Below, one piece after another: positions 1-64,000 of a stretch of 64,000 nt of DNA. Position numbers and translations under genes: made by a program. The stretch covers positions 1,312,085 through 1,376,084 of the forward strand of contig NZ_FPAS01000001.1 in assembly GCF_900116425.1 (NCBI RefSeq), read 5' to 3'. The stretch comes from Lishizhenia tianjinensis (GTDB lineage Bacteria > Bacteroidota > Bacteroidia > Flavobacteriales_D > Crocinitomicaceae). The stretch's first letter is position 1. Each line of letters opens with the position of its first letter. The notes beneath the pieces were generated by a model. The model ran no database searches. It was given only the letters and a program-made list of their open reading frames with translations, and was not told where the DNA came from.

Positions 1-122
<122 letters not shown>

Positions 123-141
123 AATAGTATAAAATAGTACA

Positions 142-173
142 AAAGAGACGGTGATTATGGCCGTCTCTTTTTT
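142..173 (+). terminator. Rho-independent terminator after katG
   Basis: A perfect 10-bp stem (AAAGAGACGG at 142-151, CCGTCTCTTT at 161-170) with a 9-nt loop runs into a T tract. It sits directly downstream of the katG stop and separates it from the next gene. Confidence 0.9.
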
Positions 174-246
174 GTATACATAAATAAATACAACAGATAA
201 AGGTGATTTTTTAGTACTTTTCCCGAAACTAAAACACCCAATTTTA

Positions 247-1872
247 ATGCTTAATATTAGAAACTATATAATTCTATTATTTACATTTTTAACCCACCAA
301 CTTTTTGCCGGTGAATTAACAGCAAAAGAAGGCGTTCAAAATCTTCAGTTAGAATTGCACGCAATTCCCAAAAAGGAAGTAAACGCTCACATCGAATCTT
401 ATGCCAAGAAACACAGAGAAGATTTTTTTACCACGAAAAAAAATTACATTGAATTTCTTTCCAGTTTGGAAGACTTGTTAATTGTAGGTGGAGAAAATTA
501 CCCACAGGTAACTTATTATTTAGGAAAGGAACTTCAACGTTATAGTGAATTTCAATTGGCCTACCCTTACATATATAAAACGGCCTTATACGTAGAAGAC
601 AACCCTACCCTTCATCAAATACCCTGTGATTTCTATGAGGTATTGGGTATTTCTTACTTTTTCTTTGGAAGATATTCTGAAGCTGAAACAACCTTCAACA
701 AGGGCTTAGCATGCGATGGGATATCAGATGCTTCTAAAATCAATATTTACAATACTATTGGTTTAATTTATTCCAATTTAAATCAATCAGAAGAAGCTAT
801 TTCCAACTTTAAAAAGGCCATGGATATTGCTAAAAAAATCAACAACGCGGCTTGGTATGGTGTACTTTCTGGAAACATAGGTAACATTCTCTTCCTAGAA
901 GGAGATATAGAAAAAGCATATGAATACATTGAGATAGATTACGTAAGTAGTATGGAACATTCCCAATTGGGAAGCGCTATGAACGCCCTAAGCTTATTGG
1001 CAAGAATTCAAGTTACCAAGGGAAACTACGCAAAAGCCATAGAATTATTAAGCATACATGATTCTCTACAAGAATTCCATAAAGGAAAGGGAAGTTATCT
1101 TGAGTATTACGAAACCAAAACAAAACTCTACGAGGAAACAGGAGATTACAAAAAGGCTTTTGAGAACTATAAGTTGTATAGAGAGTATAATGATTCTATC
1201 ACTAAATCTAAGGACCTCCTAACCATCAAAAACACTGAGTTCCAGATTAATTTTGAGAAAAAGCAGTCTGAAATTCAATTGCTACATGAAACACAAAAAA
1301 CAGATAGAGTTCGAATTATAAGTCTTTGGATTTTAACCTCTACCATCATTCTTGCTTCTGCTATTTTGATTTGGCAAATCATGAAGCGAAGAAAGAAAGA
1401 AAAAGAGTTAATGCAATTGAAAAACCAGCAAATGGAGGAAGATTTAAACCGATTAGAAAGCGAAATGAATCAGGTTTTGAATAATCTTATCCTTAAAAAT
1501 GAGCGTATTAACGAACTAAACGAAGAAATCAACAGTGTACAATCACGCAGCGAGAAAAAAGAAGAAATGAAGGCATTGACTGATAAGTTGCAGTCTTTCA
1601 CTTTCCTCACGGATGAAGATTGGGTGGAGTTTAAACGCCTCTTTGAAAAACGTCACAGAGGTTTCTTTGACTATTTCCAAGAAAATTATCCGCATGTTAC
1701 CAATGCAGAAATAAGGTTAGCGGCGTTGATAAAATTGAAATTAGAGAAATTGGAGATGTCCAAGGCTCTTGGAATTAGTCCTGAATCGGTTAGTAAAACC
1801 AATTTAAGATTGAGAAAAAAATTAAATATTAAGGACCAAAAAGAACTTCAAGCCCTTATTTTATCCATCTAG
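247..1872 (+). CDS. TPR-repeat membrane regulator with C-terminal LuxR-like HTH
   Basis: 541 aa. A signal-peptide-like N-terminus (about residues 1-21) is followed by TPR-like helical repeats (roughly 120-320), one transmembrane helix near 357-378, a Lys/Glu-rich coiled coil (about 380-460) and a C-terminal region (about 480-541) resembling a LuxR/GerE-type helix-turn-helix (ALGISPESVSKTNLRLRKKL). This layout is common in Flavobacteriia: TPRs outside the cytoplasm, DNA-binding domain inside. That suggests one-piece signalling across the membrane. Signal and target are unknown; the T9SS protein gene 96 bp downstream is a possible target only by proximity. Confidence 0.75.
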   Translation: MLNIRNYIILLFTFLTHQLFAGELTAKEGVQNLQLELHAIPKKEVNAHIESYAKKHREDFFTTKKNYIEFLSSLEDLLIVGGENYPQVTYYLGKELQRYSEFQLAYPYIYKTALYVEDNPTLHQIPCDFYEVLGISYFFFGRYSEAETTFNKGLACDGISDASKINIYNTIGLIYSNLNQSEEAISNFKKAMDIAKKINNAAWYGVLSGNIGNILFLEGDIEKAYEYIEIDYVSSMEHSQLGSAMNALSLLARIQVTKGNYAKAIELLSIHDSLQEFHKGKGSYLEYYETKTKLYEETGDYKKAFENYKLYREYNDSITKSKDLLTIKNTEFQINFEKKQSEIQLLHETQKTDRVRIISLWILTSTIILASAILIWQIMKRRKKEKELMQLKNQQMEEDLNRLESEMNQVLNNLILKNERINELNEEINSVQSRSEKKEEMKALTDKLQSFTFLTDEDWVEFKRLFEKRHRGFFDYFQENYPHVTNAEIRLAALIKLKLEKLEMSKALGISPESVSKTNLRLRKKLNIKDQKELQALILSI

Positions 1873-1968
1873 GAAGAAGTTGAGAAGACTTTGTCCTCTC
1901 TTTGTCCACCCTGTTTTTCAGTAACTTGAACAATTAATTATGAGTTTTAGAATCAAATCAAAAAACTC

Positions 1969-4900
1969 ATGCAAATTAAAACACTATTCAAAAATGGTGG
2001 ATCTGCATTACTTAAATCAGCCTTATTTGCTGCCGCAAGTTTCGTAGTATTCCACACACAAGCCCAAGTAGATGTTGAAATAGGAACAGGGGTGGGAACC
2101 AGTTCTAATTTACCCATAACCTCTTGTTATGGATACACCTATTCTCAGCAAATTTATACTGCTGCTGAAATGAACTCGGGAGCAACCTCTGGTTCTTATG
2201 AAATTACCAAAGTCCGCTTTAAACTCAGCTCTGGTTCTTCCAATAACAGCAATGATTGGAAAGTTTTTATCGGTCATTCCAACAAAACCAGTTTTACAAG
2301 TGATACAGACTGGGAGTTAAGTACAAATCTTACCGAATGCTTTAGTGGTATCGTTAATTACCCGAGTGGAGGAAACTGGTTAGAAATTACCCTAACTACA
2401 CCTTTCTTGTACGATGGATTAAGCAATGTTGTGGTTGGTATTAAAGAAAATTCTTCAGGTTTCAACTGTACAAATCATTGGTTTAAATCAGATCTAGGAG
2501 CAGATAGAGGAATCTACTATAGAAATGACTGGACAAACCCTAGTGTATCAAACCCGCCATCTGCAACGGGAAGAGTTGGCTATGTTCCAAACATACAATT
2601 TGTTGCTAATCCAACACAGCCTTGTACTGGAGCACCAATAGTTGCCAACGTATCAAGCACATTTGGAAATCAATTTTGTACGGGAGATTCTACAGAATTG
2701 ACGATTGATAACCTTCCTTTTGAAACGCAATACAGCTTTCAATGGCAATCTTACGATGGAACAACTTGGAATGATATTTCAGGAGCTACAAATAGCACTT
2801 ATCCTACATCCGCTCTGGCTAACTCAGCAGATTACAGAGTAGAATTAGGATGTATTCCTTCAGGACAAAACACAGCTTCAAACACAACTACATTAACGGT
2901 AAACGCCTTGCCAACAGTAGCTTTAAACTTTACAGAAGCAATGATTTGTGCTGGAGATTCTGCCGCTTTAATAGCAACAGGAGCAAGTACTTACTCTTAT
3001 TCTCCTTCTACAGGTTTAAATTACGATAACGTAAGTGCGGTAAATGCAGCGCCATCTACAACAACTACCTACGAAGTTACAGGAACCAACGCAAATGGAT
3101 GTATCAATAAGGCTCAAGTAACTGTAATCCCCGCTTCAGAGGTTAAGGCTGAAACTTTGATTACACCAACAGAAATTTGTGCATCGGGAAGTCCAGTAAC
3201 TGTAGACATCTTAAATGCACCCGCAAATGCAAACGGCGGTACTTGGTCATACAGAATATTAGAAGCAGACGGCTCTACGGAAGCGCAAACTTGGGGTAGT
3301 TCTAATACCTATACATTTACACCTTCGCAAGATTCAGTATACAATTTCTTCTATCAATTAGAAAACAGCTCTTGTACTTCAGCTATGGATTCTATTCCAT
3401 TTTCAGTTGTCGTAGGGTTTGGAGCGGATGTAAGTACCATAGATTACAACTGTAACAACATGGGAGGAAGCATCCTTTTGGATAACATCTTTGCTCAAAC
3501 AGCTGTAAATACGCTCTACCAAAACAACTTTGACGCAAACGCAAGTATGACTGATGTTACACTAAGTGGAAGTGCTGTTTTAACATCGAGATTAGAACTT
3601 ACTCCTTCTCAAACAAGTTCAACAGGTTACGCACAAATTGACCTTCCCAACTTTACTACTGGAAGTAACAACTCATTTAAAATGACTTTCGATTTAACCA
3701 CAGATTTACCTATCAATAACTGGGGAACAGGTGGTGCTGATGGAATTGCTTATTCTTTTGGAAACGATGCTACTCCTTCAGGTAATGGAAATGGTCATAA
3801 TGGTAGAGGTACAGGTCTCCGTTTGTCTTTTGATGCCGCGGATAATGGATCTGATAATGGTAATACAAAAGGGGTATATCTTGTTTATGGTTGGACAGCA
3901 GGAAATGCTTACGGACCAAACAACACAGAAACGGTAGCATATTCTAGCAACACCTCTGCATGGAAAGGTTTAACAGATGTTCCTGTAGAATTTGAAATCA
4001 ATGCGGAAGGAAAAGCCAGTATCACTGTGAATGGAATCACCTTATTCGAAAATGTTATGATGCCAGCTGCTTACAAAAATACTAATACAACAGGATGGAA
4101 ACATTTGTTTTCTGCTCAAACAGGAGGAGATGCTGAAAGACACGCCATCTCCAACTTAAGCATGGAATCTAGCACTGCCTTGTACGGTATTGCTCAGGGA
4201 AGTGCCACTACTCCACCAACGACTTGGCAAAATTCAACTGTATTTGAAAACCTTCAACCGGGAGAATACCATGTTTGGATATCAAAAGATCAGGCGGTTA
4301 CTTGTGGTAAGAACATAGAAACGGTAATGGTTGAAAACACTAACCCTGTTGTTGATTTAGGGAATGACACAACTATTTGTATAGGAAGTTCACTTGTGCT
4401 TGATGCTCAAAACATAGGAGCCACATATACATGGAGTCATACCAATGATGTAACTCAAACCATAACGGTTGACCAAGCAGGAAACTACGTTGCCTATGTA
4501 ACAGACACTAATGGATGTTTAGGAATAGGTTCTATAGATGTTGATGTTATGGGCTTACCAACAGCTTCAGACATTTACATGCAAGGAACTTATCCAACCA
4601 TGAACTTCACGGTTATTAACCCTACCAATGTAACGCGTTACGACTGGGATTTCGGAGATCAAAACACAGCTCTGAATGCACCAGCTTCAGTAGATCATTA
4701 CTACGGAACTCCAGGAAATTATATCGTTACGGCAACCTTAACGAATGCTTGTGGAAATACAATAGTTAATGAAATATTCGATGTAATTAACACCGTAGGT
4801 ACGGAGGAAGTTGGAAGTTTAGACCAGTTAAGTGTTTATCCAAACCCTTCTCAAGGAAGTTTTACAATTGATTTGGGAGGAAACACGGAGGCAAAACTTA

Positions 4901-5052
4901 CAGTTTACACGCTTACAGGTGCACAAATATCAGAAACATTATCTTTTAATGGATCAATAACACTAAATGCTGATACTTGGGAAAAAGGAGTTTATCTTCT
5001 TAAAATCGAAAGTCAGGGTCTAGTAAAAACACGTAAGTTAATCATGCGTTAG
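1969..5052 (+). CDS. Large secreted T9SS-sorted protein with lectin-like and PKD domains
   Basis: 1027 aa. An N-terminal signal peptide ends near residue 32 (HTQAQ). The middle holds Ig-like segments, then a region at about 510-725 that looks like a legume-lectin/concanavalin-type sandwich (GGADGIAYSFGND, LRLSFDAADNG). A PKD domain lies near 860-940 (YDWDFGD). The C-terminus is a type A T9SS sorting domain (LSVYPNPSQGSFTIDL, then GVYLLKIESQG and a basic end). It should be exported by Sec and T9SS and then attached or released at the surface. No catalytic domain was recognised, so an adhesin or glycan-binding role is inferred. A strong terminator follows. Confidence 0.8.
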   Translation: MQIKTLFKNGGSALLKSALFAAASFVVFHTQAQVDVEIGTGVGTSSNLPITSCYGYTYSQQIYTAAEMNSGATSGSYEITKVRFKLSSGSSNNSNDWKVFIGHSNKTSFTSDTDWELSTNLTECFSGIVNYPSGGNWLEITLTTPFLYDGLSNVVVGIKENSSGFNCTNHWFKSDLGADRGIYYRNDWTNPSVSNPPSATGRVGYVPNIQFVANPTQPCTGAPIVANVSSTFGNQFCTGDSTELTIDNLPFETQYSFQWQSYDGTTWNDISGATNSTYPTSALANSADYRVELGCIPSGQNTASNTTTLTVNALPTVALNFTEAMICAGDSAALIATGASTYSYSPSTGLNYDNVSAVNAAPSTTTTYEVTGTNANGCINKAQVTVIPASEVKAETLITPTEICASGSPVTVDILNAPANANGGTWSYRILEADGSTEAQTWGSSNTYTFTPSQDSVYNFFYQLENSSCTSAMDSIPFSVVVGFGADVSTIDYNCNNMGGSILLDNIFAQTAVNTLYQNNFDANASMTDVTLSGSAVLTSRLELTPSQTSSTGYAQIDLPNFTTGSNNSFKMTFDLTTDLPINNWGTGGADGIAYSFGNDATPSGNGNGHNGRGTGLRLSFDAADNGSDNGNTKGVYLVYGWTAGNAYGPNNTETVAYSSNTSAWKGLTDVPVEFEINAEGKASITVNGITLFENVMMPAAYKNTNTTGWKHLFSAQTGGDAERHAISNLSMESSTALYGIAQGSATTPPTTWQNSTVFENLQPGEYHVWISKDQAVTCGKNIETVMVENTNPVVDLGNDTTICIGSSLVLDAQNIGATYTWSHTNDVTQTITVDQAGNYVAYVTDTNGCLGIGSIDVDVMGLPTASDIYMQGTYPTMNFTVINPTNVTRYDWDFGDQNTALNAPASVDHYYGTPGNYIVTATLTNACGNTIVNEIFDVINTVGTEEVGSLDQLSVYPNPSQGSFTIDLGGNTEAKLTVYTLTGAQISETLSFNGSITLNADTWEKGVYLLKIESQGLVKTRKLIMR

Positions 5053-5073
5053 TTTTTAGTTTAGTTTATAGTG

Positions 5074-5102
5074 AGCAGAGGTCGGAAAGCCTCTGCTTTT
5101 TT
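5074..5102 (+). terminator. Rho-independent terminator after the T9SS protein
   Basis: Stem AGCAGAGG (5074-5081) pairs with CCTCTGCT (5090-5097) across an 8-nt loop and is followed by T6. The T tract is on the plus strand only, so it serves the gene ending at 5052 and not the convergent one. Confidence 0.9.
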
Positions 5103-5106
5103 GGTT

Positions 5107-6750
5107 TTAAAAAAATGCTTTTATCTGTCTAACAAATCCTATCTCTACAAAAGGAGCACCTGTTTCTCTTTCTTTGAAGGAGTCTGAATTGCTGTATTTG
5201 TTTACACCAACGATAGGGTGATTAGGGTAAACATTCATGTAAAAATTGAAGTTATGTTCTTTGTTCCAAGAAAAATGGTATCCAAAAATTCTGTAATATT
5301 TATTGGGGTTACCCAACTTTTCTGGATTTAAATTATAGTACCACATTCGTGTTTTACCGTGCTCGTGCTCTAAGGCTTCCAAAAAGTTTTCATATATCAA
5401 ACCGAATTTTAAATGATGTCTGGCATAGCTACCGTAAGTATTTTCAAAGGTGATTCTCAACCCTAATTTACTTTGCTTGTATTTATACATAGCTATTCCG
5501 TCACCAAATTCTTCAGGATCTATCCATTCTATGGTTCCCATCTTTCGATTACCTCTTCTGTATTCGTAAAAAAACTTTAGTGCCCCTATTCCACCAAACA
5601 CCTCTCCTCCGTAATAATGACTGATATTATATCTATCAATAATTAAAGAAATACCAGGTTGAAAACAACCATATGCATTGAATCCCCAATTGTCGTGTTC
5701 ATAGCCAATAAAAGGTTTGAATTCCAAATTAATTGTTGAAGCTCGTCTATCATCATCTTCGGTAGAAGTAACATATTGATTGTTACCTGTGTTGTAATTG
5801 TAGATATAGGTTGTTCTACTTGAATTAAAAACAAGGGGCATGGAACTTAAAGAATATCCCATGTCTATTCCCAATGCCAGCTGATTTCCATAGTAAGTAT
5901 TCTCAGCTTTCACTTTTCCCATGTCTGCATAAACTACCATGGCGATAGCAGCCATAGCACCCAAATTTGAGGCAGCCATTGCTCCAGCTTGTTGAACATT
6001 TCTATCTCTTTGTTCTGCAACTTTTCTATCATACTCTTGCTTTTTTCGCAGATTTTCGGCCCTGCGTTCTTGTTCTTTTCGTGCCGCTTCTGCCTCTGCC
6101 TGTCTTTTGGCTTGCTCAGCTTCGATTTCTTTCTGACGTTGATCTTCAGCGGCCTTTGCCCTTGCCGTAGCTTCCTCCTCAGCTGCTTTTTCAGCTGCCC
6201 TTCTCTCTTCTTCCTCTTGTGCTTTTGTTTCTTCACTAGAATTCGACGTCCCTGTATTCTCCTGAGCATTTACAGAACTAGAATTGGTTGATGCACCTGT
6301 GCTCTGTGCATCCTCGGTATTCGAAGCGCAATCTTCAAATTTTAAATCTACCATTCGTGGATTGCGAATAGAAAAACCGCGCTTGTAGAGGTCTTTTGCT
6401 TGTTCTTCCGAAAGTCCTGGAAATATCTCATCCCAATCTGGGCTAGACTTCACATCAAAAGAAATTAAGTTGGTAAAGGTTCTGGTACTAACTTTTCGTG
6501 CCCCATCGTATATATCGACACTAAGGTTCAGGGTATAGGGTTTACAACCCTCAAAACTTTCAAGTTTAGCAATTGCAGCCACTGTGGGTTCTCCAAAAAA
6601 CACATCAAAAACTACTTTAATGTTGACCGTACCAGAGTTGGCGCCTTCAGTGTAATTTGTTTGGGAAGATAATTCTTGTTTATACTTCCCTTCTTGGCCA
6701 AAAGCGTAGAGACTCATTAAGAGCAATAAGCTGATTAGTATATTTTTCAT
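5107..6750 (-). CDS. Unknown secreted protein: coiled coil plus outer-membrane barrel-like C-terminus
   Basis: 547 aa, no family recognised. It has a signal peptide (about residues 1-18, ending AFGQ), a globular segment to about 145, a Ser/Thr/Asn-rich linker, then about 90 residues of Ala/Glu/Lys/Arg-rich coiled coil (roughly 175-250). A hydrophobic Ala/Met-rich patch follows, then about 270 residues of alternating aromatic/polar segments ending in Phe (VRQIKAFF). Those features suggest an outer-membrane beta-barrel or beta-rich domain behind a periplasmic coiled-coil spacer. It is monocistronic and convergent with the T9SS gene. Confidence 0.6.
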   Translation of the reverse strand: MKNILISLLLLMSLYAFGQEGKYKQELSSQTNYTEGANSGTVNIKVVFDVFFGEPTVAAIAKLESFEGCKPYTLNLSVDIYDGARKVSTRTFTNLISFDVKSSPDWDEIFPGLSEEQAKDLYKRGFSIRNPRMVDLKFEDCASNTEDAQSTGASTNSSSVNAQENTGTSNSSEETKAQEEEERRAAEKAAEEEATARAKAAEDQRQKEIEAEQAKRQAEAEAARKEQERRAENLRKKQEYDRKVAEQRDRNVQQAGAMAASNLGAMAAIAMVVYADMGKVKAENTYYGNQLALGIDMGYSLSSMPLVFNSSRTTYIYNYNTGNNQYVTSTEDDDRRASTINLEFKPFIGYEHDNWGFNAYGCFQPGISLIIDRYNISHYYGGEVFGGIGALKFFYEYRRGNRKMGTIEWIDPEEFGDGIAMYKYKQSKLGLRITFENTYGSYARHHLKFGLIYENFLEALEHEHGKTRMWYYNLNPEKLGNPNKYYRIFGYHFSWNKEHNFNFYMNVYPNHPIVGVNKYSNSDSFKERETGAPFVEIGFVRQIKAFF

Positions 6751-6956
6751 AGCAGTGAATTTTGGAGATAAATTTAGGTTCTTGTCGATTATTTATCAAA
6801 TATTTTACGGTCCTCGCACTACCCAAAAATGGGGAGGAAGTAATGAAAAACCACATCCTAACAAATCTTACATACCTGAAAATTTCCATGTAAAAACCAA
6901 CGAACAATTTGTTATAAGTTCAAATAATTTCAAGTAAATTGTATAAAAAAACTCAG

Positions 6957-7757
6957 ATGGAAATTAGGAATAAAGTGTTTGTAGTAACCGGCGCAGGTAG
7001 TGGCATGGGGCGTGAAATAACCAAGTTGCTGGTGAGTAAAGGCGCTAAGGTTGCAATGGTAGATATAAATACCAAGGGAATGGAGGAAACTGCCGAAATT
7101 TCGGGAAGGGACAAAACTTCCATACATACCCTTAACATTGCCAACCGAGAAGAGGTTGAAAAACTACCAGAACAAATTATAGGCGAATTAGGTGATGTAG
7201 ATGGTATTATTAATAACGCAGGAATCATACAACCTTTTATAGACGTTAACGACTTGGAATATGAAGTGATCGACCGTATCATGAACATCAACTTTTACGG
7301 CACTTTGTTTATGACCAAAACCTTTTTACCCCATCTTTTAAAACGACCCGAAGCTTCTATTTGTAACATTTCTAGCATGGGTGGATTTATTCCTTTTCCT
7401 GGACAAACCTTTTACGGAGCCTCCAAAGCTGCAGTGAAACTTTTAACAGAAGGATTATACGCAGAACTAAAAGAGACCAACGTTCATTGTACAGTAATTC
7501 ATCCCGGTGCAATAAATACAAATATCATGGCCAATTCAGGTGTTCACCTAGATGTCAGTAAAGCAGAACAAAAAGGTCAGGAAAACATGACTCTCCCCGC
7601 AGACAAGGCTGCTGAGGTTATTGTTCAGGCCATAGTGGAAAATAAATTCAGGGCAACTGTTGGAAAGGACGCACGATTCTTAGACATTTTTTATAGGTTT
7701 AATCCACGAAAAGCTGTAAATTTCATTCTAAAGAAAATGGGTAGCATGAAGCGTTAA
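6957..7757 (+). CDS. Short-chain dehydrogenase/reductase (SDR)
   Basis: Start chosen at ATG 6957 (MEIRNKVFVVTGAGS); an in-frame TTG at 6939 would add six unsupported residues. About 266 aa. It shows the classical SDR pattern: the cofactor-binding TGAGSGMGREI loop near residue 12, the NNAG motif, a catalytic Ser region (NISSMGG) and the YGASK Tyr/Lys pair. An NAD(P)-dependent oxidoreductase acting on a hydroxyl or carbonyl group is expected. The C-terminal extension (RFNPRKAVNFILKKMG) is seen in SDRs acting on hydrophobic substrates, but the substrate is unknown. It appears monocistronic. Confidence 0.85.
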   Translation: MEIRNKVFVVTGAGSGMGREITKLLVSKGAKVAMVDINTKGMEETAEISGRDKTSIHTLNIANREEVEKLPEQIIGELGDVDGIINNAGIIQPFIDVNDLEYEVIDRIMNINFYGTLFMTKTFLPHLLKRPEASICNISSMGGFIPFPGQTFYGASKAAVKLLTEGLYAELKETNVHCTVIHPGAINTNIMANSGVHLDVSKAEQKGQENMTLPADKAAEVIVQAIVENKFRATVGKDARFLDIFYRFNPRKAVNFILKKMGSMKR

Positions 7758-7951
7758 TTACTCGTCTAAGTAGGTGAAGATTGAGCAAAAGTCGTTCACT
7801 TAAAAAGATGTTAAATAGCTCAAGATCTAACACTCATTTCCCTTATACAACCTTAACGACACCCCAGAGATAATTTGTATATTGAGTCGCAAAAAACAGA
7901 ATTTTTAGTAAATTCGGTGACGGTCATATCTACAACAGTTAAGGAAGAAAG

Positions 7952-8773
7952 ATGGAAGTAAAAAGTTTAAAAAATACGGACATAGAAGTTATAATTGATT
8001 GTTTCTTAAAAGCCTTTAGCAATCATTTCGTCGACTTCCCCGATGATCCAGATTATTTTAAAAATAGGTGGACCCTCAACAAAGTAGACTTCTCCCTTTC
8101 TTATGGGATGTTTTACAAAAATGAGTTAGTTGGTTTTATTTTGAATGCCATTGATACCAGAAATGGTAAGCGCATTGCTTACAATGCCGGTACGGGTGTA
8201 ATTCCAAAACAACGTGGTAAAAAAATCACAAAAACCTTGTACGAACATGCGTTGCCTATTCTAAAAAAGGAAGGTGTAGAACAATGTTTACTCGAGGTGA
8301 TAACACTTAACGAGGTTGCTATACACTCTTACGAAACAATAGGATTTACCAAGCGTAAAAAGTACAGATGTTTTTCTGGAGAAATAAAAACTTGCAGTGA
8401 AGATGATATACTTCTTCAAGAAATGAAAGTGAAAGACATCACTTATGAACAGTTACAAAACGATCAGGATTATTCTTGGGATTACCGTTGGGAAACCATA
8501 AAAGAAAGCAATGACTTGTACTACACTGTTAGTTTTGAGGACAAGGTAGAATCTTACTTTATTTTTAATCCAGCAAGTAAACAAATTGTTCAATTTGAAG
8601 TTCTTCAATCCGCCGAAAGTGCTTGGGCCAGGTTATTTCAAGGAATAAAACAAGTGAGCCCAACAATTTCCATTAACAACGTTGACGAGAACTTAGAAGA
8701 AAAAATAGAAGCTTTGAAACAAACGGGGTTAAAGAATGCTATTAACCAATACGAGATGGTATTAGATTTTTAA
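7952..8773 (+). CDS. GNAT-family N-acetyltransferase
   Basis: 273 aa. The N-terminal 140 residues form a GNAT fold: beta strands, then the acetyl-CoA-binding segment TGVIPKQRGKKITKTLY (a Q/RxxGxG/A-type loop), then NEVAIHSYETIGFTKRKKY, the typical C-terminal GNAT motif. The remaining roughly 130 residues are a second domain I do not recognise. Acetylation of an unknown small molecule or protein is inferred. It is followed by a long non-coding stretch that carries a structured element, and it has no operon partner. Confidence 0.8.
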   Translation: MEVKSLKNTDIEVIIDCFLKAFSNHFVDFPDDPDYFKNRWTLNKVDFSLSYGMFYKNELVGFILNAIDTRNGKRIAYNAGTGVIPKQRGKKITKTLYEHALPILKKEGVEQCLLEVITLNEVAIHSYETIGFTKRKKYRCFSGEIKTCSEDDILLQEMKVKDITYEQLQNDQDYSWDYRWETIKESNDLYYTVSFEDKVESYFIFNPASKQIVQFEVLQSAESAWARLFQGIKQVSPTISINNVDENLEEKIEALKQTGLKNAINQYEMVLDF

Positions 8774-8850
8774 GCAGTATCAGTTGTGGTGAGAAGAAAT
8801 TCTTTTTTACAAAAGCTTTCCTACACCTCTAAATTTTTCCATTTCAAACA

Positions 8851-8980
8851 GGGATAGGACGGATAGCGCCTGTAGGAGTTTTTTACTTGAGGCTTTGCCT
8901 GAGAAAGCGACTTTAGAAGCTTTACTGAGGCATTAGCGGAAATAAAAAACTACAAAGGACTTGGAGGGAGAGCCCGGTGC
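8851..8980. repeat. Structured intergenic element with paired boxes
   Basis: The 339-bp gap between 8774 and 9112 has no gene. It holds an ordered element: a left box (GGGATAGGACGGATAGC at 8851-8867) and a right box (GGAGGGAGAGCCCGG at 8963-8977). Between them are nested stems: AGTTTTTTA (8877-8885) with TAAAAAACT (8943-8951), TGCCT (8896-8900) with AGGCA (8928-8932), and AAAGC (8904-8908) with GCTTT (8919-8923). Elements with similar GGGATA...CGGATAGC and GGA...AGCCCGG boxes recur, as I remember them, between genes in Flavobacteriia; I could not check this. Strand and function are unknown. Confidence 0.45.
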
Positions 8981-9112
8981 TTTTCTTCAGAAAAGTAGTT
9001 TGTCTACAAAAAACACCCTAAAAATTCACAAATACCTCGGCTTTTATAAAAGATAAAAGTGTATTTAGAGGTAGTATTTCTATATTTGAGACTTGATCTG
9101 TAGAGTCGGTTT

Positions 9113-10861
9113 ATGAAGCGTATACTTTTGGTTTTAATGTTGGTCTTAACGGGATTTTGTGCACAAGCGCAAAACAAATTGTTGGCCCCAAAAATAGACA
9201 GTATAACCCTTGATTATAGAAGCAGTGGATATGCACTCGACTCCGTAGACGTTGTATATGGCGCCAACGAAAACTTGAGACCTTCGGGGTTTAATTTGCC
9301 CGAATTTGGTTTAAATGAATTGTTACATCAGCGCGATGCTTTAGGGGCTAATTTGGCTGGTTTTAATTATTTGCAAAGACAGGCCTCCACTCCCATCTTG
9401 ATTTCTCCGCTTCCCTACATTGGGTTTCAGTACTCTTTTGGTGGATCATTGACACAAAATTTGGATGTTCAATATAGTCAAGCATTGAGTCCGAAAACCC
9501 TTTTAAACATCCATTACAACAAAAAGAGCAGTGATGGTTTTTTACGTTCATCTAAATACGCTGTGAACGATGTTAACGCTGTTTTGATTCATAGAAATAA
9601 GCACTACAGTACCAAACTAGATGCGAAATACAGTGCCTATACTTGGAGCGAAAACGGTGGTATGTCTGAAGATAGCTTGCTCCAAGATTACATAATTAGC
9701 TTTACACCGGTGAATAAATCGTCTGCCGAATCAACGGTTAAAAAAGCAGATATTTCTTGGGAGAATTACTTGAACTTAAGTGGAGATAATATGATAAAGA
9801 CGGGGTTTTATCAGGTTACGCGTTATGAAGTGATCAACCGCCTGTTCACAGACAATGCTCCAACTCAGCTCACAGACACCTTCTACATAGACTCAAATCG
9901 CACCCGAGACCAATACCAAACGGCTTCTATTAAGAATGGTGCAGGTTACTTTTTCTCCTCTAAATATTTTGAAATAAATGCTAGTGTGAACCACCGTTAT
10001 TGGAGTAATCAAAATTTAAACCGCTACTTTGACACCACTGAAATATTTTTAGCTTCTGAACTTTATGCTGGGTTTGAAAAGTTTAACCTTCACAATACAT
10101 TCTATTTTAACCTAGTAGGGGCAACTGGTGAGATTAAGAACTATACACGTTTGCAGATGGCCCTCCCCCTATTTGACTTAAACGCGAAATTAGACATTAA
10201 CAACCTTTACCCCACTCCTTACCAGCGTCAACATTACGCCAACAATTTCCAATGGAAACTCACGAGTCTATCCCCTCAACAAATCATTACTTTGGGTGGA
10301 GATCTTAAGCTAAAAGGTAAACTAAATACCGGCGTTGGTGTGGATGCAACGACAGTAAATAATGGTTTGTATTTTATCAATAACACTTGGCGTCAAGACA
10401 CCCTAAACACGGTAAGTGCTGTTCGTATCAATGCCTTTGTGGACTATAATCTGGGGAAACTTCATTTGTCGCACAACCTAGCTTTCAACCTCAATTCGGC
10501 CAATTTCAACTTCCAACCCAAGGTGATTTCTTCCAATAGAATCGCTTACAAAACGCCGATTTTTAAAGCTGCTAAATTAAAAATGAACTTAGGTTTAGAC
10601 CTACAGTACCTATCAGAATACAACTCTATGCTTTATTTGCCCGAAATGAGTTTGTATTCCCCCCTTACCGGTGCCCAAAGTACAGGTAATTACGTGTTGG
10701 TTCATGCCTTTGCCGCTATAGATTTGGATCCTTTTAGGTTGTTTTTTAGAGCGGAGAATGTTTCGAGTTTATGGAACGATGCAAGGATAAGAGTGGATGA
10801 GGAGTATCCTATTATGCCTTTGTTTGTGAGACTTGGGGTGAGTTGGGACTTTTTTAATTAG
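9113..10861 (+). CDS. Putative outer-membrane porin (Porin_10-like)
   Basis: 582 aa. A clear signal peptide (residues 1-20, ending AQAQ) is followed by long runs of alternating aromatic and polar residues typical of an outer-membrane beta-barrel. The C-terminal part (FRAENVSSLWNDARIRVDEE, then LFVRLGVSWDFFN) resembles the putative-porin family of Bacteroidota (Porin_10, DUF-type). It has no plug domain, so it is not a TonB-dependent receptor. Substrate is unknown. A TATATTTG -7-like box lies at 9081-9088. It is transcribed alone as far as can be seen. Confidence 0.75.
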   Translation: MKRILLVLMLVLTGFCAQAQNKLLAPKIDSITLDYRSSGYALDSVDVVYGANENLRPSGFNLPEFGLNELLHQRDALGANLAGFNYLQRQASTPILISPLPYIGFQYSFGGSLTQNLDVQYSQALSPKTLLNIHYNKKSSDGFLRSSKYAVNDVNAVLIHRNKHYSTKLDAKYSAYTWSENGGMSEDSLLQDYIISFTPVNKSSAESTVKKADISWENYLNLSGDNMIKTGFYQVTRYEVINRLFTDNAPTQLTDTFYIDSNRTRDQYQTASIKNGAGYFFSSKYFEINASVNHRYWSNQNLNRYFDTTEIFLASELYAGFEKFNLHNTFYFNLVGATGEIKNYTRLQMALPLFDLNAKLDINNLYPTPYQRQHYANNFQWKLTSLSPQQIITLGGDLKLKGKLNTGVGVDATTVNNGLYFINNTWRQDTLNTVSAVRINAFVDYNLGKLHLSHNLAFNLNSANFNFQPKVISSNRIAYKTPIFKAAKLKMNLGLDLQYLSEYNSMLYLPEMSLYSPLTGAQSTGNYVLVHAFAAIDLDPFRLFFRAENVSSLWNDARIRVDEEYPIMPLFVRLGVSWDFFN

Positions 10862-11048
10862 CAATACATTGAATATACGGGGTACTACCATGTGAATATT
10901 ACAGTAATAATAGTACACTTAGATTTTTTATAATCCCTTGTAAAGATTAAAAGTATCAACTTTCGACCACCTTCACGCAAACAACCCTTTGTAAACCAAT
11001 ATATTAAGATTGGTAAAATAATGTATATTCAATAAATTATTCTTAACT

Positions 11049-11080
11049 TATGGTGATCAACCTAAAATCTTATCACCATG
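11049..11080 (+). promoter_or_regulatory. Hairpin sequestering the start codon of the transposase-like gene
   Basis: ATGGTGAT at 11050-11057 is perfectly complementary to ATCACCAT at 11072-11079, with an extra U-G pair at 11049/11080 and a 14-nt loop. The right arm contains the ATG start codon (11078-11080). In RNA this would hide the start codon, which is a classic way to keep transposase-type genes poorly translated. The structure is seen; regulation is inferred. Confidence 0.55.
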
Positions 11081-11905
11081 AACCACCAAAAGTTCTACAC
11101 CACCTACTCCTCCGAAGATTCCTGTCTTCAAATTTTTAAACACCACTACGAAAAAAAACTCACCCATTGCTCGAAATGTGGAAATAACAAATTAACATGG
11201 TCTAACTCCTTTCATGGATGGAGATGTTCAAAATGTTCAAAGAAATACTCTCTAAAATCTATTTCCTTTATGAAGGATAGTAATAAAAGTTTTAAAGACT
11301 GGTGGGAAATCATTCATTTGATTTGTCACTCTAAAAAGTCTTATTCCATAAATGAAATTTATAGAATATCTCAGCAAACACGCTATGAAACCGTGTATCA
11401 TATGGTATTAAAGATCAGACAAGAAATGGGGAAGATAAATCAAATTGAAAGTAGCCAATATTACACGCCAATTAGGTTTGACAAGCGTAAACAAAGCAGA
11501 CAAAATTATACGAGAATGACTCCCTACCATTTGATTGTAACCTATAAAAAGACAAAGGGTAGAAAACAAGATAAAATTCGACTAACGCTCTCTAAATCCG
11601 GAAGAAAGAAACTTATCTTGGCCTTAAAAAAATGTTCCTCAAACTATCCATTCCCCAAACTTCTTCATGCAAATAACACCCTTAAAACTACAGAATTAAA
11701 ATGCTTAGAGAAATGTCCCATCCTTCCCAAATGGGAAAATAAATTAAGGAATAATATTATCAAACTTATAAAGGGAACCTATCATCAATTACAGACTTTA
11801 CATTTACAGGGAGTTTTGGACGAATATTCCTTTAAATACAATTACAGATATGCGCTTAACACTAAGGGGGAATTATTTATCTCAAAAGCGCTGATTTATT
11901 TATGA
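11078..11905 (+). CDS. IS1595-like transposase relative, catalytic triad not visible
   Basis: 275 aa. The N-terminal zinc ribbon has two Cys pairs (CSKCGNNK and CSKCSKK). The central helical part (KSYSINEIYRISQQTRYETVYHMVLKIRQEMG) and the C-terminal GTYHQLQTLHLQGVLDEYSFKYN stretch match the general plan of IS1595/ISXO2 transposases. However, the usual DE-Y-GG segment is replaced by a basic run (IRFDKRKQSRQN) and no clear second catalytic Asp follows. I see no flanking terminal inverted repeats. It may be a decayed or domesticated transposase; the intact frame favours retention. Its 3' end overlaps the convergent peroxidase gene by 10 bp. Confidence 0.6.
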   Translation: MNHQKFYTTYSSEDSCLQIFKHHYEKKLTHCSKCGNNKLTWSNSFHGWRCSKCSKKYSLKSISFMKDSNKSFKDWWEIIHLICHSKKSYSINEIYRISQQTRYETVYHMVLKIRQEMGKINQIESSQYYTPIRFDKRKQSRQNYTRMTPYHLIVTYKKTKGRKQDKIRLTLSKSGRKKLILALKKCSSNYPFPKLLHANNTLKTTELKCLEKCPILPKWENKLRNNIIKLIKGTYHQLQTLHLQGVLDEYSFKYNYRYALNTKGELFISKALIYL

Positions 11906-12852
11906 ATATTTGTATCCGTTAATGCATTTAAGAAGGAAATTAATTGAGCCTCTTTTTCAGGATTCAATTTAAACCCTGTTATTAAGGTATCTGTGTTTGG
12001 GTGACCTTCGCCTCCCCTACTATAATGTTGAATTACCTCCTTTAAACTCGCATACTTTCCATCGTGCATGTAAGGTGCTGTTAGCGCTACATTTCGTAAA
12101 GATGGAATTTTAAACTTCCCCTTATCACCGTATCTTCCTGTTACTTTGTACCTCCCCTCATCCGGGTAATCCTTGTACAAGCCATTATTTTTAAGATCAA
12201 AACTTGTGAAATTGGGTGCTGGGTGACAAGCTACACAATTCAATTCTTCAGAAAACAACCTCCAACCTTCTCGTGCCTCCTTGTTCAAAGCATTTTTATC
12301 TTTCCCGTAATAATATAAATCAAAGGGGGATGCATAAGCCACTAATGTACGTTCATAATTTGCCAAAGCACGCGTTATCACATAGGCATCTAAATCTCTT
12401 TGAAAAAGTTCTTGCGACTTAGCATTGTATTTTGGTTTCAACTCTTCAATCACTTCCTTCATACTCGCCCCCATTTCTCGTTGGTCTAGTAGAGGAAGTA
12501 ACACCTGCATTTCTAAAGTTGGAACCTGCCCTTCACCCATGAATTTTGGACTAAAAGCCGCATTAATTAATGAGGGGGAATTTCTTCCCGCCTGTCTTCC
12601 ATTCACACCTCTTGAAAAAGCAACAGTATCTGCAAAGGCGTGATCAGGCATGTGACATGACGCGCAAGCAATGGTATTATCCACGGATAAATCCTTATCA
12701 AAAAACAACTCTCTACCGAAGGCAGCAATTTCAGCATTTGCAGTATTATCGGCAGGGTATGAAATTTCCCAAGGAGTTATTTTTGTTTGAACCTCATTAC
12801 ACCCACATATAGAAATGAGTAGTACAGAAATCAAAAAGATTCGTTGCATCAT
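11896..12852 (-). CDS. Diheme cytochrome c peroxidase-family lipoprotein (MauG/CCP-like)
   Basis: 318 aa. The signal peptide has a lipobox-like end (ISICGCNE, Cys18), so it is probably anchored in the periplasm. Two CxxCH heme motifs are visible: CASCH at residues 63-67 and CVACH in the second half. The family segment FKIPSLRNVALTAPYMHDGKYASLKEVI lies near the C-terminus. Members reduce peroxide or oxidise partner proteins using two c-type hemes. It overlaps the upstream symporter gene by 4 bp (ATGA), so the two are translationally coupled. The substrate and partner are unknown. Confidence 0.85.
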   Translation of the reverse strand: MMQRIFLISVLLISICGCNEVQTKITPWEISYPADNTANAEIAAFGRELFFDKDLSVDNTIACASCHMPDHAFADTVAFSRGVNGRQAGRNSPSLINAAFSPKFMGEGQVPTLEMQVLLPLLDQREMGASMKEVIEELKPKYNAKSQELFQRDLDAYVITRALANYERTLVAYASPFDLYYYGKDKNALNKEAREGWRLFSEELNCVACHPAPNFTSFDLKNNGLYKDYPDEGRYKVTGRYGDKGKFKIPSLRNVALTAPYMHDGKYASLKEVIQHYSRGGEGHPNTDTLITGFKLNPEKEAQLISFLNALTDTNIHK

Positions 12853-14249
12853 CCCTTATCTGTCTTTGCAATTATAGTAGAAACAGTGGCGTCACTTGTT
12901 ACATTGGCTACCGTTCTAAATCTATCTAAAAGTGGATCTATAGGGTAAATCAATACAACCCAGAATGAGTTTAAACCTACCGATTCTAAAACGATCATAA
13001 GCATTATCAAACCAGCACTTGGAACTGCTGCCGAACCAATTGAGGCTAAAGTTGCAGTTGCTACAATACCCAATTGTTGTTGAAAATCTAAATCCACTCC
13101 AAAAACTTGAGCTAAATAAATCACCGCAACGGATTGATACAGCGAAGTACCATCCATATTTACCGTTGCTCCTATCGGCAATACAAATCGTGTTACACGT
13201 TGAGGAACCTTTAAGGTATCTTCCACACACTCTATGGTGACCGGTAAGGTTGCTGCACTAGAAGCCGTTGAAAAAGCAAGGAATTGGGCTGGACTCATCG
13301 CGTTGAAAAATTCTCTATAACCAACCTTAGCACCAAACAACCTCAATAAAAGCGGATAAAATCCGAAAATCAATAAGATTAAACCGAGCAATACAACCAA
13401 GGCATATTTACCCAAGCTGTAAAATATTTCAAACATTTCATCTGGTGTATTGGCCATTTTTGCCAAAACACCTGCCATCAAACAGAAGATAAAATAAGGT
13501 GAAGCAATCATAATAATGTCTACCATTTTTACAAAAGCTTCATTCATTCCGTTCACAAAATTGATAACAACTCCAACTTTTTCATTCGGTAAAAAGGCTA
13601 ATACAACACCAAAAAATATGGCGAAAAAGATAACCTGTAGCATCTCTCCTTCAGAAAAAGCTTTGAACAAATTGGTAGGAACCATATCTACAAGAGGTTG
13701 TAAGGGGCCTCCCATTTTCTTTTCAGCCGCACTCTTTTTGGCAACTACATCTTTATAATCTGCAGAGGCTGTATCTGAAACCATCACAGATTTTATCCTG
13801 CTGATTTCTTCTGGAGTGGCTGATGCCATTAAGTTTTTATTATCCTTAACCTCAACCTTGTTCTCCGTCGCCCACATCTCATACTCCAATCGATTTTGGC
13901 GCGCCATGGCTTCATCGTCTGTTTTCCCTGGATTAAAAAGATTAACCAACACCAATCCCAAACTAACTGAAATGACGGTTGTAACTAAATAAGTAAAAAG
14001 TGTCTTACCTCCCATTTTACCTAAAGAACCAATGTTTTCTAAACTAGCTACACCACCTATTATTCCAAATAAAATTAAAGGGATGGCGATGAATTTTAGG
14101 GAATTGATGAAGATGGTTCCAAAAGGACCTATCCAAGCTTTGGTAAAATCGTTCCATCCTAAGTAATTCGATGCAATAGCCCAGATCACACCTAAGGCCA
14201 TAGCAATCATAATACGCCAATGCAATGCCATCTTCTTCTTTTCCTTCAT
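12849..14249 (-). CDS. Dicarboxylate/amino acid:cation symporter (DAACS/SDF family)
   Basis: 466 aa integral membrane protein. It contains the family signature around AFSTASSAATLPVTIECVE and the substrate/ion region LPIGATVNMDGTSLYQ, followed by the second hairpin-containing helices. These transporters import glutamate, aspartate or C4-dicarboxylates with sodium or protons. An unusually long hydrophilic insert of about 70 residues (roughly 110-180, rich in Lys/Glu/Met) lies before the TNLFKAFSEGEMLQ helix. It is first in a two-gene operon with the diheme peroxidase. The exact substrate is not visible. Confidence 0.9.
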   Translation of the reverse strand: MKEKKKMALHWRIMIAMALGVIWAIASNYLGWNDFTKAWIGPFGTIFINSLKFIAIPLILFGIIGGVASLENIGSLGKMGGKTLFTYLVTTVISVSLGLVLVNLFNPGKTDDEAMARQNRLEYEMWATENKVEVKDNKNLMASATPEEISRIKSVMVSDTASADYKDVVAKKSAAEKKMGGPLQPLVDMVPTNLFKAFSEGEMLQVIFFAIFFGVVLAFLPNEKVGVVINFVNGMNEAFVKMVDIIMIASPYFIFCLMAGVLAKMANTPDEMFEIFYSLGKYALVVLLGLILLIFGFYPLLLRLFGAKVGYREFFNAMSPAQFLAFSTASSAATLPVTIECVEDTLKVPQRVTRFVLPIGATVNMDGTSLYQSVAVIYLAQVFGVDLDFQQQLGIVATATLASIGSAAVPSAGLIMLMIVLESVGLNSFWVVLIYPIDPLLDRFRTVANVTSDATVSTIIAKTDKG

Positions 14250-14304
14250 AAAATTGTACTTGTGGGGACTAATATAAGTAAAATACGAGAGCTAGAAAGT
14301 CAAC

Positions 14305-15372
14305 CTACTGGTAGCTCTTTGCTCGTAAATAATGATCCATAATGGTAAGAGCGGCCATAGCTTCTACGATAACAACTGCTCTTGGAACAACACAAGGATC
14401 GTGTCTTCCTTTTCCTTCCATTTCTACAGCCTCTCCTTTCGCATTAACCGTTGTTTGCTTCTGCATAAGGGTTGCAACCGGTTTAAAGGCAACCTTGAAA
14501 TAAATATCTTCTCCATTGGAGATCCCTCCCTGTATGCCTCCGGAGTAATTGCTTTGGGTAGAAAAATCCGTATTGAATGCATCGTTGTGTTCAGATCCCT
14601 TCATGCTTATGGCTTCAAATCCGGAGCCGTATTCAAAACCTTTCACTGCATTGATAGAGAGCATGGCTTTACCTAAATCGGCATGTAACTTATCAAAAAC
14701 AGGTTCTCCTAACCCTGTAGGAAGTCCTTGTATAACACATTGTATAGCACCACCAACGGTATTACCTTCCTTTCTTACATCTTTTACATAAGACTCCATC
14801 TCTGCTGCAAGATCAAGATCCGGACAACGAACATTATTTGTCTCGGTTAAGCTTAAATCTAACTCTTGGTAACTCTTCTCTAGTTTTAAATGACCGATTT
14901 GACAAACAAATGCACTAAAGTTAATGCCCTGTTGCCTTAAATACATTTTAGCAAAAGCTCCCGCTACAACTCGAGCCACTGTCTCTCTAGCACTAGACCT
15001 TCCTCCTCCTCTATAATCCCGAATACCGTATTTTTGATCGTAGGTATAATCTGCGTGTGAAGGACGGTAAGTATCTTTGATGTGACTGTAATCTTTTGAC
15101 TTTTGATTTTCATTGCGAATCAAAAAAGCCAAAGGCGTTCCTGTGGTTTTACCCTCAAAAACGCCCGATAATATTTCTATGCGATCTCCCTCTTTACGTT
15201 GAGTTACAATAGCACTTTGACCTGGTTTTCTTCTGTCCAATTCCTCTTGAACAAAATCCAAATCTACTGCAACACCAGACGGCATTCCGTCTATAATTCC
15301 TCCCAAACCTTCACCGTGAGATTCACCAAAGCTGGTCAGTTTAAAAAGTGTTCCAATAGAATTCCCTGCCAT
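14305..15372 (-). CDS. aroC: Chorismate synthase
   Basis: 355 aa, normal length. Catalyses the last step of the shikimate pathway, 5-enolpyruvylshikimate-3-phosphate to chorismate, using reduced FMN. The conserved [18 protein letters not shown] block near residue 13, the [15 protein letters not shown] block near 120, and the C-terminal [18 protein letters not shown] block are all present, so the enzyme looks intact. It lies 1 bp from the upstream phosphohexomutase stop codon and is probably co-transcribed with it. It supplies aromatic amino acid and quinone synthesis. Confidence 0.97.
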
Positions 15373-15373
15373 C

Positions 15374-16774
15374 TTATAAAATTTCTTTTTCTGTAACTCT
15401 CAACATCTGGCGAACTTCATCCAAATCTTTACCTTCCGCATAAACACGTAAAACTGGCTCAGTTCCAGATGGACGTATCATTACCCATCCTCCATTGTCT
15501 AAGAAAAATTTAAATCCGTCTATCGTTTGAATGTCCGTTACCTTATACTCACCGAATGATGCGTATTTGTTCTCTTTACAGTTCGCTATGATGCTTTGCT
15601 TCAATTCTTCCGTGATATGTAAATCACTTCTTTCGAATTTAAACGGTCCAACCAACTCGTAAACCTCATCAATTAATTCATTCAATGACTTACCTGATTT
15701 GGCCATGTATTCCCAAATAATCATTCCCATCCAGATACCATCTCTTTCTGGAATGTGACCTTTGGTAGCTATACCTCCCGACTCTTCTCCACCTAACAAT
15801 ACATCTCTTTCGGTCATTAAACCAGCGATGTATTTAAATCCAATTTTGGTAGTGGTAGAAGTTAATCCGTAGTGATGAGCAAGTTTCTCAATTTTGGGGG
15901 TACAACTGAAAGCGGTAATCACTTCACCTGTCATTCCTTTATGCTTCACTAAATAGTGAATCAACAATAAAATGATGTGATGAGAATCTACAAACTCACC
16001 TTCTTTGTTGTATAATCCTATTCTATCGGCATCTCCATCTGTTGCTAAAGCAGAGTCTATATCTCCTCTTTCTTTGATAAAGGCCTCTAATTCCTGTAAA
16101 TTCTTTGCAATTGGCTCTGGTGCTTGTCCCATGAAACTTGGGTTGTAATCACAATGCAAGAAATGCATATCTGGGAAGATACGTTTCAATACATTTTGTC
16201 CGGCTCCATACATGGCATCATACGCCAAATTCAATCCAGAATTTTTAATGGCATCTATATCAAAATTGGCTTTTACGTGATCTACATATTCTGTTTCTAA
16301 ATCAGCCGTTCTCAACTGATCTTCAGAGAGACCTTCTAAACTAACCTCCTTGTAATCATAAGGCATTTCATCTGGGATGATCGCTTCAACTTCTGCTACC
16401 TTCTCCGGAATCAATGGTCCACCAAAACTTGCTTTAAGCTTGTACCCATTATAACTTGGTGGATTGTGCGAAGCAGTAATAACCACCCCAATTCCACATT
16501 CATATCTGTTGGCTGCCAATGAAATCATAGGCGTAGAAACAAATCCATCTGCCTTAATAACCTGCACTCCTTCTTTAATGAAAACTTTGATTGCTGTTTC
16601 CATAAACAAAGCCCCTCCAAATCTGCAATCATGTCCGATTACTATACGAGGAGTTTCGTAATTTTCTTTCACCCATTGGGCAGTTGCGTAACTCACACGA
16701 GCCACATTATTGGTAGTATATGTATCTGCTATGATGGCTCTCCAACCATCCGTACCAAATTTAATTTTATCCAT
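15374..16774 (-). CDS. Phosphoglucomutase/phosphomannomutase family protein
   Basis: 466 aa with the four-domain alpha-D-phosphohexomutase layout. The phosphoserine loop [13 protein letters not shown] is near residue 102, the Mg-binding loop DGDADRIG near 245, the sugar-binding GGEESGG near 325, and the phosphate-binding loop [15 protein letters not shown] near the C-terminus. It interconverts hexose 1- and 6-phosphates; whether glucose, mannose or both cannot be decided here. Divergent from the cyclase gene at 16962, with aroC immediately downstream. Confidence 0.9.
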
Positions 16775-16949
16775 AGTTAGTTCTAATTCCTTGCTAAAAT
16801 AATCAATGCCCCTTAAAGACCTCTATTTCTGTTTAAGAAATAAGGAATTTTCTAGATGCTTAATACCCATTTCACCCTACATCCATCTAATTTTAACATC
16901 ACTTCATCTTAATCTTTGAGAGAGACAAGGAAATTTTGATGGAAAATGA

Positions 16950-16957
16950 TATATTCA
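16950..16957 (+). promoter_or_regulatory. -7-like box 4 nt from a GTG start
   Basis: TATATTCA at 16950-16957 matches six of the eight positions of TAnnTTTG and ends four bases before GTG 16962. If used, the transcript would begin at the start codon. No nearby in-frame ATG exists. Confidence 0.35.
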
Positions 16958-16961
16958 CATT

Positions 16962-18671
16962 GTGGAGAGATTTATAAACATTCTAGTACTGGATAACAAA
17001 GAAGAAAACATTGCTGACTTAAAACGCATTTTAAGTGGCAATGGTAATAATTTGGTCTTTGCCCAATCACCAGAAGATGTTTACGATGAACTTCGCAGAA
17101 GAGAGTTTGGTATTATGATCATCAATATAGATGATGAAGCTTTTGGTGGTTTGGCGTTTATCAAACAATTGGCCAAAGAAAAATTGGGGATAGATAGCTA
17201 CAAAATTATCACCTCGGCCAGAGATGTTAATGGCTACCAGTTCGTAAAAGGACTCAAACAAGGAGCCATAGATTACATCCATACGCCTTATAAAAGAAGT
17301 CTTACCAGAGCCAAAGTTGGAGTTTTAAAAAAGCTTTATTTTAAAGACCTTCGAATCAACCAATTGCTTTCGAATATTCTTCCAGAAAATGTTTTAAATG
17401 ATTTAAATACCTACGGTAAATTTTCGCCGCGAAGAATAGACGATGGAACCGTTCTTTTTACTGACTTTGTAGGATTTACAAAAATTTCTAAGGACATGCT
17501 TCCTTTGGAATTGGTAAAACAATTAGAAACCTACTTTACCAAGTTTGACGAAATCGTTGAACGTTACAAACTCGAAAAAATTAAAACGATAGGAGACGCT
17601 TACATGGCTTTAGCAGGGGTTACAGAAAGTAATCAGCACCCGGCGATTAGAGCTAGTTTAGCAGCAATAGAAATGCGCGATTTTATCAATACAAGAATTG
17701 CCATTTCTAAAGCCATGAATGAACCCTATTGGGAAATGCGCGTGGGTATTCACTCTGGTCCTTTAGTAGCGGGTATCATAGGCACCAAGAAAACAAGCTT
17801 TGATGTTTGGGGAGATACCGTAAACATTGCAGCCCGTGCCGAACAACATGCCGAACCCAATACCATTAACATTACCAAAGTAATTGCCGAGAAAATCTGT
17901 GATTACTTCAACCTTACTCACCGTGGGGAAATACCAATGAAATATGGTGGTTCTTTAGACATGTATACCCTTGAAACGATTAAAACGGAATACAGTTTAT
18001 ATGGTGAGGGTAAAATTGCTTGTTCAGAAATTCGCAAAAAGGCAGATCTAATGGAAATGGATTTTGAGCATGCGCGAAAAGACATACTCAACAAGTTAAA
18101 GACAAGCTTGCCGGAAGAACTCATTTACCATGACATTAAACATACCTTAAACGTAGAAAAAAGCGCCATAAGAATTGCTAAATTAGAAGGTTTGGTTGGT
18201 GAAGATTTGGTCTTACTCAGAACCGCGGCCCTTTTCCATGACGCTGGATTTATTTTACGCTACAACAACAACGAAGATATAGCCATTCAGCTTTTGCAAA
18301 CCATGCTTCCCAATTACGGCTACAACGCAGGACATATAGAAGTTATATCGAACATCGTTAAGAGTACAAAATATACGGTTCAACCCGAAACTCTTTTGGA
18401 AAAAATAATGTGTGATGCCGATCATGATTATTTAGGAAGACCTGATTATACAACAATTGCCAACAGACTTCGAAAAGAGCTGGAAGAAAAAGGCACGTCT
18501 ATGACAGATGAGGAATGGCTTAAATTCCAATTGGATTATTTAGTGAATACGCACAGGTATTACACCAATACATCTATCAACATTCGTTTAGGGGGTAAAA
18601 AGGAAAGAATCAAAGCCTTAAAAAAACAACTTAAAGATTTACAAGAACTTAGAATAAAGGCGTCAAAATAG
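16962..18671 (+). CDS. Adenylyl cyclase (class III) with pseudo-receiver and HD domain
   Basis: 569 aa, GTG start. Residues 1-125 fold like a response-regulator receiver, but the phosphoacceptor position holds Asn55 (IMIINIDDEAFGG) and the usual Lys before Pro is Thr (YIHTPY), so phosphorylation is unlikely. Residues about 155-350 are a class III cyclase: metal Asp in VLFTDFVGFT, second Asp in KTIGDAY, Lys and Asp for adenine recognition (EKIKTIG, FDVWGDTVN), and Asn/Arg in TVNIAARAE. All key residues are present. A C-terminal HD domain (HDIKHTLNVEKS, ALFHDAGF, CDADHDYLGR) follows. Synthesis of cAMP is predicted; the HD substrate is unknown. It overlaps the convergent gene by 23 bp. Confidence 0.85.
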   Translation: MERFINILVLDNKEENIADLKRILSGNGNNLVFAQSPEDVYDELRRREFGIMIINIDDEAFGGLAFIKQLAKEKLGIDSYKIITSARDVNGYQFVKGLKQGAIDYIHTPYKRSLTRAKVGVLKKLYFKDLRINQLLSNILPENVLNDLNTYGKFSPRRIDDGTVLFTDFVGFTKISKDMLPLELVKQLETYFTKFDEIVERYKLEKIKTIGDAYMALAGVTESNQHPAIRASLAAIEMRDFINTRIAISKAMNEPYWEMRVGIHSGPLVAGIIGTKKTSFDVWGDTVNIAARAEQHAEPNTINITKVIAEKICDYFNLTHRGEIPMKYGGSLDMYTLETIKTEYSLYGEGKIACSEIRKKADLMEMDFEHARKDILNKLKTSLPEELIYHDIKHTLNVEKSAIRIAKLEGLVGEDLVLLRTAALFHDAGFILRYNNNEDIAIQLLQTMLPNYGYNAGHIEVISNIVKSTKYTVQPETLLEKIMCDADHDYLGRPDYTTIANRLRKELEEKGTSMTDEEWLKFQLDYLVNTHRYYTNTSINIRLGGKKERIKALKKQLKDLQELRIKASK

Positions 18672-19536
18672 CAAATTCATCTTGTTTCTCCTCTAAATTC
18701 ACTACCTCCATTACTTCTTTCTCTTTTTTATAACTCTTAGCCATCACCTCCCTACTTGATACTGAATACAAAGCTACTGGTGTTGAATCCCTTATAATTT
18801 TGGGTACTGATGCATCTGTAGAAGAGTTAAAAGTTACAATTGAAGTTGCATCTACCTCCGAATATGCGCTGAGCGCTGGCTCTTCAAGCGCTTTCTGAAG
18901 AGATGGAGCAGCTATTTCGTCGAAATTCATCAACACCTCTTCTTCCTTGACAGGCGTGTCCTCAGCAGCCTTAACCGACGCAAAAGCATCCATACCAGTA
19001 ACTACTAGCTTTTCATCCTTCGTTTCAGACGGAGCGTTTTCTTCAACTATTTCTTGATTTCCTTCTGTTTCAACATCCTTCAATAAAGATTCATCTTTTG
19101 CGGACATCTCTTCTTGGAGGTCTAACTTTTTGGTGCTTTTGGCAGATCTAGCATCCGAGTTCTTGTTTTCAACTACCTCTTGATTCATGGCTAATGTTGG
19201 CTCTTGTTTTAAACTTATATTGTTGTAAAAGAGTACAATTAAAACAATTGTAGCAGCAATTTGAAGTAAGGGTTGCGCATAGAAAGCTTTGTCAATTCTC
19301 CATAAAATCAAGCCTCCTTTTTTATGCTTCGCTTCAAACAAATCATCCAGCTTACTTTTTACGGGAGCCAATTTTTCCAGGCGTTCAGTTTTATCTATTT
19401 CCATTTGCTGGAAGAACAATTTTAAGGCTATAAAATCATCCTTAGAGATGCCTTCCTTCTCTAGCAAACGCAATTCATCACCTGTTAAATCACGGTAATT
19501 TTTATGTTTAATAATATGATCTAATTCTTCTTTCAT
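18649..19536 (-). CDS. Putative transmembrane anti-sigma factor
   Basis: 295 aa, no family recognised outright. The first roughly 85 residues are charged and helical, one hydrophobic segment (LLQIAATIVLIVLFY, about 90-105) would span the membrane, and the rest is acidic and Ser/Ala/Glu-rich, probably periplasmic. Starting 3 bp after the ECF sigma stop codon, it has the position and topology of a membrane anti-sigma factor, which is the basis for the call. No zinc-binding anti-sigma motif (HxxxCxxC) is present. Confidence 0.55.
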   Translation of the reverse strand: MKEELDHIIKHKNYRDLTGDELRLLEKEGISKDDFIALKLFFQQMEIDKTERLEKLAPVKSKLDDLFEAKHKKGGLILWRIDKAFYAQPLLQIAATIVLIVLFYNNISLKQEPTLAMNQEVVENKNSDARSAKSTKKLDLQEEMSAKDESLLKDVETEGNQEIVEENAPSETKDEKLVVTGMDAFASVKAAEDTPVKEEEVLMNFDEIAAPSLQKALEEPALSAYSEVDATSIVTFNSSTDASVPKIIRDSTPVALYSVSSREVMAKSYKKEKEVMEVVNLEEKQDEFAILTPLF

Positions 19537-19539
19537 TCC

Positions 19540-20130
19540 TTACCTCCTATTTTTAGGATCAAACTCCCTCATGCGTTCTGCCACCTTTTTATGCGCATGA
19601 AACAACCTAGATTTCACGGTTCCCTCATTAATCACCAACACTTCGGCTATTTCCTTGATACTCATTTCTTGCAAATGGCGCAACTGAAACACTTCGCTGT
19701 GCTTTATATCCAACTCTTCTATAACTCCTTCTAGTTTTTCCTCAAAATTTTGCCAGTGAAGGATCTCTAAACTTCCTCTACTATCATCCGTTATTCCAAA
19801 ATCTTCCTCTAATCCATTTTGAGTATTAGACCTTACTTGCATTTTTTTGTATTCATTTTTCACCATGTTATTGGCCACCGAATACAACCAAGTTTTGAAA
19901 ATTCTTGAACTATCAAATGACTCTGGTTTTTGAATGAGCTTAGCAAACAAATCATGAACAAAGTCCTCCGCTTTCTCTTTGTCTTTTTTAAGTTTTTGTT
20001 GAAAAAAGTAGTGCATAGCCGCAGCATAGCGTTCATACAAATGATCAAAGGCAAGCTTTTTACCTTTGGCCATCCATACAACGAGCTCCTCATCACTCAA
20101 TGCACTGTAGTCTTTTTTAAACAACTTCAT
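19540..20130 (-). CDS. ECF-type RNA polymerase sigma factor
   Basis: 196 aa, standard ECF size. The sigma-2 region spans about residues 20-95 (AFDHLYERYAAAMHYFF, then EDFVHDLFAKLIQ and FKTWLYSVANNMVKNEYKK). The sigma-4 helix-turn-helix is near 135-185 (HSEVFQLRHLQEMSIKEIAEVL, EGTVKSRLFHAHKKV). It directs RNA polymerase to a private set of promoters in response to an envelope signal. The start overlaps the upstream gene by 4 bp, and a putative membrane anti-sigma gene follows. The regulon is unknown, possibly including its own operon. Confidence 0.92.
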   Translation of the reverse strand: MKLFKKDYSALSDEELVVWMAKGKKLAFDHLYERYAAAMHYFFQQKLKKDKEKAEDFVHDLFAKLIQKPESFDSSRIFKTWLYSVANNMVKNEYKKMQVRSNTQNGLEEDFGITDDSRGSLEILHWQNFEEKLEGVIEELDIKHSEVFQLRHLQEMSIKEIAEVLVINEGTVKSRLFHAHKKVAERMREFDPKNRR

Positions 20131-21236
20131 TCTTCTATCTCCAGCAATTTGTTCAATTGATCTTCTCTATTAATTCCTTGGAGGATGGCTTCTACTTTTT
20201 GTTTGTAAGCTTCTTTTGCGCTTAGATTCTTTTCAGCCTTGTAGAGTACCTTTAACAAGGGTATATAATTCGCGCTCAAACGCTGCGCCATTTGATCCTC
20301 CTTACTTAAGATGCTTTTATAAAGTGATTTCCATATTTTTTCATTCTCTTTTACATTCAAAGGCTGTGCATAGCTGTAGGTGAGTCCTTTTGTAGAGAGC
20401 TGCTGATCCAGCAAGGACAGGTAATCACTGGGTAAAGTCATAGCCACTTGAAGTTGTCGTTCCTTATTTAAGCTTAAAAACATTTTTACGTAAACCGTAT
20501 TGACAAAAGCCCCCTCTGGTAAAACGAAATTCTTTTGCGCCAATGCTTCCCTATAGGTTTTGCTGGTTAAAAAATCTATATTGATGATCTCTGCTTCTAG
20601 GCCTAATTTTTTCTTTGCGAGAAGTAAAGGATAGGTATCTTTCTCTCCATGTGTCAATAGTATTCCACCTTGAGCAGAAATTAAAACATCTTCAGCATAC
20701 GCCAAAAGAGATGCATCGTAAACATTCTTCTTTTCAAGTAACTTTAAGAATTCATTTTCTTTCGCCGTGTTTCCTATGATATGATAATAGGCCAGCATTT
20801 CTTCCCATACCTCAGGATTGTTCGGAGCTAAAAAAGCTGCTTTTTCTAAAAATTGAAAATTAGCTGTATCGTAATTTCCGGCCAAATAGGTGAAGAAATT
20901 ATATTCAAAAGTTGACTTCCCATACTCGCCCATTACCGCCAATTGCTGGTTCAATACCTTTTGTTCTTCTGAAGAGAATGACTTCTTTGCCGCTTGTTTA
21001 TGTAGTAGTTGATACTGAAATTTAAATTCGTTTTTTGCACTTTCAAAAGCTTGGAGTTCACTTCCTTCCAAACCAACTGCCTGGTTCGACTCAAGCTCTT
21101 CATCCGCCTCCACTTCATTCTTTTCCAACCTATTGGAAATCGTTGTATTGTTTTTAAACTTCTCTTCATTTTGCTGAGAGAAAGCAGCAAAGCAAAAGCA
21201 AAAAACGGTCACTATGTAAATAAAATTCCTCATCAC
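20127..21236 (-). CDS. Secreted TPR-like protein heading the ECF sigma operon
   Basis: 369 aa. A signal peptide (about residues 1-20, ending FAAFSQQ) is followed by a Glu/Asn-rich segment and then all-helical sequence with a TPR-like pair (YNFFTYLAGNYDTANFQFLEKAAFLAPNNPEVWEEMLAYYHIIGN). No catalytic motif is seen. It is predicted periplasmic. As first gene of the operon, overlapping the sigma gene by 4 bp, it could be a sensor or a target of the same stress response; this is inference from position only. Confidence 0.6.
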   Translation of the reverse strand: MMRNFIYIVTVFCFCFAAFSQQNEEKFKNNTTISNRLEKNEVEADEELESNQAVGLEGSELQAFESAKNEFKFQYQLLHKQAAKKSFSSEEQKVLNQQLAVMGEYGKSTFEYNFFTYLAGNYDTANFQFLEKAAFLAPNNPEVWEEMLAYYHIIGNTAKENEFLKLLEKKNVYDASLLAYAEDVLISAQGGILLTHGEKDTYPLLLAKKKLGLEAEIINIDFLTSKTYREALAQKNFVLPEGAFVNTVYVKMFLSLNKERQLQVAMTLPSDYLSLLDQQLSTKGLTYSYAQPLNVKENEKIWKSLYKSILSKEDQMAQRLSANYIPLLKVLYKAEKNLSAKEAYKQKVEAILQGINREDQLNKLLEIEE

Positions 21237-21300
21237 ATCTAAAAGTACAACTCTAAGTGAAAAGGGTTCAAAAATTTATTTATAAATTGTTGTTAGTGTT

Positions 21301-21549
21301 ATGTACAGCGAGAAAGAATTTAGAAAATTGAGGTTGGAAGAGCGCTACAAGCTGCTTAAATCTGCAGGTGATTATGTGGGGGTGCGAACCACGCCTAGTC
21401 ATAGAGTATACCTTTTTATCTATAATGGTTACTACGTAGAATTATGGCAAATCATCTCCCTTAACCAAGTACAATGGATAGAAATTCAAAGTAATCAGCA
21501 AATACTGAGTGAATATATTAAGGATGTTGACTTAAGCGATTTGTGGTGA
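21301..21549 (+). CDS. Small hypothetical protein (82 aa)
   Basis: 82 aa, soluble, with balanced charge and many aromatics (YLFIYNGYYVELWQI). No signal peptide and no recognised family. It ends 1 bp before the convergent response-regulator stop codon. Codon use and composition look like those of real genes here, and short proteins of this general type occur in Bacteroidota. Function unknown. Confidence 0.6.
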   Translation: MYSEKEFRKLRLEERYKLLKSAGDYVGVRTTPSHRVYLFIYNGYYVELWQIISLNQVQWIEIQSNQQILSEYIKDVDLSDLW

Positions 21550-22224
21550 TTAATTGTCTGAGGCAAACAAGAATTTATTCGGACTCACCAAGTCTGATTT
21601 CACAGCGTACATGACTATACCCGCAGTATTCTTAACCCCTAACTTTGCCATGATATTTTTACGGTGCGTATTGATGGTATGCGTACTTAAATGTAGCATA
21701 TCTGCTATTTGCGCATTGGTAAAACCTTCTGCAATTTTCACGATGATTTCCAATTCCCTTTCCGATAAAATAACCGGTTCACAAGAGAAATTCTCGAGGT
21801 TCATATCCTCTACATCTATGTTTGCTTTTTGTATGGTCTCTAGAATTTGACCGCAGAAGAATTGATTCCCTATTCCTGTTTCTTGCACAGAATTAATGAT
21901 CTCTGTTAAATCACAATCTTTTTTAATATGCGACATAACACCTGAACGCAAAGCATGAACTACGGTATGCGCGCTTTGATCTGGAGTAATCGCTACAAAC
22001 TTCAAATGATTTTTTTCATTTAAAACTTGAGGAATAACATCTATAGAAAAGTTAGGAGAAGTATAATCGATAAGGATAACATCTATATCAAAAGCCTTTA
22101 CACGCTCTAACAACTGCTCATTAGAAGAAGCCTCAGCTACTACTTGAATTCCAACCGTTGAAGCAAGCACCGTTTGCAAGCCCACACGGATCAAATCATT
22201 GTTATCTGCGATTAAAACATTCAT
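21550..22224 (-). CDS. NarL/LuxR-family response regulator
   Basis: 224 aa. An N-terminal receiver (ADNNDLIRVGL at the start; probable phosphoacceptor Asp in VILIDYTSPNF near residue 54) is followed by a C-terminal GerE/LuxR helix-turn-helix (LSERELEIIVKIAEGFTNAQIADMLHLSTHTINTHRKNI, about 150-195). The PxP-type loop after the phosphoacceptor is shortened, but the Asp is kept. No histidine kinase is nearby, so it is an orphan here. A TATATTTG box lies 4 nt before the ATG, suggesting a leaderless transcript. Confidence 0.88.
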   Translation of the reverse strand: MNVLIADNNDLIRVGLQTVLASTVGIQVVAEASSNEQLLERVKAFDIDVILIDYTSPNFSIDVIPQVLNEKNHLKFVAITPDQSAHTVVHALRSGVMSHIKKDCDLTEIINSVQETGIGNQFFCGQILETIQKANIDVEDMNLENFSCEPVILSERELEIIVKIAEGFTNAQIADMLHLSTHTINTHRKNIMAKLGVKNTAGIVMYAVKSDLVSPNKFLFASDN

Positions 22225-22228
22225 GCTG

Positions 22229-22236
22229 CAAATATA
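22229..22236 (-). promoter_or_regulatory. -7 box TATATTTG of the response-regulator gene
   Basis: The minus strand reads TATATTTG here, a perfect TAnnTTTG. Only four bases separate it from the ATG at 22224, so the predicted start of transcription coincides with the start codon. Confidence 0.5.
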
Positions 22237-22281
22237 AACACTTCCCTTATTTATTAAGAATAAATCTAAATTAAAACACCA

Positions 22282-22755
22282 CTAGTTTTCCACCAGTTGT
22301 TTTAGACTACTTTCTTTCACAGGAAGCGGCCATTGTCCGCGCAATTGCTTTAAACTATCTATTAGCGTATCGTAAATTAAAAGATCTCCAACTCCCTCCA
22401 TTGTTGATAAATCATGGAAAGGAATCTGCTTCAATTTCCCCTCTTCTTCCACAGTCAATTGCATACGTGTAAAGAAATCTACCTCTAGTTCTGCCCCTAG
22501 CTCTTTAATAAACTTCACGGAAGCATCTATAGAACATCCACTTGGCGGAGTAATGCTTTCGTCTACAACAACTGCAATAAAATAAGGATTTACAATAGCA
22601 GCCGTTGCCCACAATTGTTTACCGTGCGCGGCCCATTCTTTGGTAAAAGCCTTCAACTTTTCGTCGACATAATTTACCTCCGTAGCACTTAAGGCTCTAT
22701 TGCTTTGATACAACCAAACTCTACTTTCTTCCGGAAAATCCTTAAACTGATTCAT
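22282..22755 (-). CDS. Conserved Bacteroidota protein, often labelled ABC transporter ATPase
   Basis: 157 aa. Homologs are, as I recall, widely annotated as ABC transporter ATPase, but no Walker A or B or ABC signature is visible, so that label is not supported. Features seen: SRVWLYQSNRALSATEV at the N-terminus, a conserved-looking GCSIDASVKFIKEL segment with a Cys, and a C-terminal WPLP. Cytosolic. It lies 2 bp after the DUF4249 gene on the same strand and may be co-transcribed with it. Function unknown. Confidence 0.7.
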   Translation of the reverse strand: MNQFKDFPEESRVWLYQSNRALSATEVNYVDEKLKAFTKEWAAHGKQLWATAAIVNPYFIAVVVDESITPPSGCSIDASVKFIKELGAELEVDFFTRMQLTVEEEGKLKQIPFHDLSTMEGVGDLLIYDTLIDSLKQLRGQWPLPVKESSLKQLVEN

Positions 22756-22757
22756 TT

Positions 22758-23546
22758 CTATTCTTCAATTACTATAATCAAGGTATCCCTACCCCAAGCC
22801 GCAAAATAACCTAATGCGTTGTTGTTCCAATTATTTGTTGGATTGGTTGGAGCTGCTGAATTTCCACCTAACACAGAAATTAATTCTGTATAGTAATCAT
22901 AGGTAACTCTGTCCAAACTTCGCAACTCTACAAAGATAGTATCTCCCACGTCATATCTATCGGCAAAGAATGGTATTTGGAAGACATTTCCGTTGACAAA
23001 CTCATCATCAAACAAAAAGATTTCATCCTCATGATCGTTTACCGTGTCACTTGAAATCCTTATCGCCCTCCAGTAATTCGCTTCATCTACAGGATCTGTT
23101 ATGGCCATACTTACGACATAGCCCGAATCTCCAAACAAGCTTTGTGGAATAAACTGATAAGGCAAAGAATCTAAAGGTGTAGGATCATTTAAAAATGAAG
23201 TCGCCGAATAGGTCGTCCCATCAAATTGCACTTCTAAACTATAGTTACCGTTAAATTGGGGTGTATAATTGAATAAATCGTATCTCCCATTACCTGCATT
23301 ATTCAAAACAGTTACCACACCTTGTGGGTCAGTAATACTTACACTAGCGTTGGCTATTTTTTCAGAATCTTCATTGGAGAAATAATTGGAAGTATAGCTC
23401 AATTTAGCCACTACGCTATCTCCAGAAGCATAGTAATTACTTTCTATGACCACCTGAGGTGCCGCTTCATTCAAATTTACGTCTATTACTTTTTGACAAG
23501 AAGTAAAGATCATTACTAAACCTCCTAATGCTATTAATCCTTTCAT
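22758..23546 (-). CDS. DUF4249 outer-membrane lipoprotein, partner of the TonB receptor
   Basis: 262 aa. The signal peptide ends in a lipobox (IFTSC, Cys17). An N-terminal Ig-like domain (VIESNYYASGDSVVAKLSYT, ANASVSITDPQGVVTVLNN) is typical of DUF4249. In Bacteroidota these lipoproteins sit beside a TonB-dependent receptor, as here (1 bp gap). They are thought to work with it at the cell surface, in analogy to SusD with SusC. The ligand is unknown. Confidence 0.85.
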   Translation of the reverse strand: MKGLIALGGLVMIFTSCQKVIDVNLNEAAPQVVIESNYYASGDSVVAKLSYTSNYFSNEDSEKIANASVSITDPQGVVTVLNNAGNGRYDLFNYTPQFNGNYSLEVQFDGTTYSATSFLNDPTPLDSLPYQFIPQSLFGDSGYVVSMAITDPVDEANYWRAIRISSDTVNDHEDEIFLFDDEFVNGNVFQIPFFADRYDVGDTIFVELRSLDRVTYDYYTELISVLGGNSAAPTNPTNNWNNNALGYFAAWGRDTLIIVIEE

Positions 23547-23547
23547 C

Positions 23548-25884
23548 TTATTTGAATTTAAAATTGTAAGTAACTGCTGGAACTATTTTGAACAAAGTTG
23601 TTTGCACTGCTTCAGTTGCTCCGGTGTCTGCATTTTCTCTAAAAGTAATGGCGTAGGCATTCTCTCTATTGTACACATTGTATACAGATATATTTAAGTT
23701 GTGATCAAACTTCTTTCTTTCTTTAAAATACCATGTTAAACCTAAATCTAACCTGTGGTAATCAGGCATGCGGTAAGAGTTCCTCTCCTCGTAATAACCT
23801 ACAGTGTAACCCTCAATTTCATATTTAGCATAAGGGAAAGTTACTGCATCTCCGGTATAGTAAACAAAACTACCACTTAAGGCTATCTTATCGTTTAGTT
23901 TGTACATCATCACTATAGATATGTCATGAATTCTATCTTGACGTGCTGAGAATTTCTTTCCGTTGTTAATATCATCAAACTGGCGCAATGATCTTGAAAG
24001 CGTATAACTTATCCAACCGGTGAATTTCCCTTTTACTTTTTTCAATTGGAATTCAACACCGTATGCTTGACCGTCTCCGTAGACTAATTCACCCTCTACC
24101 AATTCATTAAAAATCAAACTCGCTCCAGGTCTATAATCAATTTGATTGCCCAAAGCTTTGTAGTAGGTTTCCACTGAAGTTTGGTACATGTTTTTTCTGA
24201 AATTATGGTAGTACCCCAAGGCAACTTGATCGGCAATTTGAGGCTTAACATTGTTAGAAGAAGGAACATACACATCCGTTGGAGAGCTTGTAGTTGCATT
24301 ACTTAATTGGTGGATGTATTGGAAATTTCTGTTGTATCCAAATTTGATAGAATTGCTTTCTGTTAAAATGAAACTTGCCGAAAAACGCGGTTCCAACCCT
24401 TGATGGTAAGCCATAGACTCTCCACTTTTATATTGCCTTTGACCTATTAAATCTCCAACCTCATCAAATTCATAGGCTGTTCCAGCACCAATTAGGTTAA
24501 ATCCAGAGTAGCGCAGACCATACATGAGCGACCAGCGGTTTCCAATTTTTTGTTCATTTTGCACGTACACTCCTATCTCTAAGGCCTTTCTCGGGTCTAA
24601 TTCAATTTGATTAAAACCAAAATCATCCGTAGACGCTTCTAGTCTTCCTGGTTTAAAGGTGTGATGCATGGCGTTAAACCCGAACATCATGGTATTGTTC
24701 TTATTTATGAAATAAGAAAAATCTTGCTTTAAATTATAGTCTTGTATAGAGGAAACTACCCCAAAACTTTCATCGCCTTGACCTATGGTAAATTGGTAAT
24801 TAAAATTAGAGAAGACTAAAGAGGTATTAGAAAACAACTTGTCATTTACCACATGATTCCAACGCATCGTACCTGTGGCATTTCCCCAATCAAAACCAAA
24901 TTCTTTGGCAAATCCAAAAACATCCTTACCAAAATACCCAGATAAGAAGACCCTGTTTTTATCGTTGATTTTATAGTTTGCTTTCGCGTTTAAATCGTAA
25001 AAGTAAAGTGATGTAGAATTGATTTGTGGGTCATTAGATAATTTCAAAAACATATCCAAATAACTTCTTCTACCCGATACAATGAACGAACCTTTCTCCT
25101 TTACTATAGGAGCTTCAAGTGTTAAACGCGAAGAAATTAACCCCAAACCACCACTGGCCTGAAACTTTTTGTTGTTTCCATCACGCATCACAACATCCAT
25201 TACAGAAGAAGCTCTTCCTCCATATTTGGCAGGTATTCCCGCTTTGTAAAGTGAGACATCCTTAATTGCATCTGAATTAAATACAGAGAAAAAACCTAAC
25301 AAGTGAGAAGCGTTGTAAACTGTAGATTCATCGAGTAAAATCAAGTTTTGATCCGTTCCTCCTCCACGTACGTAAAAACCTGCATTTCCTTCACCGGCAC
25401 CTTTAACACCAGGGGTCAACTGCAAAGTTTTCATTACATCTTTTTCACCAAATAACACGGGTAAGGTTTCTATATCCTTAGGGTCCAAAGTTGTTACATT
25501 CATTTGCGCTCCGGTTACATTGGCATTATCGCGCTCTGCCTGAATGACAACCTCCTCCATTTCTTGAACTTCTGAAGGAACTGCTAATTGCACGTTTATG
25601 GTCAGGTTACTGTCTAATGCTATCTCCTTTAACACGGCATCGTAACCCTGCGCTCTATAAATTAAGGTGTAATTTCCTTGAGGGAGACTCAAAGAGTAAA
25701 AGCCGTAAACGTTGGTAGAAGCACCGGTGTTTTCAAGTTCTTTAACGATAACACTCGCTCCGAAAAGATCTTCACCATTTGAAGCATCAGTTATACTACC
25801 TGAAATGGTGAATTTTTGGGCAAAAGAAAAACTTGTCATTCCCAGTAAGAATGCCAGTAAAAATAAAGCGTGGCCTTTTTTCAT
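23548..25884 (-). CDS. TonB-dependent receptor with carboxypeptidase-like regulatory domain
   Basis: 778 aa. Signal peptide (ending SFAQ), then a CarboxypepD_reg-like beta-sandwich (about residues 25-110: FTISGSITDASNGEDLFGAS), a plug domain (about 120-235: TPGVKGAGEGNAGFYVRGGG, then LLDESTVYNASHLLGFFSVF) and a C-terminal 22-strand-type barrel ending in aromatic residues (VTYNFKFK). It imports a ligand across the outer membrane using TonB energy. It is first in the operon with DUF4249 and the 157-aa gene. No heme, siderophore or glycan-specific neighbour identifies the substrate. Confidence 0.92.
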   Translation of the reverse strand: MKKGHALFLLAFLLGMTSFSFAQKFTISGSITDASNGEDLFGASVIVKELENTGASTNVYGFYSLSLPQGNYTLIYRAQGYDAVLKEIALDSNLTINVQLAVPSEVQEMEEVVIQAERDNANVTGAQMNVTTLDPKDIETLPVLFGEKDVMKTLQLTPGVKGAGEGNAGFYVRGGGTDQNLILLDESTVYNASHLLGFFSVFNSDAIKDVSLYKAGIPAKYGGRASSVMDVVMRDGNNKKFQASGGLGLISSRLTLEAPIVKEKGSFIVSGRRSYLDMFLKLSNDPQINSTSLYFYDLNAKANYKINDKNRVFLSGYFGKDVFGFAKEFGFDWGNATGTMRWNHVVNDKLFSNTSLVFSNFNYQFTIGQGDESFGVVSSIQDYNLKQDFSYFINKNNTMMFGFNAMHHTFKPGRLEASTDDFGFNQIELDPRKALEIGVYVQNEQKIGNRWSLMYGLRYSGFNLIGAGTAYEFDEVGDLIGQRQYKSGESMAYHQGLEPRFSASFILTESNSIKFGYNRNFQYIHQLSNATTSSPTDVYVPSSNNVKPQIADQVALGYYHNFRKNMYQTSVETYYKALGNQIDYRPGASLIFNELVEGELVYGDGQAYGVEFQLKKVKGKFTGWISYTLSRSLRQFDDINNGKKFSARQDRIHDISIVMMYKLNDKIALSGSFVYYTGDAVTFPYAKYEIEGYTVGYYEERNSYRMPDYHRLDLGLTWYFKERKKFDHNLNISVYNVYNRENAYAITFRENADTGATEAVQTTLFKIVPAVTYNFKFK

Positions 25885-25975
25885 TTCTTAAATTTTGTAT
25901 AAATCTACTCCTTATTTTTCTTATGCAGGGAAGACGAAAGGATGAAAGGCAACTATTAATTATAAAGCGTATATA

Positions 25976-26737
25976 TTATAATTTTATTTGCTCCCAATCG
26001 TACTCTATCTTCCACAAGTACAAGCCATCAGCTGGTGCAGAAATTTTGGCCTCTCCCCTGTCTTTTGCCTCCAAAATGGCAGGAATATCTGAAGCTTTTA
26101 TTTTTCCCAATCCAACATCTAATAAAGTACCAACGGTAGCTCTTACCATGTTGCGAAGAAACCTGTCGGCACTTATTTCAAATACCAACATTCCATTCTC
26201 TTGTCTGAACCAATGCGCTTTTCTTACGTCGCATATATTGGTCTTAACATCTGTATGTAATTTGGATAAAGAAGTAAAGTCTTTTCTTCCCAACAAATAT
26301 TGAGCTCCCTTGTTCATAGCTTCTAGATCTAATTCCTTGGGAAAATAAGTTGAGGTCTGTACTTCAAAAGGATTTTTTTCTTGGCGGATGAAATACCTGT
26401 AGGTTCTATTGGTGGCTCCAAAACGCGCGTGTGCTTCATCCTTTACAGGAAAGATATTGTGTATAGCAATGGAGGGGGGTAACATTTTATTGAGCTTGTA
26501 TTTCAATTGCTCTACATCTTTAAAATGTTGGGGAAGATCTGCATGAAAAATATAATGATGCGCGTGAACTCCTGTATCTGTTCTTCCGCAGCCCACTACT
26601 TTCACATGCTGTTTACTGTTTAGCTTTGTAAGCGCGTTTTCTAGCGTTTCTTGAACACTCACTTGTTTAGGCTGAACTTGCCAACCAAAGTAAGGGGTTC
26701 CGTTGTAGGAAATTTCAAAAAAAAACCTTTGCATCAT
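25976..26737 (-). CDS. truA: tRNA pseudouridine synthase A
   Basis: 253 aa. TruA isomerises U38-U40 in the anticodon stem-loop of many tRNAs. The catalytic loop GCGRTDTGVHAHH is present with Asp54, as is the N-terminal YNGTPYFGWQVQP strand and the C-terminal ADRFLRNMVRATVGTLLDVG block. Length is normal. A perfect -7 box (TACCTTTG on the minus strand, 26743-26750) ends 5 nt before the ATG, pointing to a leaderless or near-leaderless mRNA; a second ATG follows directly (MMQ). Confidence 0.96.
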   Translation of the reverse strand: MMQRFFFEISYNGTPYFGWQVQPKQVSVQETLENALTKLNSKQHVKVVGCGRTDTGVHAHHYIFHADLPQHFKDVEQLKYKLNKMLPPSIAIHNIFPVKDEAHARFGATNRTYRYFIRQEKNPFEVQTSTYFPKELDLEAMNKGAQYLLGRKDFTSLSKLHTDVKTNICDVRKAHWFRQENGMLVFEISADRFLRNMVRATVGTLLDVGLGKIKASDIPAILEAKDRGEAKISAPADGLYLWKIEYDWEQIKL

Positions 26738-26742
26738 GGATG

Positions 26743-26750
26743 CAAAGGTA
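26743..26750 (-). promoter_or_regulatory. -7 box TACCTTTG of truA
   Basis: The minus strand matches TAnnTTTG exactly and ends five bases before the truA start codon, so transcription would begin at or next to the ATG. Confidence 0.45.
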
Positions 26751-26773
26751 ATAAGTTGTTGAGAATATTTTTC

Positions 26774-27466
26774 TTATTTCAAATCAGAAAGGTCTCTAAT
26801 TAAAAGTGATTTTCTTTCTAAGTGAATTTTATCCTCGTTTTTCAATTCATTCAATAAGGTAGTTACCTTTTGTCTTGATATCGCTGTAATGCTCGCTATC
26901 TCTTGATGCGTTAATTTGTGTTTTACCAAGATTTCGTGTCCAACAGGTTTTCCTAAATCTGCTGCTAACTCTTTGATGAAATCTACTAATCTGGTTCTGG
27001 CATCTTTGAACATTAAAGATTCCATTCTTTTCTCTGTACGTTTTAAACGTTTGGTAACTTGTTTCATTACTTTCTCATTTAAAACTGGGTGCTCTTTTAA
27101 TAACATTTGCATGTTATCTTGAGAGATCGTACAAACGATAGAATCTTCGTCCATTGCCATGGCAAAGTCTTCTCTTTTTGAAGAAGGATTTTTCTCTAGT
27201 AAACTCAATTCTCCGAACATCTCTCCTTCGTAGATAATCGCCTTGATATTTTCTTTACCGTTAGAAGAATGCTTTCCAAGCTTAATTCTACCACTGGCTA
27301 AAAAATAAATATCTCCTGATGAATCATCTGGGAAGAAAACATATTCTCCTTTATTCAATTTTCTAGTCGAAGTAAGCTGCTCAATTTTCTTTTTATCCTC
27401 AAACGAAATTCCCTCAAACAAGTTGATTGAATCTATATGCCATAATTTTGTTAATTCTGTTGTCAT
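26774..27466 (-). CDS. Crp/Fnr-family transcriptional regulator
   Basis: 230 aa. An N-terminal cyclic-nucleotide-binding-type beta-roll (about 15-140, with EGEMFGELSLLEKNP as the phosphate-binding-cassette position) and a C-terminal winged helix (HKLTHQEIASITAISRQKVTTLLNEL, about 175-205). The cassette continues KREDFAMA instead of the canonical RxA/S-type sequence, so cAMP binding is uncertain. No Cys cluster for an FeS centre is present. A good promoter (27522-27552) and a 14-bp dyad in the leader precede it, consistent with autoregulation. Confidence 0.88.
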   Translation of the reverse strand: MTTELTKLWHIDSINLFEGISFEDKKKIEQLTSTRKLNKGEYVFFPDDSSGDIYFLASGRIKLGKHSSNGKENIKAIIYEGEMFGELSLLEKNPSSKREDFAMAMDEDSIVCTISQDNMQMLLKEHPVLNEKVMKQVTKRLKRTEKRMESLMFKDARTRLVDFIKELAADLGKPVGHEILVKHKLTHQEIASITAISRQKVTTLLNELKNEDKIHLERKSLLIRDLSDLK

Positions 27467-27493
27467 CGCTACTTCTTTTAATTCTTATCGTTA

Positions 27494-27507
27494 TTTAGAC
27501 GACTAAA
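27494..27507 (-). promoter_or_regulatory. 14-bp dyad in the leader of the Crp/Fnr gene
   Basis: TTTAG-N4-CTAAA forms a perfect inverted repeat with the same half-site spacing (5-4-5) as a classical FNR box (TTGAT-N4-ATCAA) but different bases. It lies between the predicted transcription start (about 27517) and the start codon. A repressor-type autoregulatory operator is plausible but not shown. Confidence 0.35.
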
Positions 27508-27521
27508 TCTAAATTTCCTTA

Positions 27522-27552
27522 CAAAAATACAATTTATTTACCAAGGTAACAA
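27522..27552 (-). promoter_or_regulatory. Promoter of the Crp/Fnr regulator gene
   Basis: Read on the minus strand: TTG (27552-27550), a 20-nt spacer, then TATTTTTG (27529-27522), a full match to the Bacteroidota TTTG/TAnnTTTG promoter pattern with normal spacing. Predicted start is near 27517, giving a leader of about 50 nt. Confidence 0.6.
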
Positions 27553-27583
27553 CTTCACGGGTAAATTGTTCTCTTAAGATATG

Positions 27584-28384
27584 TTAAAAATCGAAGGTCA
27601 AAGGATCGGGCCCTGTGCGTGCATCCTTATTTAACGCAGCTATTTCAAGTAACTCATCTTCAGATAAATTAAAATCAAAAAGAGATGAATTTTCTAAAAT
27701 TCTTTCCGATTTACTCGATTTAGGTATTACACCTACTCCTTTTTGGGTAAAGTATCTTAAAATTACTTGGAAAGGCGACTTGTTATATTTCCCTCCTATT
27801 TCTTTTAACACCTCAACCTCACCAATTGTTCCATTCATTAATGGTCGCCATGCTTGCGCCAGGATTCCTTGTTCTTTACAAAACTCCTGCATTTCATTCT
27901 GTTGAAACTGCATGTGCATCTCTACTTGATTTAAAAAAGGATAAACATCAAACTCTTGTTTCACCTTTTCCAAATGTTCTATATTGAAATTGCACACACC
28001 CACTTTGCGAATAACACCTTCTTCTTGAAAGCGCAACATCTGTTCAAAAGCTTTTTCCCATTTATCTACCACGGGCCAATGAACCAGATAGGCATCCAAA
28101 TACTCTAGCTGCAATTTTTTCAAACTTTGCATTAAGGCCTTTTCTACATTGCCTTCGCGCATTTCATCTGTCCAAATTTTAGTAACAACATTGTATGCAT
28201 CGCGGTCTATACTTGTATTCGCCAAGGCTTTACCAATTTCCGTTTCATTTCCATAAAAAGAGGCAGTATCTATCAGGGTAATCTCGTTTTCTAGGGCAAA
28301 CTCTACGGCCTTTGTGCATTCATCTCCCAACAATTTATAGGTACCTAATCCAAAAAGAGGGAACTGTTTTAAACTATTCATCAT
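27584..28384 (-). CDS. Aldo/keto reductase
   Basis: 266 aa TIM-barrel NADPH-dependent carbonyl reductase. The catalytic tetrad is visible: Asp and Tyr in LIDTASFYGNE, Lys in VTKIW, His in YLVHWPVVDKW. The C-terminal cofactor segment GVGVIPKSSKSERILENSSL is also present. It belongs to the short AKR5-like group that includes 2,5-diketogluconate and methylglyoxal reductases; the physiological substrate is unknown. Its start overlaps the upstream membrane-protein gene by 11 bp. Confidence 0.93.
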   Translation of the reverse strand: MMNSLKQFPLFGLGTYKLLGDECTKAVEFALENEITLIDTASFYGNETEIGKALANTSIDRDAYNVVTKIWTDEMREGNVEKALMQSLKKLQLEYLDAYLVHWPVVDKWEKAFEQMLRFQEEGVIRKVGVCNFNIEHLEKVKQEFDVYPFLNQVEMHMQFQQNEMQEFCKEQGILAQAWRPLMNGTIGEVEVLKEIGGKYNKSPFQVILRYFTQKGVGVIPKSSKSERILENSSLFDFNLSEDELLEIAALNKDARTGPDPLTFDF

Positions 28385-28949
28385 AATTAATTTCGTCTGT
28401 TTTTTCCTTTTTTAGCAGGAAGAAATAAAGTAAAGTAGGAAGGAGCATTACAGCGTATGCAATTTTATCAAACATGGATATATCCTGAAAAATATAATCC
28501 ATACCCAACAAATAAAACATCAATAAAAAATGGAGAATAAAAGCTCCAAAATAAAAGAGGGCGTAAATAGATTTTTTACGGTAGAGAAACACCAAACCAC
28601 AGAATAGTGCTAACCAAATGAAAATATCTAGGAATTGAAACTGTTTGAAATTTTCTAAAAAGACTTCTCCTTTTTCAAAACCAAGCTCCTCTCCTCTTTT
28701 AATTACTATTTCTTCTACACTGATTTGTTTACTCTTTTGTATTAAATCGTTCAAAGCGATGGCCACATAACTTATCGCAGCCCAACAAATAAAGATGAAG
28801 AAACCCAAAACATTAAGAAAGAAAACAATACGCGTAAATCCATCCGGCTTTTGTTTCCCAAATATTCCTAAGCGAATTTTGCTTAAAAAGGTAAGGGTAT
28901 CTTTGGGCGATACTGTATTGAGTTTTTGTGTGTCTATTTTTAGCGCCAT
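28374..28949 (-). CDS. Hypothetical membrane protein (four predicted helices)
   Basis: About 191 aa from ATG 28949 (MALKIDTQKL); a TTG at 28961 would add four residues. Predicted helices: FTRIVFFLNVLGFFIFICWA, FLDIFIWLALFCGLVFLY, YALFYFGAFILHFLLMFYLLG, and IAYAVMLLPTLLYFFLL. A charged loop lies between the first two. No family recognised. It is co-transcribed with the aldo/keto reductase (11-bp overlap). A TATTTTTG -7 box (minus strand, 28966-28959) lies 9 nt before the chosen ATG, supporting that start. Confidence 0.6.
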   Translation of the reverse strand: MALKIDTQKLNTVSPKDTLTFLSKIRLGIFGKQKPDGFTRIVFFLNVLGFFIFICWAAISYVAIALNDLIQKSKQISVEEIVIKRGEELGFEKGEVFLENFKQFQFLDIFIWLALFCGLVFLYRKKSIYALFYFGAFILHFLLMFYLLGMDYIFQDISMFDKIAYAVMLLPTLLYFFLLKKEKTDEINYDE

Positions 28950-29071
28950 CTGTGCATTCAAAAATAATAGGTGTTTACTACCAAGGTGAAAGCTAAATGT
29001 ATTAAAAAAGAAAAGGTAACCTAGAGGAAGTTCTCTACTTTTTTATCCTACAAACTTCAGAGGAAGTCTTC

Positions 29072-29079
29072 TATATTTG
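29072..29079 (+). promoter_or_regulatory. -7 box TATATTTG upstream of the transglutaminase-like gene
   Basis: Perfect TAnnTTTG, 19 bases before ATG 29099. No clear TTTG is present at the -33 position, so this is a moderate prediction. Confidence 0.4.
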
Positions 29080-29098
29080 TACTCATTGAAATGTAAAC

Positions 29099-29755
29099 AT
29101 GCAAGAATATTTAGCTCCTACATCCTATTTAGATTTTGAAGATGATACACTTAAAGCGTTTATTGCTCCCTTAAAAGACATAGACAATGCAAAAGATAAA
29201 GCCATAGCGCTTTATTATAAGGTAAGGGATGCTTTCTTGTATGATCCTTATCATTTGGACCTCACAGCCCAGGCTTTAAAGGCAAGTACAATTCTGTCTA
29301 AAAAAAGAGCGTGGTGTGTGGAGAAATGTATCGTTATGGCAGCAGGTGCGAGAGCCCTAGGTATTCCTACTAAATTGGGTTATGCCAATGTGATCAATCA
29401 TATAGGCGTGGAAAAACTCATGCACTACCTACAGCACGAAGAAATAGTTTTTCATGGTTTTGTGGAAATGTTTATAGATGATAAATGGGTGAAGTGTAGT
29501 CCAACTTTTGACCAGCGCGTTTGTAGAATTGCCAAAGTAGAACCTTTGGACTTTGACGGAGAAAAAGACGCTTTACTTCAAGCCTTTGTAGGAGAAGAAA
29601 AATTTATGGAATACACCAAATTTCACGGTAGCTTTGCCGATGTTCCCTTAAAATTAATGAACCAAGAAATGTATAGGTACTACCCTCATCTTTTCGAAAA
29701 AGTGTATGATGAAAAAGGATTTTCCTTTAAGCATATCCCCTTAGGAGAGTTTTAA
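29099..29755 (+). CDS. Transglutaminase-like domain protein
   Basis: 218 aa, cytosolic. The transglutaminase-like catalytic triad is apparent: Cys in RAWCVEKCIVMAAGARALGI, His in VFHGFVEMFIDDKW, Asp in SPTFDQRV. This Cys-His-Asp fold is used for peptide or amide hydrolysis or cross-linking. The substrate is not evident. No signal peptide. The stop codon overlaps that of the convergent membrane-protein gene. Confidence 0.8.
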   Translation: MQEYLAPTSYLDFEDDTLKAFIAPLKDIDNAKDKAIALYYKVRDAFLYDPYHLDLTAQALKASTILSKKRAWCVEKCIVMAAGARALGIPTKLGYANVINHIGVEKLMHYLQHEEIVFHGFVEMFIDDKWVKCSPTFDQRVCRIAKVEPLDFDGEKDALLQAFVGEEKFMEYTKFHGSFADVPLKLMNQEMYRYYPHLFEKVYDEKGFSFKHIPLGEF

Positions 29756-30237
29756 ATCTTTTCCTGAACAAACAAATTGGCCATCCAGTTCTTTTTTAAG
29801 ATCAATATCACCCCAATAAAAAGGTAAATAAGGTGGTTTAAATCATTACTTAAAAATCGAATACCACCTTTATCTAGATAAATGAAAATAGAGATGATAA
29901 AATGAACGAGGCTCTTTATAACTAAGGATGCTCCAACGAAAAAAATAATTATCACTGCGATATTTCCTGAATTAATGTTTTTCAGATTTATACGAGGAGA
30001 TTCAAAACCTTTGTCTAATTTCAGAAAATCAACCAACCAAGTAGTCTTATAAATTAGGAAGAATAAAAAACCAAGACTCACTAAAATTGCTACCAAAGCT
30101 CCTTCTTTTATATCCACTGCCATGTTCACATCAAAAAAGTAATTGTTAAGCAATTCTATGCAATTTAATACAGCAAAAAGTAATTGATAAGCTGCAAATG
30201 CTCGTATTAAAACAATAAATAGATCTCTATAACTCAT
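29752..30237 (-). CDS. Hypothetical membrane protein (four predicted helices)
   Basis: 161 aa. Hydrophobic segments near residues 8-30, 45-65, 92-115 and 135-153 suggest a small four-helix inner-membrane protein. No family or motif recognised. It has its own upstream region (intergenic to 30375) with a TATATTTA box on the minus strand about 20 nt before the ATG. Function unknown. Confidence 0.55.
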   Translation of the reverse strand: MSYRDLFIVLIRAFAAYQLLFAVLNCIELLNNYFFDVNMAVDIKEGALVAILVSLGFLFFLIYKTTWLVDFLKLDKGFESPRINLKNINSGNIAVIIIFFVGASLVIKSLVHFIISIFIYLDKGGIRFLSNDLNHLIYLFIGVILILKKNWMANLFVQEKI

Positions 30238-30374
30238 TTCTTAAATTTCAAGGAGGTAAATATAGTTAGATTCAAAACTTGTAACCTTTCAACAGTTCTC
30301 CATTAAAATAAAGCATCAACTTTTTAAATCTACTGAACTATAAATCGCATATTTGCAACGCTTATAATTTGACT

Positions 30375-32603
30375 ATGAAATACATTTTTACCCTTCTTGT
30401 TCTGGTAGTAAGTACCGTTAGTTTTTCACAGACCGCAACGAGTTTTACACCTGAAGAAAAAGCTTACTTCTATCACATCGTAAAAAAGAGTCCTATACTC
30501 GACCAAAACCTAGGTCGATACCTTATATATACGGGAGAAGATGTTCGAATGCCCAACGGAGAGGTGAATTTCGACAGTATAGAGAGTTTGATTATTAGTC
30601 ACCCAGAATTTTTAAATTTTGACACCTACACCCTTGCCAAAGCTCCTAAAGGAATTCTTGCAGAAGCAGCCAACAAACTGGCTTTATGGGATTTGAATAA
30701 TCTCCTAAAAGCGAAACGTTCTAAGCAATTAGAGAAAAAAGGACTCGAACACAAATACCAACAATTCGAGGAAGTATTAAGAGGTCACCTACCTTCCAGT
30801 GCATTTAAAACCATAGACGGAAAAAAGATCATCAACGAAAGGTTTGACAATGTTATGGATCCTTCCATCAACTTTAGAAACAAAGTCACCATGGTTTCTG
30901 CCATGCCTTTTTTAAATTTCAACGAGCAACAGCAAGTATTGAACGCAATTGCTTTGGCAATTAACACTTATGTAAATAATAGAAGTTATGAAATATTCAC
31001 TCAATTGGGTGGTGAAGCAGACAATTATCAAAACTTCCTAATCGCTGTGGGAGATGGAACCATGTCGTCTAGCACTTTTGTAGACAGAGAAAAAGACGAA
31101 AACAACAGGTTCAATGTAGCCTTACCAAAATCTAGCGGACTCTTTCCTTACGAAATACAAATTGAAAAAAAATTAGAAGGAAAGCGTAAAACGACTAAAA
31201 GTATAGAGCCACGTAGAACCAATATCACCAATATTTACACCTCAGGGAAAAACAAGGCAACAAATATTCATGTTGATGTATACGGTTACAACGAGGAAAA
31301 ACAAACAACAGTAGTCATAGAAAGAAATGGCTTAAGTTACCACTTGTTCGGATCTGTGGACAACCGATTTTTATCGCCAGACTCTAGTTATGCAGGAGAG
31401 GCAACCTACTACAGCATCATTAATGCCCTTACTAGAGATATTGCCCGCGTAAATGATATGATTTACGGTAAGAAAGGATATGATTTCTGGATAGCCTACT
31501 GGGAAAAAGAAAAGGCAAAGACCTCACTTTCTATAGATAAAACCGAAAAGAAGGTAAGCGATTTTAGAGGAAGTACCACTATTACTACCAGTAAGAAAAA
31601 GAAGAAAGGTCAGAGCTACCCAAGCGTTTCTGACGGAGGTGATAAAAGAAGAGAAATGCAAGAAAAGGTACTTACTCTTTACGGATATTACGACCAATGT
31701 AAATCTGAAATCAAAAAACTCACGCTTGAAAAAGAAAGAGCTATGGAGTTATTGAGCAACTTGGAACGTAAAAAATCAAAATCAGAAGAACTTATTGGAA
31801 GAAACTGGGCCAGCTATAAGGTAAAAGACGGTTTATACACTTTCGAGGACTCATGTACCTTTGATTTGTATACACAAGAGTTTTGGATTCCAGAATCTGC
31901 AGAACCAGAGGCCATAGAAATTAGAGTTTTGACTATACCTTACGACTATAATTCCACAGACGCAGATGACAACATGCTGCACATTTCTGTAATGGACGCG
32001 CTTCCAAAATATGCGAGTAAAGTTCAGTTTGCTGCCATTGATTTATTTGAGGAAAAAAGTTATGCCCTTGAAGGAACTTTGTTCAATGAGAAAGACAGCA
32101 CTGCCATGGTTGAATTCTTCGAAGCAATGCTGAATAAAAAGTTAAAAACACATACACATTTAGTAGCTGGCGGAATAGGAAAATGGAATGGTTCACATGT
32201 TGAAAAAGATTTTCAAGGAAGAGAATTTGATGAATACCCAACTCCAGCACACAGAGATAGTTTATCATTTAAGCGCTTAAGAAGCAATGAAATTTATGTG
32301 AATATAAACAGAGCCATCAACCTTTACATCAGTTCGTATACTGATCCTGTTATAACAGACTTCAGCGTGAATAATGAAAAGGTAAATGCCTTGAAGGCAA
32401 AATACAAATTCACAGATAACGATGTATTGACCTTATTCAGATGTGCGCAACTGGCTAAACAAATGCAACAAGAAATTACTGTTCTTGCCAACATGTACAT
32501 GTCGCCAAGTGAAGCGAAAAAGATTATTAAACGCTTCAATAAAATGTTGAAGAAAGCAAGTGTAGATGTAGGAACGGTGAGTGTAAAACTTAAAGATCTT
32601 TAG
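30375..32603 (+). CDS. Unknown secreted protein (742 aa)
   Basis: Start placed at ATG 30375 (MKYIFTLLVLVVSTVSFSQ), an ideal signal peptide; a TTG at 30369 is less likely. The mature part is hydrophilic, with Lys/Ser-rich and coiled-coil segments in the middle (about 395-475) and an aromatic, charged C-terminal half. No transmembrane segment, catalytic motif, lipobox or T9SS tail is seen, so it should be periplasmic. I do not recognise the family. Its stop overlaps the convergent helicase stop by 4 bp. Confidence 0.6.
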   Translation: MKYIFTLLVLVVSTVSFSQTATSFTPEEKAYFYHIVKKSPILDQNLGRYLIYTGEDVRMPNGEVNFDSIESLIISHPEFLNFDTYTLAKAPKGILAEAANKLALWDLNNLLKAKRSKQLEKKGLEHKYQQFEEVLRGHLPSSAFKTIDGKKIINERFDNVMDPSINFRNKVTMVSAMPFLNFNEQQQVLNAIALAINTYVNNRSYEIFTQLGGEADNYQNFLIAVGDGTMSSSTFVDREKDENNRFNVALPKSSGLFPYEIQIEKKLEGKRKTTKSIEPRRTNITNIYTSGKNKATNIHVDVYGYNEEKQTTVVIERNGLSYHLFGSVDNRFLSPDSSYAGEATYYSIINALTRDIARVNDMIYGKKGYDFWIAYWEKEKAKTSLSIDKTEKKVSDFRGSTTITTSKKKKKGQSYPSVSDGGDKRREMQEKVLTLYGYYDQCKSEIKKLTLEKERAMELLSNLERKKSKSEELIGRNWASYKVKDGLYTFEDSCTFDLYTQEFWIPESAEPEAIEIRVLTIPYDYNSTDADDNMLHISVMDALPKYASKVQFAAIDLFEEKSYALEGTLFNEKDSTAMVEFFEAMLNKKLKTHTHLVAGGIGKWNGSHVEKDFQGREFDEYPTPAHRDSLSFKRLRSNEIYVNINRAINLYISSYTDPVITDFSVNNEKVNALKAKYKFTDNDVLTLFRCAQLAKQMQQEITVLANMYMSPSEAKKIIKRFNKMLKKASVDVGTVSVKLKDL

Positions 32604-34024
32604 TCTTCCTCAAAGAAGGCGTCGTGGAAATTCACGAGAAATAATTTTTCAGATGCTCGGGTAAAGCCGGTGTACAACCAATTAAAAAAGTCTTTATCCA
32701 GCATCTCTTCATTTAAAAAGCCTTGATCTAAAAACACAGCACTCCACTGTCCACCCTGTGATTTATGACAGGTAATAGCATAAGCATACTTTACTTGTAG
32801 CGCACAGAAATAAGGATCATTTAAAATACGAGCATAACGCTTCTTCTTGTTCTTTTCCCAACTGTAATCCATCTCCAGTGCTTCCCATAAATCCTTCATT
32901 CTCTCTCTAGATAAATTAGGTGCATCTAAGGTTAAGGTTTCTAAGTTTAAATAAAGTTCAAGCTGATCCATTTCGGGGTAATCCACTAACTCCACACTTA
33001 CTTGAGCAAAAAGAAAACCATACATTTCTTCGAGTTTGTGCAACTTTCGAACGCGTATTATTTCTCCATTGGCCAAGAAACCTATGTTGTTGTCTTTGGG
33101 CAACCACTTGTAATTGTTTTTGACAATCATTAGGTAATCTCCTCCCACCAAGACATCTTCATACCAAAGTATTCTACTTCTAATTTGAGCATTGAATAAA
33201 TTCGCCCTTTTGTTACTTCGGGTTATCATTATCGTATCCTCTATTCCATAATTAGAAATGGCACTGTCTAATTCTTCTTGCAATTCTTCACCATTGATTC
33301 TTCGTAAATCGGCCTTACCTCGTAACTCAAAGTGAGGATAACGCCCGTTTTCTGCCGAACGCAATAAGGTTGCATTGTGCAGAATATCTGAATCATGCGC
33401 TTGACGCAAGACTTCTGTTAATTGTATGTGATAGGTATTGTCGAGAAAATAATTGCTTTTGAGGTAGTCTTTATTTAAAGCCGGACTAAAATTACATCCT
33501 ACGGGAGGAAGCTGTCCTTCATCTCCTACGAATATTATCTTTGCGTTACCATTAGAATAAGCAAATGTGAAGAGGTCTTGCAATAAGTTTTGCACATAAG
33601 TATTTCGTCCTTCTTGGAAAGAGGACTCTGCTATCATCGAAGCTTCATCCACAATAATCACTCGAACACCCGCATCGTTTGGTCGTACAAAAGCAGAACC
33701 AGGTTCTAATTCATCACTTCCTTTATAGATATAACTGTGTATGGTATAGGCTCTGTGTCCTGCCTTATTGGCAAAAACTTTTGCTGCCCTACCCGTTGGC
33801 GCCAACAAAGCAAACTTCTTAGTTACAGACTTTAAGGCATTCACGTAGGCCGCCATCACACTGGTTTTCCCTGTTCCGGCATACCCCGTTAATACGAATA
33901 CATCCTTCTCTAATTTTTTATAGGTAAACTCGATTAACTGATCTACAGCACGTTCTTGGTCTGAGGTCATAGGATGACCAAAAGCCTTACTTACTTTTGC
34001 CTTAAATTCAGTTTTTGGATGCAT
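32600..34024 (-). CDS. RecD/Dda-like ATP-dependent helicase
   Basis: Start set at ATG 34024 (MHPKTEFKAKV); a TTG at 34063 is also in frame. About 474 aa. Superfamily 1B motifs: Q-motif-like MTSDQERAVDQ, Walker A GYAGTGKTS, motif Ia LLAPTGRAAKV, Walker B VIIVDEASM, motif III FVGDEGQLPPVG, and UvrD-type C-terminal YAITCHKSQGGQW plus WLYTGFTRASEKLFLV. It is a stand-alone 5'-3' DNA helicase resembling RecD2 or phage Dda rather than a RecBCD subunit; no recB or recC is nearby. Role in repair or recombination is inferred. Confidence 0.88.
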   Translation of the reverse strand: MHPKTEFKAKVSKAFGHPMTSDQERAVDQLIEFTYKKLEKDVFVLTGYAGTGKTSVMAAYVNALKSVTKKFALLAPTGRAAKVFANKAGHRAYTIHSYIYKGSDELEPGSAFVRPNDAGVRVIIVDEASMIAESSFQEGRNTYVQNLLQDLFTFAYSNGNAKIIFVGDEGQLPPVGCNFSPALNKDYLKSNYFLDNTYHIQLTEVLRQAHDSDILHNATLLRSAENGRYPHFELRGKADLRRINGEELQEELDSAISNYGIEDTIMITRSNKRANLFNAQIRSRILWYEDVLVGGDYLMIVKNNYKWLPKDNNIGFLANGEIIRVRKLHKLEEMYGFLFAQVSVELVDYPEMDQLELYLNLETLTLDAPNLSRERMKDLWEALEMDYSWEKNKKKRYARILNDPYFCALQVKYAYAITCHKSQGGQWSAVFLDQGFLNEEMLDKDFFNWLYTGFTRASEKLFLVNFHDAFFEED

Positions 34025-34185
34025 AATTGCGAAGTTAAAAACTTTCCTTTCATGCTGGGGCAATGTTCAAATCTAAACTGCTCTCCCTTTGCAATTGATT
34101 AAACGGTTCAAAAAAACTACTGTGTGAAATATTGCGCTATTAAAAAAATTGTAGTTTTGTAAGGCATAAATGAAATTCATAAAGA

Positions 34186-35088
34186 ATGAACGGTTCTATA
34201 AACATTATTTTTAAGAAATATTTACTTGCAGCGGTAATTGCAATAGTAGGTTTGGTTTTATTAATCTACGGATTGAACGAGAAAAACGGTCAAGATTCAT
34301 TATTCATAGTAGCATCTGCTAACATCTTTGTTGGAGGTGTACTTGCAGTATTACTAAGCTCTGGACTTTTAAAAAGAAATTTAGTTATAGTTCTAGCAGT
34401 TTTATGTACGGTGGTGACTTGTTTGATAGGTTACTTTTCATATGAATCAGTAAACGACTCTATTCTTCACAATGAAAAGAGAGTGGCTGCTGAGTTACAA
34501 ACTGTTCAGGTTTTGACTGAAATCAAAGAACTTGAAAAAGCATTTAAAGAACAAAACGGAAGATACGCTGCTAATTTCGATGAGTTGAAAAACTTCTTTG
34601 AAACAGGTACAGTTAAGAAAGTTGAGTCTGAAGGAACAGTTCCTCAATACAAATTGAAGAAGGCAGAAAAAATGTTGTTGTACAACGCTAACCCTCCTTC
34701 TGATGAGAACATGACAGAATTGGAAGCGTACAGATTGAAATACGAATTCAACAACCCAACAAACATCCCTGGTTTAGATAACTTCAGAAGAGATACAGTA
34801 GAGATATCTTTCAAAGAAAGTTTCTTAAACAACAAGTCGATGAAAGCCAACAGAGCTCGATTCAACATGGGTCCTTTCGATATTGAAGAGATTAGATACG
34901 TACCACTTTCTGAACCAAGATATGAGTGGACAATTCAAACCATAGATTCTGCTATAGTTATTCAAGATACTATGCCAGTAATCAGAGTTTACGCAGAAGA
35001 GCCTATCTCTAAATTTGAAGGAGGTACAAAAGATACTATAGGATTTGGTAACTTGAAAACAGGATCTTTAACAGGAACTTGGGAGTAA
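34186..35088 (+). CDS. Hypothetical membrane-anchored protein upstream of DUF3822/rsmD
   Basis: 300 aa. Three hydrophobic segments at about 12-28, 40-58 and 64-85 are followed by a long soluble part starting with a helical segment (LQTVQVLTEIKELEKAFKEQNGRYAANFDELKNFFETG) that resembles the N-terminal helix region of pseudopilin-like proteins. The rest is beta-rich and without recognised motif. A TAGTTTTG -7-like box lies at 34152-34159. Four bases separate it from the DUF3822 gene, so the three genes to rsmD form an operon. Function unknown. Confidence 0.6.
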   Translation: MNGSINIIFKKYLLAAVIAIVGLVLLIYGLNEKNGQDSLFIVASANIFVGGVLAVLLSSGLLKRNLVIVLAVLCTVVTCLIGYFSYESVNDSILHNEKRVAAELQTVQVLTEIKELEKAFKEQNGRYAANFDELKNFFETGTVKKVESEGTVPQYKLKKAEKMLLYNANPPSDENMTELEAYRLKYEFNNPTNIPGLDNFRRDTVEISFKESFLNNKSMKANRARFNMGPFDIEEIRYVPLSEPRYEWTIQTIDSAIVIQDTMPVIRVYAEEPISKFEGGTKDTIGFGNLKTGSLTGTWE

Positions 35089-35092
35089 GCAT

Positions 35093-35851
35093 ATGGCTAC
35101 ACAACTTTGTATAAATATTACTGGAACCTCAGCACATTTTGCTGAGGTTCTTCGTTCTTCAGAAGAAGTTGTAAATCACTATCACCTTCAGTTTAGCTCT
35201 TTTGTTGAAGAAGAGATCAAAACAGAACTTTTAACCTTCATCCACGCCAATAATCTCAGAAGAGATTTCGATGAAGTAAGTTTAGCCTACTGGAACAATA
35301 CCTACACTTTAGTACCTTTTAGTCTTATTGATAGTAAAAATTACACCGACGCATTTACCCTTTGTTTTGGTGATCACTTTGCTAAAAATGAGATAGACTA
35401 CAACATGTTACCTCAGCTTGGTATTTCAAGTATATTTCACCTTCCTTCTTGGATCAAATCCTTCTTTATCGTAAAGTATCCACGCATTGTTATTCAACAT
35501 GCCTCTACTTTGTTTTTGCGAGGAATGAATCAAGCCAATAGCTTTAAGCCAACGGTAGAAATTGAGGTGAATGATCAACACTTTTACTTAAATGTATTTG
35601 TGCACGGCGAACTGAAATTCTCCAATGCCTTTGAATACAACCACGTAAATGATATAGTTTATCATACCCTTTTGGTTTTACAGAAACTAGAAATTAGTAA
35701 GGAAAGTGGCGAAATTGCCATCTCTGCCCTGAACGCCAAAATTGATTTAAAGGAATTAAAAGAAACCTTTACTTCTATAGACGAATTAAAAAATATTCGC
35801 TTGGAAGTGAAAGAACACCAATACATAAAACATCACTTACTGTGCGTATAA
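35093..35851 (+). CDS. DUF3822 family protein
   Basis: 252 aa. Matches the DUF3822 family of Bacteroidota, which is found next to rsmD. The fold is thought to be actin/ASKHA-like (FtsA/PilM-type), and the sequence has paired beta segments such as ASTLFLRGMNQANSFKPTVEIEVNDQHFYLNVF. No nucleotide-binding loop can be assigned by eye. The 3' end overlaps the rsmD start by 10 bp, which implies translational coupling. Function unknown. Confidence 0.82.
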   Translation: MATQLCINITGTSAHFAEVLRSSEEVVNHYHLQFSSFVEEEIKTELLTFIHANNLRRDFDEVSLAYWNNTYTLVPFSLIDSKNYTDAFTLCFGDHFAKNEIDYNMLPQLGISSIFHLPSWIKSFFIVKYPRIVIQHASTLFLRGMNQANSFKPTVEIEVNDQHFYLNVFVHGELKFSNAFEYNHVNDIVYHTLLVLQKLEISKESGEIAISALNAKIDLKELKETFTSIDELKNIRLEVKEHQYIKHHLLCV

Positions 35852-36384
35852 TTAGAGGTAAATTAAAGAGTCAACGTTTTAGTGCCCCGAAAGGTTTTCC
35901 TTCTCGACCAACTACAGATTTTGCTAAGGAAGGATTATTCAACATGTTGGAAAATCAATATTCGTTGATCAACCTAGACATCCTTGATTTGTGTGCAGGT
36001 ACAGGAAACATAACACTGGAATTTGCATCAAGAGAAGCAGGACATATCACAGCGATTGATCAAAACTTCAAGTGTACCAAGTTCATTTTTGATTTGGTAA
36101 AAAAACACAACTTACACGATGATGTAAAGGTCTACAAAAGTGATGCTGTTAAGTTCTTAGAGAAAACAAAAGAAAGCTACGATATCATTTTTACCGACCC
36201 ACCCTTTGCAGCAGATATACACGACGATATACACCGTTTGGTATTTGAAAGAGAATTGTTAAACCCTGGTGGAGTTCTTATAATAGAGCACGGTAGAGAA
36301 TGTAATTTTGAAGCCTACAAACATTTTCAATTTGTAAGAAAATACGGAGGTGTGAATTTTGCCTTTTTCCAAATAGAGGATTAA
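35842..36384 (+). CDS. rsmD: 16S rRNA (guanine966-N2)-methyltransferase RsmD
   Basis: 180 aa, GTG start at 35842 inside the end of the DUF3822 gene. It has the RsmD N-terminus (MRIIRGKLKSQRF, then RPTTDFAKEGLFNML), SAM-binding motif I LDLCAGTGNITLEFASR, and catalytic motif IV TDPPFA. It methylates G966 of 16S rRNA during 30S assembly. The coenzyme A gene coaD, often next in other Bacteroidota, is absent here. Confidence 0.94.
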   Translation: MRIIRGKLKSQRFSAPKGFPSRPTTDFAKEGLFNMLENQYSLINLDILDLCAGTGNITLEFASREAGHITAIDQNFKCTKFIFDLVKKHNLHDDVKVYKSDAVKFLEKTKESYDIIFTDPPFAADIHDDIHRLVFERELLNPGGVLIIEHGRECNFEAYKHFQFVRKYGGVNFAFFQIED

Positions 36385-36429
36385 CAGTTTCTTAGCACTT
36401 TTCTCTTCCTTAAACAAAGGAAAATTTTC

Positions 36430-36437
36430 TACTTTTG
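36430..36437 (+). promoter_or_regulatory. -7 box TACTTTTG 4 nt from a GTG start
   Basis: Perfect TAnnTTTG ending exactly four bases before the GTG codon at 36442. This is the same geometry as in the small-RNA array, so the mRNA should start at the GTG. It would be the promoter of the metal-efflux operon. Confidence 0.5.
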
Positions 36438-36441
36438 CGAA

Positions 36442-36897
36442 GTGACTAAGTTACTCACATACCTTTTTTTAGGATTAGTATTGCTGTACACCTTTGGTGC
36501 AGGTAATAGTTTTCTGCCTTTGTGTGAAAGTAATGATATACAAATAGAACACGCAAAGTTTGAGCACAGAGAACACCCTTCTCACATAGAGCACGGTCAT
36601 GAACACACGAGTTTAATAGAACACGGTGAACACTATGATGAGGGCGTATTTGACTTGTTACTATGCTACCTCACAGAAAATGAACACTTAGGAGATTCCA
36701 TAAAAGTTGAAATCTTTTCAGCTGATCAAATTTCTCAAGTTTTTATTCTAAGCCTCGTTTTCACCTTTGCTTTAATTGTTGGTTTACAATTAATCGACTT
36801 AAAAGCTGGGAAACAATACGACTTTTACAGAGCGAATATTTATCAGCCCCCTCAGCGGAAACAACATCTTCTTCGCGGTCCTCCTTCTCAAGTTTAA
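36442..36897 (+). CDS. Small His-rich membrane protein heading the metal-efflux operon
   Basis: 151 aa, GTG start. A signal-anchor (about residues 5-22) is followed by a His/Glu-rich segment (IEHAKFEHREHPSHIEHGHE and on, at least ten His between 30 and 65), a second hydrophobic helix (about 100-117) and a C-terminal tail ending LLRGPPSQV. An RGPP-type ending is, as I recall, frequent in small Bacteroidota proteins encoded beside CzcA-type pumps. The His cluster would face the periplasm and could bind Zn, Co, Ni or Cu. A role as metal sensor or buffer for the pump is inferred. Confidence 0.65.
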   Translation: MTKLLTYLFLGLVLLYTFGAGNSFLPLCESNDIQIEHAKFEHREHPSHIEHGHEHTSLIEHGEHYDEGVFDLLLCYLTENEHLGDSIKVEIFSADQISQVFILSLVFTFALIVGLQLIDLKAGKQYDFYRANIYQPPQRKQHLLRGPPSQV

Positions 36898-36954
36898 ACA
36901 CAGATTAGGTCCCACACTTTGGGACGAAATTGCACACGTTTAAACTTTTATCTC

Positions 36955-39900
36955 ATGATAGAAAAAATTATTTCTTTCTCAGTAAAGAACAAATTAATAA
37001 TAGGTCTTATGACCATAGCGCTGGCTGCAATGGGGATTTGGAGTATGACGAAAGTCCCTTTAGATGCAGTTCCAGACATTACCAATAACCAAATACAGGT
37101 TATTACCCAGGCTCCTAATTTAGGAACCGAAGACATCGAACAATTTGTAACCTACCCCATAGAGGTAAGTATGGCCAACCTTCCAGGCATTGTGGAAGTG
37201 CGCTCTATTTCCCGTTTTGGTTTATCGGTGGTCACGCTTGTTTTTGAAGATGATATGGGCACCTATCTTCCCCGACAACTTGTTTCTGAAAAACTCGTGG
37301 AAGTAAAAGCAGAAATACCGGCTCAATTTGGAGAACCTCACATCGGTCCTATCGCAACAGGTTTAGGTGAAATCTATCAATATACTTTAGAGGTAGATGA
37401 AGAACACAGCCAAGACTATGATTTAAGAGAGCTCAGAAGCATACAAGATTGGATTATACGTCGCCAAATGGCTATGGTACCAGGAGTTGTAGAGGTAAAT
37501 GCCTTTGGGGGAGACATCAAAGAATACGAAATAGCTGTTGATCCAGAAGAGTTAAGAGCGATGGATATCAGTATTACAGAAGTTTTCGACGCTTTAGAAC
37601 GCAACAATGAAAATACAGGAAGTGCTTACATAGAAAAAAATCACTTTGCCAATTTTATTCGTGGTGAAGGTTTGATTAAAAGTTTGGATGACATCAAACA
37701 GATAGTCGTACAAATTAAAAATGACATACCTGTAACCATTGGTGATGTGGCAAAAGTTCAATATGGAAATGCCATTCGCTACGGTGCTTTAACCAAAGAT
37801 GGAAAAGGTGAAGCCGTTGGAGGTATGATCTTGATGTTGAAAGGCGCCAATTCTAACGATGTTATTGAGGATGTTCAAATCCGCATGGATGAAATTCAAA
37901 AATCTTTGCCAGAAGGAGTAAGCATTAAACCTTTCTTGGAGCGTTCTGACTTAATCTCTTCAACCACCTCTACCCTTGCCAGAAACTTAATTGAAGGGGC
38001 TTTAATTGTAATCTTCGTCCTCGTTATTTTATTAGGTAACTGGCGCGGTGGATTAATTGTAGCCTCTACCATTCCGCTTTCTTTGCTCTTCGCTTTTATC
38101 CTTATGCACTACTTTGGTGTTTGGGCCAATTTGATGAGTTTAGGTGCCATTGACTTTGGTATTATCGTGGATGGAGCGGTAATTATTGTTGAAGGAACCG
38201 TGTTCATGATACACGACAAATTCCTCAGCCAAAAACTCAACCAACAACAACGCGATGAAGCGGCAATATCTTCTTCAAGTAAAATGATGAAAAGTGCCTT
38301 CTTTGGTCAGTTAATTATATTAATTGTTTTCATCCCTATACTCACCTTAGAAGGCGTAGAAGGAAAAATGTTCAAACCTATGGCCTTTACCTTCATGTTT
38401 GCCATGATAGGGGTTATGCTATTGTGTTTAACCTATGTCCCTATGATGTCGGCATGGTTCCTACGCGGAGCAAGCAGCAATAAACTTTCCAGGGGTGATA
38501 AATTCATTCTTTTCTTAGAAAGAATCTATACACCAGCCTTGAATTGGGTATTGAACAAATGGAAAATTGTATTGACCCTTGCTATTCTCGCTTTGGGTTC
38601 TGTGGTTTGGCTTTTTTCGAGAATGGGAGGAGAATTTATTCCTCAATTAGATGAAGGCGACATTGCCTACCACGTTATTTTAACCCCGGGAAGTTCGCTA
38701 AGTGAAATGACAGCCACAACTTCTAAAGTTGAAAAAATCATCTTAGACAATTTCCCAGAGGCCAAAACAGTATTGAGTAGAATTGGTGTAGCTGAGGTTC
38801 CGACTGACCCTATGCCTATGGACTTGGCCGATTGTTTTATCATACTTAAACCACAAGACGAATGGACCAGCGCTTCTAGCAAGTCTGAACTCATCGAAAA
38901 AATAAAGGCTAAGATTTCTGAGGTACCCGGCGTAGCTTATGAATTTACACAACCCATAGAGATGCGCTTCAACGAGTTAATTACTGGTGTTCGCGAAGAC
39001 ATTGCCATTAAACTTTTTGGAGAAGACTTGGACATCTTGGCTGAAAAAGCGGAAGAAATTGGTCAACTAATAGGAGGTGTACAAGGAATTGGAGACATGA
39101 AAGTGGAGGCAACTGCAGGTTTACCTCAAATCACCATAAATTACAACAGAGCGAAACTTGCCCAGTATGGATTAAATATAGCCGACATCAATAAATTGGT
39201 TCAGAGTGCCATTGCAGGTTCTAAAGCGGGTGTAATTTTTGAAGGAGAACGCAGGTTTGACTTGGTGGTTCGACTACAAGAACAGAAAAGGTCAGGTATC
39301 ACAGATCTTAAAAACCTCTATGTACGACTCCCAAACAATTCACAAATTCCTTTGCGTGAGTTGGCCGAGATTACATACCAACCCGGACCTATGCAGATAA
39401 GTAGAGACAATACGAACCGTAGGACTTACGTGGGTATTAATGTAAGGGATAGAGACATCGCCTCATTGGTCAAAGAAATTCAAGGAATATTGGATGAAAA
39501 ATTAGACCTACCTCCAGGTTACTTTATTCGTTACGGTGGTGCCTTTGAAAATTTAGAGAGAGCATCGGCGAAACTAAAAGTTGTTGTTCCTATAGCACTG
39601 GCATTAATCTTATTGCTCATTTTCTTCGCCTTGAAGTCTATGCAACAAAGTATTATGATCTTCTTAGCTATTCCTTTTGCTACGATTGGAGGTATACTTG
39701 CTTTAGTTTTACGCGATATGCCCTTTAGTATTTCGGCAGGAGTTGGATTTATCGTTCTCTTTGGGGTTGCGGTTCTCAACGGATTAGTTCTGGTGAACAG
39801 TTGGAATGAACTCAAGGAGGAAGAACCCGAATTGAGTCTTGCAGAAAGAATATCCAAGGGTGCGAAACGAAGAATTAGACCCATTCTTTTAACCGCTTTA

Positions 39901-41298
39901 ACAGATGTACTTGGTTTCTTACCCATGGCAATTTCAACATCTGCAGGAGCTGAAGTACAACAGCCATTAGCAACCGTAGTGATTGGAGGAATGATTTCAG
40001 CCACTTTGTTAACCCTCTTTGTTTTACCGATTTTCTATAAAATTATGGAAAGTAGAAATTCTAGTGCACCTTTAAAGAAAGCAGTTTTAGCCTTGGTGAT
40101 ACTCATGTTTACGCCACAACTTATGGCGCAAGAAAAGGTCCTTACACATGCTGATGAAGCAGTTAATGTCGCTTTAGCAAACAATCAAAAAGTGCAAATG
40201 AGTCAGCTCGACTTAGCGCATTACGAAGCATTGGTAAAAACCTCGGTTAACTTAGACAAAACCAACGTAGGGGTAAATTATGGTCAAATCAACAGTTACC
40301 TGAACGACTATGGAATTTCCATCTCTCAAAACTTCGAATTACCTCATGTTTACCTGCGCAATAAAAAGGCAAACTCAACACGGGTAAACATCGCCAAACA
40401 AGACCAAGCAATTGTTGCACTCGACGTAAGTGAAGAAGTTAGAAAAACGTGGATGGAATTGAGCTATCTGCATGCTGTAAAGGATGTTCTACGCATGAAA
40501 GACACCCTTTTCACCAACAATTTAAAGGCTTCTACCCTAAAGTTTGAATTAGAAGGAAGCAGTATACTTGAAAAGGCCAATGCAGAAACTCAATTACATC
40601 AAGTGAAGAACGATTTGTTCTTAAATGCTCAGGACATTGCAATTCAAGAAAACAAATTACATTTCTTATTACAAGACAGTTTGCAATATAGCTTTCAACC
40701 AGAACTGCAAATTTTAGATTTGGTGTTGTGGGATAAAGACAGCTTAAACCTGCACCCAAGCATACAAAAACAAGAGGAACAGGTAAAGTACAGCCAAGCG
40801 CAGTTGGAGGTAGAAAAAGCGAAGTTGAGTCCGAGTTTTACCTTGGGCTATTTCAACATTTCCATGATAGGTACGCCCTACTTTGGAAATCCATCGGCAG
40901 GTTACAACGATAGGTTTCAAGCCCTTGAATTAGGCGTTGTAATTCCTTTGTTCTTCGGAGCACAAAAGGCGCACATCAAAGCTAGCAACATCGCTTTGGA
41001 ACAAGCTCGCGTAAACAATGCCTATGTGTTAAATCAATTAATGAACGAAGTTGAAATGGAAATTATTCGGGTAGAAAAAGAAAAGAACAACCTTTTGTAT
41101 TTTCAAGAAAAAGCCCTTGTTCAATCAAACCTCATTCTCGAAAAAGCGCAATTGAGCTATCAAGAAGGAGCTATAGATTACATTGAATATTTTCAAAACA
41201 TCAATTTTGCTTTAGATATACAAGTAAAATATTTAGCGAGCATCAACAGCTATAACCAATCCATTATTCACCTATCTAATTTATTAGGTAAAAAGTAA
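36955..41298 (+). CDS. CzcA-type heavy-metal RND pump fused to a TolC-like outer-membrane factor
   Basis: Start chosen at ATG 36955 (MIEKIISFSVKNKLIIG); a TTG at 36919 is less likely. 1447 aa. Residues 1-about 1030 are a complete HME-RND transporter with 12 helices. Asp400, Asp406 and Glu413 in DFGIIVDGAVIIVEG keep the D-x5-D-x6-E pattern needed for proton coupling in CzcA, indicating divalent cations (Co/Zn/Cd) more than Cu(I). After a short linker, an extra hydrophobic stretch (KKAVLALVILMFTPQLMAQ, about 40075-40134) looks like a retained signal peptide. About 390 residues of TolC/OEP-type helical repeats follow. The adaptor gene is 5 bp downstream. Confidence 0.9.
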   Translation: MIEKIISFSVKNKLIIGLMTIALAAMGIWSMTKVPLDAVPDITNNQIQVITQAPNLGTEDIEQFVTYPIEVSMANLPGIVEVRSISRFGLSVVTLVFEDDMGTYLPRQLVSEKLVEVKAEIPAQFGEPHIGPIATGLGEIYQYTLEVDEEHSQDYDLRELRSIQDWIIRRQMAMVPGVVEVNAFGGDIKEYEIAVDPEELRAMDISITEVFDALERNNENTGSAYIEKNHFANFIRGEGLIKSLDDIKQIVVQIKNDIPVTIGDVAKVQYGNAIRYGALTKDGKGEAVGGMILMLKGANSNDVIEDVQIRMDEIQKSLPEGVSIKPFLERSDLISSTTSTLARNLIEGALIVIFVLVILLGNWRGGLIVASTIPLSLLFAFILMHYFGVWANLMSLGAIDFGIIVDGAVIIVEGTVFMIHDKFLSQKLNQQQRDEAAISSSSKMMKSAFFGQLIILIVFIPILTLEGVEGKMFKPMAFTFMFAMIGVMLLCLTYVPMMSAWFLRGASSNKLSRGDKFILFLERIYTPALNWVLNKWKIVLTLAILALGSVVWLFSRMGGEFIPQLDEGDIAYHVILTPGSSLSEMTATTSKVEKIILDNFPEAKTVLSRIGVAEVPTDPMPMDLADCFIILKPQDEWTSASSKSELIEKIKAKISEVPGVAYEFTQPIEMRFNELITGVREDIAIKLFGEDLDILAEKAEEIGQLIGGVQGIGDMKVEATAGLPQITINYNRAKLAQYGLNIADINKLVQSAIAGSKAGVIFEGERRFDLVVRLQEQKRSGITDLKNLYVRLPNNSQIPLRELAEITYQPGPMQISRDNTNRRTYVGINVRDRDIASLVKEIQGILDEKLDLPPGYFIRYGGAFENLERASAKLKVVVPIALALILLLIFFALKSMQQSIMIFLAIPFATIGGILALVLRDMPFSISAGVGFIVLFGVAVLNGLVLVNSWNELKEEEPELSLAERISKGAKRRIRPILLTALTDVLGFLPMAISTSAGAEVQQPLATVVIGGMISATLLTLFVLPIFYKIMESRNSSAPLKKAVLALVILMFTPQLMAQEKVLTHADEAVNVALANNQKVQMSQLDLAHYEALVKTSVNLDKTNVGVNYGQINSYLNDYGISISQNFELPHVYLRNKKANSTRVNIAKQDQAIVALDVSEEVRKTWMELSYLHAVKDVLRMKDTLFTNNLKASTLKFELEGSSILEKANAETQLHQVKNDLFLNAQDIAIQENKLHFLLQDSLQYSFQPELQILDLVLWDKDSLNLHPSIQKQEEQVKYSQAQLEVEKAKLSPSFTLGYFNISMIGTPYFGNPSAGYNDRFQALELGVVIPLFFGAQKAHIKASNIALEQARVNNAYVLNQLMNEVEMEIIRVEKEKNNLLYFQEKALVQSNLILEKAQLSYQEGAIDYIEYFQNINFALDIQVKYLASINSYNQSIIHLSNLLGKK

Positions 41299-41303
41299 AA
41301 GAC

Positions 41304-42497
41304 ATGAAAAAATTATATAGCATATTCATCTTGGCCCTTGCCCTTGCAGCTTGTCAAAATGATGTAGCACCAGAAACAACTGCTTCTCCTGCGCATGATC
41401 ACGCACACAATGAAGATGCAGAGCACCACAATGACCACGAAACGGAAGGGTATCATCTTTCCAAAGCGAAGTTTCAAGAAATGGGACTCCTCGCAGATAG
41501 TTTACAGTATGTAAACATTGATGATTGGGTGGAAGTAAATGGTTACTTGCAAGTACCCCCTCAAAACGAAGCTACTGTAACCTCTATTTTGGGAGCTAAT
41601 GTAAAATCTATTCAAGTGATAGAGGGGCAAAAAATTAAAGAGAACCAGGTTTTAGCCTATTTAACACACCCTGAAATTATTCGAATTCAAACCCAATACG
41701 TTCAGAGTAAAAGCAGGTTAAAATTCCTTGAGCAAAGTTTAGAAAGAACTAAAAAACTTTACGATGAACAAGTTGCCTCAGGAAAAGAATACCAAGCTAC
41801 AGACGCTGAATACAAAGCCACAAAAGGAGAAGTATTAGGTCTGGAAGCGGAATTAAAACTCTTGTCTATAGATCCTAAAAAAGTGGAAAATGGAAAAATC
41901 TACGAAAGCATACCTGTAGTGAGTCCTATTTCTGGCTACATCAGAAAGGTATTCGTAAAAACCGGTCAATTCGTTTCTCCCTCAAAAGAGATGTTTGACA
42001 TCGTCAATAACGATCATGTACATGCCGATTTAATGGTTTTTGAAAAAGACATCAACAAGGTAAAAGAAGGTCAAACCATCAGTTTCAAATTACAAGCCGC
42101 TCCCCATGAAAGCTATACCGCAACTATTTTCAGCGTAGGAAAGGCTTTTGAGTCTGACCCGAAAGCTGTGCACATACATGCCGACATCAAAGACAAGAAA
42201 GAATTTATGCTTCCAGGAATGTATGTACAAGGAAAAATAAGTACATCAGACCATGCTGTTTTGGCGCTACCCAACGAAGCCATTACTACAGACAAGGGAA
42301 AAAACTTTGCTTTTATCCTAAAAGATGAAGGAGAAGAATACGACTTACAAATGGTTGAAGTTATCGTTACCAATACCAATGAAGAATACTCCTCTGTTCG
42401 TTTAGCCGATGATTTAAAAAACAAAATATTTCTTCAAAACAAAGCCTATTACATGATGGCAGAATTGATGAAGGGAGAAGCTGAACACGGTCATTAA
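41304..42497 (+). CDS. RND periplasmic adaptor (CzcB/CusB-type) lipoprotein
   Basis: 397 aa. Signal peptide with lipobox (ALAAC, Cys17), then a His/Glu-rich N-terminal segment (PAHDHAHNEDAEHHNDHE) likely to bind metal. Next come the barrel-sandwich/lipoyl halves (ATVTSILGANVKSIQVIEGQ and PVVSPISGYIRKVFVKTGQFV) flanking a coiled-coil hairpin (about 130-185), then beta-barrel and membrane-proximal domains. It links the RND pump with the TolC-like domain. It ends the transcription unit at a Rho-independent terminator. Confidence 0.92.
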   Translation: MKKLYSIFILALALAACQNDVAPETTASPAHDHAHNEDAEHHNDHETEGYHLSKAKFQEMGLLADSLQYVNIDDWVEVNGYLQVPPQNEATVTSILGANVKSIQVIEGQKIKENQVLAYLTHPEIIRIQTQYVQSKSRLKFLEQSLERTKKLYDEQVASGKEYQATDAEYKATKGEVLGLEAELKLLSIDPKKVENGKIYESIPVVSPISGYIRKVFVKTGQFVSPSKEMFDIVNNDHVHADLMVFEKDINKVKEGQTISFKLQAAPHESYTATIFSVGKAFESDPKAVHIHADIKDKKEFMLPGMYVQGKISTSDHAVLALPNEAITTDKGKNFAFILKDEGEEYDLQMVEVIVTNTNEEYSSVRLADDLKNKIFLQNKAYYMMAELMKGEAEHGH

Positions 42498-42518
42498 TTA
42501 AAACTACAAACACGATAC

Positions 42519-42546
42519 AAGGGAGCTCTGAGGAGTTCCCTTTTTT
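42519..42546 (+). terminator. Rho-independent terminator after the adaptor gene
   Basis: AAGGGAGCTC (42519-42528) pairs with GAGTTCCCTT (42533-42542) with one G-U pair and a 4-nt loop, followed by a T run to 42546. It separates the efflux operon from the Cys-rich gene. Confidence 0.85.
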
Positions 42547-42622
42547 GGTTTTACCCGAAAACGATAAAATAGGATTTCAAGTATTAAATCAAAAAACGTT
42601 CTGAAGACTACAAAAGAATAAC

Positions 42623-42630
42623 TATTTTCA
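42623..42630 (+). promoter_or_regulatory. -7-like box 4 nt from a GTG start
   Basis: TATTTTCA (six of eight positions of TAnnTTTG) ends four bases before GTG 42635, again the leaderless geometry. An ATG at 42630 is out of frame and runs into TGA after two codons. Confidence 0.35.
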
Positions 42631-42634
42631 TGGT

Positions 42635-43090
42635 GTGAAAAGTCTACTTACACTTCTATTGGGCGTGCTACTTTTTACCAGTTCTTTTCTGGTAAAGGGA
42701 ATTAGCGTCTATGAGAATTTATGTAGAACCTCTCAAGAAGTAAGCACGAGTCTTAGTTTCCAAAGTTGTAAGCATCAGAATGAAAATTTGGCGCAAGAAC
42801 AGTCCTGCTGCGAAACGCCCCCCGCTTGTTGCAACACTGCTAAAAGCGAAGAAACGAGCATACAAGCTCTTTGCTGTACCTCTCAACTCAAGAATGCAAG
42901 TAATGGTTTAGACTACAACCAAAATCTTAATGATACGGGGGTTAGTCTTGACTTTATTTCCCTCACATACATACATCCTACCCCTTTAACAGCTGTAGGT
43001 AATCTTAAAGAGGAGACATCTATCTACACCGATGCTCCCCCTCCCCTTAACAGGAAAATTTACCAACGTATTGCCTGTTATTTAATTTGA
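42635..43090 (+). CDS. Cys-rich secreted protein, HYC_CC_PP-like
   Basis: 151 aa, GTG start. N-terminal hydrophobic signal, then a Cys-rich region with several adjacent Cys pairs (EQSCCETPPACCNTAKSEE, and ALCCTSQ) and a C-terminal DAPPPLN. The combination of CC pairs and a proline run near the end resembles a Bacteroidota family of Cys-rich proteins (HYC_CC_PP) found beside metal genes; the HYC motif itself appears here only as SCKH. Metal binding in the periplasm is inferred from composition and from its place between the efflux pump and the MbnP-like gene. Confidence 0.6.
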   Translation: MKSLLTLLLGVLLFTSSFLVKGISVYENLCRTSQEVSTSLSFQSCKHQNENLAQEQSCCETPPACCNTAKSEETSIQALCCTSQLKNASNGLDYNQNLNDTGVSLDFISLTYIHPTPLTAVGNLKEETSIYTDAPPPLNRKIYQRIACYLI

Positions 43091-43185
43091 TACGCCAGTA
43101 TCGAATTCTTTTTGCTGTATCACAAAAACAGCTCAAACTATAAATCTTAAGGCTTTTTGCCGCACTTAAAACTAAAATTTAATAC

Positions 43186-43199
43186 GGATGTTTACATCC
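43186..43199 (+). promoter_or_regulatory. Small inverted repeat in the leader of the MbnP-like gene
   Basis: GGATG-TTTA-CATCC forms a perfect 5-bp dyad 12 bases before the possible start codons at 43211/43217. It could be an operator or an RNA hairpin; short dyads also arise by chance. Confidence 0.25.
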
Positions 43200-43216
43200 A
43201 AGAAAAACACATGCAC

Positions 43217-44176
43217 ATGAAAAATTTATTACTTTTTTGCGCCCTAGTATTCGCAGGCTTTGCTAATGCTCAAGTTGATGTTAACCTATTAATACATCAC
43301 ACCTTTAACAACCAAACTCCTGTAATGAACACTCCAGGTTTAATACGTAATGGAGAAGAAATTAAATTTACAAGAATTCAATATTACATTACGCGAATTT
43401 CTGTAATTCACGACGGTAACCAAGTAACACCAATTAGCGATGATACTGTTGCTTTAGTAAACGTTGATCACGGTTTAAATACAACCATAGAATTAGGAGA
43501 AGTTAATGCAACTACACTTGAAGGTGTAAAATTCCACATCGGTGTTTACGCACCTGTAAACAATGAAAATCCTTCTCTGCAGCCTGCAGGACACCCGCTT
43601 GCACCAAGTTTACCAAACATGCACTGGGGATGGGCAGCAGGATATAGATTTGCAGCACTCGAAGGCGTTGCTGGAACCAACTTTTCTCAGATGTGGCAAT
43701 TACACGGTTTAGGAAACTCGAACTACTTTGAAACAGATGAAATAATGACTGGTTCTACAGTTATCAATGGAGTTCAAACCTTAGAAGTTCATGCAGACTA
43801 CAGCGGAGCCTTAAACGGATTGAGTGTTTCTCAAGGTTTAATCTCTCATGGAGAAATAGGTGAAGCTAAAAAGATGCTTCAAAACTTCAGTACAGATGTT
43901 TTCTACCCTTCGGCAATTGCATCTACTGAAAAGGTAGCTACTCCAGCAACAGAAATCATTGCTTTCCCGAATCCGAGTACAGATGGACACGTAAATATTA
44001 GCTCAAATAAAGAGATGACAACACTTTACATCTATGACGCAGCAGGAACTTTAATTACTGAAAGTTCTATTGAAAATAAAAAAGAAGCACAAATTCAATT
44101 AGAAAATAAAGGTGTTTACTTATTGAAAGTGATGGATGTAGATGGTGTATTGACAACGCGAAAAATTGTATACTAA
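43217..44176 (+). CDS. MbnP-like copper protein with T9SS sorting domain
   Basis: Start at ATG 43217 (MKNLLLFCALVFAGFANAQ); ATG 43211 is also possible. 319 aa. The body matches the MbnP family: VDVNLLIHHTFNNQT, KFTRIQYYITRISV, VDHG, KFHIGVYAPVN, and the motif MHWGWAAGYRFAALEG. In characterised MbnP a conserved Trp is oxidised to kynurenine by the diheme partner MbnH to build a copper site; the Trp-rich motif is present here. The C-terminal roughly 75 residues form a T9SS type A domain (IIAFPNPSTDGHVNI, GVYLLKVMDVDGV), so the protein should reach the cell surface. MbnH-like and HMA genes follow directly. Confidence 0.8.
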   Translation: MKNLLLFCALVFAGFANAQVDVNLLIHHTFNNQTPVMNTPGLIRNGEEIKFTRIQYYITRISVIHDGNQVTPISDDTVALVNVDHGLNTTIELGEVNATTLEGVKFHIGVYAPVNNENPSLQPAGHPLAPSLPNMHWGWAAGYRFAALEGVAGTNFSQMWQLHGLGNSNYFETDEIMTGSTVINGVQTLEVHADYSGALNGLSVSQGLISHGEIGEAKKMLQNFSTDVFYPSAIASTEKVATPATEIIAFPNPSTDGHVNISSNKEMTTLYIYDAAGTLITESSIENKKEAQIQLENKGVYLLKVMDVDGVLTTRKIVY

Positions 44177-44177
44177 G

Positions 44178-45266
44178 ATGAATTTAAAACAAATAGTACC
44201 ACTACTTCTTGGGGGAGTATTTTTTGTTACATCTTGTAAGAAAGGCACGGATGACATTATAGAATACAACCCTAAGGCGTATACCGTGAATTTTAAAAAC
44301 AATACGCTCCCTGAATTTATTGTTGCGGCAGATAACCCACTTACTGTTGAAAAGGTAAAACTAGGACGCATGTTGTTTTATGAAAACAAACTCTCAAGAG
44401 ACGGTTCTATCAATTGTGCAAGTTGTCATAACCAAGCCAATGCCTTTTCAGATACCAATCAATTCTCTTTTGGGGTGGACAATAGTGTAGGAAAACGTCA
44501 AGCTATGGCTATTTTTAACATGGCCTACAACACCAACCAATTCTTTTGGGATGGTAGAGCTGATTTATTGCGCGACCAAGCGATTTTGCCTATACAAGAT
44601 CATTTAGAGATGGATGAGAGTATGGAAAATGTGATTACCAAACTGAAGAATGATCAGCAGTATGTTGACCAGTTTACCAGAGCTTTTGAAAACGGAGAGA
44701 TAAATACACTTAACATTTCATTAGCGCTCGAAAACTTCATGAATTCCATTATCTCGGAAGACTCTAAGTACGATAGATATTTGGCAGGAAAAGAAACCTT
44801 GACAGAGAGTGAAATGAGAGGTATGGAACTTTTCTCTAAAGAATATACAGAGTTCTTCCCGAACGAGTCTGGAGCAGATTGTATGCACTGTCATTCTTTG
44901 AATAATTTCGAAAATGACTTGTACATGAACAACGGTTTAGATACGGATGCTGAAATGACGGATTACGGTCGTGAAAATGCTACGGGTGATCCAAATGATA
45001 GAGGTAAGTTTAAGGTAACTTCTTTGCGTAATGTTGCCGTTACTCCACCCTACATGCACGACGGTCGTTTTAATACCTTAGAAGAGGTAATAGACCACTA
45101 CAACGAAGGAATTAAAAACTCGAGTACCGTTGATCAAGCTTTGTTGGGAACAACAGCTACAGGATTAATGTTAGATGCTCAAGAGAAAGAGGATTTAATT
45201 AACTTTCTAAAAACTTTAACGGATTACACGTATTTAAATAATCCAGAATATTCAAACCCACATTAA
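44178..45266 (+). CDS. Diheme MbnH/MauG-like cytochrome c peroxidase family lipoprotein
   Basis: Start at ATG 44178, 1 bp after the MbnP-like stop. 362 aa. Lipobox VTSC (Cys20). Heme motifs CASCH (residues 80-84) and CMHCH (235-239); family blocks AMAIFNMAYNTNQFFWDGRADLLRDQ and FKVTSLRNVAVTPPYMHDGRF. Within the peroxidase/MauG superfamily, the immediate MbnP neighbour argues for the MbnH role: using peroxide and a bis-Fe(IV)-type state to oxidise Trp in MbnP. That role is inferred by context. It overlaps the next gene by 1 bp (TAATG). Confidence 0.85.
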   Translation: MNLKQIVPLLLGGVFFVTSCKKGTDDIIEYNPKAYTVNFKNNTLPEFIVAADNPLTVEKVKLGRMLFYENKLSRDGSINCASCHNQANAFSDTNQFSFGVDNSVGKRQAMAIFNMAYNTNQFFWDGRADLLRDQAILPIQDHLEMDESMENVITKLKNDQQYVDQFTRAFENGEINTLNISLALENFMNSIISEDSKYDRYLAGKETLTESEMRGMELFSKEYTEFFPNESGADCMHCHSLNNFENDLYMNNGLDTDAEMTDYGRENATGDPNDRGKFKVTSLRNVAVTPPYMHDGRFNTLEEVIDHYNEGIKNSSTVDQALLGTTATGLMLDAQEKEDLINFLKTLTDYTYLNNPEYSNPH

Positions 45267-45613
45267 TGAAACGTAAAGCAATACAAATTTTTAGCATACT
45301 AGGTTTGGTAGCCATGAGTTGCCAAAATAATGCAGCTACAGAAGCCACTGTTGTTGAAGCAAGCTTCAATGTACAAGGAAATTGCAACATGTGTAAAAGT
45401 ACCATTGAAGGTGCAGTAAACACATGTGATGGAGTTGACATGGCAGAATGGAACAAAGACACCAAGCAAATGATGGTTAAATATGATTCTAGCGTGATTA
45501 GCTTAGATGAAATAGATCAACGCATTGCCAACAGTGGTTATGCTACCGATCATCATGAGGCCAACATGGAAGCTTATGAAAAGCTTCCAAAATGTTGTCA
45601 TTACAAAGATTAA
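45266..45613 (+). CDS. Heavy-metal-associated (HMA) domain lipoprotein
   Basis: 115 aa. Signal peptide with lipobox (LVAMSCQ). One ferredoxin-like HMA domain with the metal site NVQGNCNMCKSTIEGAV, then a C-terminal His/Cys tail (DHHEANMEAYEKLPKCCHYKD) that could form a second site. Such domains pass Cu(I) or bind Zn/Cd. Its lipoprotein form is unusual compared with cytosolic CopZ-type chaperones and suggests metal handling in the periplasm. Last gene of the MbnP-MbnH unit, followed by a strong bidirectional terminator. Confidence 0.85.
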   Translation: MKRKAIQIFSILGLVAMSCQNNAATEATVVEASFNVQGNCNMCKSTIEGAVNTCDGVDMAEWNKDTKQMMVKYDSSVISLDEIDQRIANSGYATDHHEANMEAYEKLPKCCHYKD

Positions 45614-45620
45614 AAACAAA

Positions 45621-45650
45621 AGAGCCCTACAACATAGGGCTCTTTTTTTT
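45621..45650. terminator. Bidirectional Rho-independent terminator
   Basis: AGAGCCCTA (45621-45629) and TAGGGCTCT (45635-45643) form a perfect 9-bp stem with a 5-nt loop. T8 follows on the plus strand and a T-rich run on the minus strand. It serves the HMA gene and the convergent CotH-like gene. Confidence 0.9.
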
Positions 45651-46833
45651 ATTTCTGATAACCAAATCGATTGTCCAACATCTTCAATCGTTTCGGAAAA
45701 TAATCGCTCAAAATCTTAACCTCTATTTCGAAATCATTACTGTCAGGATAATAGGCTCCATTCACGGGCCACTGCTCAAAATTCCTTTGAATATACGGTA
45801 GAATTTCCTGACGCATCTCCTCTATTCTTGTGTTGAAATTAATTTCAGAAAAAACTCCACTTCTTCTCAACTCTGCATACCTTTCTCTTAGTTTTCGAGG
45901 ATAATCATTGTTCAATTCAATAGTCATGAGTCGTTGGATTAATACAGCCCGTTGAGGATCTACATTGCGTTCTAAATCATTTCTATCTCCATTTCCATCC
46001 CTTCCAAAAGCATGGTCGTAATCCCAGGGTATGATGCGCAATCCTTTTCCATCCTTCACTTGATAACAATAGAAGTTCTTTAAGATTCCATCACTGTTAT
46101 TGGACAGCAGTAATAGCAAATGCCAGTCTACGATGTTGTCCAAATCAAAATATTTCCCAACATCTGCTAAAAACTCCGCATCACTGGCATGAAATAAAAA
46201 GTGATTCACACGTGCTAAATGAGCGTGCTTATCCACCTTTTTAAATTTCGGGTGTTTTTGAAAATAATAATTCCCGGTTTTACTTTCTTGCTGATTGCTG
46301 TGTTCATAAAAAATTCCAGGTTCCTTAAAGAGAAAGGCAGTGGTATCTTTCTTACTTAACCCTAATATTTTGGCATTAACACGTTGCATAGCCAAATATA
46401 TACCGTGATAATCTCCATTATACGTTACTTGTATGAAGCTACTTTGAGGGGCTATGTTTTGGGGAGACATCTGCCTAAACAAATCATAGGATAATTTATG
46501 TCGCATAAAAGTTTTGTCGATATAACTTGCGTGTAATATCCAATCATCTTCTGCTGGTAAATTACATAACTCAAAATCCTTGGTAAACTCCAAACTATAA
46601 TTATGCTTGCCGTAAGCACTTGATAAACCACCTCTGCATTTTAGCCCCCCTTTAAGCAAGAAGCTATCTTTTTGAGCGCTAACATAGAGAAAAGAACAGC
46701 TATCCTTTTGGTCCCAGCCTACTCCTTGTGGCATATCAATAAATAAATGCGAAAGTTCTTTTTTAGTCTCTTCTTGCGGTGATTGACACGCAAATAAAAG
46801 CGCGACGGTTAATATCAACAATAGGTGGTTCAT
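45649..46833 (-). CDS. CotH kinase family lipoprotein
   Basis: 394 aa. Lipobox LLFAC (Cys16). It carries the CotH pattern: a substrate-fold N-terminus (KGGLKCRGGLSSAYGKHNYSLEF), a DDWILHASYIDKTFMRHKLSYDLF helix, a Tyr-rich YNGDYHGIYLAMQRVN strand and the metal site IIPWDYDHAFGRDGNGDRND. CotH in Bacillus is a protein kinase of the spore coat; in non-spore-formers the role is unknown. Here it would be attached on the periplasmic or outer face. Confidence 0.85.
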   Translation of the reverse strand: MNHLLLILTVALLFACQSPQEETKKELSHLFIDMPQGVGWDQKDSCSFLYVSAQKDSFLLKGGLKCRGGLSSAYGKHNYSLEFTKDFELCNLPAEDDWILHASYIDKTFMRHKLSYDLFRQMSPQNIAPQSSFIQVTYNGDYHGIYLAMQRVNAKILGLSKKDTTAFLFKEPGIFYEHSNQQESKTGNYYFQKHPKFKKVDKHAHLARVNHFLFHASDAEFLADVGKYFDLDNIVDWHLLLLLSNNSDGILKNFYCYQVKDGKGLRIIPWDYDHAFGRDGNGDRNDLERNVDPQRAVLIQRLMTIELNNDYPRKLRERYAELRRSGVFSEINFNTRIEEMRQEILPYIQRNFEQWPVNGAYYPDSNDFEIEVKILSDYFPKRLKMLDNRFGYQK

Positions 46834-46856
46834 GCGCTAAAAGTAAATAAAAGTCA

Positions 46857-46890
46857 CAAAAAAAGGCTTACATCACTGTAAGCCTTTTTT
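46857..46890 (-). terminator. Terminator downstream of tRNA-Met
   Basis: GGCTTAC (46865-46871) and GTAAGCC (46878-46884) form a 7-bp stem extended by A-T pairs, with T runs on both strands. On the minus strand it follows the tRNA by about 6 nt. Confidence 0.8.
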
Positions 46891-46895
46891 CTCTC

Positions 46896-46972
46896 TGGTG
46901 GCGTGAGGGAGAGTTGAACTCCCGACCTCAGGGTTATGAATCCTGCGCTCTAACCAACTGAGCTACCACGCC
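46896..46972 (-). tRNA. tRNA-Met (anticodon CAT), CCA encoded
   Basis: Read on the minus strand, the cloverleaf is complete: acceptor GGCGTGG pairs with TCACGCC, D arm GCTCAGTTGGTTAGAGC, anticodon loop TTCATAA with CAT, T arm GGGAGTTCAACTCTCCC, discriminator A and an encoded CCA. The last pair of the anticodon stem is A-C. CAT could in principle be an Ile-lysidine tRNA, but elongator Met is more likely. A TATATTTG -7 box lies upstream. Confidence 0.93.
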
Positions 46973-47008
46973 TTATTTTCTCTAGAACCGTTGTTCTTAA
47001 ATCGGGTG

Positions 47009-47016
47009 CAAATATA
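47009..47016 (-). promoter_or_regulatory. -7 box TATATTTG of tRNA-Met
   Basis: The minus strand reads TATATTTG about 36 bases before the mature tRNA 5' end, giving a short 5' leader to be removed by RNase P. Confidence 0.5.
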
Positions 47017-47140
47017 ATTTACTTTTATGGAAAAACTAAACTTTTTCGAAGTTTTTTTTCAAGCTTTTTTCTTGCCCGACCCTAACTTTCTACTTTTCAA
47101 CACTGTATAAGAAAAATAATTTTCAATCTTTTTATAGAGA

Positions 47141-47890
47141 TTAAGATCTATCTGCCTCGTGCAACACTTTTGTATGATGTTTTAACGTACGAAGGATTAA
47201 AGAAATACTTAATGCCACTACCAAAACAACCACATAATAAAGTCTAAACTCAATTTTCCCTGTAGTAAACCAATCTCTAAAGAAGTCCACAAACAAGAAA
47301 CCTAACATGGTAGCGGTAACTCCACTGTATTCTCTTCTTAGTATCGTTTTCATAGAGAACTTAATATCATTCTCCTCATAATTTTTAAAGCTTGGAATAA
47401 ATGCCGGTACTTTTAACGACCAATTCACGTAGTCCTCACCAAACTTACGCTCTAAGAATCTTTCTTCCGCAAACATGATTCTTTCGTAGTACAACCAAAA
47501 GGCTAAAGAAACCAATACAACAAACCAAATGTTCCCTGTATAAGCAACTATTCCTATCCACATAAAGTAATTCCCAACGTATAAGGGGTGACGCATAGTT
47601 GAGTATATCCCCTTAGTATTCAAAGCTTCAGCCACTTGCTTTTTGGTATTTCTACCCGAAGTATTCTTATTACTTGTTCCAATTGCAATGGCTCTAATAA
47701 TTTGTCCTAAAAGTGAAAGAACCACAGAAACAACTAAAAGTGCAGTGAAGTACCATCCCTCTTTTTGTAAACAATCATAGTTCGTAAAATAAACTACAGG
47801 TATCGCCAAAAGGAACAATATTGTTGGGATTTGACCTCTGTAGCGGAATAAAAAATTTCCAGATTTTTCAAAAGAGTGTACTAGTGCCAT
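47141..47890 (-). CDS. Isoprenylcysteine/phospholipid methyltransferase-like membrane protein
   Basis: 249 aa with about six membrane helices. The conserved C-terminal motif of the ICMT/PEMT family is clear: GIYSTMRHPLYVGNYFMW (RHPxYxGN) followed by AEERFLERKFGEDYVNW. These enzymes use SAM to methylate membrane-embedded substrates. In other Gram-negatives related proteins modify lipid A phosphate or phospholipids; substrate here is unknown. Divergent from the START-like gene with a 72-bp gap. Confidence 0.8.
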   Translation of the reverse strand: MALVHSFEKSGNFLFRYRGQIPTILFLLAIPVVYFTNYDCLQKEGWYFTALLVVSVVLSLLGQIIRAIAIGTSNKNTSGRNTKKQVAEALNTKGIYSTMRHPLYVGNYFMWIGIVAYTGNIWFVVLVSLAFWLYYERIMFAEERFLERKFGEDYVNWSLKVPAFIPSFKNYEENDIKFSMKTILRREYSGVTATMLGFLFVDFFRDWFTTGKIEFRLYYVVVLVVALSISLILRTLKHHTKVLHEADRS

Positions 47891-47962
47891 TTAAAAGTTT
47901 TTGTATATTTCAAGCAATTAATTTCCAGCCGCGAAGTTAAATAATTAAAACTTAAACCAATT

Positions 47963-48352
47963 ATGTCGGATAAAATTAAATTCGAACAAGAGTATTTGCT
48001 AAAAACATCACCCAAGGTATTAAACAACATGTTAATGACCCCAAGCGGACTAAGCGAGTGGTTTGCAGACGACGTTAACATCAAAGGAGACATCTACACG
48101 TTTATCTGGGACGGTTCTGAAGAACAAGCCCGCCTATTAACCAAAAGACCCAACGAATTAATCAAATTTAGATGGTTAGAGGATGAAGAAGAAGGACGCA
48201 ATACTTACATCGAATTAAAATTTAAGGTAGACGGCATGACCAAAGAGATTGTTCTTTGGGTAACAGGTTTTGCTTACGAAGACGAAATGGAAGAAATCCA
48301 AGACTTATGGGAAAACGCTATAGGCGATCTGAAAAGAGTTCTTGGCGCATAG
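47963..48352 (+). CDS. START-like domain protein (AHSA1/SRPBCC type)
   Basis: 129 aa, cytosolic. Features of the Bet v1/START-like fold are visible: KIKFEQEYLLKTSPKVLNNML with SGLSEWFADDV at the N-terminus, beta strands, and a long C-terminal helix (EEIQDLWENAIGDLKRVLGA). This compact version is conserved in Bacteroidota next to the LptF/LptG permease gene, as here. Ligand and role are unknown. Confidence 0.8.
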   Translation: MSDKIKFEQEYLLKTSPKVLNNMLMTPSGLSEWFADDVNIKGDIYTFIWDGSEEQARLLTKRPNELIKFRWLEDEEEGRNTYIELKFKVDGMTKEIVLWVTGFAYEDEMEEIQDLWENAIGDLKRVLGA

Positions 48353-48403
48353 ACAATAGATTTTCATTTTTTTCGTATACATTCGCAACTCCAAAAATTG
48401 CTT

Positions 48404-49849
48404 GTGAATAGGCTTAGTATTTTTTCTATCAAATCATTTGGAGGTCCCCTTCTGGCGACCTTTCTTATTTCCATGTTCATGCTGCTCATGCAGTTTTTGT
48501 GGAAATACATAGATGACTTGCTTGGGAAAGGACTCGATACAGTAATTATTCTAGAATTACTTTTTTACGTTTCTGCAAGTTTGTTACCCCTTGCTCTTCC
48601 CCTTGCAATTTTGCTGGCCTCCATCATTACCCTTGGAAATCTTGGAGAAAAGAACGAGTTAACAGCCTTAAAAGCGAGTGGTCTCTCTTTGTATAGAATT
48701 TTAAGACCCCTTACTTTTGTGGTTATCCTACTTTCTATAGGTACTTTTTACTTTGCTAACTATGTAATTCCTGTTGCCAATTTAAAGTGGCACTCTATAA
48801 TTTGGGATATACAACAAACCAAATTAACCAGCTTCTTAAAGCCCGGTTCTTACACCGATGATATAGATGGATTTAGCATACGTGTAGTTGAAAAAACCGA
48901 TAACAAAGTAAAGGGTATTACGATACACGACCATACAGACGAAAAAGTTTTAAAAACCATAACTGCAGAAGACGGAGAATTCTTCAAATCTAAAAAGGGA
49001 GACGTGCTCTTTTTAAAGCTGGACAATGGAACCGTAATAGAAGAACTTTCTGACGGAAGTAAGCGAAAAGACAGTGAAATGGGCAAAGCTTATAGAGCGG
49101 GTAGAAAATCTAAATTTACTACGGCTACTTATAAGATGAACATGAGTGGTTTTACGGTGGACAGATCAGAAGATGAAAGATTTACCAATGAATACGAAAT
49201 GCTCAATGTGTTTCAAATCAATCATTTGCTTGATTCTTTAAAAACGGACTACAAAAACGTTGCAGACAATTTTGAAAAACGCGTAAGAGGAGATTTACAA
49301 TACTACCAAAGTGTAGACTTTTTACCCGCACAAAGCTCAGAAAAAGAAAATGCTGACAGCACCTACCTCGATCAGGACAGTGTACAAATTGATTTAGCAG
49401 AACTCTCTGACAATGAATTATCAAAGGCCTACAAAACGGCACTCACACGTATACGAGAAAAGCAAAGAAAGTTAAACGGACAACTCGATTTCGAAGACGC
49501 AAAGCATAATAATTTACGTCGTTTTAAAATAGAATTTCACCGTAAATTTGCCTTGAGTTTCACCATTATCGTTTTATTCTTCATTGGAGCACCTTTGGGA
49601 GCGATAGTAAAAAAAGGAGGATTTGGAGCACCGGTTGTCATCGCTGTATTACTTTTCATGATCTATTTTGTATTGATAAGTGTGGGAGAAGGAATGGCTG
49701 AAAACTTTGTTGTTTCACCTTTCTGGGGAATGTGGGGTCCTAGCTTTATATTGGCACCCTTTGCCATTTTCTTGATGATTTCAGCCGCCAACGATAGATC
49801 TCCAATTGATATAAAAGCGTGGCAAAAAAGATTCTCTAAGAAGAAATGA
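48404..49849 (+). CDS. LptF/LptG-family permease
   Basis: About 481 aa from GTG 48404 (a TTG at 48398 is also in frame; no ATG fits). Three N-terminal helices (FGGPLLATFLISMFMLLMQF; LLFYVSASLLPLALPLAILLASIITLGNLGEKNELTALKASG; LTFVVILLSIGTFYF), a large periplasmic beta-jellyroll region with a long insertion (about 230-380), and three C-terminal helices (FALSFTIIVLFFIGAPLGAIVKKGG and on). Together with LptB it extracts lipopolysaccharide from the inner membrane. Bacteroidota carry such genes singly, so F versus G is not assigned. Confidence 0.9.
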   Translation: MNRLSIFSIKSFGGPLLATFLISMFMLLMQFLWKYIDDLLGKGLDTVIILELLFYVSASLLPLALPLAILLASIITLGNLGEKNELTALKASGLSLYRILRPLTFVVILLSIGTFYFANYVIPVANLKWHSIIWDIQQTKLTSFLKPGSYTDDIDGFSIRVVEKTDNKVKGITIHDHTDEKVLKTITAEDGEFFKSKKGDVLFLKLDNGTVIEELSDGSKRKDSEMGKAYRAGRKSKFTTATYKMNMSGFTVDRSEDERFTNEYEMLNVFQINHLLDSLKTDYKNVADNFEKRVRGDLQYYQSVDFLPAQSSEKENADSTYLDQDSVQIDLAELSDNELSKAYKTALTRIREKQRKLNGQLDFEDAKHNNLRRFKIEFHRKFALSFTIIVLFFIGAPLGAIVKKGGFGAPVVIAVLLFMIYFVLISVGEGMAENFVVSPFWGMWGPSFILAPFAIFLMISAANDRSPIDIKAWQKRFSKKK

Positions 49850-51003
49850 AAATACTTCACTTCACTAATAAACCCATTTACCCGGTAATAGACGGTGGTT
49901 GCGTTGCAATGAAAAACACAGCTGACTTGTTAGACCTGGCTGGAGATGAAATTGAAGTAACGCATTTCACGTTGGCTACCCACAAACATCCTTTCTCGGC
50001 TAAAGCCTATCCAAAAAAAGAAGAAAAGCTGGTATATTTTCAGGATATACAAACGCAAATTAAACCGTTGCAGCTTTTAAAAAACTATTTTGCTTACGTC
50101 CCATATAACGTTCAACGTTTCTATGATGAGGCCGTAGTTGAAACCTTAAAGGACTTATTGGCCATCCATCAAATTGACACGGTAATACTTGAAAGCATAT
50201 ACCTCCTACCCTATTTAGAAGTATTTGTAGGACAAAAAGTATTTGTGCGAACTCACAATGTTGAATGGAAATTATGGGAAGACAGAGCAGAAAGCGAAAC
50301 AAATCCTTTAAAGAAAATATACACACAACACCTTAGTAAACAGTTGAAAAACTACGAAGAAAAGGAGCTGAAAAAAGTTGATGGAGTACTGAGCATATCA
50401 GAAGCCGACAATGCGTGGTTCAAGACCTTCTTGCCCAACACGGCTGTAATTCATACCAGTTTAGCAACAGAAAGCCATCCTTCAGATTACACCAAAAACG
50501 ATTTCTACTTCTTGGGAGCTTTTGATTGGGCTCCAAATTTAGAAGCCATTACTTGGTTACTTGAAAGTGTATTGAAAAACAAGGAACACAACTTTAACAT
50601 ACATATCGCGGGTAAAAACTTAAACCCAGAACTCTTTAAGGAGTATGAATTTGTAAGCAACCACGGGGAAGTTGAAGATGCGGATGCATTTATTTCCGCA
50701 CACGGCATTGCTCTCGTACCTCTTCAAACTGGAGGTGGTGTAAAAATGAAGGTTTTAGAAAGTTTAAAACACGGTAAACCAACGATTTCTACTATAGAAG
50801 GTGTGCGAGGATTAGATTTAAAAAATGAGAAACACATTGCTTTGGCCAAAACCGAAGACGACTTCTTTGCTGCCATGCTTGCGCTTCAAAAAAATGAAAA
50901 TACAAGAAAAGCACTTGGATTAGGTGGGAAACAGTTTCTAAATGATAATTTTGCACCAGATAAAGAAGCGAAAAAACTCCTTGAATTCATCAGCAACACA
51001 TAA
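49846..51003 (+). CDS. Glycosyltransferase, GT-B fold (family 4-like)
   Basis: 385 aa. N-terminal Rossmann (ILHFTNKPIYPVIDGGCVAMKNTADLL) and C-terminal nucleotide-sugar domain with VPLQTGGGVKMKVLESLKHGKPTISTIEGVRGL, the E-x7-E-type region of GT4 enzymes. It overlaps the LptF/G gene by 4 bp (ATGA). Its neighbours suggest surface polysaccharide or LPS decoration. Donor and acceptor unknown. Confidence 0.88.
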   Translation: MKILHFTNKPIYPVIDGGCVAMKNTADLLDLAGDEIEVTHFTLATHKHPFSAKAYPKKEEKLVYFQDIQTQIKPLQLLKNYFAYVPYNVQRFYDEAVVETLKDLLAIHQIDTVILESIYLLPYLEVFVGQKVFVRTHNVEWKLWEDRAESETNPLKKIYTQHLSKQLKNYEEKELKKVDGVLSISEADNAWFKTFLPNTAVIHTSLATESHPSDYTKNDFYFLGAFDWAPNLEAITWLLESVLKNKEHNFNIHIAGKNLNPELFKEYEFVSNHGEVEDADAFISAHGIALVPLQTGGGVKMKVLESLKHGKPTISTIEGVRGLDLKNEKHIALAKTEDDFFAAMLALQKNENTRKALGLGGKQFLNDNFAPDKEAKKLLEFISNT

Positions 51004-52159
51004 AGAGAAATTAGTTGTATTAACCTCTCGTTTTCCTTACCCTCTGGAGAAGGGTGACAAACTGCGTGCTTACTATCAAATGATAGAATTGGCGAAGGTT
51101 TACGATATACATCTCCTTGCACTTACTGAAATTGAATTGAAGGATGAATGGATCAAAGAAGTTGAAAAATACTGTAAAGCCATTCACGTTTTTAAACTCA
51201 ACAAGGTTCAAAAACTTTTTGGTACAGCCTTACAATTGTTGACCAACAAGCCTTTTCAAGTCGGGTATTTCACCAATTACGGCGTAAAAAAGCAGATCAA
51301 TCAATTACTCAAAGCAATTGAACCCGATCACATTTATTGTCAATTGGTACGACCAGCAGAGTACGTTAAAAACTACCACGCTTGTCCCAAAACCATAGAC
51401 TACATGGATGCCTTAAGTAAAGGTATACACCGAAGAATTGCTTTAGCTCCGTGGTACAAGCGCCCATTTTTCAAAGCGGAATATCAACGCCTAAGAAATT
51501 ATGAGCATAAGATTTTCGATTACTTCGAGCATCATAGCATCATAACGGCGCAAGACAGGGAAATGATTTTTCATAAAGACAGAAATGAAATTGCTATCAT
51601 TCCCAACGGAGTATCGCCTTCTTTTTTCAATTTTCAGCACAAAGAAGAACCTACAAAAGATCTTGTTTTTACGGGAAATTTAAGCTACCCTCCAAATATA
51701 GAAGCCTCTTTGTATTTGGGGCAACACATTATGCCAGCTTTACCGAAGCTTAGTCTGCAAATAAGTGGTGCTAATCCTGTTCAGGAAATAAAAGCGCTTG
51801 AAAACAAACAAATAGAGGTAACGGGCTGGGTAGATGACATACGTACAGCTTATGCTTCTGCTAAAATATTTGTAGCCCCTATGTTTATTGGTACAGGCTT
51901 ACAAAACAAACTCTTAGAAGCCATGGCCATGGGCTTACCATGTATTACTACAACCCTTGCCAATAATGCACTTGGAGCGAAGGACAAACACTCCATCTTA
52001 ATCGCCAACACCGAAGCAGAATTTATTGCTGCTGTAGAAACATTGTTAACAGATAACACATTATACCAACATATACAGGGGAACGCAAGAACCTTTGTAA
52101 ATAACAACTTTAATTGGCATTCGTCATCCATGCGTCTTATTGACCTCATGAAATCATAA
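50942..52159 (+). CDS. Glycosyltransferase, GT-B fold (TIGR03087-like)
   Basis: 405 aa from ATG 50942, which would overlap the preceding gene by 62 bp; an in-frame TTG at 50981 gives 23 bp and may be the true start, since homology-like sequence begins at KLVVLTSRFPYPLEKGDKLRAYYQ. The C-terminus has VAPMFIGTGLQNKLLEAMAMGLPCITT, resembling the PEP-CTERM/XrtA-associated sugar transferase group (TIGR03087). No exosortase is visible here. It is likely to act with the upstream glycosyltransferase on the same glycan. Confidence 0.85.
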   Translation: MIILHQIKKRKNSLNSSATHKEKLVVLTSRFPYPLEKGDKLRAYYQMIELAKVYDIHLLALTEIELKDEWIKEVEKYCKAIHVFKLNKVQKLFGTALQLLTNKPFQVGYFTNYGVKKQINQLLKAIEPDHIYCQLVRPAEYVKNYHACPKTIDYMDALSKGIHRRIALAPWYKRPFFKAEYQRLRNYEHKIFDYFEHHSIITAQDREMIFHKDRNEIAIIPNGVSPSFFNFQHKEEPTKDLVFTGNLSYPPNIEASLYLGQHIMPALPKLSLQISGANPVQEIKALENKQIEVTGWVDDIRTAYASAKIFVAPMFIGTGLQNKLLEAMAMGLPCITTTLANNALGAKDKHSILIANTEAEFIAAVETLLTDNTLYQHIQGNARTFVNNNFNWHSSSMRLIDLMKS

Positions 52160-52179
52160 CTTAAACCAACTAAAGTTGT

Positions 52180-52187
52180 TAACTTTG
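52180..52187 (+). promoter_or_regulatory. -7 box TAACTTTG upstream of ribBA
   Basis: Perfect TAnnTTTG, 18 bases before ATG 52206, giving a leader of about 14 nt. No FMN riboswitch could fit in so short a leader, and none is seen further upstream. Confidence 0.45.
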
Positions 52188-52205
52188 CAAAAGATTTAGA
52201 GAAAA

Positions 52206-53420
52206 ATGGAAAACAAACTCAATACAATTGAAGAAGCTTTAGAAGATATCAAAGCTGGAAAAGTAATCATAGTTGTTGATGATGAGGATAGAGAGAACGA
52301 GGGAGACTTCTTAACTGCAGCTCGTAATTGTACTCCAGAGATCATCAACTTCATGGCAACTGAAGGAAGAGGATTAATCTGTGCTCCATTATTAGAAGAA
52401 AGATGTGATGAATTAGGCTTGGATTTGATGGTAAAATCAAATTCTGCTGTATATGAAACTGCATTTACGGTTTCTGTAGATTTAAACGGTCATGGTTGTA
52501 CTACAGGTATTAGTGCCAGTGATAGATCGAAAACAGTTAAAGCTTTAATCGATCCAAATATAGACCCTGCCGAATTAGGTAAACCCGGTCACATTTTCCC
52601 CTTAAGAGCCAAAAAAGGTGGTGTATTAAGAAGAGCTGGACACACAGAGGCTGCCGTAGACATTAGTCGTTTAGCAGGTTTTGAACCAGCGGGAGTTATC
52701 GTTGAGATCTTAAATGAAGATGGATCAATGGCGCGTCTTCCTCAATTGATGGAAATCGCGAAAAAACACGATCTTAAAATCATTTCTATTGAAGATTTGA
52801 TCAAATACAGAATTCAAAAAGAAACATTAATAACACGTGAGGTTTCTGTGAAGATGCCAACGAAATTCGGTGATTTCGATCTTTACGCTTACGTAAACAA
52901 AAATACAGGTGAAGAGCACTTGGCCTTAGTGATGGGTGAATGGGATGAAAATGATCCTGTTTTAGTGCGTGTTCACTCTTCTTGTATAACAGGAGATATT
53001 TTTGGTTCTTGTCGTTGTGATTGTGGACCTCAATTGGATGCCGCAATGGAACAAATTAACGAAGAAGGACGAGGTGTAATTGTTTACATGAATCAAGAAG
53101 GTCGTGGAATTGGATTGATGAACAAACTTCGTGCGTACAAGTTGCAAGAAGAAGGTTTAGATACCGTTGAAGCGAACCACAAATTAGGATTTAAATCAGA
53201 CCAAAGAGATTACGGAATTGGAGCTCAAATTTTAAGAGATCTAAATATTCGTAAAATGCGTTTGATGTCAAACAATCCAAAGAAAAGAACTGGATTAATT
53301 GGATACGGTTTAGAAATCGTAGAAAACGTTCCTTTAGAAATTAAGAGTAACATTCACAACGAATTGTACTTGAAAACAAAAAGAGACAAATTAGGTCACT
53401 CTCTTAAATTAGAGAAATAG
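52206..53420 (+). CDS. ribBA: Bifunctional DHBP synthase / GTP cyclohydrolase II
   Basis: 404 aa. The N-terminal half is 3,4-dihydroxy-2-butanone-4-phosphate synthase ([11 protein letters not shown] acidic loop, [24 protein letters not shown]). The C-terminal half is GTP cyclohydrolase II with three zinc Cys in [22 protein letters not shown] and the EGRGIGL motif. The two enzymes start both branches of riboflavin synthesis. All catalytic residues are present, including in the cyclohydrolase half, which is sometimes degenerate in fusions. No other rib genes are adjacent. Confidence 0.97.
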
Positions 53421-53422
53421 CC

Positions 53423-54202
53423 TTATTCAATAGCTTTATATTTGGCCTTGGCTGCATCGCGGCTGAGGCCATTAAAGTGCCACCACTCGGTACTTAACAC
53501 CCAAAACCCACCATAGCGCATAACCTTTCTGAGCAACAACCTATTTTCCAGTTGAACATCGCTTAATTCTCCGCTTTTCAAGAAGTCTTTTTCATATTTA
53601 GGATAGGCTATTTTACGCAAATCATCAAAGTTCGCACCCATATCCAAGGGAACAGAATCAGCTCTACAAATGGTTAAATCTACCGCGCAACCATAATTGT
53701 GCACACTTCCATTTCTGGGGTTAGAAACAAACTTTATCCTTTGCGCAACAGGCAAACTATCCAAAGCCCTCCACATCTTCCACTGCACGCTTCTTGGACG
53801 AACAGCATCGTACACCAACAAATGCAAGGTACTATCAATGGCGCTCAAACTATCTTGAACTTTCGCCAAACGCAAAGCTATATCCTCTTGTAAATAAGCC
53901 TTGGTCAATACTCCATATAAGTTTGTTGCCAGAAAATTATCTGTAGTACTATATTTTAAATCAACCCATATATTGGCATTAATTATTTCGACATCTACCA
54001 AACCTGCATTAATTATCCTTTGCTCTAAGGTGTCCAACATCTCAACTGTATCTACTACTGCTTCTGCAGAAATAAGTGTATCCTTTTGAGATGAAGTCGA
54101 TTTATTATCTACTTCCACATCTAACTTTTGAAGGTCTTCTTCCTTCTGAGCTATACAAGCTCCAAGAACTAAAAACAAAATGATCAAGTGATAATATTTC
54201 AT
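53423..54202 (-). CDS. VanX-like D-Ala-D-Ala dipeptidase lipoprotein (M15D)
   Basis: Start set at ATG 54202 (MKYYHLIILFLVLGAC), a lipoprotein signal with Cys16; upstream in-frame codons lack support. 259 aa. Zinc ligands of M15D enzymes are seen: SVHNYGCAVD (SxHxxGxAxD) and STEWWHF (ExxH). IWVDLKYSTTDNFLATNLYG and YDAVRPRSVQ also match. VanX-type enzymes cleave D-Ala-D-Ala. Being periplasmic and without vanH/vanA, it is more likely a cell-wall recycling enzyme than a resistance gene. Confidence 0.88.
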   Translation of the reverse strand: MKYYHLIILFLVLGACIAQKEEDLQKLDVEVDNKSTSSQKDTLISAEAVVDTVEMLDTLEQRIINAGLVDVEIINANIWVDLKYSTTDNFLATNLYGVLTKAYLQEDIALRLAKVQDSLSAIDSTLHLLVYDAVRPRSVQWKMWRALDSLPVAQRIKFVSNPRNGSVHNYGCAVDLTICRADSVPLDMGANFDDLRKIAYPKYEKDFLKSGELSDVQLENRLLLRKVMRYGGFWVLSTEWWHFNGLSRDAAKAKYKAIE

Positions 54203-54555
54203 AAATTTTTCTTTCCTCCAACTTCGAAACCGCACTGTAAAAATCAGCATGCTGTTCTACGAAGGTAAAAGAATTTGAAAAGCCCAATTCCAAATTCTAT
54301 TTTTTCATCTTTCACCACAAAAAAAAGCTTCACGCTCCAACCTTCTTAATATCAACAACTAACACAATACCCCACGCTTCTCCATCCTCGTTTGTAGTAA
54401 CTTCGAAACCCCACATATTTTGTTCTAGACAGCCTTTAAACACGAGTAAAGTAACTTAAAGCAAGCCAAATCAACCGTTCAGAAGTTGAGCCGTGATCAG
54501 GTTGCAATTGATAAAATAAATTTCAATATTTGTTGGGAAGCAAAACCAGGAGTTT
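54203..54555. other. Intergenic stretch without recognised feature
   Basis: 353 A+T-rich bases between the divergent VanX-like and PUR-family genes. No ORF, tRNA or terminator is apparent. AATATTTG (about 54522-54529) is one base off a -7 box for the PUR-family gene, and CAGGAG (54547-54552) just before ATG 54556 could act as a ribosome binding site, uncommon in this window. Confidence 0.5.
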
Positions 54556-54882
54556 ATGGATGAAACAAACCGCAACGATCGTAATGAAGAAGTATTTTCT
54601 AAAGTCGTTAGAGCAGGTAAAAGAACCTATTTCTTTGATATTAAGTCGACTAGAGGAAACGACCTTTATTTAACCTTAACTGAAAGCAAAAAATCCATGG
54701 TCAATGGACGCATGAGTTTTCAAAAACACAAAATCTTTTTATACAAGGAGGATTTTGAAAAGTTTAGCGATGGACTTCAGGAAGTAATCGAAAAGATTGC
54801 CGAGTTGAAAGCTTCTGGAGCTTACAAAAATGAGGATGAAGAACAAGAGGAATACACCACTGTTAGCTTTGATGATTTATAG
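54556..54882 (+). CDS. PUR-family DNA/RNA-binding protein (DUF3276)
   Basis: 108 aa. Matches the DUF3276/PUR-alpha-like family: EVFSKVVRAGKRTYFFDIKSTRGNDLYLTLTESKK, then a beta-hairpin and an amphipathic helix, with an acidic tail (EDEEQEEYTT). Bacterial PUR proteins bind single-stranded DNA or RNA; the Borrelia homologue regulates gene expression. Short, soluble and abundant-looking. The gene stands alone upstream of parAB. Confidence 0.9.
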   Translation: MDETNRNDRNEEVFSKVVRAGKRTYFFDIKSTRGNDLYLTLTESKKSMVNGRMSFQKHKIFLYKEDFEKFSDGLQEVIEKIAELKASGAYKNEDEEQEEYTTVSFDDL

Positions 54883-54983
54883 ATATCAACAATAAATCAA
54901 CATTGTCATAAGGAAAAATAAAGACGAGAATTCTTAATTTGAATCGAGGTTTAGAACTATCTTTACCTTGAAAATAAAACACT

Positions 54984-55796
54984 ATGGGTAAAATTATTGC
55001 GATAGCTAATCAAAAGGGAGGAGTAGGAAAAACAACCACTGCAATTAACCTTGCAGGATGTTTAGGAGTGCTGGAATATAAAACATTGATAGTTGACGCC
55101 GACCCACAGGCCAATGCTACTTCTGGATTAGGTTTTGATCCAAAAAACAACAAGAACATATACGATTGTTTGGTCAATGAAACGCATCCAAGAGATGTAA
55201 TCATGCAAACTCAAAATCCAAACTTAGACATCATTGCTTCGCACATCGATTTAGTAGGTGCGGAATTAGAAATGATTAACATGCCCAACAGAGAGCACAT
55301 GATGCGTTTGGCGTTGGACAAAGTTAAAGACGAATACGATTTCATTATTATAGATTGTTCTCCTTCTCTAGGTTTAATTACCTTAAATGCACTTACTGCA
55401 GCTGATTCAGTAATGATTCCTGTACAGTGTGAGTACTTTGCCTTAGAGGGATTAGGTAAATTATTGAACACCATTAAAATTGTACAAGGAAGATTAAATA
55501 CAGACTTAGAAATAGAAGGTATTTTATTAACGATGTACGATACGCGTTTACGTTTAGCCAACCAGGTAGTAGACGAAGTAAAAACGCACTTCCAAGAATT
55601 AGTTTTTGATACTGTAATTCACAGAAATACAAAGTTAGGAGAGGCTCCAAGTTTTGGGGAAACCATAGTAATGCACGACGCAACGAGTAAAGGTTCTATA
55701 AACTATCTTAACTTTGCACGAGAATTATTACAACGTAATAACGCAACGAAAGTAAACGAAGACGATAAAAAAATCACACTTGGAAATGAGCTCTAA
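54984..55796 (+). CDS. parA: Chromosome-partitioning ATPase ParA (Soj)
   Basis: 270 aa. Deviant Walker A ANQKGGVGKTTTAINLA at residue 7, motif A' DADPQANATSGLG, Walker B FIIIDCSPSLGLITLNAL. No N-terminal helix-turn-helix, so it is the chromosomal Soj type. ATP-dependent dimers bind DNA and move ParB-parS complexes. It overlaps parB. A TATCTTTA -7-like box is at 54958-54965, about 19 nt before the ATG. Confidence 0.96.
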   Translation: MGKIIAIANQKGGVGKTTTAINLAGCLGVLEYKTLIVDADPQANATSGLGFDPKNNKNIYDCLVNETHPRDVIMQTQNPNLDIIASHIDLVGAELEMINMPNREHMMRLALDKVKDEYDFIIIDCSPSLGLITLNALTAADSVMIPVQCEYFALEGLGKLLNTIKIVQGRLNTDLEIEGILLTMYDTRLRLANQVVDEVKTHFQELVFDTVIHRNTKLGEAPSFGETIVMHDATSKGSINYLNFARELLQRNNATKVNEDDKKITLGNEL

Positions 55797-56688
55797 AGCA
55801 AATAAAAAACCACCCTTAGGTAAAGGACTAGGGGCCTTGTTGCAAAGTTCAGCAACAGATATAACTTCATCAGACATTTCAGACAAATCGGTTTTAGGTG
55901 CAATTGCTATGCTTCCTATTTCTAGCATAGAAGCCAACCCTTTTAACCCGAGAACCCATTTCGAAGAGGACGCGCTTAATGAATTAAGTAAGTCTATTGG
56001 AGAACATGGAATTATTCAGCCCTTAACGGTTAGAAAATTAGGTAGAGATAAATACCAATTAATTTCTGGAGAGCGTAGATTTAGAGCTTCTCAATTAGCA
56101 GGATTAACAGAAGTCCCTGCTTACATTAGAGTTGCCAACGACCAAACCATGCTTGAAATGGCTTTGGTGGAAAACATTCAACGTGAAGATTTAAATGCCA
56201 TAGAGGTTGCTTTATCTTACCAACGTTTGTTGGATGAATGTGATTTGACCCAAGAACAACTGAGTCAAAAAATTGCAAAAAGCAGATCTTCTATCACCAA
56301 CCATTTGCGTTTACTAAAGCTTCCTGCTTTGGTTCAAAAAGGAGTAAGAGACAACCTTATTTCTATGGGACATGCAAGAGCCTTAGTTTCTGCAGGTGAC
56401 GAAGGAACACAAATCGATTTATTCTACGCAATTATTGAGGAAGGATTATCGGTTAGAGCCTTAGAAAATTTAATCAAAGGAGAAGGTGACGTAGAAAAGG
56501 CAAAGCCAGCAGCTAAAGTAGAAGCTGCACCTATTAGCCAAATCCAAAACGACTTTAGATCTCACTTCGGCGACAAAGTAGCAGCTAAAGTTGAAATCAA
56601 AAAAACACCACAAGGAAGTGGTAAATTGGTGATCAATTTCAATTCTGAAACAGACTTGAATAGAATCATTGAAATCTTAAACAAATAA
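55786..56688 (+). CDS. parB: Chromosome-partitioning protein ParB
   Basis: Start at ATG 55786, overlapping parA by 11 bp; a TTG at 55780 is in frame but unlikely. 300 aa. N-terminal KGLGALLQ segment, CTPase/ParB domain (SIEANPFNPRTHFEEDALNEL, GERRFRASQLAG, VENIQREDLNAIE with the ENIQR box), HTH for parS binding (LTQEQLSQKIAKSRSSITNHLRLLKLP), and a C-terminal dimerisation domain. No parS site was found in the window. Confidence 0.96.
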   Translation: MSSKANKKPPLGKGLGALLQSSATDITSSDISDKSVLGAIAMLPISSIEANPFNPRTHFEEDALNELSKSIGEHGIIQPLTVRKLGRDKYQLISGERRFRASQLAGLTEVPAYIRVANDQTMLEMALVENIQREDLNAIEVALSYQRLLDECDLTQEQLSQKIAKSRSSITNHLRLLKLPALVQKGVRDNLISMGHARALVSAGDEGTQIDLFYAIIEEGLSVRALENLIKGEGDVEKAKPAAKVEAAPISQIQNDFRSHFGDKVAAKVEIKKTPQGSGKLVINFNSETDLNRIIEILNK

Positions 56689-56689
56689 A

Positions 56690-57256
56690 TTGAGAACCCC
56701 TCTTCTCATACTATTTATACTCATTGGAAGTTTAGCATGGTGTCAGAATAACGACACCATAGCTGAGCCTCTACCTACCAAAGACACCATACACTCACCA
56801 AGCAAAGCCATGAAATTAAGCGCTTTTGTTCCTGGTGCAGGTCAATTCTACAATCATTTTGCAAAACCCAAAGGTAAGCGTTATGCCTTCTTAAAGGTTC
56901 CTATAATCTACGCTGGTTTAGGATGGGCTGCTTACTCGGTTTTTTCGAATAGTGTAGAAGTAGATCGTACGCGTTTAGAATACTACCACAGACAAGAAAA
57001 CCCTGGAACTATCAAATTTCCAGAATACACAATTTTTGACCAAACCAACTTAATCAACAGACACAACCTTTCTAAAAAGAACAGAGATTTAAGCATAGCT
57101 GCCTTTGTTTTAATTTGGGGATTAAATGTTTTAGACGCCGGCGTGGAGGCACATTTTGTAAATTTTGACGTGAGTCCTGACCTTTCGTTAAATTTAAGTC
57201 CTACCCTACTCAACAACTCCACTTACGGTGTGAGTTTAGCCTTTAATTTTCGTTAA
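56690..57256 (+). CDS. DUF5683 membrane protein
   Basis: 188 aa, TTG start directly after the parB stop codon. Signal peptide (ending LAWCQN), then AFVPGAGQFYNHFAKPKGKRYAFLKVPIIYAGLGWAAYSVF, which matches DUF5683, a Bacteroidota family between parB and dapB, with two or three membrane segments. Function unknown. Operonic with parAB by spacing (1 bp). Confidence 0.82.
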   Translation: MRTPLLILFILIGSLAWCQNNDTIAEPLPTKDTIHSPSKAMKLSAFVPGAGQFYNHFAKPKGKRYAFLKVPIIYAGLGWAAYSVFSNSVEVDRTRLEYYHRQENPGTIKFPEYTIFDQTNLINRHNLSKKNRDLSIAAFVLIWGLNVLDAGVEAHFVNFDVSPDLSLNLSPTLLNNSTYGVSLAFNFR

Positions 57257-57340
57257 AAAAGAACGTAAGTACCCAGTTTCTCTTATTTTTGCTTTGGAAA
57301 TGAAATTGTTAAATCAGCAATTTTGCAAAGAAGATATTAC

Positions 57341-58060
57341 ATGAAAATAGCATTAGTAGGATACGGAAAAATGGGGAAAGCAATTGAAGAAATTGCTGTT
57401 GAAAGAGGACACGAAATTGTATTGCGATCGACTTCAAAAACTCCAATTACTCCAGATCAATTAAAAAACATTGATGCGGCCATCGAATTCAGTATCCCAG
57501 ACACTGTGTTAAACAATGTAGATCTTTTATTGGATGCAGGCATCCCAACAGTGGTTGGTACAACAGGATGGAATCATGCTTTGGCAGCTGTTAGTCAAAA
57601 AGTAGCCAATAAAAATGGAGCTTTATTACATGCCAGTAACTTCAGTATAGGTGTAAACATCTTTTTTAAGGTCAACCAGTATTTGGCTAAAATCATGAAC
57701 ACTCAAGAGTCTTACGCTTGTGACATGACAGAAATCCACCACATGCAGAAATTAGACGCTCCGAGTGGAACAGCCATTACGCTTGCTGAACAAATCATAG
57801 CCAATCACGATGCCTACAATGCGCATTTCTGTGAGGAAAACAACGAAAAAGCTGTGGAGAACGGCATCAACATTACAGCCTTAAGAGAACCAGAAGTTCC
57901 GGGTACCCACATCATTAATTATACATCAGAAATCGATACGATTACTATAAAACACGAAGCACACAACCGCAAAGGTTTCGCATTAGGAGCTGTGGTTGCT
58001 GCAGAATGGATACACGATAAAAAAGGAGTATTCACCATGCAAGATGTGCTAAATTTCTAA
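57341..58060 (+). CDS. dapB: 4-hydroxy-tetrahydrodipicolinate reductase
   Basis: Start at ATG 57341 (MKIALVGYGKMGKAIEE); an upstream in-frame TTG at 57323 is less likely. 239 aa. NAD(P)-binding GYGKMG, TTGWNHAL, ASNFSIGVNIFF and the catalytic EIHHMQKLDAPSGTAITLAEQI block are present. It makes tetrahydrodipicolinate for lysine and diaminopimelate, hence peptidoglycan. The lepB gene begins 3 bp later. A TATTTTTG -7-like box lies at 57284-57291. Confidence 0.96.
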   Translation: MKIALVGYGKMGKAIEEIAVERGHEIVLRSTSKTPITPDQLKNIDAAIEFSIPDTVLNNVDLLLDAGIPTVVGTTGWNHALAAVSQKVANKNGALLHASNFSIGVNIFFKVNQYLAKIMNTQESYACDMTEIHHMQKLDAPSGTAITLAEQIIANHDAYNAHFCEENNEKAVENGINITALREPEVPGTHIINYTSEIDTITIKHEAHNRKGFALGAVVAAEWIHDKKGVFTMQDVLNF

Positions 58061-58063
58061 ACT

Positions 58064-59959
58064 ATGTCAGCTTTATATTTTTACCTCTTCTTCATCGTCT
58101 ACCCTATCTTGGCTATGTGGCCAAAAATCTTTAAAAAGGCAGGTAGACAAACTTGGGAGGCATTTGTACCGGGTTACAATTATGCCATTGCCAACAAAAT
58201 TTCTGGTCAACCCTGGTGGTGGGCACTTTTCTTAATCATTCCGGGGATACATATTTTTATGTGGATGGTTATCAATGTCTCCTTGATTAGAAAATTCGGA
58301 AAAGTATCGGTTGTAGATACACTTCTTGGAATCTTTTTCCCTTTCGTTCCTATGTACCAGATTGCAGGAGACGAAAATGCAAAAGCAAATTACACTACAG
58401 ATTGGGAGAACGCCAAACAAGTGGCTGAACGTACAGCTGGAGATCACATAGTTCTGTTTTTATCACTTCCAATTTTAGGTCATATTTTAGCCTATACCTT
58501 GGGAGCTGCTCAAAGCAAGAAAAAATCTAAAAAATCAAAAATCAAAGAATGGGGAGACACCGTGCTATTTGCACTAATTGCTGCCTCAGGTATTAGAACC
58601 TACGTTTTTGAACCTTTCCAAATCCCTACGGGATCTATGGAAAAAACTTTATTGGTGGGTGACTTCTTATTCGTTAACAAACTAGCGTACGGACCAAAAG
58701 TACCTGTTACACCGGTAAGTTTCCCATTGGTACATAACTTCATTCCTTATTTAAATATCAAGTCTTACGTGGGAGTTGAAAAACTCGAATATACAAGACT
58801 ACCAGGTTTTACAGATGTTAACAGATATGATGTAGTAGTATTCAACTACCCTTCTGGAGATACTGCAGTTTATGACCCGCGTATGCCTTTTGGTTTAATG
58901 GGACATGATTATCACGGATTAATCATTGGAGAAGCGCAACACCAATTCCAATTGGCCAATCAAAATAACTTCAACAAGGTAAATGAACTGAAGAATAAAT
59001 TAAGAGAACGTATTTATACAGATTCTACGATAACAAATCCAGATTCTCTTTACGATGCGAAGCTCGAAGAAATCAAATCGAAAGATTTCTATGTTGACTG
59101 GAGCACTTTCTTAGATGAATTAGAAAAATGGAAGGCTAAAGCACGTTACGAGTTTGCTGTAAACAAAAGAACCTACAATCAAGGTAGCTACGTTGACCAT
59201 ATGGGAGTGATTCCTCGTCCAGTTGACAAAAGAGAAAACTACATTAAAAGATGTGTAGGAATACCTGGTGATAGCCTGGAAGTGATCGATGCTCAATTGT
59301 ATGTTAATGGTACTCCTGCACCTATATTTGAACATCAAAATTTACGTTATGAAGCGGATCGCAATCAATTGGCTTCTTTGGTTGGTTTAATGAACAGAAT
59401 GGGTCTTGAAGAAAATAGAGATTATAGAGTTTCTTACGACGACCAAACAAAGGCTTTCCTTTTCTTAACCGCTGAAGAGCACAAAGAATTGAGTCAGCAC
59501 ATTACTCTAACACCGAAATTAGATGAAGATGTAGCTTACTACAAAAATTTCGATGACGTTGAAATGAAGATCAACAATTTAAGCTATTACCCAAAACATC
59601 CTGATGTTCACAACACGTCTACAAATTTCCAAAAGTTCTACATTCCTAGAAAAGGAGATAAAATTCAGCTTACACGTAAGAATGTGATTTGGTACAAACG
59701 AGTAATTACAGCGTATGAAGGTCATACCTTTGAAGAAAAGGACGGTCAATACTACATTGACGGTGAATTAGCGAACGATTACACTTTTGAGATGAATTAC
59801 TATTGGATGATGGGAGATAACAGATACAATTCTGCAGACTCAAGAGTTTGGGGATTTGTACCAGAAGACCACATCGTAGGTAAAGCTTCTTTAGTATGGT
59901 TGTCTAAAAATCCAAATGGAGGATTTAGAACAGAAAGATTTTTCACTTGGATTAAATAA
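58064..59959 (+). CDS. lepB: Signal peptidase I, long Bacteroidota form
   Basis: 631 aa, about twice the E. coli enzyme. The first roughly 130 residues are an extra membrane domain (DUF5684-like helices, VPGYNYAIANKISGQPWWW). A transmembrane helix precedes the catalytic region: Ser191 in FQIPTGSMEKTL and Lys395 in YIKRCVGIPGDSLEV. They are about 200 residues apart, compared with 55 in E. coli, because of a helical insert (about 265-375). The conserved MMGDNRYNSADSRVWGFVPEDHIVGKA box is near the C-terminus. It removes Sec signal peptides. Confidence 0.93.
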   Translation: MSALYFYLFFIVYPILAMWPKIFKKAGRQTWEAFVPGYNYAIANKISGQPWWWALFLIIPGIHIFMWMVINVSLIRKFGKVSVVDTLLGIFFPFVPMYQIAGDENAKANYTTDWENAKQVAERTAGDHIVLFLSLPILGHILAYTLGAAQSKKKSKKSKIKEWGDTVLFALIAASGIRTYVFEPFQIPTGSMEKTLLVGDFLFVNKLAYGPKVPVTPVSFPLVHNFIPYLNIKSYVGVEKLEYTRLPGFTDVNRYDVVVFNYPSGDTAVYDPRMPFGLMGHDYHGLIIGEAQHQFQLANQNNFNKVNELKNKLRERIYTDSTITNPDSLYDAKLEEIKSKDFYVDWSTFLDELEKWKAKARYEFAVNKRTYNQGSYVDHMGVIPRPVDKRENYIKRCVGIPGDSLEVIDAQLYVNGTPAPIFEHQNLRYEADRNQLASLVGLMNRMGLEENRDYRVSYDDQTKAFLFLTAEEHKELSQHITLTPKLDEDVAYYKNFDDVEMKINNLSYYPKHPDVHNTSTNFQKFYIPRKGDKIQLTRKNVIWYKRVITAYEGHTFEEKDGQYYIDGELANDYTFEMNYYWMMGDNRYNSADSRVWGFVPEDHIVGKASLVWLSKNPNGGFRTERFFTWIK

Positions 59960-60552
59960 TGTACAGTACCACAGTTTATTTCGGAAACATTGCCTACTGG
60001 AAAGAACAAGCCCAGGTGGGTAAAATCTGTCTCGACTACAAGGACGTCTACAAAAAGCAGAGTTTTAGGAATAGACAAGAAATACTAAGTGCTAACGGTA
60101 AACAGGCACTGAGTATACCGGTTATTCGTCCAAATGGCTCTAACACTCTGAGTAAAGATGTTCGCATTAGTGATGCTGAAAACTGGCAAAAAGACCATTG
60201 GAAAGCCATAGAAAGTGCCTATAAACACGCGCCGTATTTTTGGTACTACGGAGATCAGGTAAAGGATTTAATTTTTCAAGAAGAAAAAAGTTTAGTGGAG
60301 TTCAATAAGAATATTCAACAAGCAATCATTGAGTTTCTTTCTTTAGAATTAGAAATTACGCTTGAAAATGATGCTCCAAACATTGAGAACATGGAAGATC
60401 CTCGGGTCTTTTTAAACGATAAAAAGAATAAAATTAATACCCCACCCTATATTCAGGTATTTTCAGACAAGTTAACTTTTGAGCCCAATCTATCTGTGTT
60501 AGACGCACTTATGAACCTTGGGCCAATGTCACGCATGTTAATTATTTCTTAA
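59959..60552 (+). CDS. WbqC family protein
   Basis: 197 aa. Matches WbqC: FGNIAYWKEQAQ near the start, NGKQALSIPVIRPNG, and WQKDHWKAIESAYKHAPYFWYYGDQV. The ATG overlaps the lepB stop by 1 bp (TAATG), closing the parA-lepB gene block. Members are found in O-antigen clusters and beside lepB in Flavobacteriia; the activity is not established. Confidence 0.88.
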   Translation: MYSTTVYFGNIAYWKEQAQVGKICLDYKDVYKKQSFRNRQEILSANGKQALSIPVIRPNGSNTLSKDVRISDAENWQKDHWKAIESAYKHAPYFWYYGDQVKDLIFQEEKSLVEFNKNIQQAIIEFLSLELEITLENDAPNIENMEDPRVFLNDKKNKINTPPYIQVFSDKLTFEPNLSVLDALMNLGPMSRMLIIS

Positions 60553-60565
60553 AATTGATTTTACA

Positions 60566-60597
60566 TTTGGTCAAATCATAAAAAAGACTTATTTTAG
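60566..60597 (+). promoter_or_regulatory. Promoter of small-RNA copy 1
   Basis: TTTG (60566-60569), 20-nt spacer, then TATTTTAG (60590-60597), one base off TAnnTTTG. It ends 4 nt before the conserved segment, as in the other copies. Confidence 0.55.
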
Positions 60598-60601
60598 TAC
60601 T

Positions 60602-60674
60602 GATTTAGGTGGTTAGGTTAGGTTGATTAGTAAATGAGAAGTGGACGCCCGTCTGCTTCTCATTTGCATTTTTA
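60602..60674 (+). ncRNA. Candidate small RNA, copy 1 of 4
   Basis: The first of four tandem units. A 29-nt 5' segment (60602-60630), predicted unpaired, carries GGTTAGGTTAGGTTGATTAG and is identical in all copies. It is followed by a hairpin from 60630 to 60667: GTAAATGAGAAG pairs with CTTCTCATTTGC, then U-G and G-U pairs, GAC/GTC and a GCCC loop. ATTTTTA follows. No open reading frame of note. I cannot name the family. Identity as RNA rests on the promoter position, the conserved stem and the T-rich tail. Confidence 0.65.
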
Positions 60675-60761
60675 GACCTTTCGTTTTTTCCGTCGAATTA
60701 GCAATCCAAGATTTACTAGAAATAAAATAGAACTAACTCGTCTAAGATTAGATATTTAAAT

Positions 60762-60769
60762 TATCTTTG
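60762..60769 (+). promoter_or_regulatory. -7 box of small-RNA copy 2
   Basis: TATCTTTG, perfect TAnnTTTG, ending 4 nt before the unit. No good TTTG is present at -33 (TCGT there), so this promoter may be weaker. Confidence 0.5.
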
Positions 60770-60773
60770 TAAC

Positions 60774-60846
60774 GATTTAGGTGGTTAGGTTAGGTTGATT
60801 AGAAAATGAGAAGTGGACGCCCGTCTGCTTCTCATTTTCATTTTTA
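60774..60846 (+). ncRNA. Candidate small RNA, copy 2 of 4
   Basis: Same layout as the other copies: the invariant 29-nt 5' segment (60774-60802), then a hairpin (60802-60839) in which GAAAATGAGAAG and CTTCTCATTTTC are perfectly complementary, with U-G, G-U and GAC/GTC continuing to a GCCC loop. ATTTTTA follows. It differs from copy 1 at two positions in the lower stem; one of them turns a U-G pair into A-T. Confidence 0.65.
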
Positions 60847-61014
60847 GGACCTTTCATTTTCTCCTCTCCCCTCTTTAACTAGAAAATTTTGTACAAGCAC
60901 ACGTGATGAAAAAAGCTTCACCCTGTGGCTAATAAATATTATGCACGCTTAAAAAGCATTCATCGACAAAAACTTGTTATTTACATACAGAAAATAGATA
61001 CTCATATAATTTAC

Positions 61015-61045
61015 TTTGTCAAGTTTAAATACTAATGTATCTTTG
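61015..61045 (+). promoter_or_regulatory. Promoter of small-RNA copy 3
   Basis: TTTG (61015-61018), a 19-nt spacer and TATCTTTG (61038-61045), a full match to the Bacteroidota promoter consensus. It ends 4 nt before the unit. Confidence 0.7.
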
Positions 61046-61049
61046 AACT

Positions 61050-61122
61050 GATTTAGGTGGTTAGGTTAGGTTGATTAGAAAAGGAGAAATGGACGCCCGT
61101 CTGTTTCTCCTTTTCATTTTTA
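61050..61122 (+). ncRNA. Candidate small RNA, copy 3 of 4
   Basis: Invariant 29-nt 5' segment (61050-61078) and a hairpin (61078-61115) whose arms GAAAAGGAGAAA and TTTCTCCTTTTC are perfectly complementary despite differing from copies 1-2 at two positions on each side. The apex (GGACGCCCGTC) is unchanged. A T5 run follows (61117-61121). Best-supported promoter of the four. Confidence 0.7.
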
Positions 61123-61295
61123 AGTACTTTCCTTTCGTAAGAAACCACTTTCATGTTATCCTACTATTTCCCGCATATCAAGTAAAGTTTGTCTAAATAA
61201 AATATTTACCACAACTATATTATGCGTACCCAATAATCATTCATCGATAAAAAATGTCCTTTACCCGATGAAAATATGAATCTCGTATAATTTTC

Positions 61296-61327
61296 CTTGT
61301 ACAAGCTTAAAATCTGACGTATCTTTG
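61296..61327 (+). promoter_or_regulatory. Promoter of small-RNA copy 4
   Basis: CTTG (61296-61299), a 20-nt spacer and TATCTTTG (61320-61327), ending 4 nt before the unit. Confidence 0.65.
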
Positions 61328-61331
61328 AACT

Positions 61332-61403
61332 GATTTAGGTGGTTAGGTTAGGTTGATTAGAAAAGGAGAAATGGACGCCCGTCTGTTTCTCCTTTTCATT
61401 TTA
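61332..61403 (+). ncRNA. Candidate small RNA, copy 4 of 4
   Basis: Identical to copy 3 across the 5' segment (61332-61360) and hairpin (61360-61397); the T tract is one base shorter. The unit ends within about 10 bp of the stop codon of the convergent gene at 61412, so its hairpin could also help end that transcript. Confidence 0.65.
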
Positions 61404-61411
61404 AGTCCTTT

Positions 61412-62785
61412 CTAATTCATCACTTGATCTCCATTCAATACTTTGGCCGCTTCAAAATCAAAAATAAGATCCTCTTCATAAAGAAATTTCTTTTGTGTAG
61501 ATTCAAAAGGTCTATACACGTAATAAATTTTATTATCTCTTATTTCTAATTTGTCTACATATCTAAAATGCAATTTCTGACTACGTAAAGCCTCACCTGT
61601 ATTCGGATCTATCCATTTAATGTAGGTATATCCCATTTTTTCATAAACACTATAAATTTGTCCGGTAACATGGTCTTGTAAGAGTAACTTCTCCCAACCT
61701 GTTCTGCGTTCATCTAAATGATAATAGATATTCATACTATCGAGCTTCTCCCCATCATCATTTAATACAAACATATATTCTTTGTAATGGTCAAAAACAA
61801 ACAAACTATCGTTACGCATAAACATGGGAGCATATATCTCTTCGTAATAAATACTTTGTGTAAAATAATTGGCTCCTACCCAGATACGCTTATCAATACC
61901 TGTTTTCGATTCCATTTCCATGGCCCATAATTTAGTTCTTACGTCTACCCATAAATATTCAGAAGTATAAAGATCCATCATCAATTCATCCTCTATGTTT
62001 AGGAGGTGCTTATACGTCGTATCTATCTTGTCTACATACATATAATCCATGGCCGGGAAATCGGGGTTATAATTAGAGAAATACATTTTGGTTTGCAGTG
62101 TATCCACTATGGGCGAGATGTATTTAAAATAGTATGACTTATCAATGGCTCCCAATTTCAAAGCATCATATTCATCCACATAAACAGTATACATGATTTT
62201 TGCACATTGTATATGCACATTACCACGGAAATCTCTGATGAGTTTTTCCGCTTTATTGGGCACCCTAAGCGTACTTAAAATTTCTCCGTTTTCATAAAGC
62301 ATAATCTGACTCCCTTTTTTCAATTTCTTTTCATAGGCCAAAAGAATAATTCTGTTCTTCCCTATTAATTCAAAATCAGCAACGCTCAATTCTTTTGAAC
62401 CAAAAACGGTATCGGGGAGTTTATTCGAAAAAATGGTTACCCCCTCCTGAGAAAGTCCGTCGAACTCACAATCTATGCGCAATAAAAGGGTATCATCGTG
62501 GACCATTTTGAGTGATTTATCAAAACTGGTAAACAATGTATCTTTAAAAATGTAATGCTCTATGCTTAAAGAAATCAAATCCTCTTTTGACTGTATATTA
62601 AAGTAAGCAAATCCCTCGGCGTTAGAACTCGTTTGGATTTTTTCATTTTTCAAACTCAATAGCAGGTTTGCATTTTTCACTTTGCTGTCTGTATCCGTAT
62701 CGTACAACTCAACTTTTAAGGTGATGTTTTGTGCGTAACTCGCGAAAGTCAACAAAAACAAAAAGAAGGGAATAGCGTTTCTCAT
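61412..62785 (-). CDS. Unknown secreted protein (457 aa)
   Basis: 457 aa. Signal peptide (MRNAIPFFLFLLTFASYAQ), an N-terminal Ig-like or carboxypeptidase-regulatory-like beta domain (ITLKVELYDTDTDSKVKNANLLLSL, about 20-110), then about 340 residues of beta-rich sequence with many Tyr/Trp that may form propeller-like repeats. No T9SS tail or lipobox, so periplasmic or released. No family recognised. It is convergent with the small-RNA array and divergent from recQ. Confidence 0.6.
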   Translation of the reverse strand: MRNAIPFFLFLLTFASYAQNITLKVELYDTDTDSKVKNANLLLSLKNEKIQTSSNAEGFAYFNIQSKEDLISLSIEHYIFKDTLFTSFDKSLKMVHDDTLLLRIDCEFDGLSQEGVTIFSNKLPDTVFGSKELSVADFELIGKNRIILLAYEKKLKKGSQIMLYENGEILSTLRVPNKAEKLIRDFRGNVHIQCAKIMYTVYVDEYDALKLGAIDKSYYFKYISPIVDTLQTKMYFSNYNPDFPAMDYMYVDKIDTTYKHLLNIEDELMMDLYTSEYLWVDVRTKLWAMEMESKTGIDKRIWVGANYFTQSIYYEEIYAPMFMRNDSLFVFDHYKEYMFVLNDDGEKLDSMNIYYHLDERRTGWEKLLLQDHVTGQIYSVYEKMGYTYIKWIDPNTGEALRSQKLHFRYVDKLEIRDNKIYYVYRPFESTQKKFLYEEDLIFDFEAAKVLNGDQVMN

Positions 62786-62829
62786 GGTTAATTTGTTTGA
62801 AGTTTCTATTTTAAGAATGCCTAGAAATG

Positions 62830-62849
62830 CTAGATTCCATAAAATCTAG
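62830..62849. promoter_or_regulatory. 20-bp dyad between the divergent genes at 62785 and 62911
   Basis: CTAGATT (62830-62836) and AATCTAG (62843-62849) form a perfect inverted repeat with a 6-bp centre. Its place in a divergent promoter region fits an operator; no binding protein can be named. Confidence 0.35.
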
Positions 62850-62890
62850 ACAAAGATTCTAAAAATTAATTAGTCAATCGCATATATTCA

Positions 62891-62898
62891 TAAATTTG
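62891..62898 (+). promoter_or_regulatory. -7 box TAAATTTG of recQ
   Basis: Perfect TAnnTTTG, 12 bases before ATG 62911; predicted leader about 8 nt. No clear -33 element. Confidence 0.4.
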
Positions 62899-62910
62899 AG
62901 CGATACAAGG

Positions 62911-64000
62911 ATGAGTAAAAGTTTAGAGATACTAAGTAAATATTGGGGATACGATGGTTTTCGTGGAAAGCAGGAGGATATCATCAATAGCGCCATTTAT
63001 GGTCATGACACTTTAGCACTTTTACCAACGGGTGGTGGTAAATCCATTTGCTATCAAATAGCAGGACTAGCTCGTGAAGGCATATGTATTGTGGTTTCTC
63101 CTTTGATTGCCTTAATGCAGGATCAAGTAGATAATCTAAAAGCCAGAGGAATAAAAGCCAAGGCTATCATTTCGGGGATGTCGAAGCGAGAAATTGACAT
63201 TACTTTGGACAATGCAAAATTTGGAGGATTAAATTTTTTGTATGTTTCTCCAGAACGTTTAAAGTCCAAACTCTTTCTCACGCGCTTTCAGCAAATGAAT
63301 GTTTCATTAATTGCCATAGATGAAGCGCACTGTATTTCTCAATGGGGACATGATTTTAGACCCTCCTACAGAGAAATAGCTAAAATACGTGAATACCATC
63401 CCAACGTACCCATGATGGCCTTAACTGCAACGGCTACACCAGAGGTAAAAGAAGATATCATTACTCAACTCGGCTTAAGAAATTTAAAATACTTTGAAGG
63501 GAGTTTTACCCGAGATAACATCAGTTACGAAATATATAAATCAGAAAACAAGTTAAAAGACTTGCTCGCGCTGGTTGACAAATTCAAAGGGCATACAGGC
63601 ATCATTTACTGCCAAACCCGCAAAGATTGTAAGCACATTGCAAAACTTCTACTCTCTTACAAACACTTGGTGGGAATATACCATGGAGGTATGGACGGTG
63701 ATAAAAGAAATGAAAGCTTACAAGCATGGTTGAGTAACCACATTCGAATAATGGTTGCCACCAATGCATTCGGAATGGGAATAGACAAACCCGACGTTCG
63801 CTTTGTTGCCCATTATCAAATTCCAAATTCCATAGAGGCCTACTTTCAAGAAGCAGGACGAGCAGGAAGAGATGGAAAAAAATCGAGAACCTTTGCCTTA
63901 TACGAGGATGAAGACTTACTACTCATGCGCAAACAACTCGAACAACAATTCCCACCTATCGATGATGTAAAATTGATGTATAGAGCGGTATGTAACTTCT
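62911..64000 (+). CDS. recQ: ATP-dependent DNA helicase RecQ (5' part, runs off the window)
   Basis: The first 363 codons are visible from ATG 62911; the gene continues past the window edge. RecQ helicase motifs are in order: motif 0 YWGYDGFRGKQEDII, Walker A LLPTGGGKSICYQ, motif Ia VVSPLIALMQDQV, DEAH box IAIDEAHCISQWGHDFRPSY, motif III MALTATATPEV, then motifs IV-VI (GIIYCQTRKDC, VATNAFGMGIDKPDVRFV, QEAGRAGRDG). A 3'-5' helicase for recombination and fork repair. The zinc, winged-helix and HRDC regions are not yet reached. Confidence 0.95.
   Translation, partial: MSKSLEILSKYWGYDGFRGKQEDIINSAIYGHDTLALLPTGGGKSICYQIAGLAREGICIVVSPLIALMQDQVDNLKARGIKAKAIISGMSKREIDITLDNAKFGGLNFLYVSPERLKSKLFLTRFQQMNVSLIAIDEAHCISQWGHDFRPSYREIAKIREYHPNVPMMALTATATPEVKEDIITQLGLRNLKYFEGSFTRDNISYEIYKSENKLKDLLALVDKFKGHTGIIYCQTRKDCKHIAKLLLSYKHLVGIYHGGMDGDKRNESLQAWLSNHIRIMVATNAFGMGIDKPDVRFVAHYQIPNSIEAYFQEAGRAGRDGKKSRTFALYEDEDLLLMRKQLEQQFPPIDDVKLMYRAVCNF

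Follow-up and report, generated by a model that had tools for sequence, protein, structure and literature searches.

Putative small RNAs of the Crocinitomicaceae with candidate antisense decoys and predicted transposon-derived targets in Lishizhenia tianjinensis

What are the repeated units that fill a protein-free gap in the genome of Lishizhenia tianjinensis, and on what might they act? The gap lies in a stretch of 64,000 nt, the whole of which was analysed and is here termed the window, between a gene assigned by Pfam to the WbqC family (59959-60552, + strand) and a convergent gene (61412-62785, - strand) that has no match in Pfam. Repeat units of about 73 nt start at 60602, 60774, 61050 and 61332, where a first-pass annotation made from the sequence letters had placed them, and a 25-nt piece of their 5' segment, searched with up to three mismatches, matched the window exactly four times and was absent from 100 shuffles. 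Copy 1 (60602-60674, + strand) comprises a 29-nt 5' segment (60602-60630), a hairpin (60630-60667) and a T-rich tail, while copies 2 (60774-60846), 3 (61050-61122) and 4 (61332-61404), all on the + strand, were delimited by sequence, fold and covariance match. Each copy is preceded on the + strand by a -7 box, read in the sequence and backed by the fixed-offset promoter statistics given below: TATTTTAG for copy 1 (60590-60597) and TATCTTTG for copies 2 (60762-60769), 3 (61038-61045) and 4 (61320-61327). The spacing from box to segment is 4 nt in every window copy. The segment, GATTTAGGTGGTTAGGTTAGGTTGATTAG, has the same letters in all four, contains a period-5 repeat (GGUUAGGUUAGGUU) with GGUUA repeated, and its final G is already paired in the stem. 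Each hairpin has 17 pairs and a GCCC tetraloop, with z-scores of -4.5 to -5.1 and none of 200 shuffles as stable. The proposed layout of -7 box, invariant segment, hairpin and tail thus stands in general, with two departures: the box of copy 1 deviates from the consensus and the T-run of copy 4 is shorter than in the other window copies.

The array has no match in Rfam 15 at gathering score, in keeping with the earlier view that the family was an unrecognised one, and the family is apparently unnamed. The top sub-threshold match was Plastid-psbA-2 (29.5 bits against a cut-off of 55.8), and those to small RNAs were sraA (24.4 bits, cut-off 56) and GibS (19.6 bits, cut-off 115). A reading of the array as a 5' leader or riboswitch was dropped because the next gene is convergent.

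We examined the spread of the units with one exact scan of GTDB genomes using a 17-mer of the segment, which returned 89 stretches. Among the 80 matches listed, most fell in Fluviicola, Brumimicrobium, Lishizhenia and other Crocinitomicaceae and Flavobacteriales, and two (L070 and L082) were unrelated sequence. GATTTAG precedes the 17-mer in 85 of 91 distinct copies. The promoter motif TAnnTTTG, with at least five of its six letters, stands at one fixed offset in 83 of the 91 distinct copies against 2.2% at other offsets, in a count that omitted L035, L070, L082, copies 70 nt or less from an end and copies with identical upstream sequence. These promoter letters recur between copies though most flanks differ. 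Some records titled as unrelated organisms, namely CP034120.1 (L057, L058 and L067; titled Glaciecola amylolytica) and MAGs titled Kuenenia, Chryseobacterium gleum and Actinomyces viscosus, hold typical sRNA copies, and for this reason their titles are probably wrong.

The stem was assessed in 47 sequences of what we term type A, consisting of the four window copies, L005 and 42 of 44 non-redundant copies, the two L035 entries being left out as antisense. Two-sided changes occur in 14 of the 15 stem pairs, the innermost pair being invariant, and 92.6% of cells are paired compared with 42-55% when the partner is slid by one to three columns. The loop is mostly GCCC, GCCT, GCTC or TCCC. The window's own genome also carries a fifth sRNA copy at C8:481659 and a weak sixth at C2:1466196. 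The fifth copy belongs to a second subfamily, type B, with the consensus GUAGUAGUAGGUUAGGUUGAUUAG followed by a hairpin, for which 22 loci were aligned; two-sided changes are found in 13 of 14 pairs of this stem and 99.3% of cells are paired (25-49% when slid). The consensus sequences of both types share a core, UAGGUUAGGUUGAUUAG, whose 3' end is altered in some members of each, and this core is the part to which the sponge and target sites described below are complementary.

Within the window's family, a covariance model matched 122 of the 150 genomes, spread over 22 of 24 genera (E <= 0.01); since some of its training sequences were taken from these very genomes, the figures are to be read as a census rather than an independent test. 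Genomes with any match have 1-15, and that of the window has nine at this threshold, three of which are sponge strands. A search of the order identified 13 genomes of other families among 77 with matches (E <= 1e-3; best 1.4e-5), and a search of the phylum gave weak matches in 29 genomes besides the window's own (E <= 1e-3; best 1.2e-8). Nine phylum matches that were inspected appear by eye to be terminators preceded by a GGTTAGGTTG-like tract and have at most four of six -7 box letters at the sRNA offset; L148 and L156 have five of six, but at 28 nt. As far as searched, the RNA family seems specific to the Crocinitomicaceae. Homologues with a conserved stem, for which the first-pass annotation had looked to the Bacteroidota, are present within one family of that phylum and show strong covariation.

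Several variants and outliers were seen alongside these copies. Five contigs filed as viral contain the 17-mer, and in two of them (the IMG/VR contigs L211:9323 and L213:5936) a type A sRNA is intact, promoter and hairpin included; by eye, the neighbouring genes are phage-like in L213 and bacterial-looking in L211. In two genomes (L013:5452-5523, - strand; L028 near 6228, + strand) a variant has GTGAATA for GATTTAG and an apex of CATC-GCCC/GCCA-GATG, and the usual -7 box is absent from its usual place. The stretches L149, L151, L153 and L155 from other Bacteroidota have a GGTTAGGTTG-like tract followed by a terminator, which could reflect chance or distant kinship with the sRNA; when relatives were tested for tracts of this kind upstream of terminators, the outcome was negative.

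These patterns bear on whether the units are transcribed at all. Multicopy, intergenic hairpins could be repeats that are not transcribed, for example spare terminators or DNA elements resembling REPs or MITEs, and the terminator-like appearance, by eye, of the weak matches that follow GGTTAGGTTG-like tracts in other Bacteroidota fits with this idea. Such elements would not, however, be expected to keep the -7 box at a constant offset in 83 of 91 copies, to share promoter letters when most flanks differ or to show compensatory stem changes in both subfamilies, and we find this explanation scarcely credible. We infer instead that the units are transcribed as small RNAs.

An indication of what these putative RNAs may pair with came from contig C8 of the same genome, where the covariance search weakly matches the opposite strand at five places and a sixth copy has diverged. 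The six units, of 91-97 nt, form two clusters (at 38 kb and 73-76 kb of C8), and each has the order of a -33 TTG, a -7 box TATCTTTG (TAACTTTG in one copy), a sequence beginning CAAGCTAATCAACCTAACCTAGCCC, a second site CTATCTAACCTAACC and a terminator. Conservation is higher in the promoter, the sites and the terminator than in the flanks, and the flanks too are in part repeated. Site 1 is predicted to pair with the 29-nt segment at -39.3 kcal/mol in five copies and -31.6 kcal/mol in the sixth, through 26-27 pairs, and no energy as low was obtained in 200 shuffles for any copy; the three C-to-T changes in site 1 of the sixth copy keep the pairing as G-U. Site 2 gives -20.8 to -25.3 kcal/mol with 14-23 pairs, values reached by 0-4 of 200 shuffles. 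When the whole sRNA served as partner, the energies of the three copies tested were -42.1, -42.1 and -34.4 and the corresponding shuffle minima -40.4, -42.7 and -42.9, a weaker result that may reflect pairing of the shuffled sponge with the sRNA stem as well. Judged by their sequence, all six copies could be made as independent RNAs bearing sites complementary to the sRNA seed, making the C8 units a candidate multicopy RNA sponge. A toxin-antitoxin reading of the units was rejected, with ATG, GTG and TTG frames being one codon long or absent in all six.

A differently built unit occurs in a Fluviicola MAG (L035, genome G087); it measures 219 nt from after the -7 box to the terminator and has two sites at -40.2 and -39.2, with shuffle minima of -28.2 and -26.7. 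Three pattern searches, each of 150 genomes, found sponges in the window's own genome and G087 only and can miss others because exact letters were required; the remaining matches were AACCT tandem runs, unrelated sequence or antisense strands of sRNAs. Long AACCT runs occur in L193 (G059) and L191 (G005), and that of L193 lies directly before an ORF that by eye resembles a sulfatase gene. Separately, the -33 region of the sponge promoters (L157:4067 and 4616; L158:5140, 5544, 5919 and 7794) coincides in part with an element, CTTGCGAGAATCCACAGTTGACAAG, which is exact in three of six, has one or two changes in the rest and is a possible regulator site.

Candidate mRNA targets were sought by scanning 512 kb of the window's genome, covering the start regions of 427 genes. 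Three of the six best-scoring genes were similar ORFs with (A)TCAACCTAA shortly upstream of the ATG, and a fourth ORF of this kind had been found before the scan. They belong to an IS1595-derived family of 17 paralogues in this genome, none with internal stops, and one member lies within the window (11078-11905, + strand), encoding a degenerate zinc-ribbon protein of 275 aa with the complementary site, ATCAACCTAA, in its leader (11056-11065, + strand). Three members scanned against NCBIfam NF033547 scored 42.6, 44.2 and 67.2 bits, all below the cut-off of 75, and the Pfam zinc ribbon and ISXO2 domains were likewise found only below cut-off. The motifs D-E-x-Y-F and D-K-S, which we take to be the catalytic acidic residues of the IS1595 transposase, are present in three of seven aligned relatives (G109, G117 and G059), missing or altered in the other four and not conserved among the 17 paralogues, suggesting that the paralogues have probably lost transposase activity. 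The predicted structure of the window member has a mean pLDDT of 84.7 and its best PDB matches are retroviral integrases, which we do not take as proof of an integrase fold since the E-values are 0.04 or worse and the TM-scores about 0.2. Inverted repeats of 22-40 nt, identified without a shuffle control, flank six of the 17 (L281, L282, L285, L286, L287 and L291), and these six may for that reason be non-autonomous mobile elements.

A ATCAACCTAA-like site is present in all 17 leaders, with ten of ten letters in eight, nine in five and eight in four, and starts 11-23 nt before the ATG. Among 281 sampled ORFs, 12 reach at least eight letters and two at least nine, both of these being family members, so that none of the other 279 reaches nine and ten reach eight; this comparison leans towards the family because the family itself was the source of the 10-letter consensus. 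A control with shuffled seeds does not lean in this way, and here the core duplex averages -15.67 kcal/mol over the 17 leaders, which as paralogues are related by descent, versus -8.82 (sd 1.11) for 60 shuffled seeds, the lowest of which is -11.47. Predicted pairing extends beyond the motif to 13-16 pairs in L281, L282 and L287. The distances from the site to a promoter-like TAACTT and to the ATG vary, and the letters of the site are conserved. The 9-mer TCAACCTAA occurs 12 times in the sampled 512 kb when antisense strands of sRNAs are left out, five times in sponges, three times in family leaders (those of the three members sampled) and four times elsewhere; none of these last four stands before an ATG and one stands before a TTG frame. 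Complementary sites beyond chance expectation, as required of a trans-acting sRNA, are thus found in mRNA leaders and candidate sponges. The first-pass annotation had read trans base pairing from the layout of the units, and this gains in plausibility from the antisense units and the 17 complementary leaders of the same genome; the sponges, the targets and the second subfamily go beyond what it had proposed.

The target family has a narrow distribution, with protein matches of at most 164 bits in the others of 150 genomes against 191-446 bits within the window's genome. A partial core site occurs in one (L320) of 28 IS1595-like ORFs from other genomes, a set that leaves out L324 and in which the start of L319 could not be placed, and 19 of these ORFs lie in genomes with two or more sRNA matches. 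The core site thus belongs to the family of this lineage and not to IS1595 at large. In contrast to the widespread sRNA family, the 17-gene family and the C8-type sponge were found in no genome but this one.

A second genome, G006, provides a possible parallel that was recognised post hoc. It has seven sRNA matches, including a type B copy (L253) that begins GUAGUAGUAGG, and we examined six of its eleven protein matches to the target family (five together with L301), which are also related by descent. The core site is absent from these six relatives, but in five of them CTACTA or TTACTAC lies no more than 25 nt upstream of the ATG, and in the sixth (L348) CTACTA runs into the ATG; the CTACTA site is complementary to GUAGUAG at the 5' end of the type B sRNA. 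Motifs of this type were found in 1/281, 5/276 and 4/424 control ORFs. The G006 leaders are predicted to pair with a 24-nt type B segment at a mean of -15.72 versus -10.84 (sd 1.61) for shuffled seeds, none of 100 being as low. With the 11-nt type B end alone the value is reached by 12 of 40 shuffles, and shuffling may barely change so repetitive a string; with the type A segment it is reached by nine of 100. CTACT is absent from the same place in all 17 leaders of the window's genome, and ORFs from G010, G059 and G106 (L352-L354) have neither the core site nor the CTACTA site. As the motif was first noticed by eye, we treat the G006 case as a lead for which other genomes are needed.

The leaders could also be interpreted at the level of DNA, with ATCAACCTAA in the 17 leaders and the C8 units serving as an operator or leader element to which the proteins derived from transposases bind in autoregulation, and the match to the sRNA being coincidental or borrowed. 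A zinc ribbon is retained in these genes, whose relatives include DNA-binding transposases, and a promoter-like TAACTT lies upstream of the motif, all of which would suit an operator. The distance between motif and promoter is not fixed, however, and all 17 leaders and all six C8 units are oriented such that their RNA complements the sRNA. Moreover, pairing exceeds the motif (13-16 pairs in the three leaders named above and 26-27 in the C8 units), the G006 relatives carry another site that again matches an sRNA of G006, and target-type proteins above 164 bits occur in the window's genome only, against 122 of 150 genomes for the sRNA family. We therefore regard an operator as unlikely and favour pairing between the sRNAs and the leaders.

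Evidence for targets beyond this family was not obtained. Compared with dinucleotide-shuffled seeds, there was no overall excess of start-site pairing in 510 genes from relatives and the window genome's own stretches, none in 299 genes of one relative and none beyond the IS1595-derived family in the 427 genes of the window's genome. The single relative, G069, was sampled over 400 kb and yielded no target; it has 12 sRNA matches and shares its genus group (g10) with the Fluviicola genome that contains L035. Enrichment of the 9-mer AACCTAACC was not seen in the window's genome (41 occurrences versus 63 for its reversal); nine occurrences are in sRNAs, 12 in sponge units and 20 elsewhere, of which 16 were inspected. 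Two lie 2-3 nt before an ATG, one belonging to a gene for a GxxExxY protein (L262:17167-17547, - strand) and the other to a 219-aa gene with no family match above cut-off (L263:9952-10611, + strand); these genes are possible further targets and constitute a weak lead.

The absence of a family-wide target signal in the sets of 510 and 299 genes would be explained if the RNAs mainly bind a protein, for example an RRM protein or a titratable regulator, through the repeated GGUUA, with mRNA pairing being secondary. High copy number and the strong invariance of the 29-nt segment with its period-5 repeat could be explained in the same manner. Protein binding would not, however, have predicted antisense decoys in two genera and two architectures or the 17 complementary leaders, and we consider it improbable as the main function. 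The RNAs, if they pair with mRNAs, would do so with another chaperone than Hfq or with none, as Hfq was not found in any of 30 genomes, including that of the window, by a search that was positive in 5 of 14 control genomes. Bacteroides has been described as having no obvious Hfq, in a paper that mentions sponges once and in general terms (PMC7366714).

Taken together, these results probably reflect an Hfq-less sRNA family resembling FopS, which prevents translation of genes derived from transposons and is itself titrated by decoys mimicking its targets. Each sRNA of about 73 nt would be made from its own sigma-ABfr-type promoter and ended by its own terminator hairpin, and its unstructured, C-free 5' segment would be the antisense seed. 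The core UAGGUUAGGUUGAUUAG is predicted to pair with the ATCAACCTAA-like sites just before the start codons of the 17 paralogous genes, such that the sRNAs would cover the short leaders of these mRNAs and stop initiation, with translation most likely being blocked. The six C8 decoy RNAs, which mimic the target leaders with a longer copy of the site, would compete for the sRNAs and titrate them. While family, covariation, promoters, terminators and complementarity are read directly from the genomes, we infer pairing in the cell, repression as its direction and the sponge action. A further-reaching interpretation, which we hold tentatively and find somewhat easier to doubt than to accept, is an RNA-interference-like circuit in which family-wide Hfq-less sRNAs silence 17 transposon relics through one leader site, a six-copy decoy sets the threshold and relatives in another genus are controlled through another segment of another sRNA member; the relics may be new regulators or mobile-element parasites under RNA control.

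In a limited literature search, sRNA regulation in the Bacteroidota was described for Bacteroides and Flavobacterium; no paper combining Crocinitomicaceae with sRNA was found and, among the titles listed, none was about sRNAs of Fluviicola or a Bacteroidota sponge. Our analysis would add a multicopy sRNA family with the FopS layout in 22 of 24 genera, which the covariance model can annotate, and a putative three-part circuit in one genome (six sRNAs, six decoys and 17 target leaders) that gives clear predictions.

The closest resemblance is to the paralogous FopS sRNAs of Bacteroides thetaiotaomicron, which are described as pairing near start codons and blocking translation and are reported also from a phage (PMC11697453). 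FopS is described as multicopy, with 14 copies, as are the Lishizhenia sRNAs, and the FopS/GibS layout of a single-stranded 5' segment, a terminator hairpin, a length of 65-75 nt, a sigma-ABfr promoter and multiple copies appears to be reproduced here. FopS/GibS RNAs are characterised by a conserved 41-nt motif with the R1 seed, and GibS scored only 19.6 bits against its gathering score of 115 in the array; they target the translation initiation regions of susC-like genes, whereas the predicted targets here are transposon-derived. The array matched no FopS model among 4227 Rfam models, of which FopS is perhaps not one. FopS is bound by the RRM-1 protein RbpB, and a multicopy antisense decoy is, unlike in FopS, a putative part of the Lishizhenia system. 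We therefore call these RNAs FopS-like in layout rather than FopS. Among other flavobacteria, Flavobacterium psychrophilum has a conserved sRNA, Rfp18, set apart by its description as one sRNA with predicted pairing via a third stem-loop (PMC9723704). The Lishizhenia RNAs, in contrast, comprise one stem-loop and a 5' seed that is single-stranded.

In enterobacteria, sRNAs are bound and titrated by sponge RNAs, for instance the PinT antagonist of Salmonella. The candidate C8 decoy differs from these in being multicopy, with its own promoter and two sites, in facing a multicopy sRNA family and in belonging to a host without detected Hfq. Antisense RNAs that block translation of transposase mRNA near its start are represented by IS10 RNA-OUT and IS200 art200, both of which are cis-encoded by the element itself, as are, to our knowledge, all antisense cases directed against transposons. 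The predicted outcome here is alike, but the sRNA loci and the 17 diverged genes lie at different places rather than on opposite strands of one locus. If this reading is correct, the Lishizhenia sRNAs would be trans-acting regulators of an entire family of genes derived from transposons.
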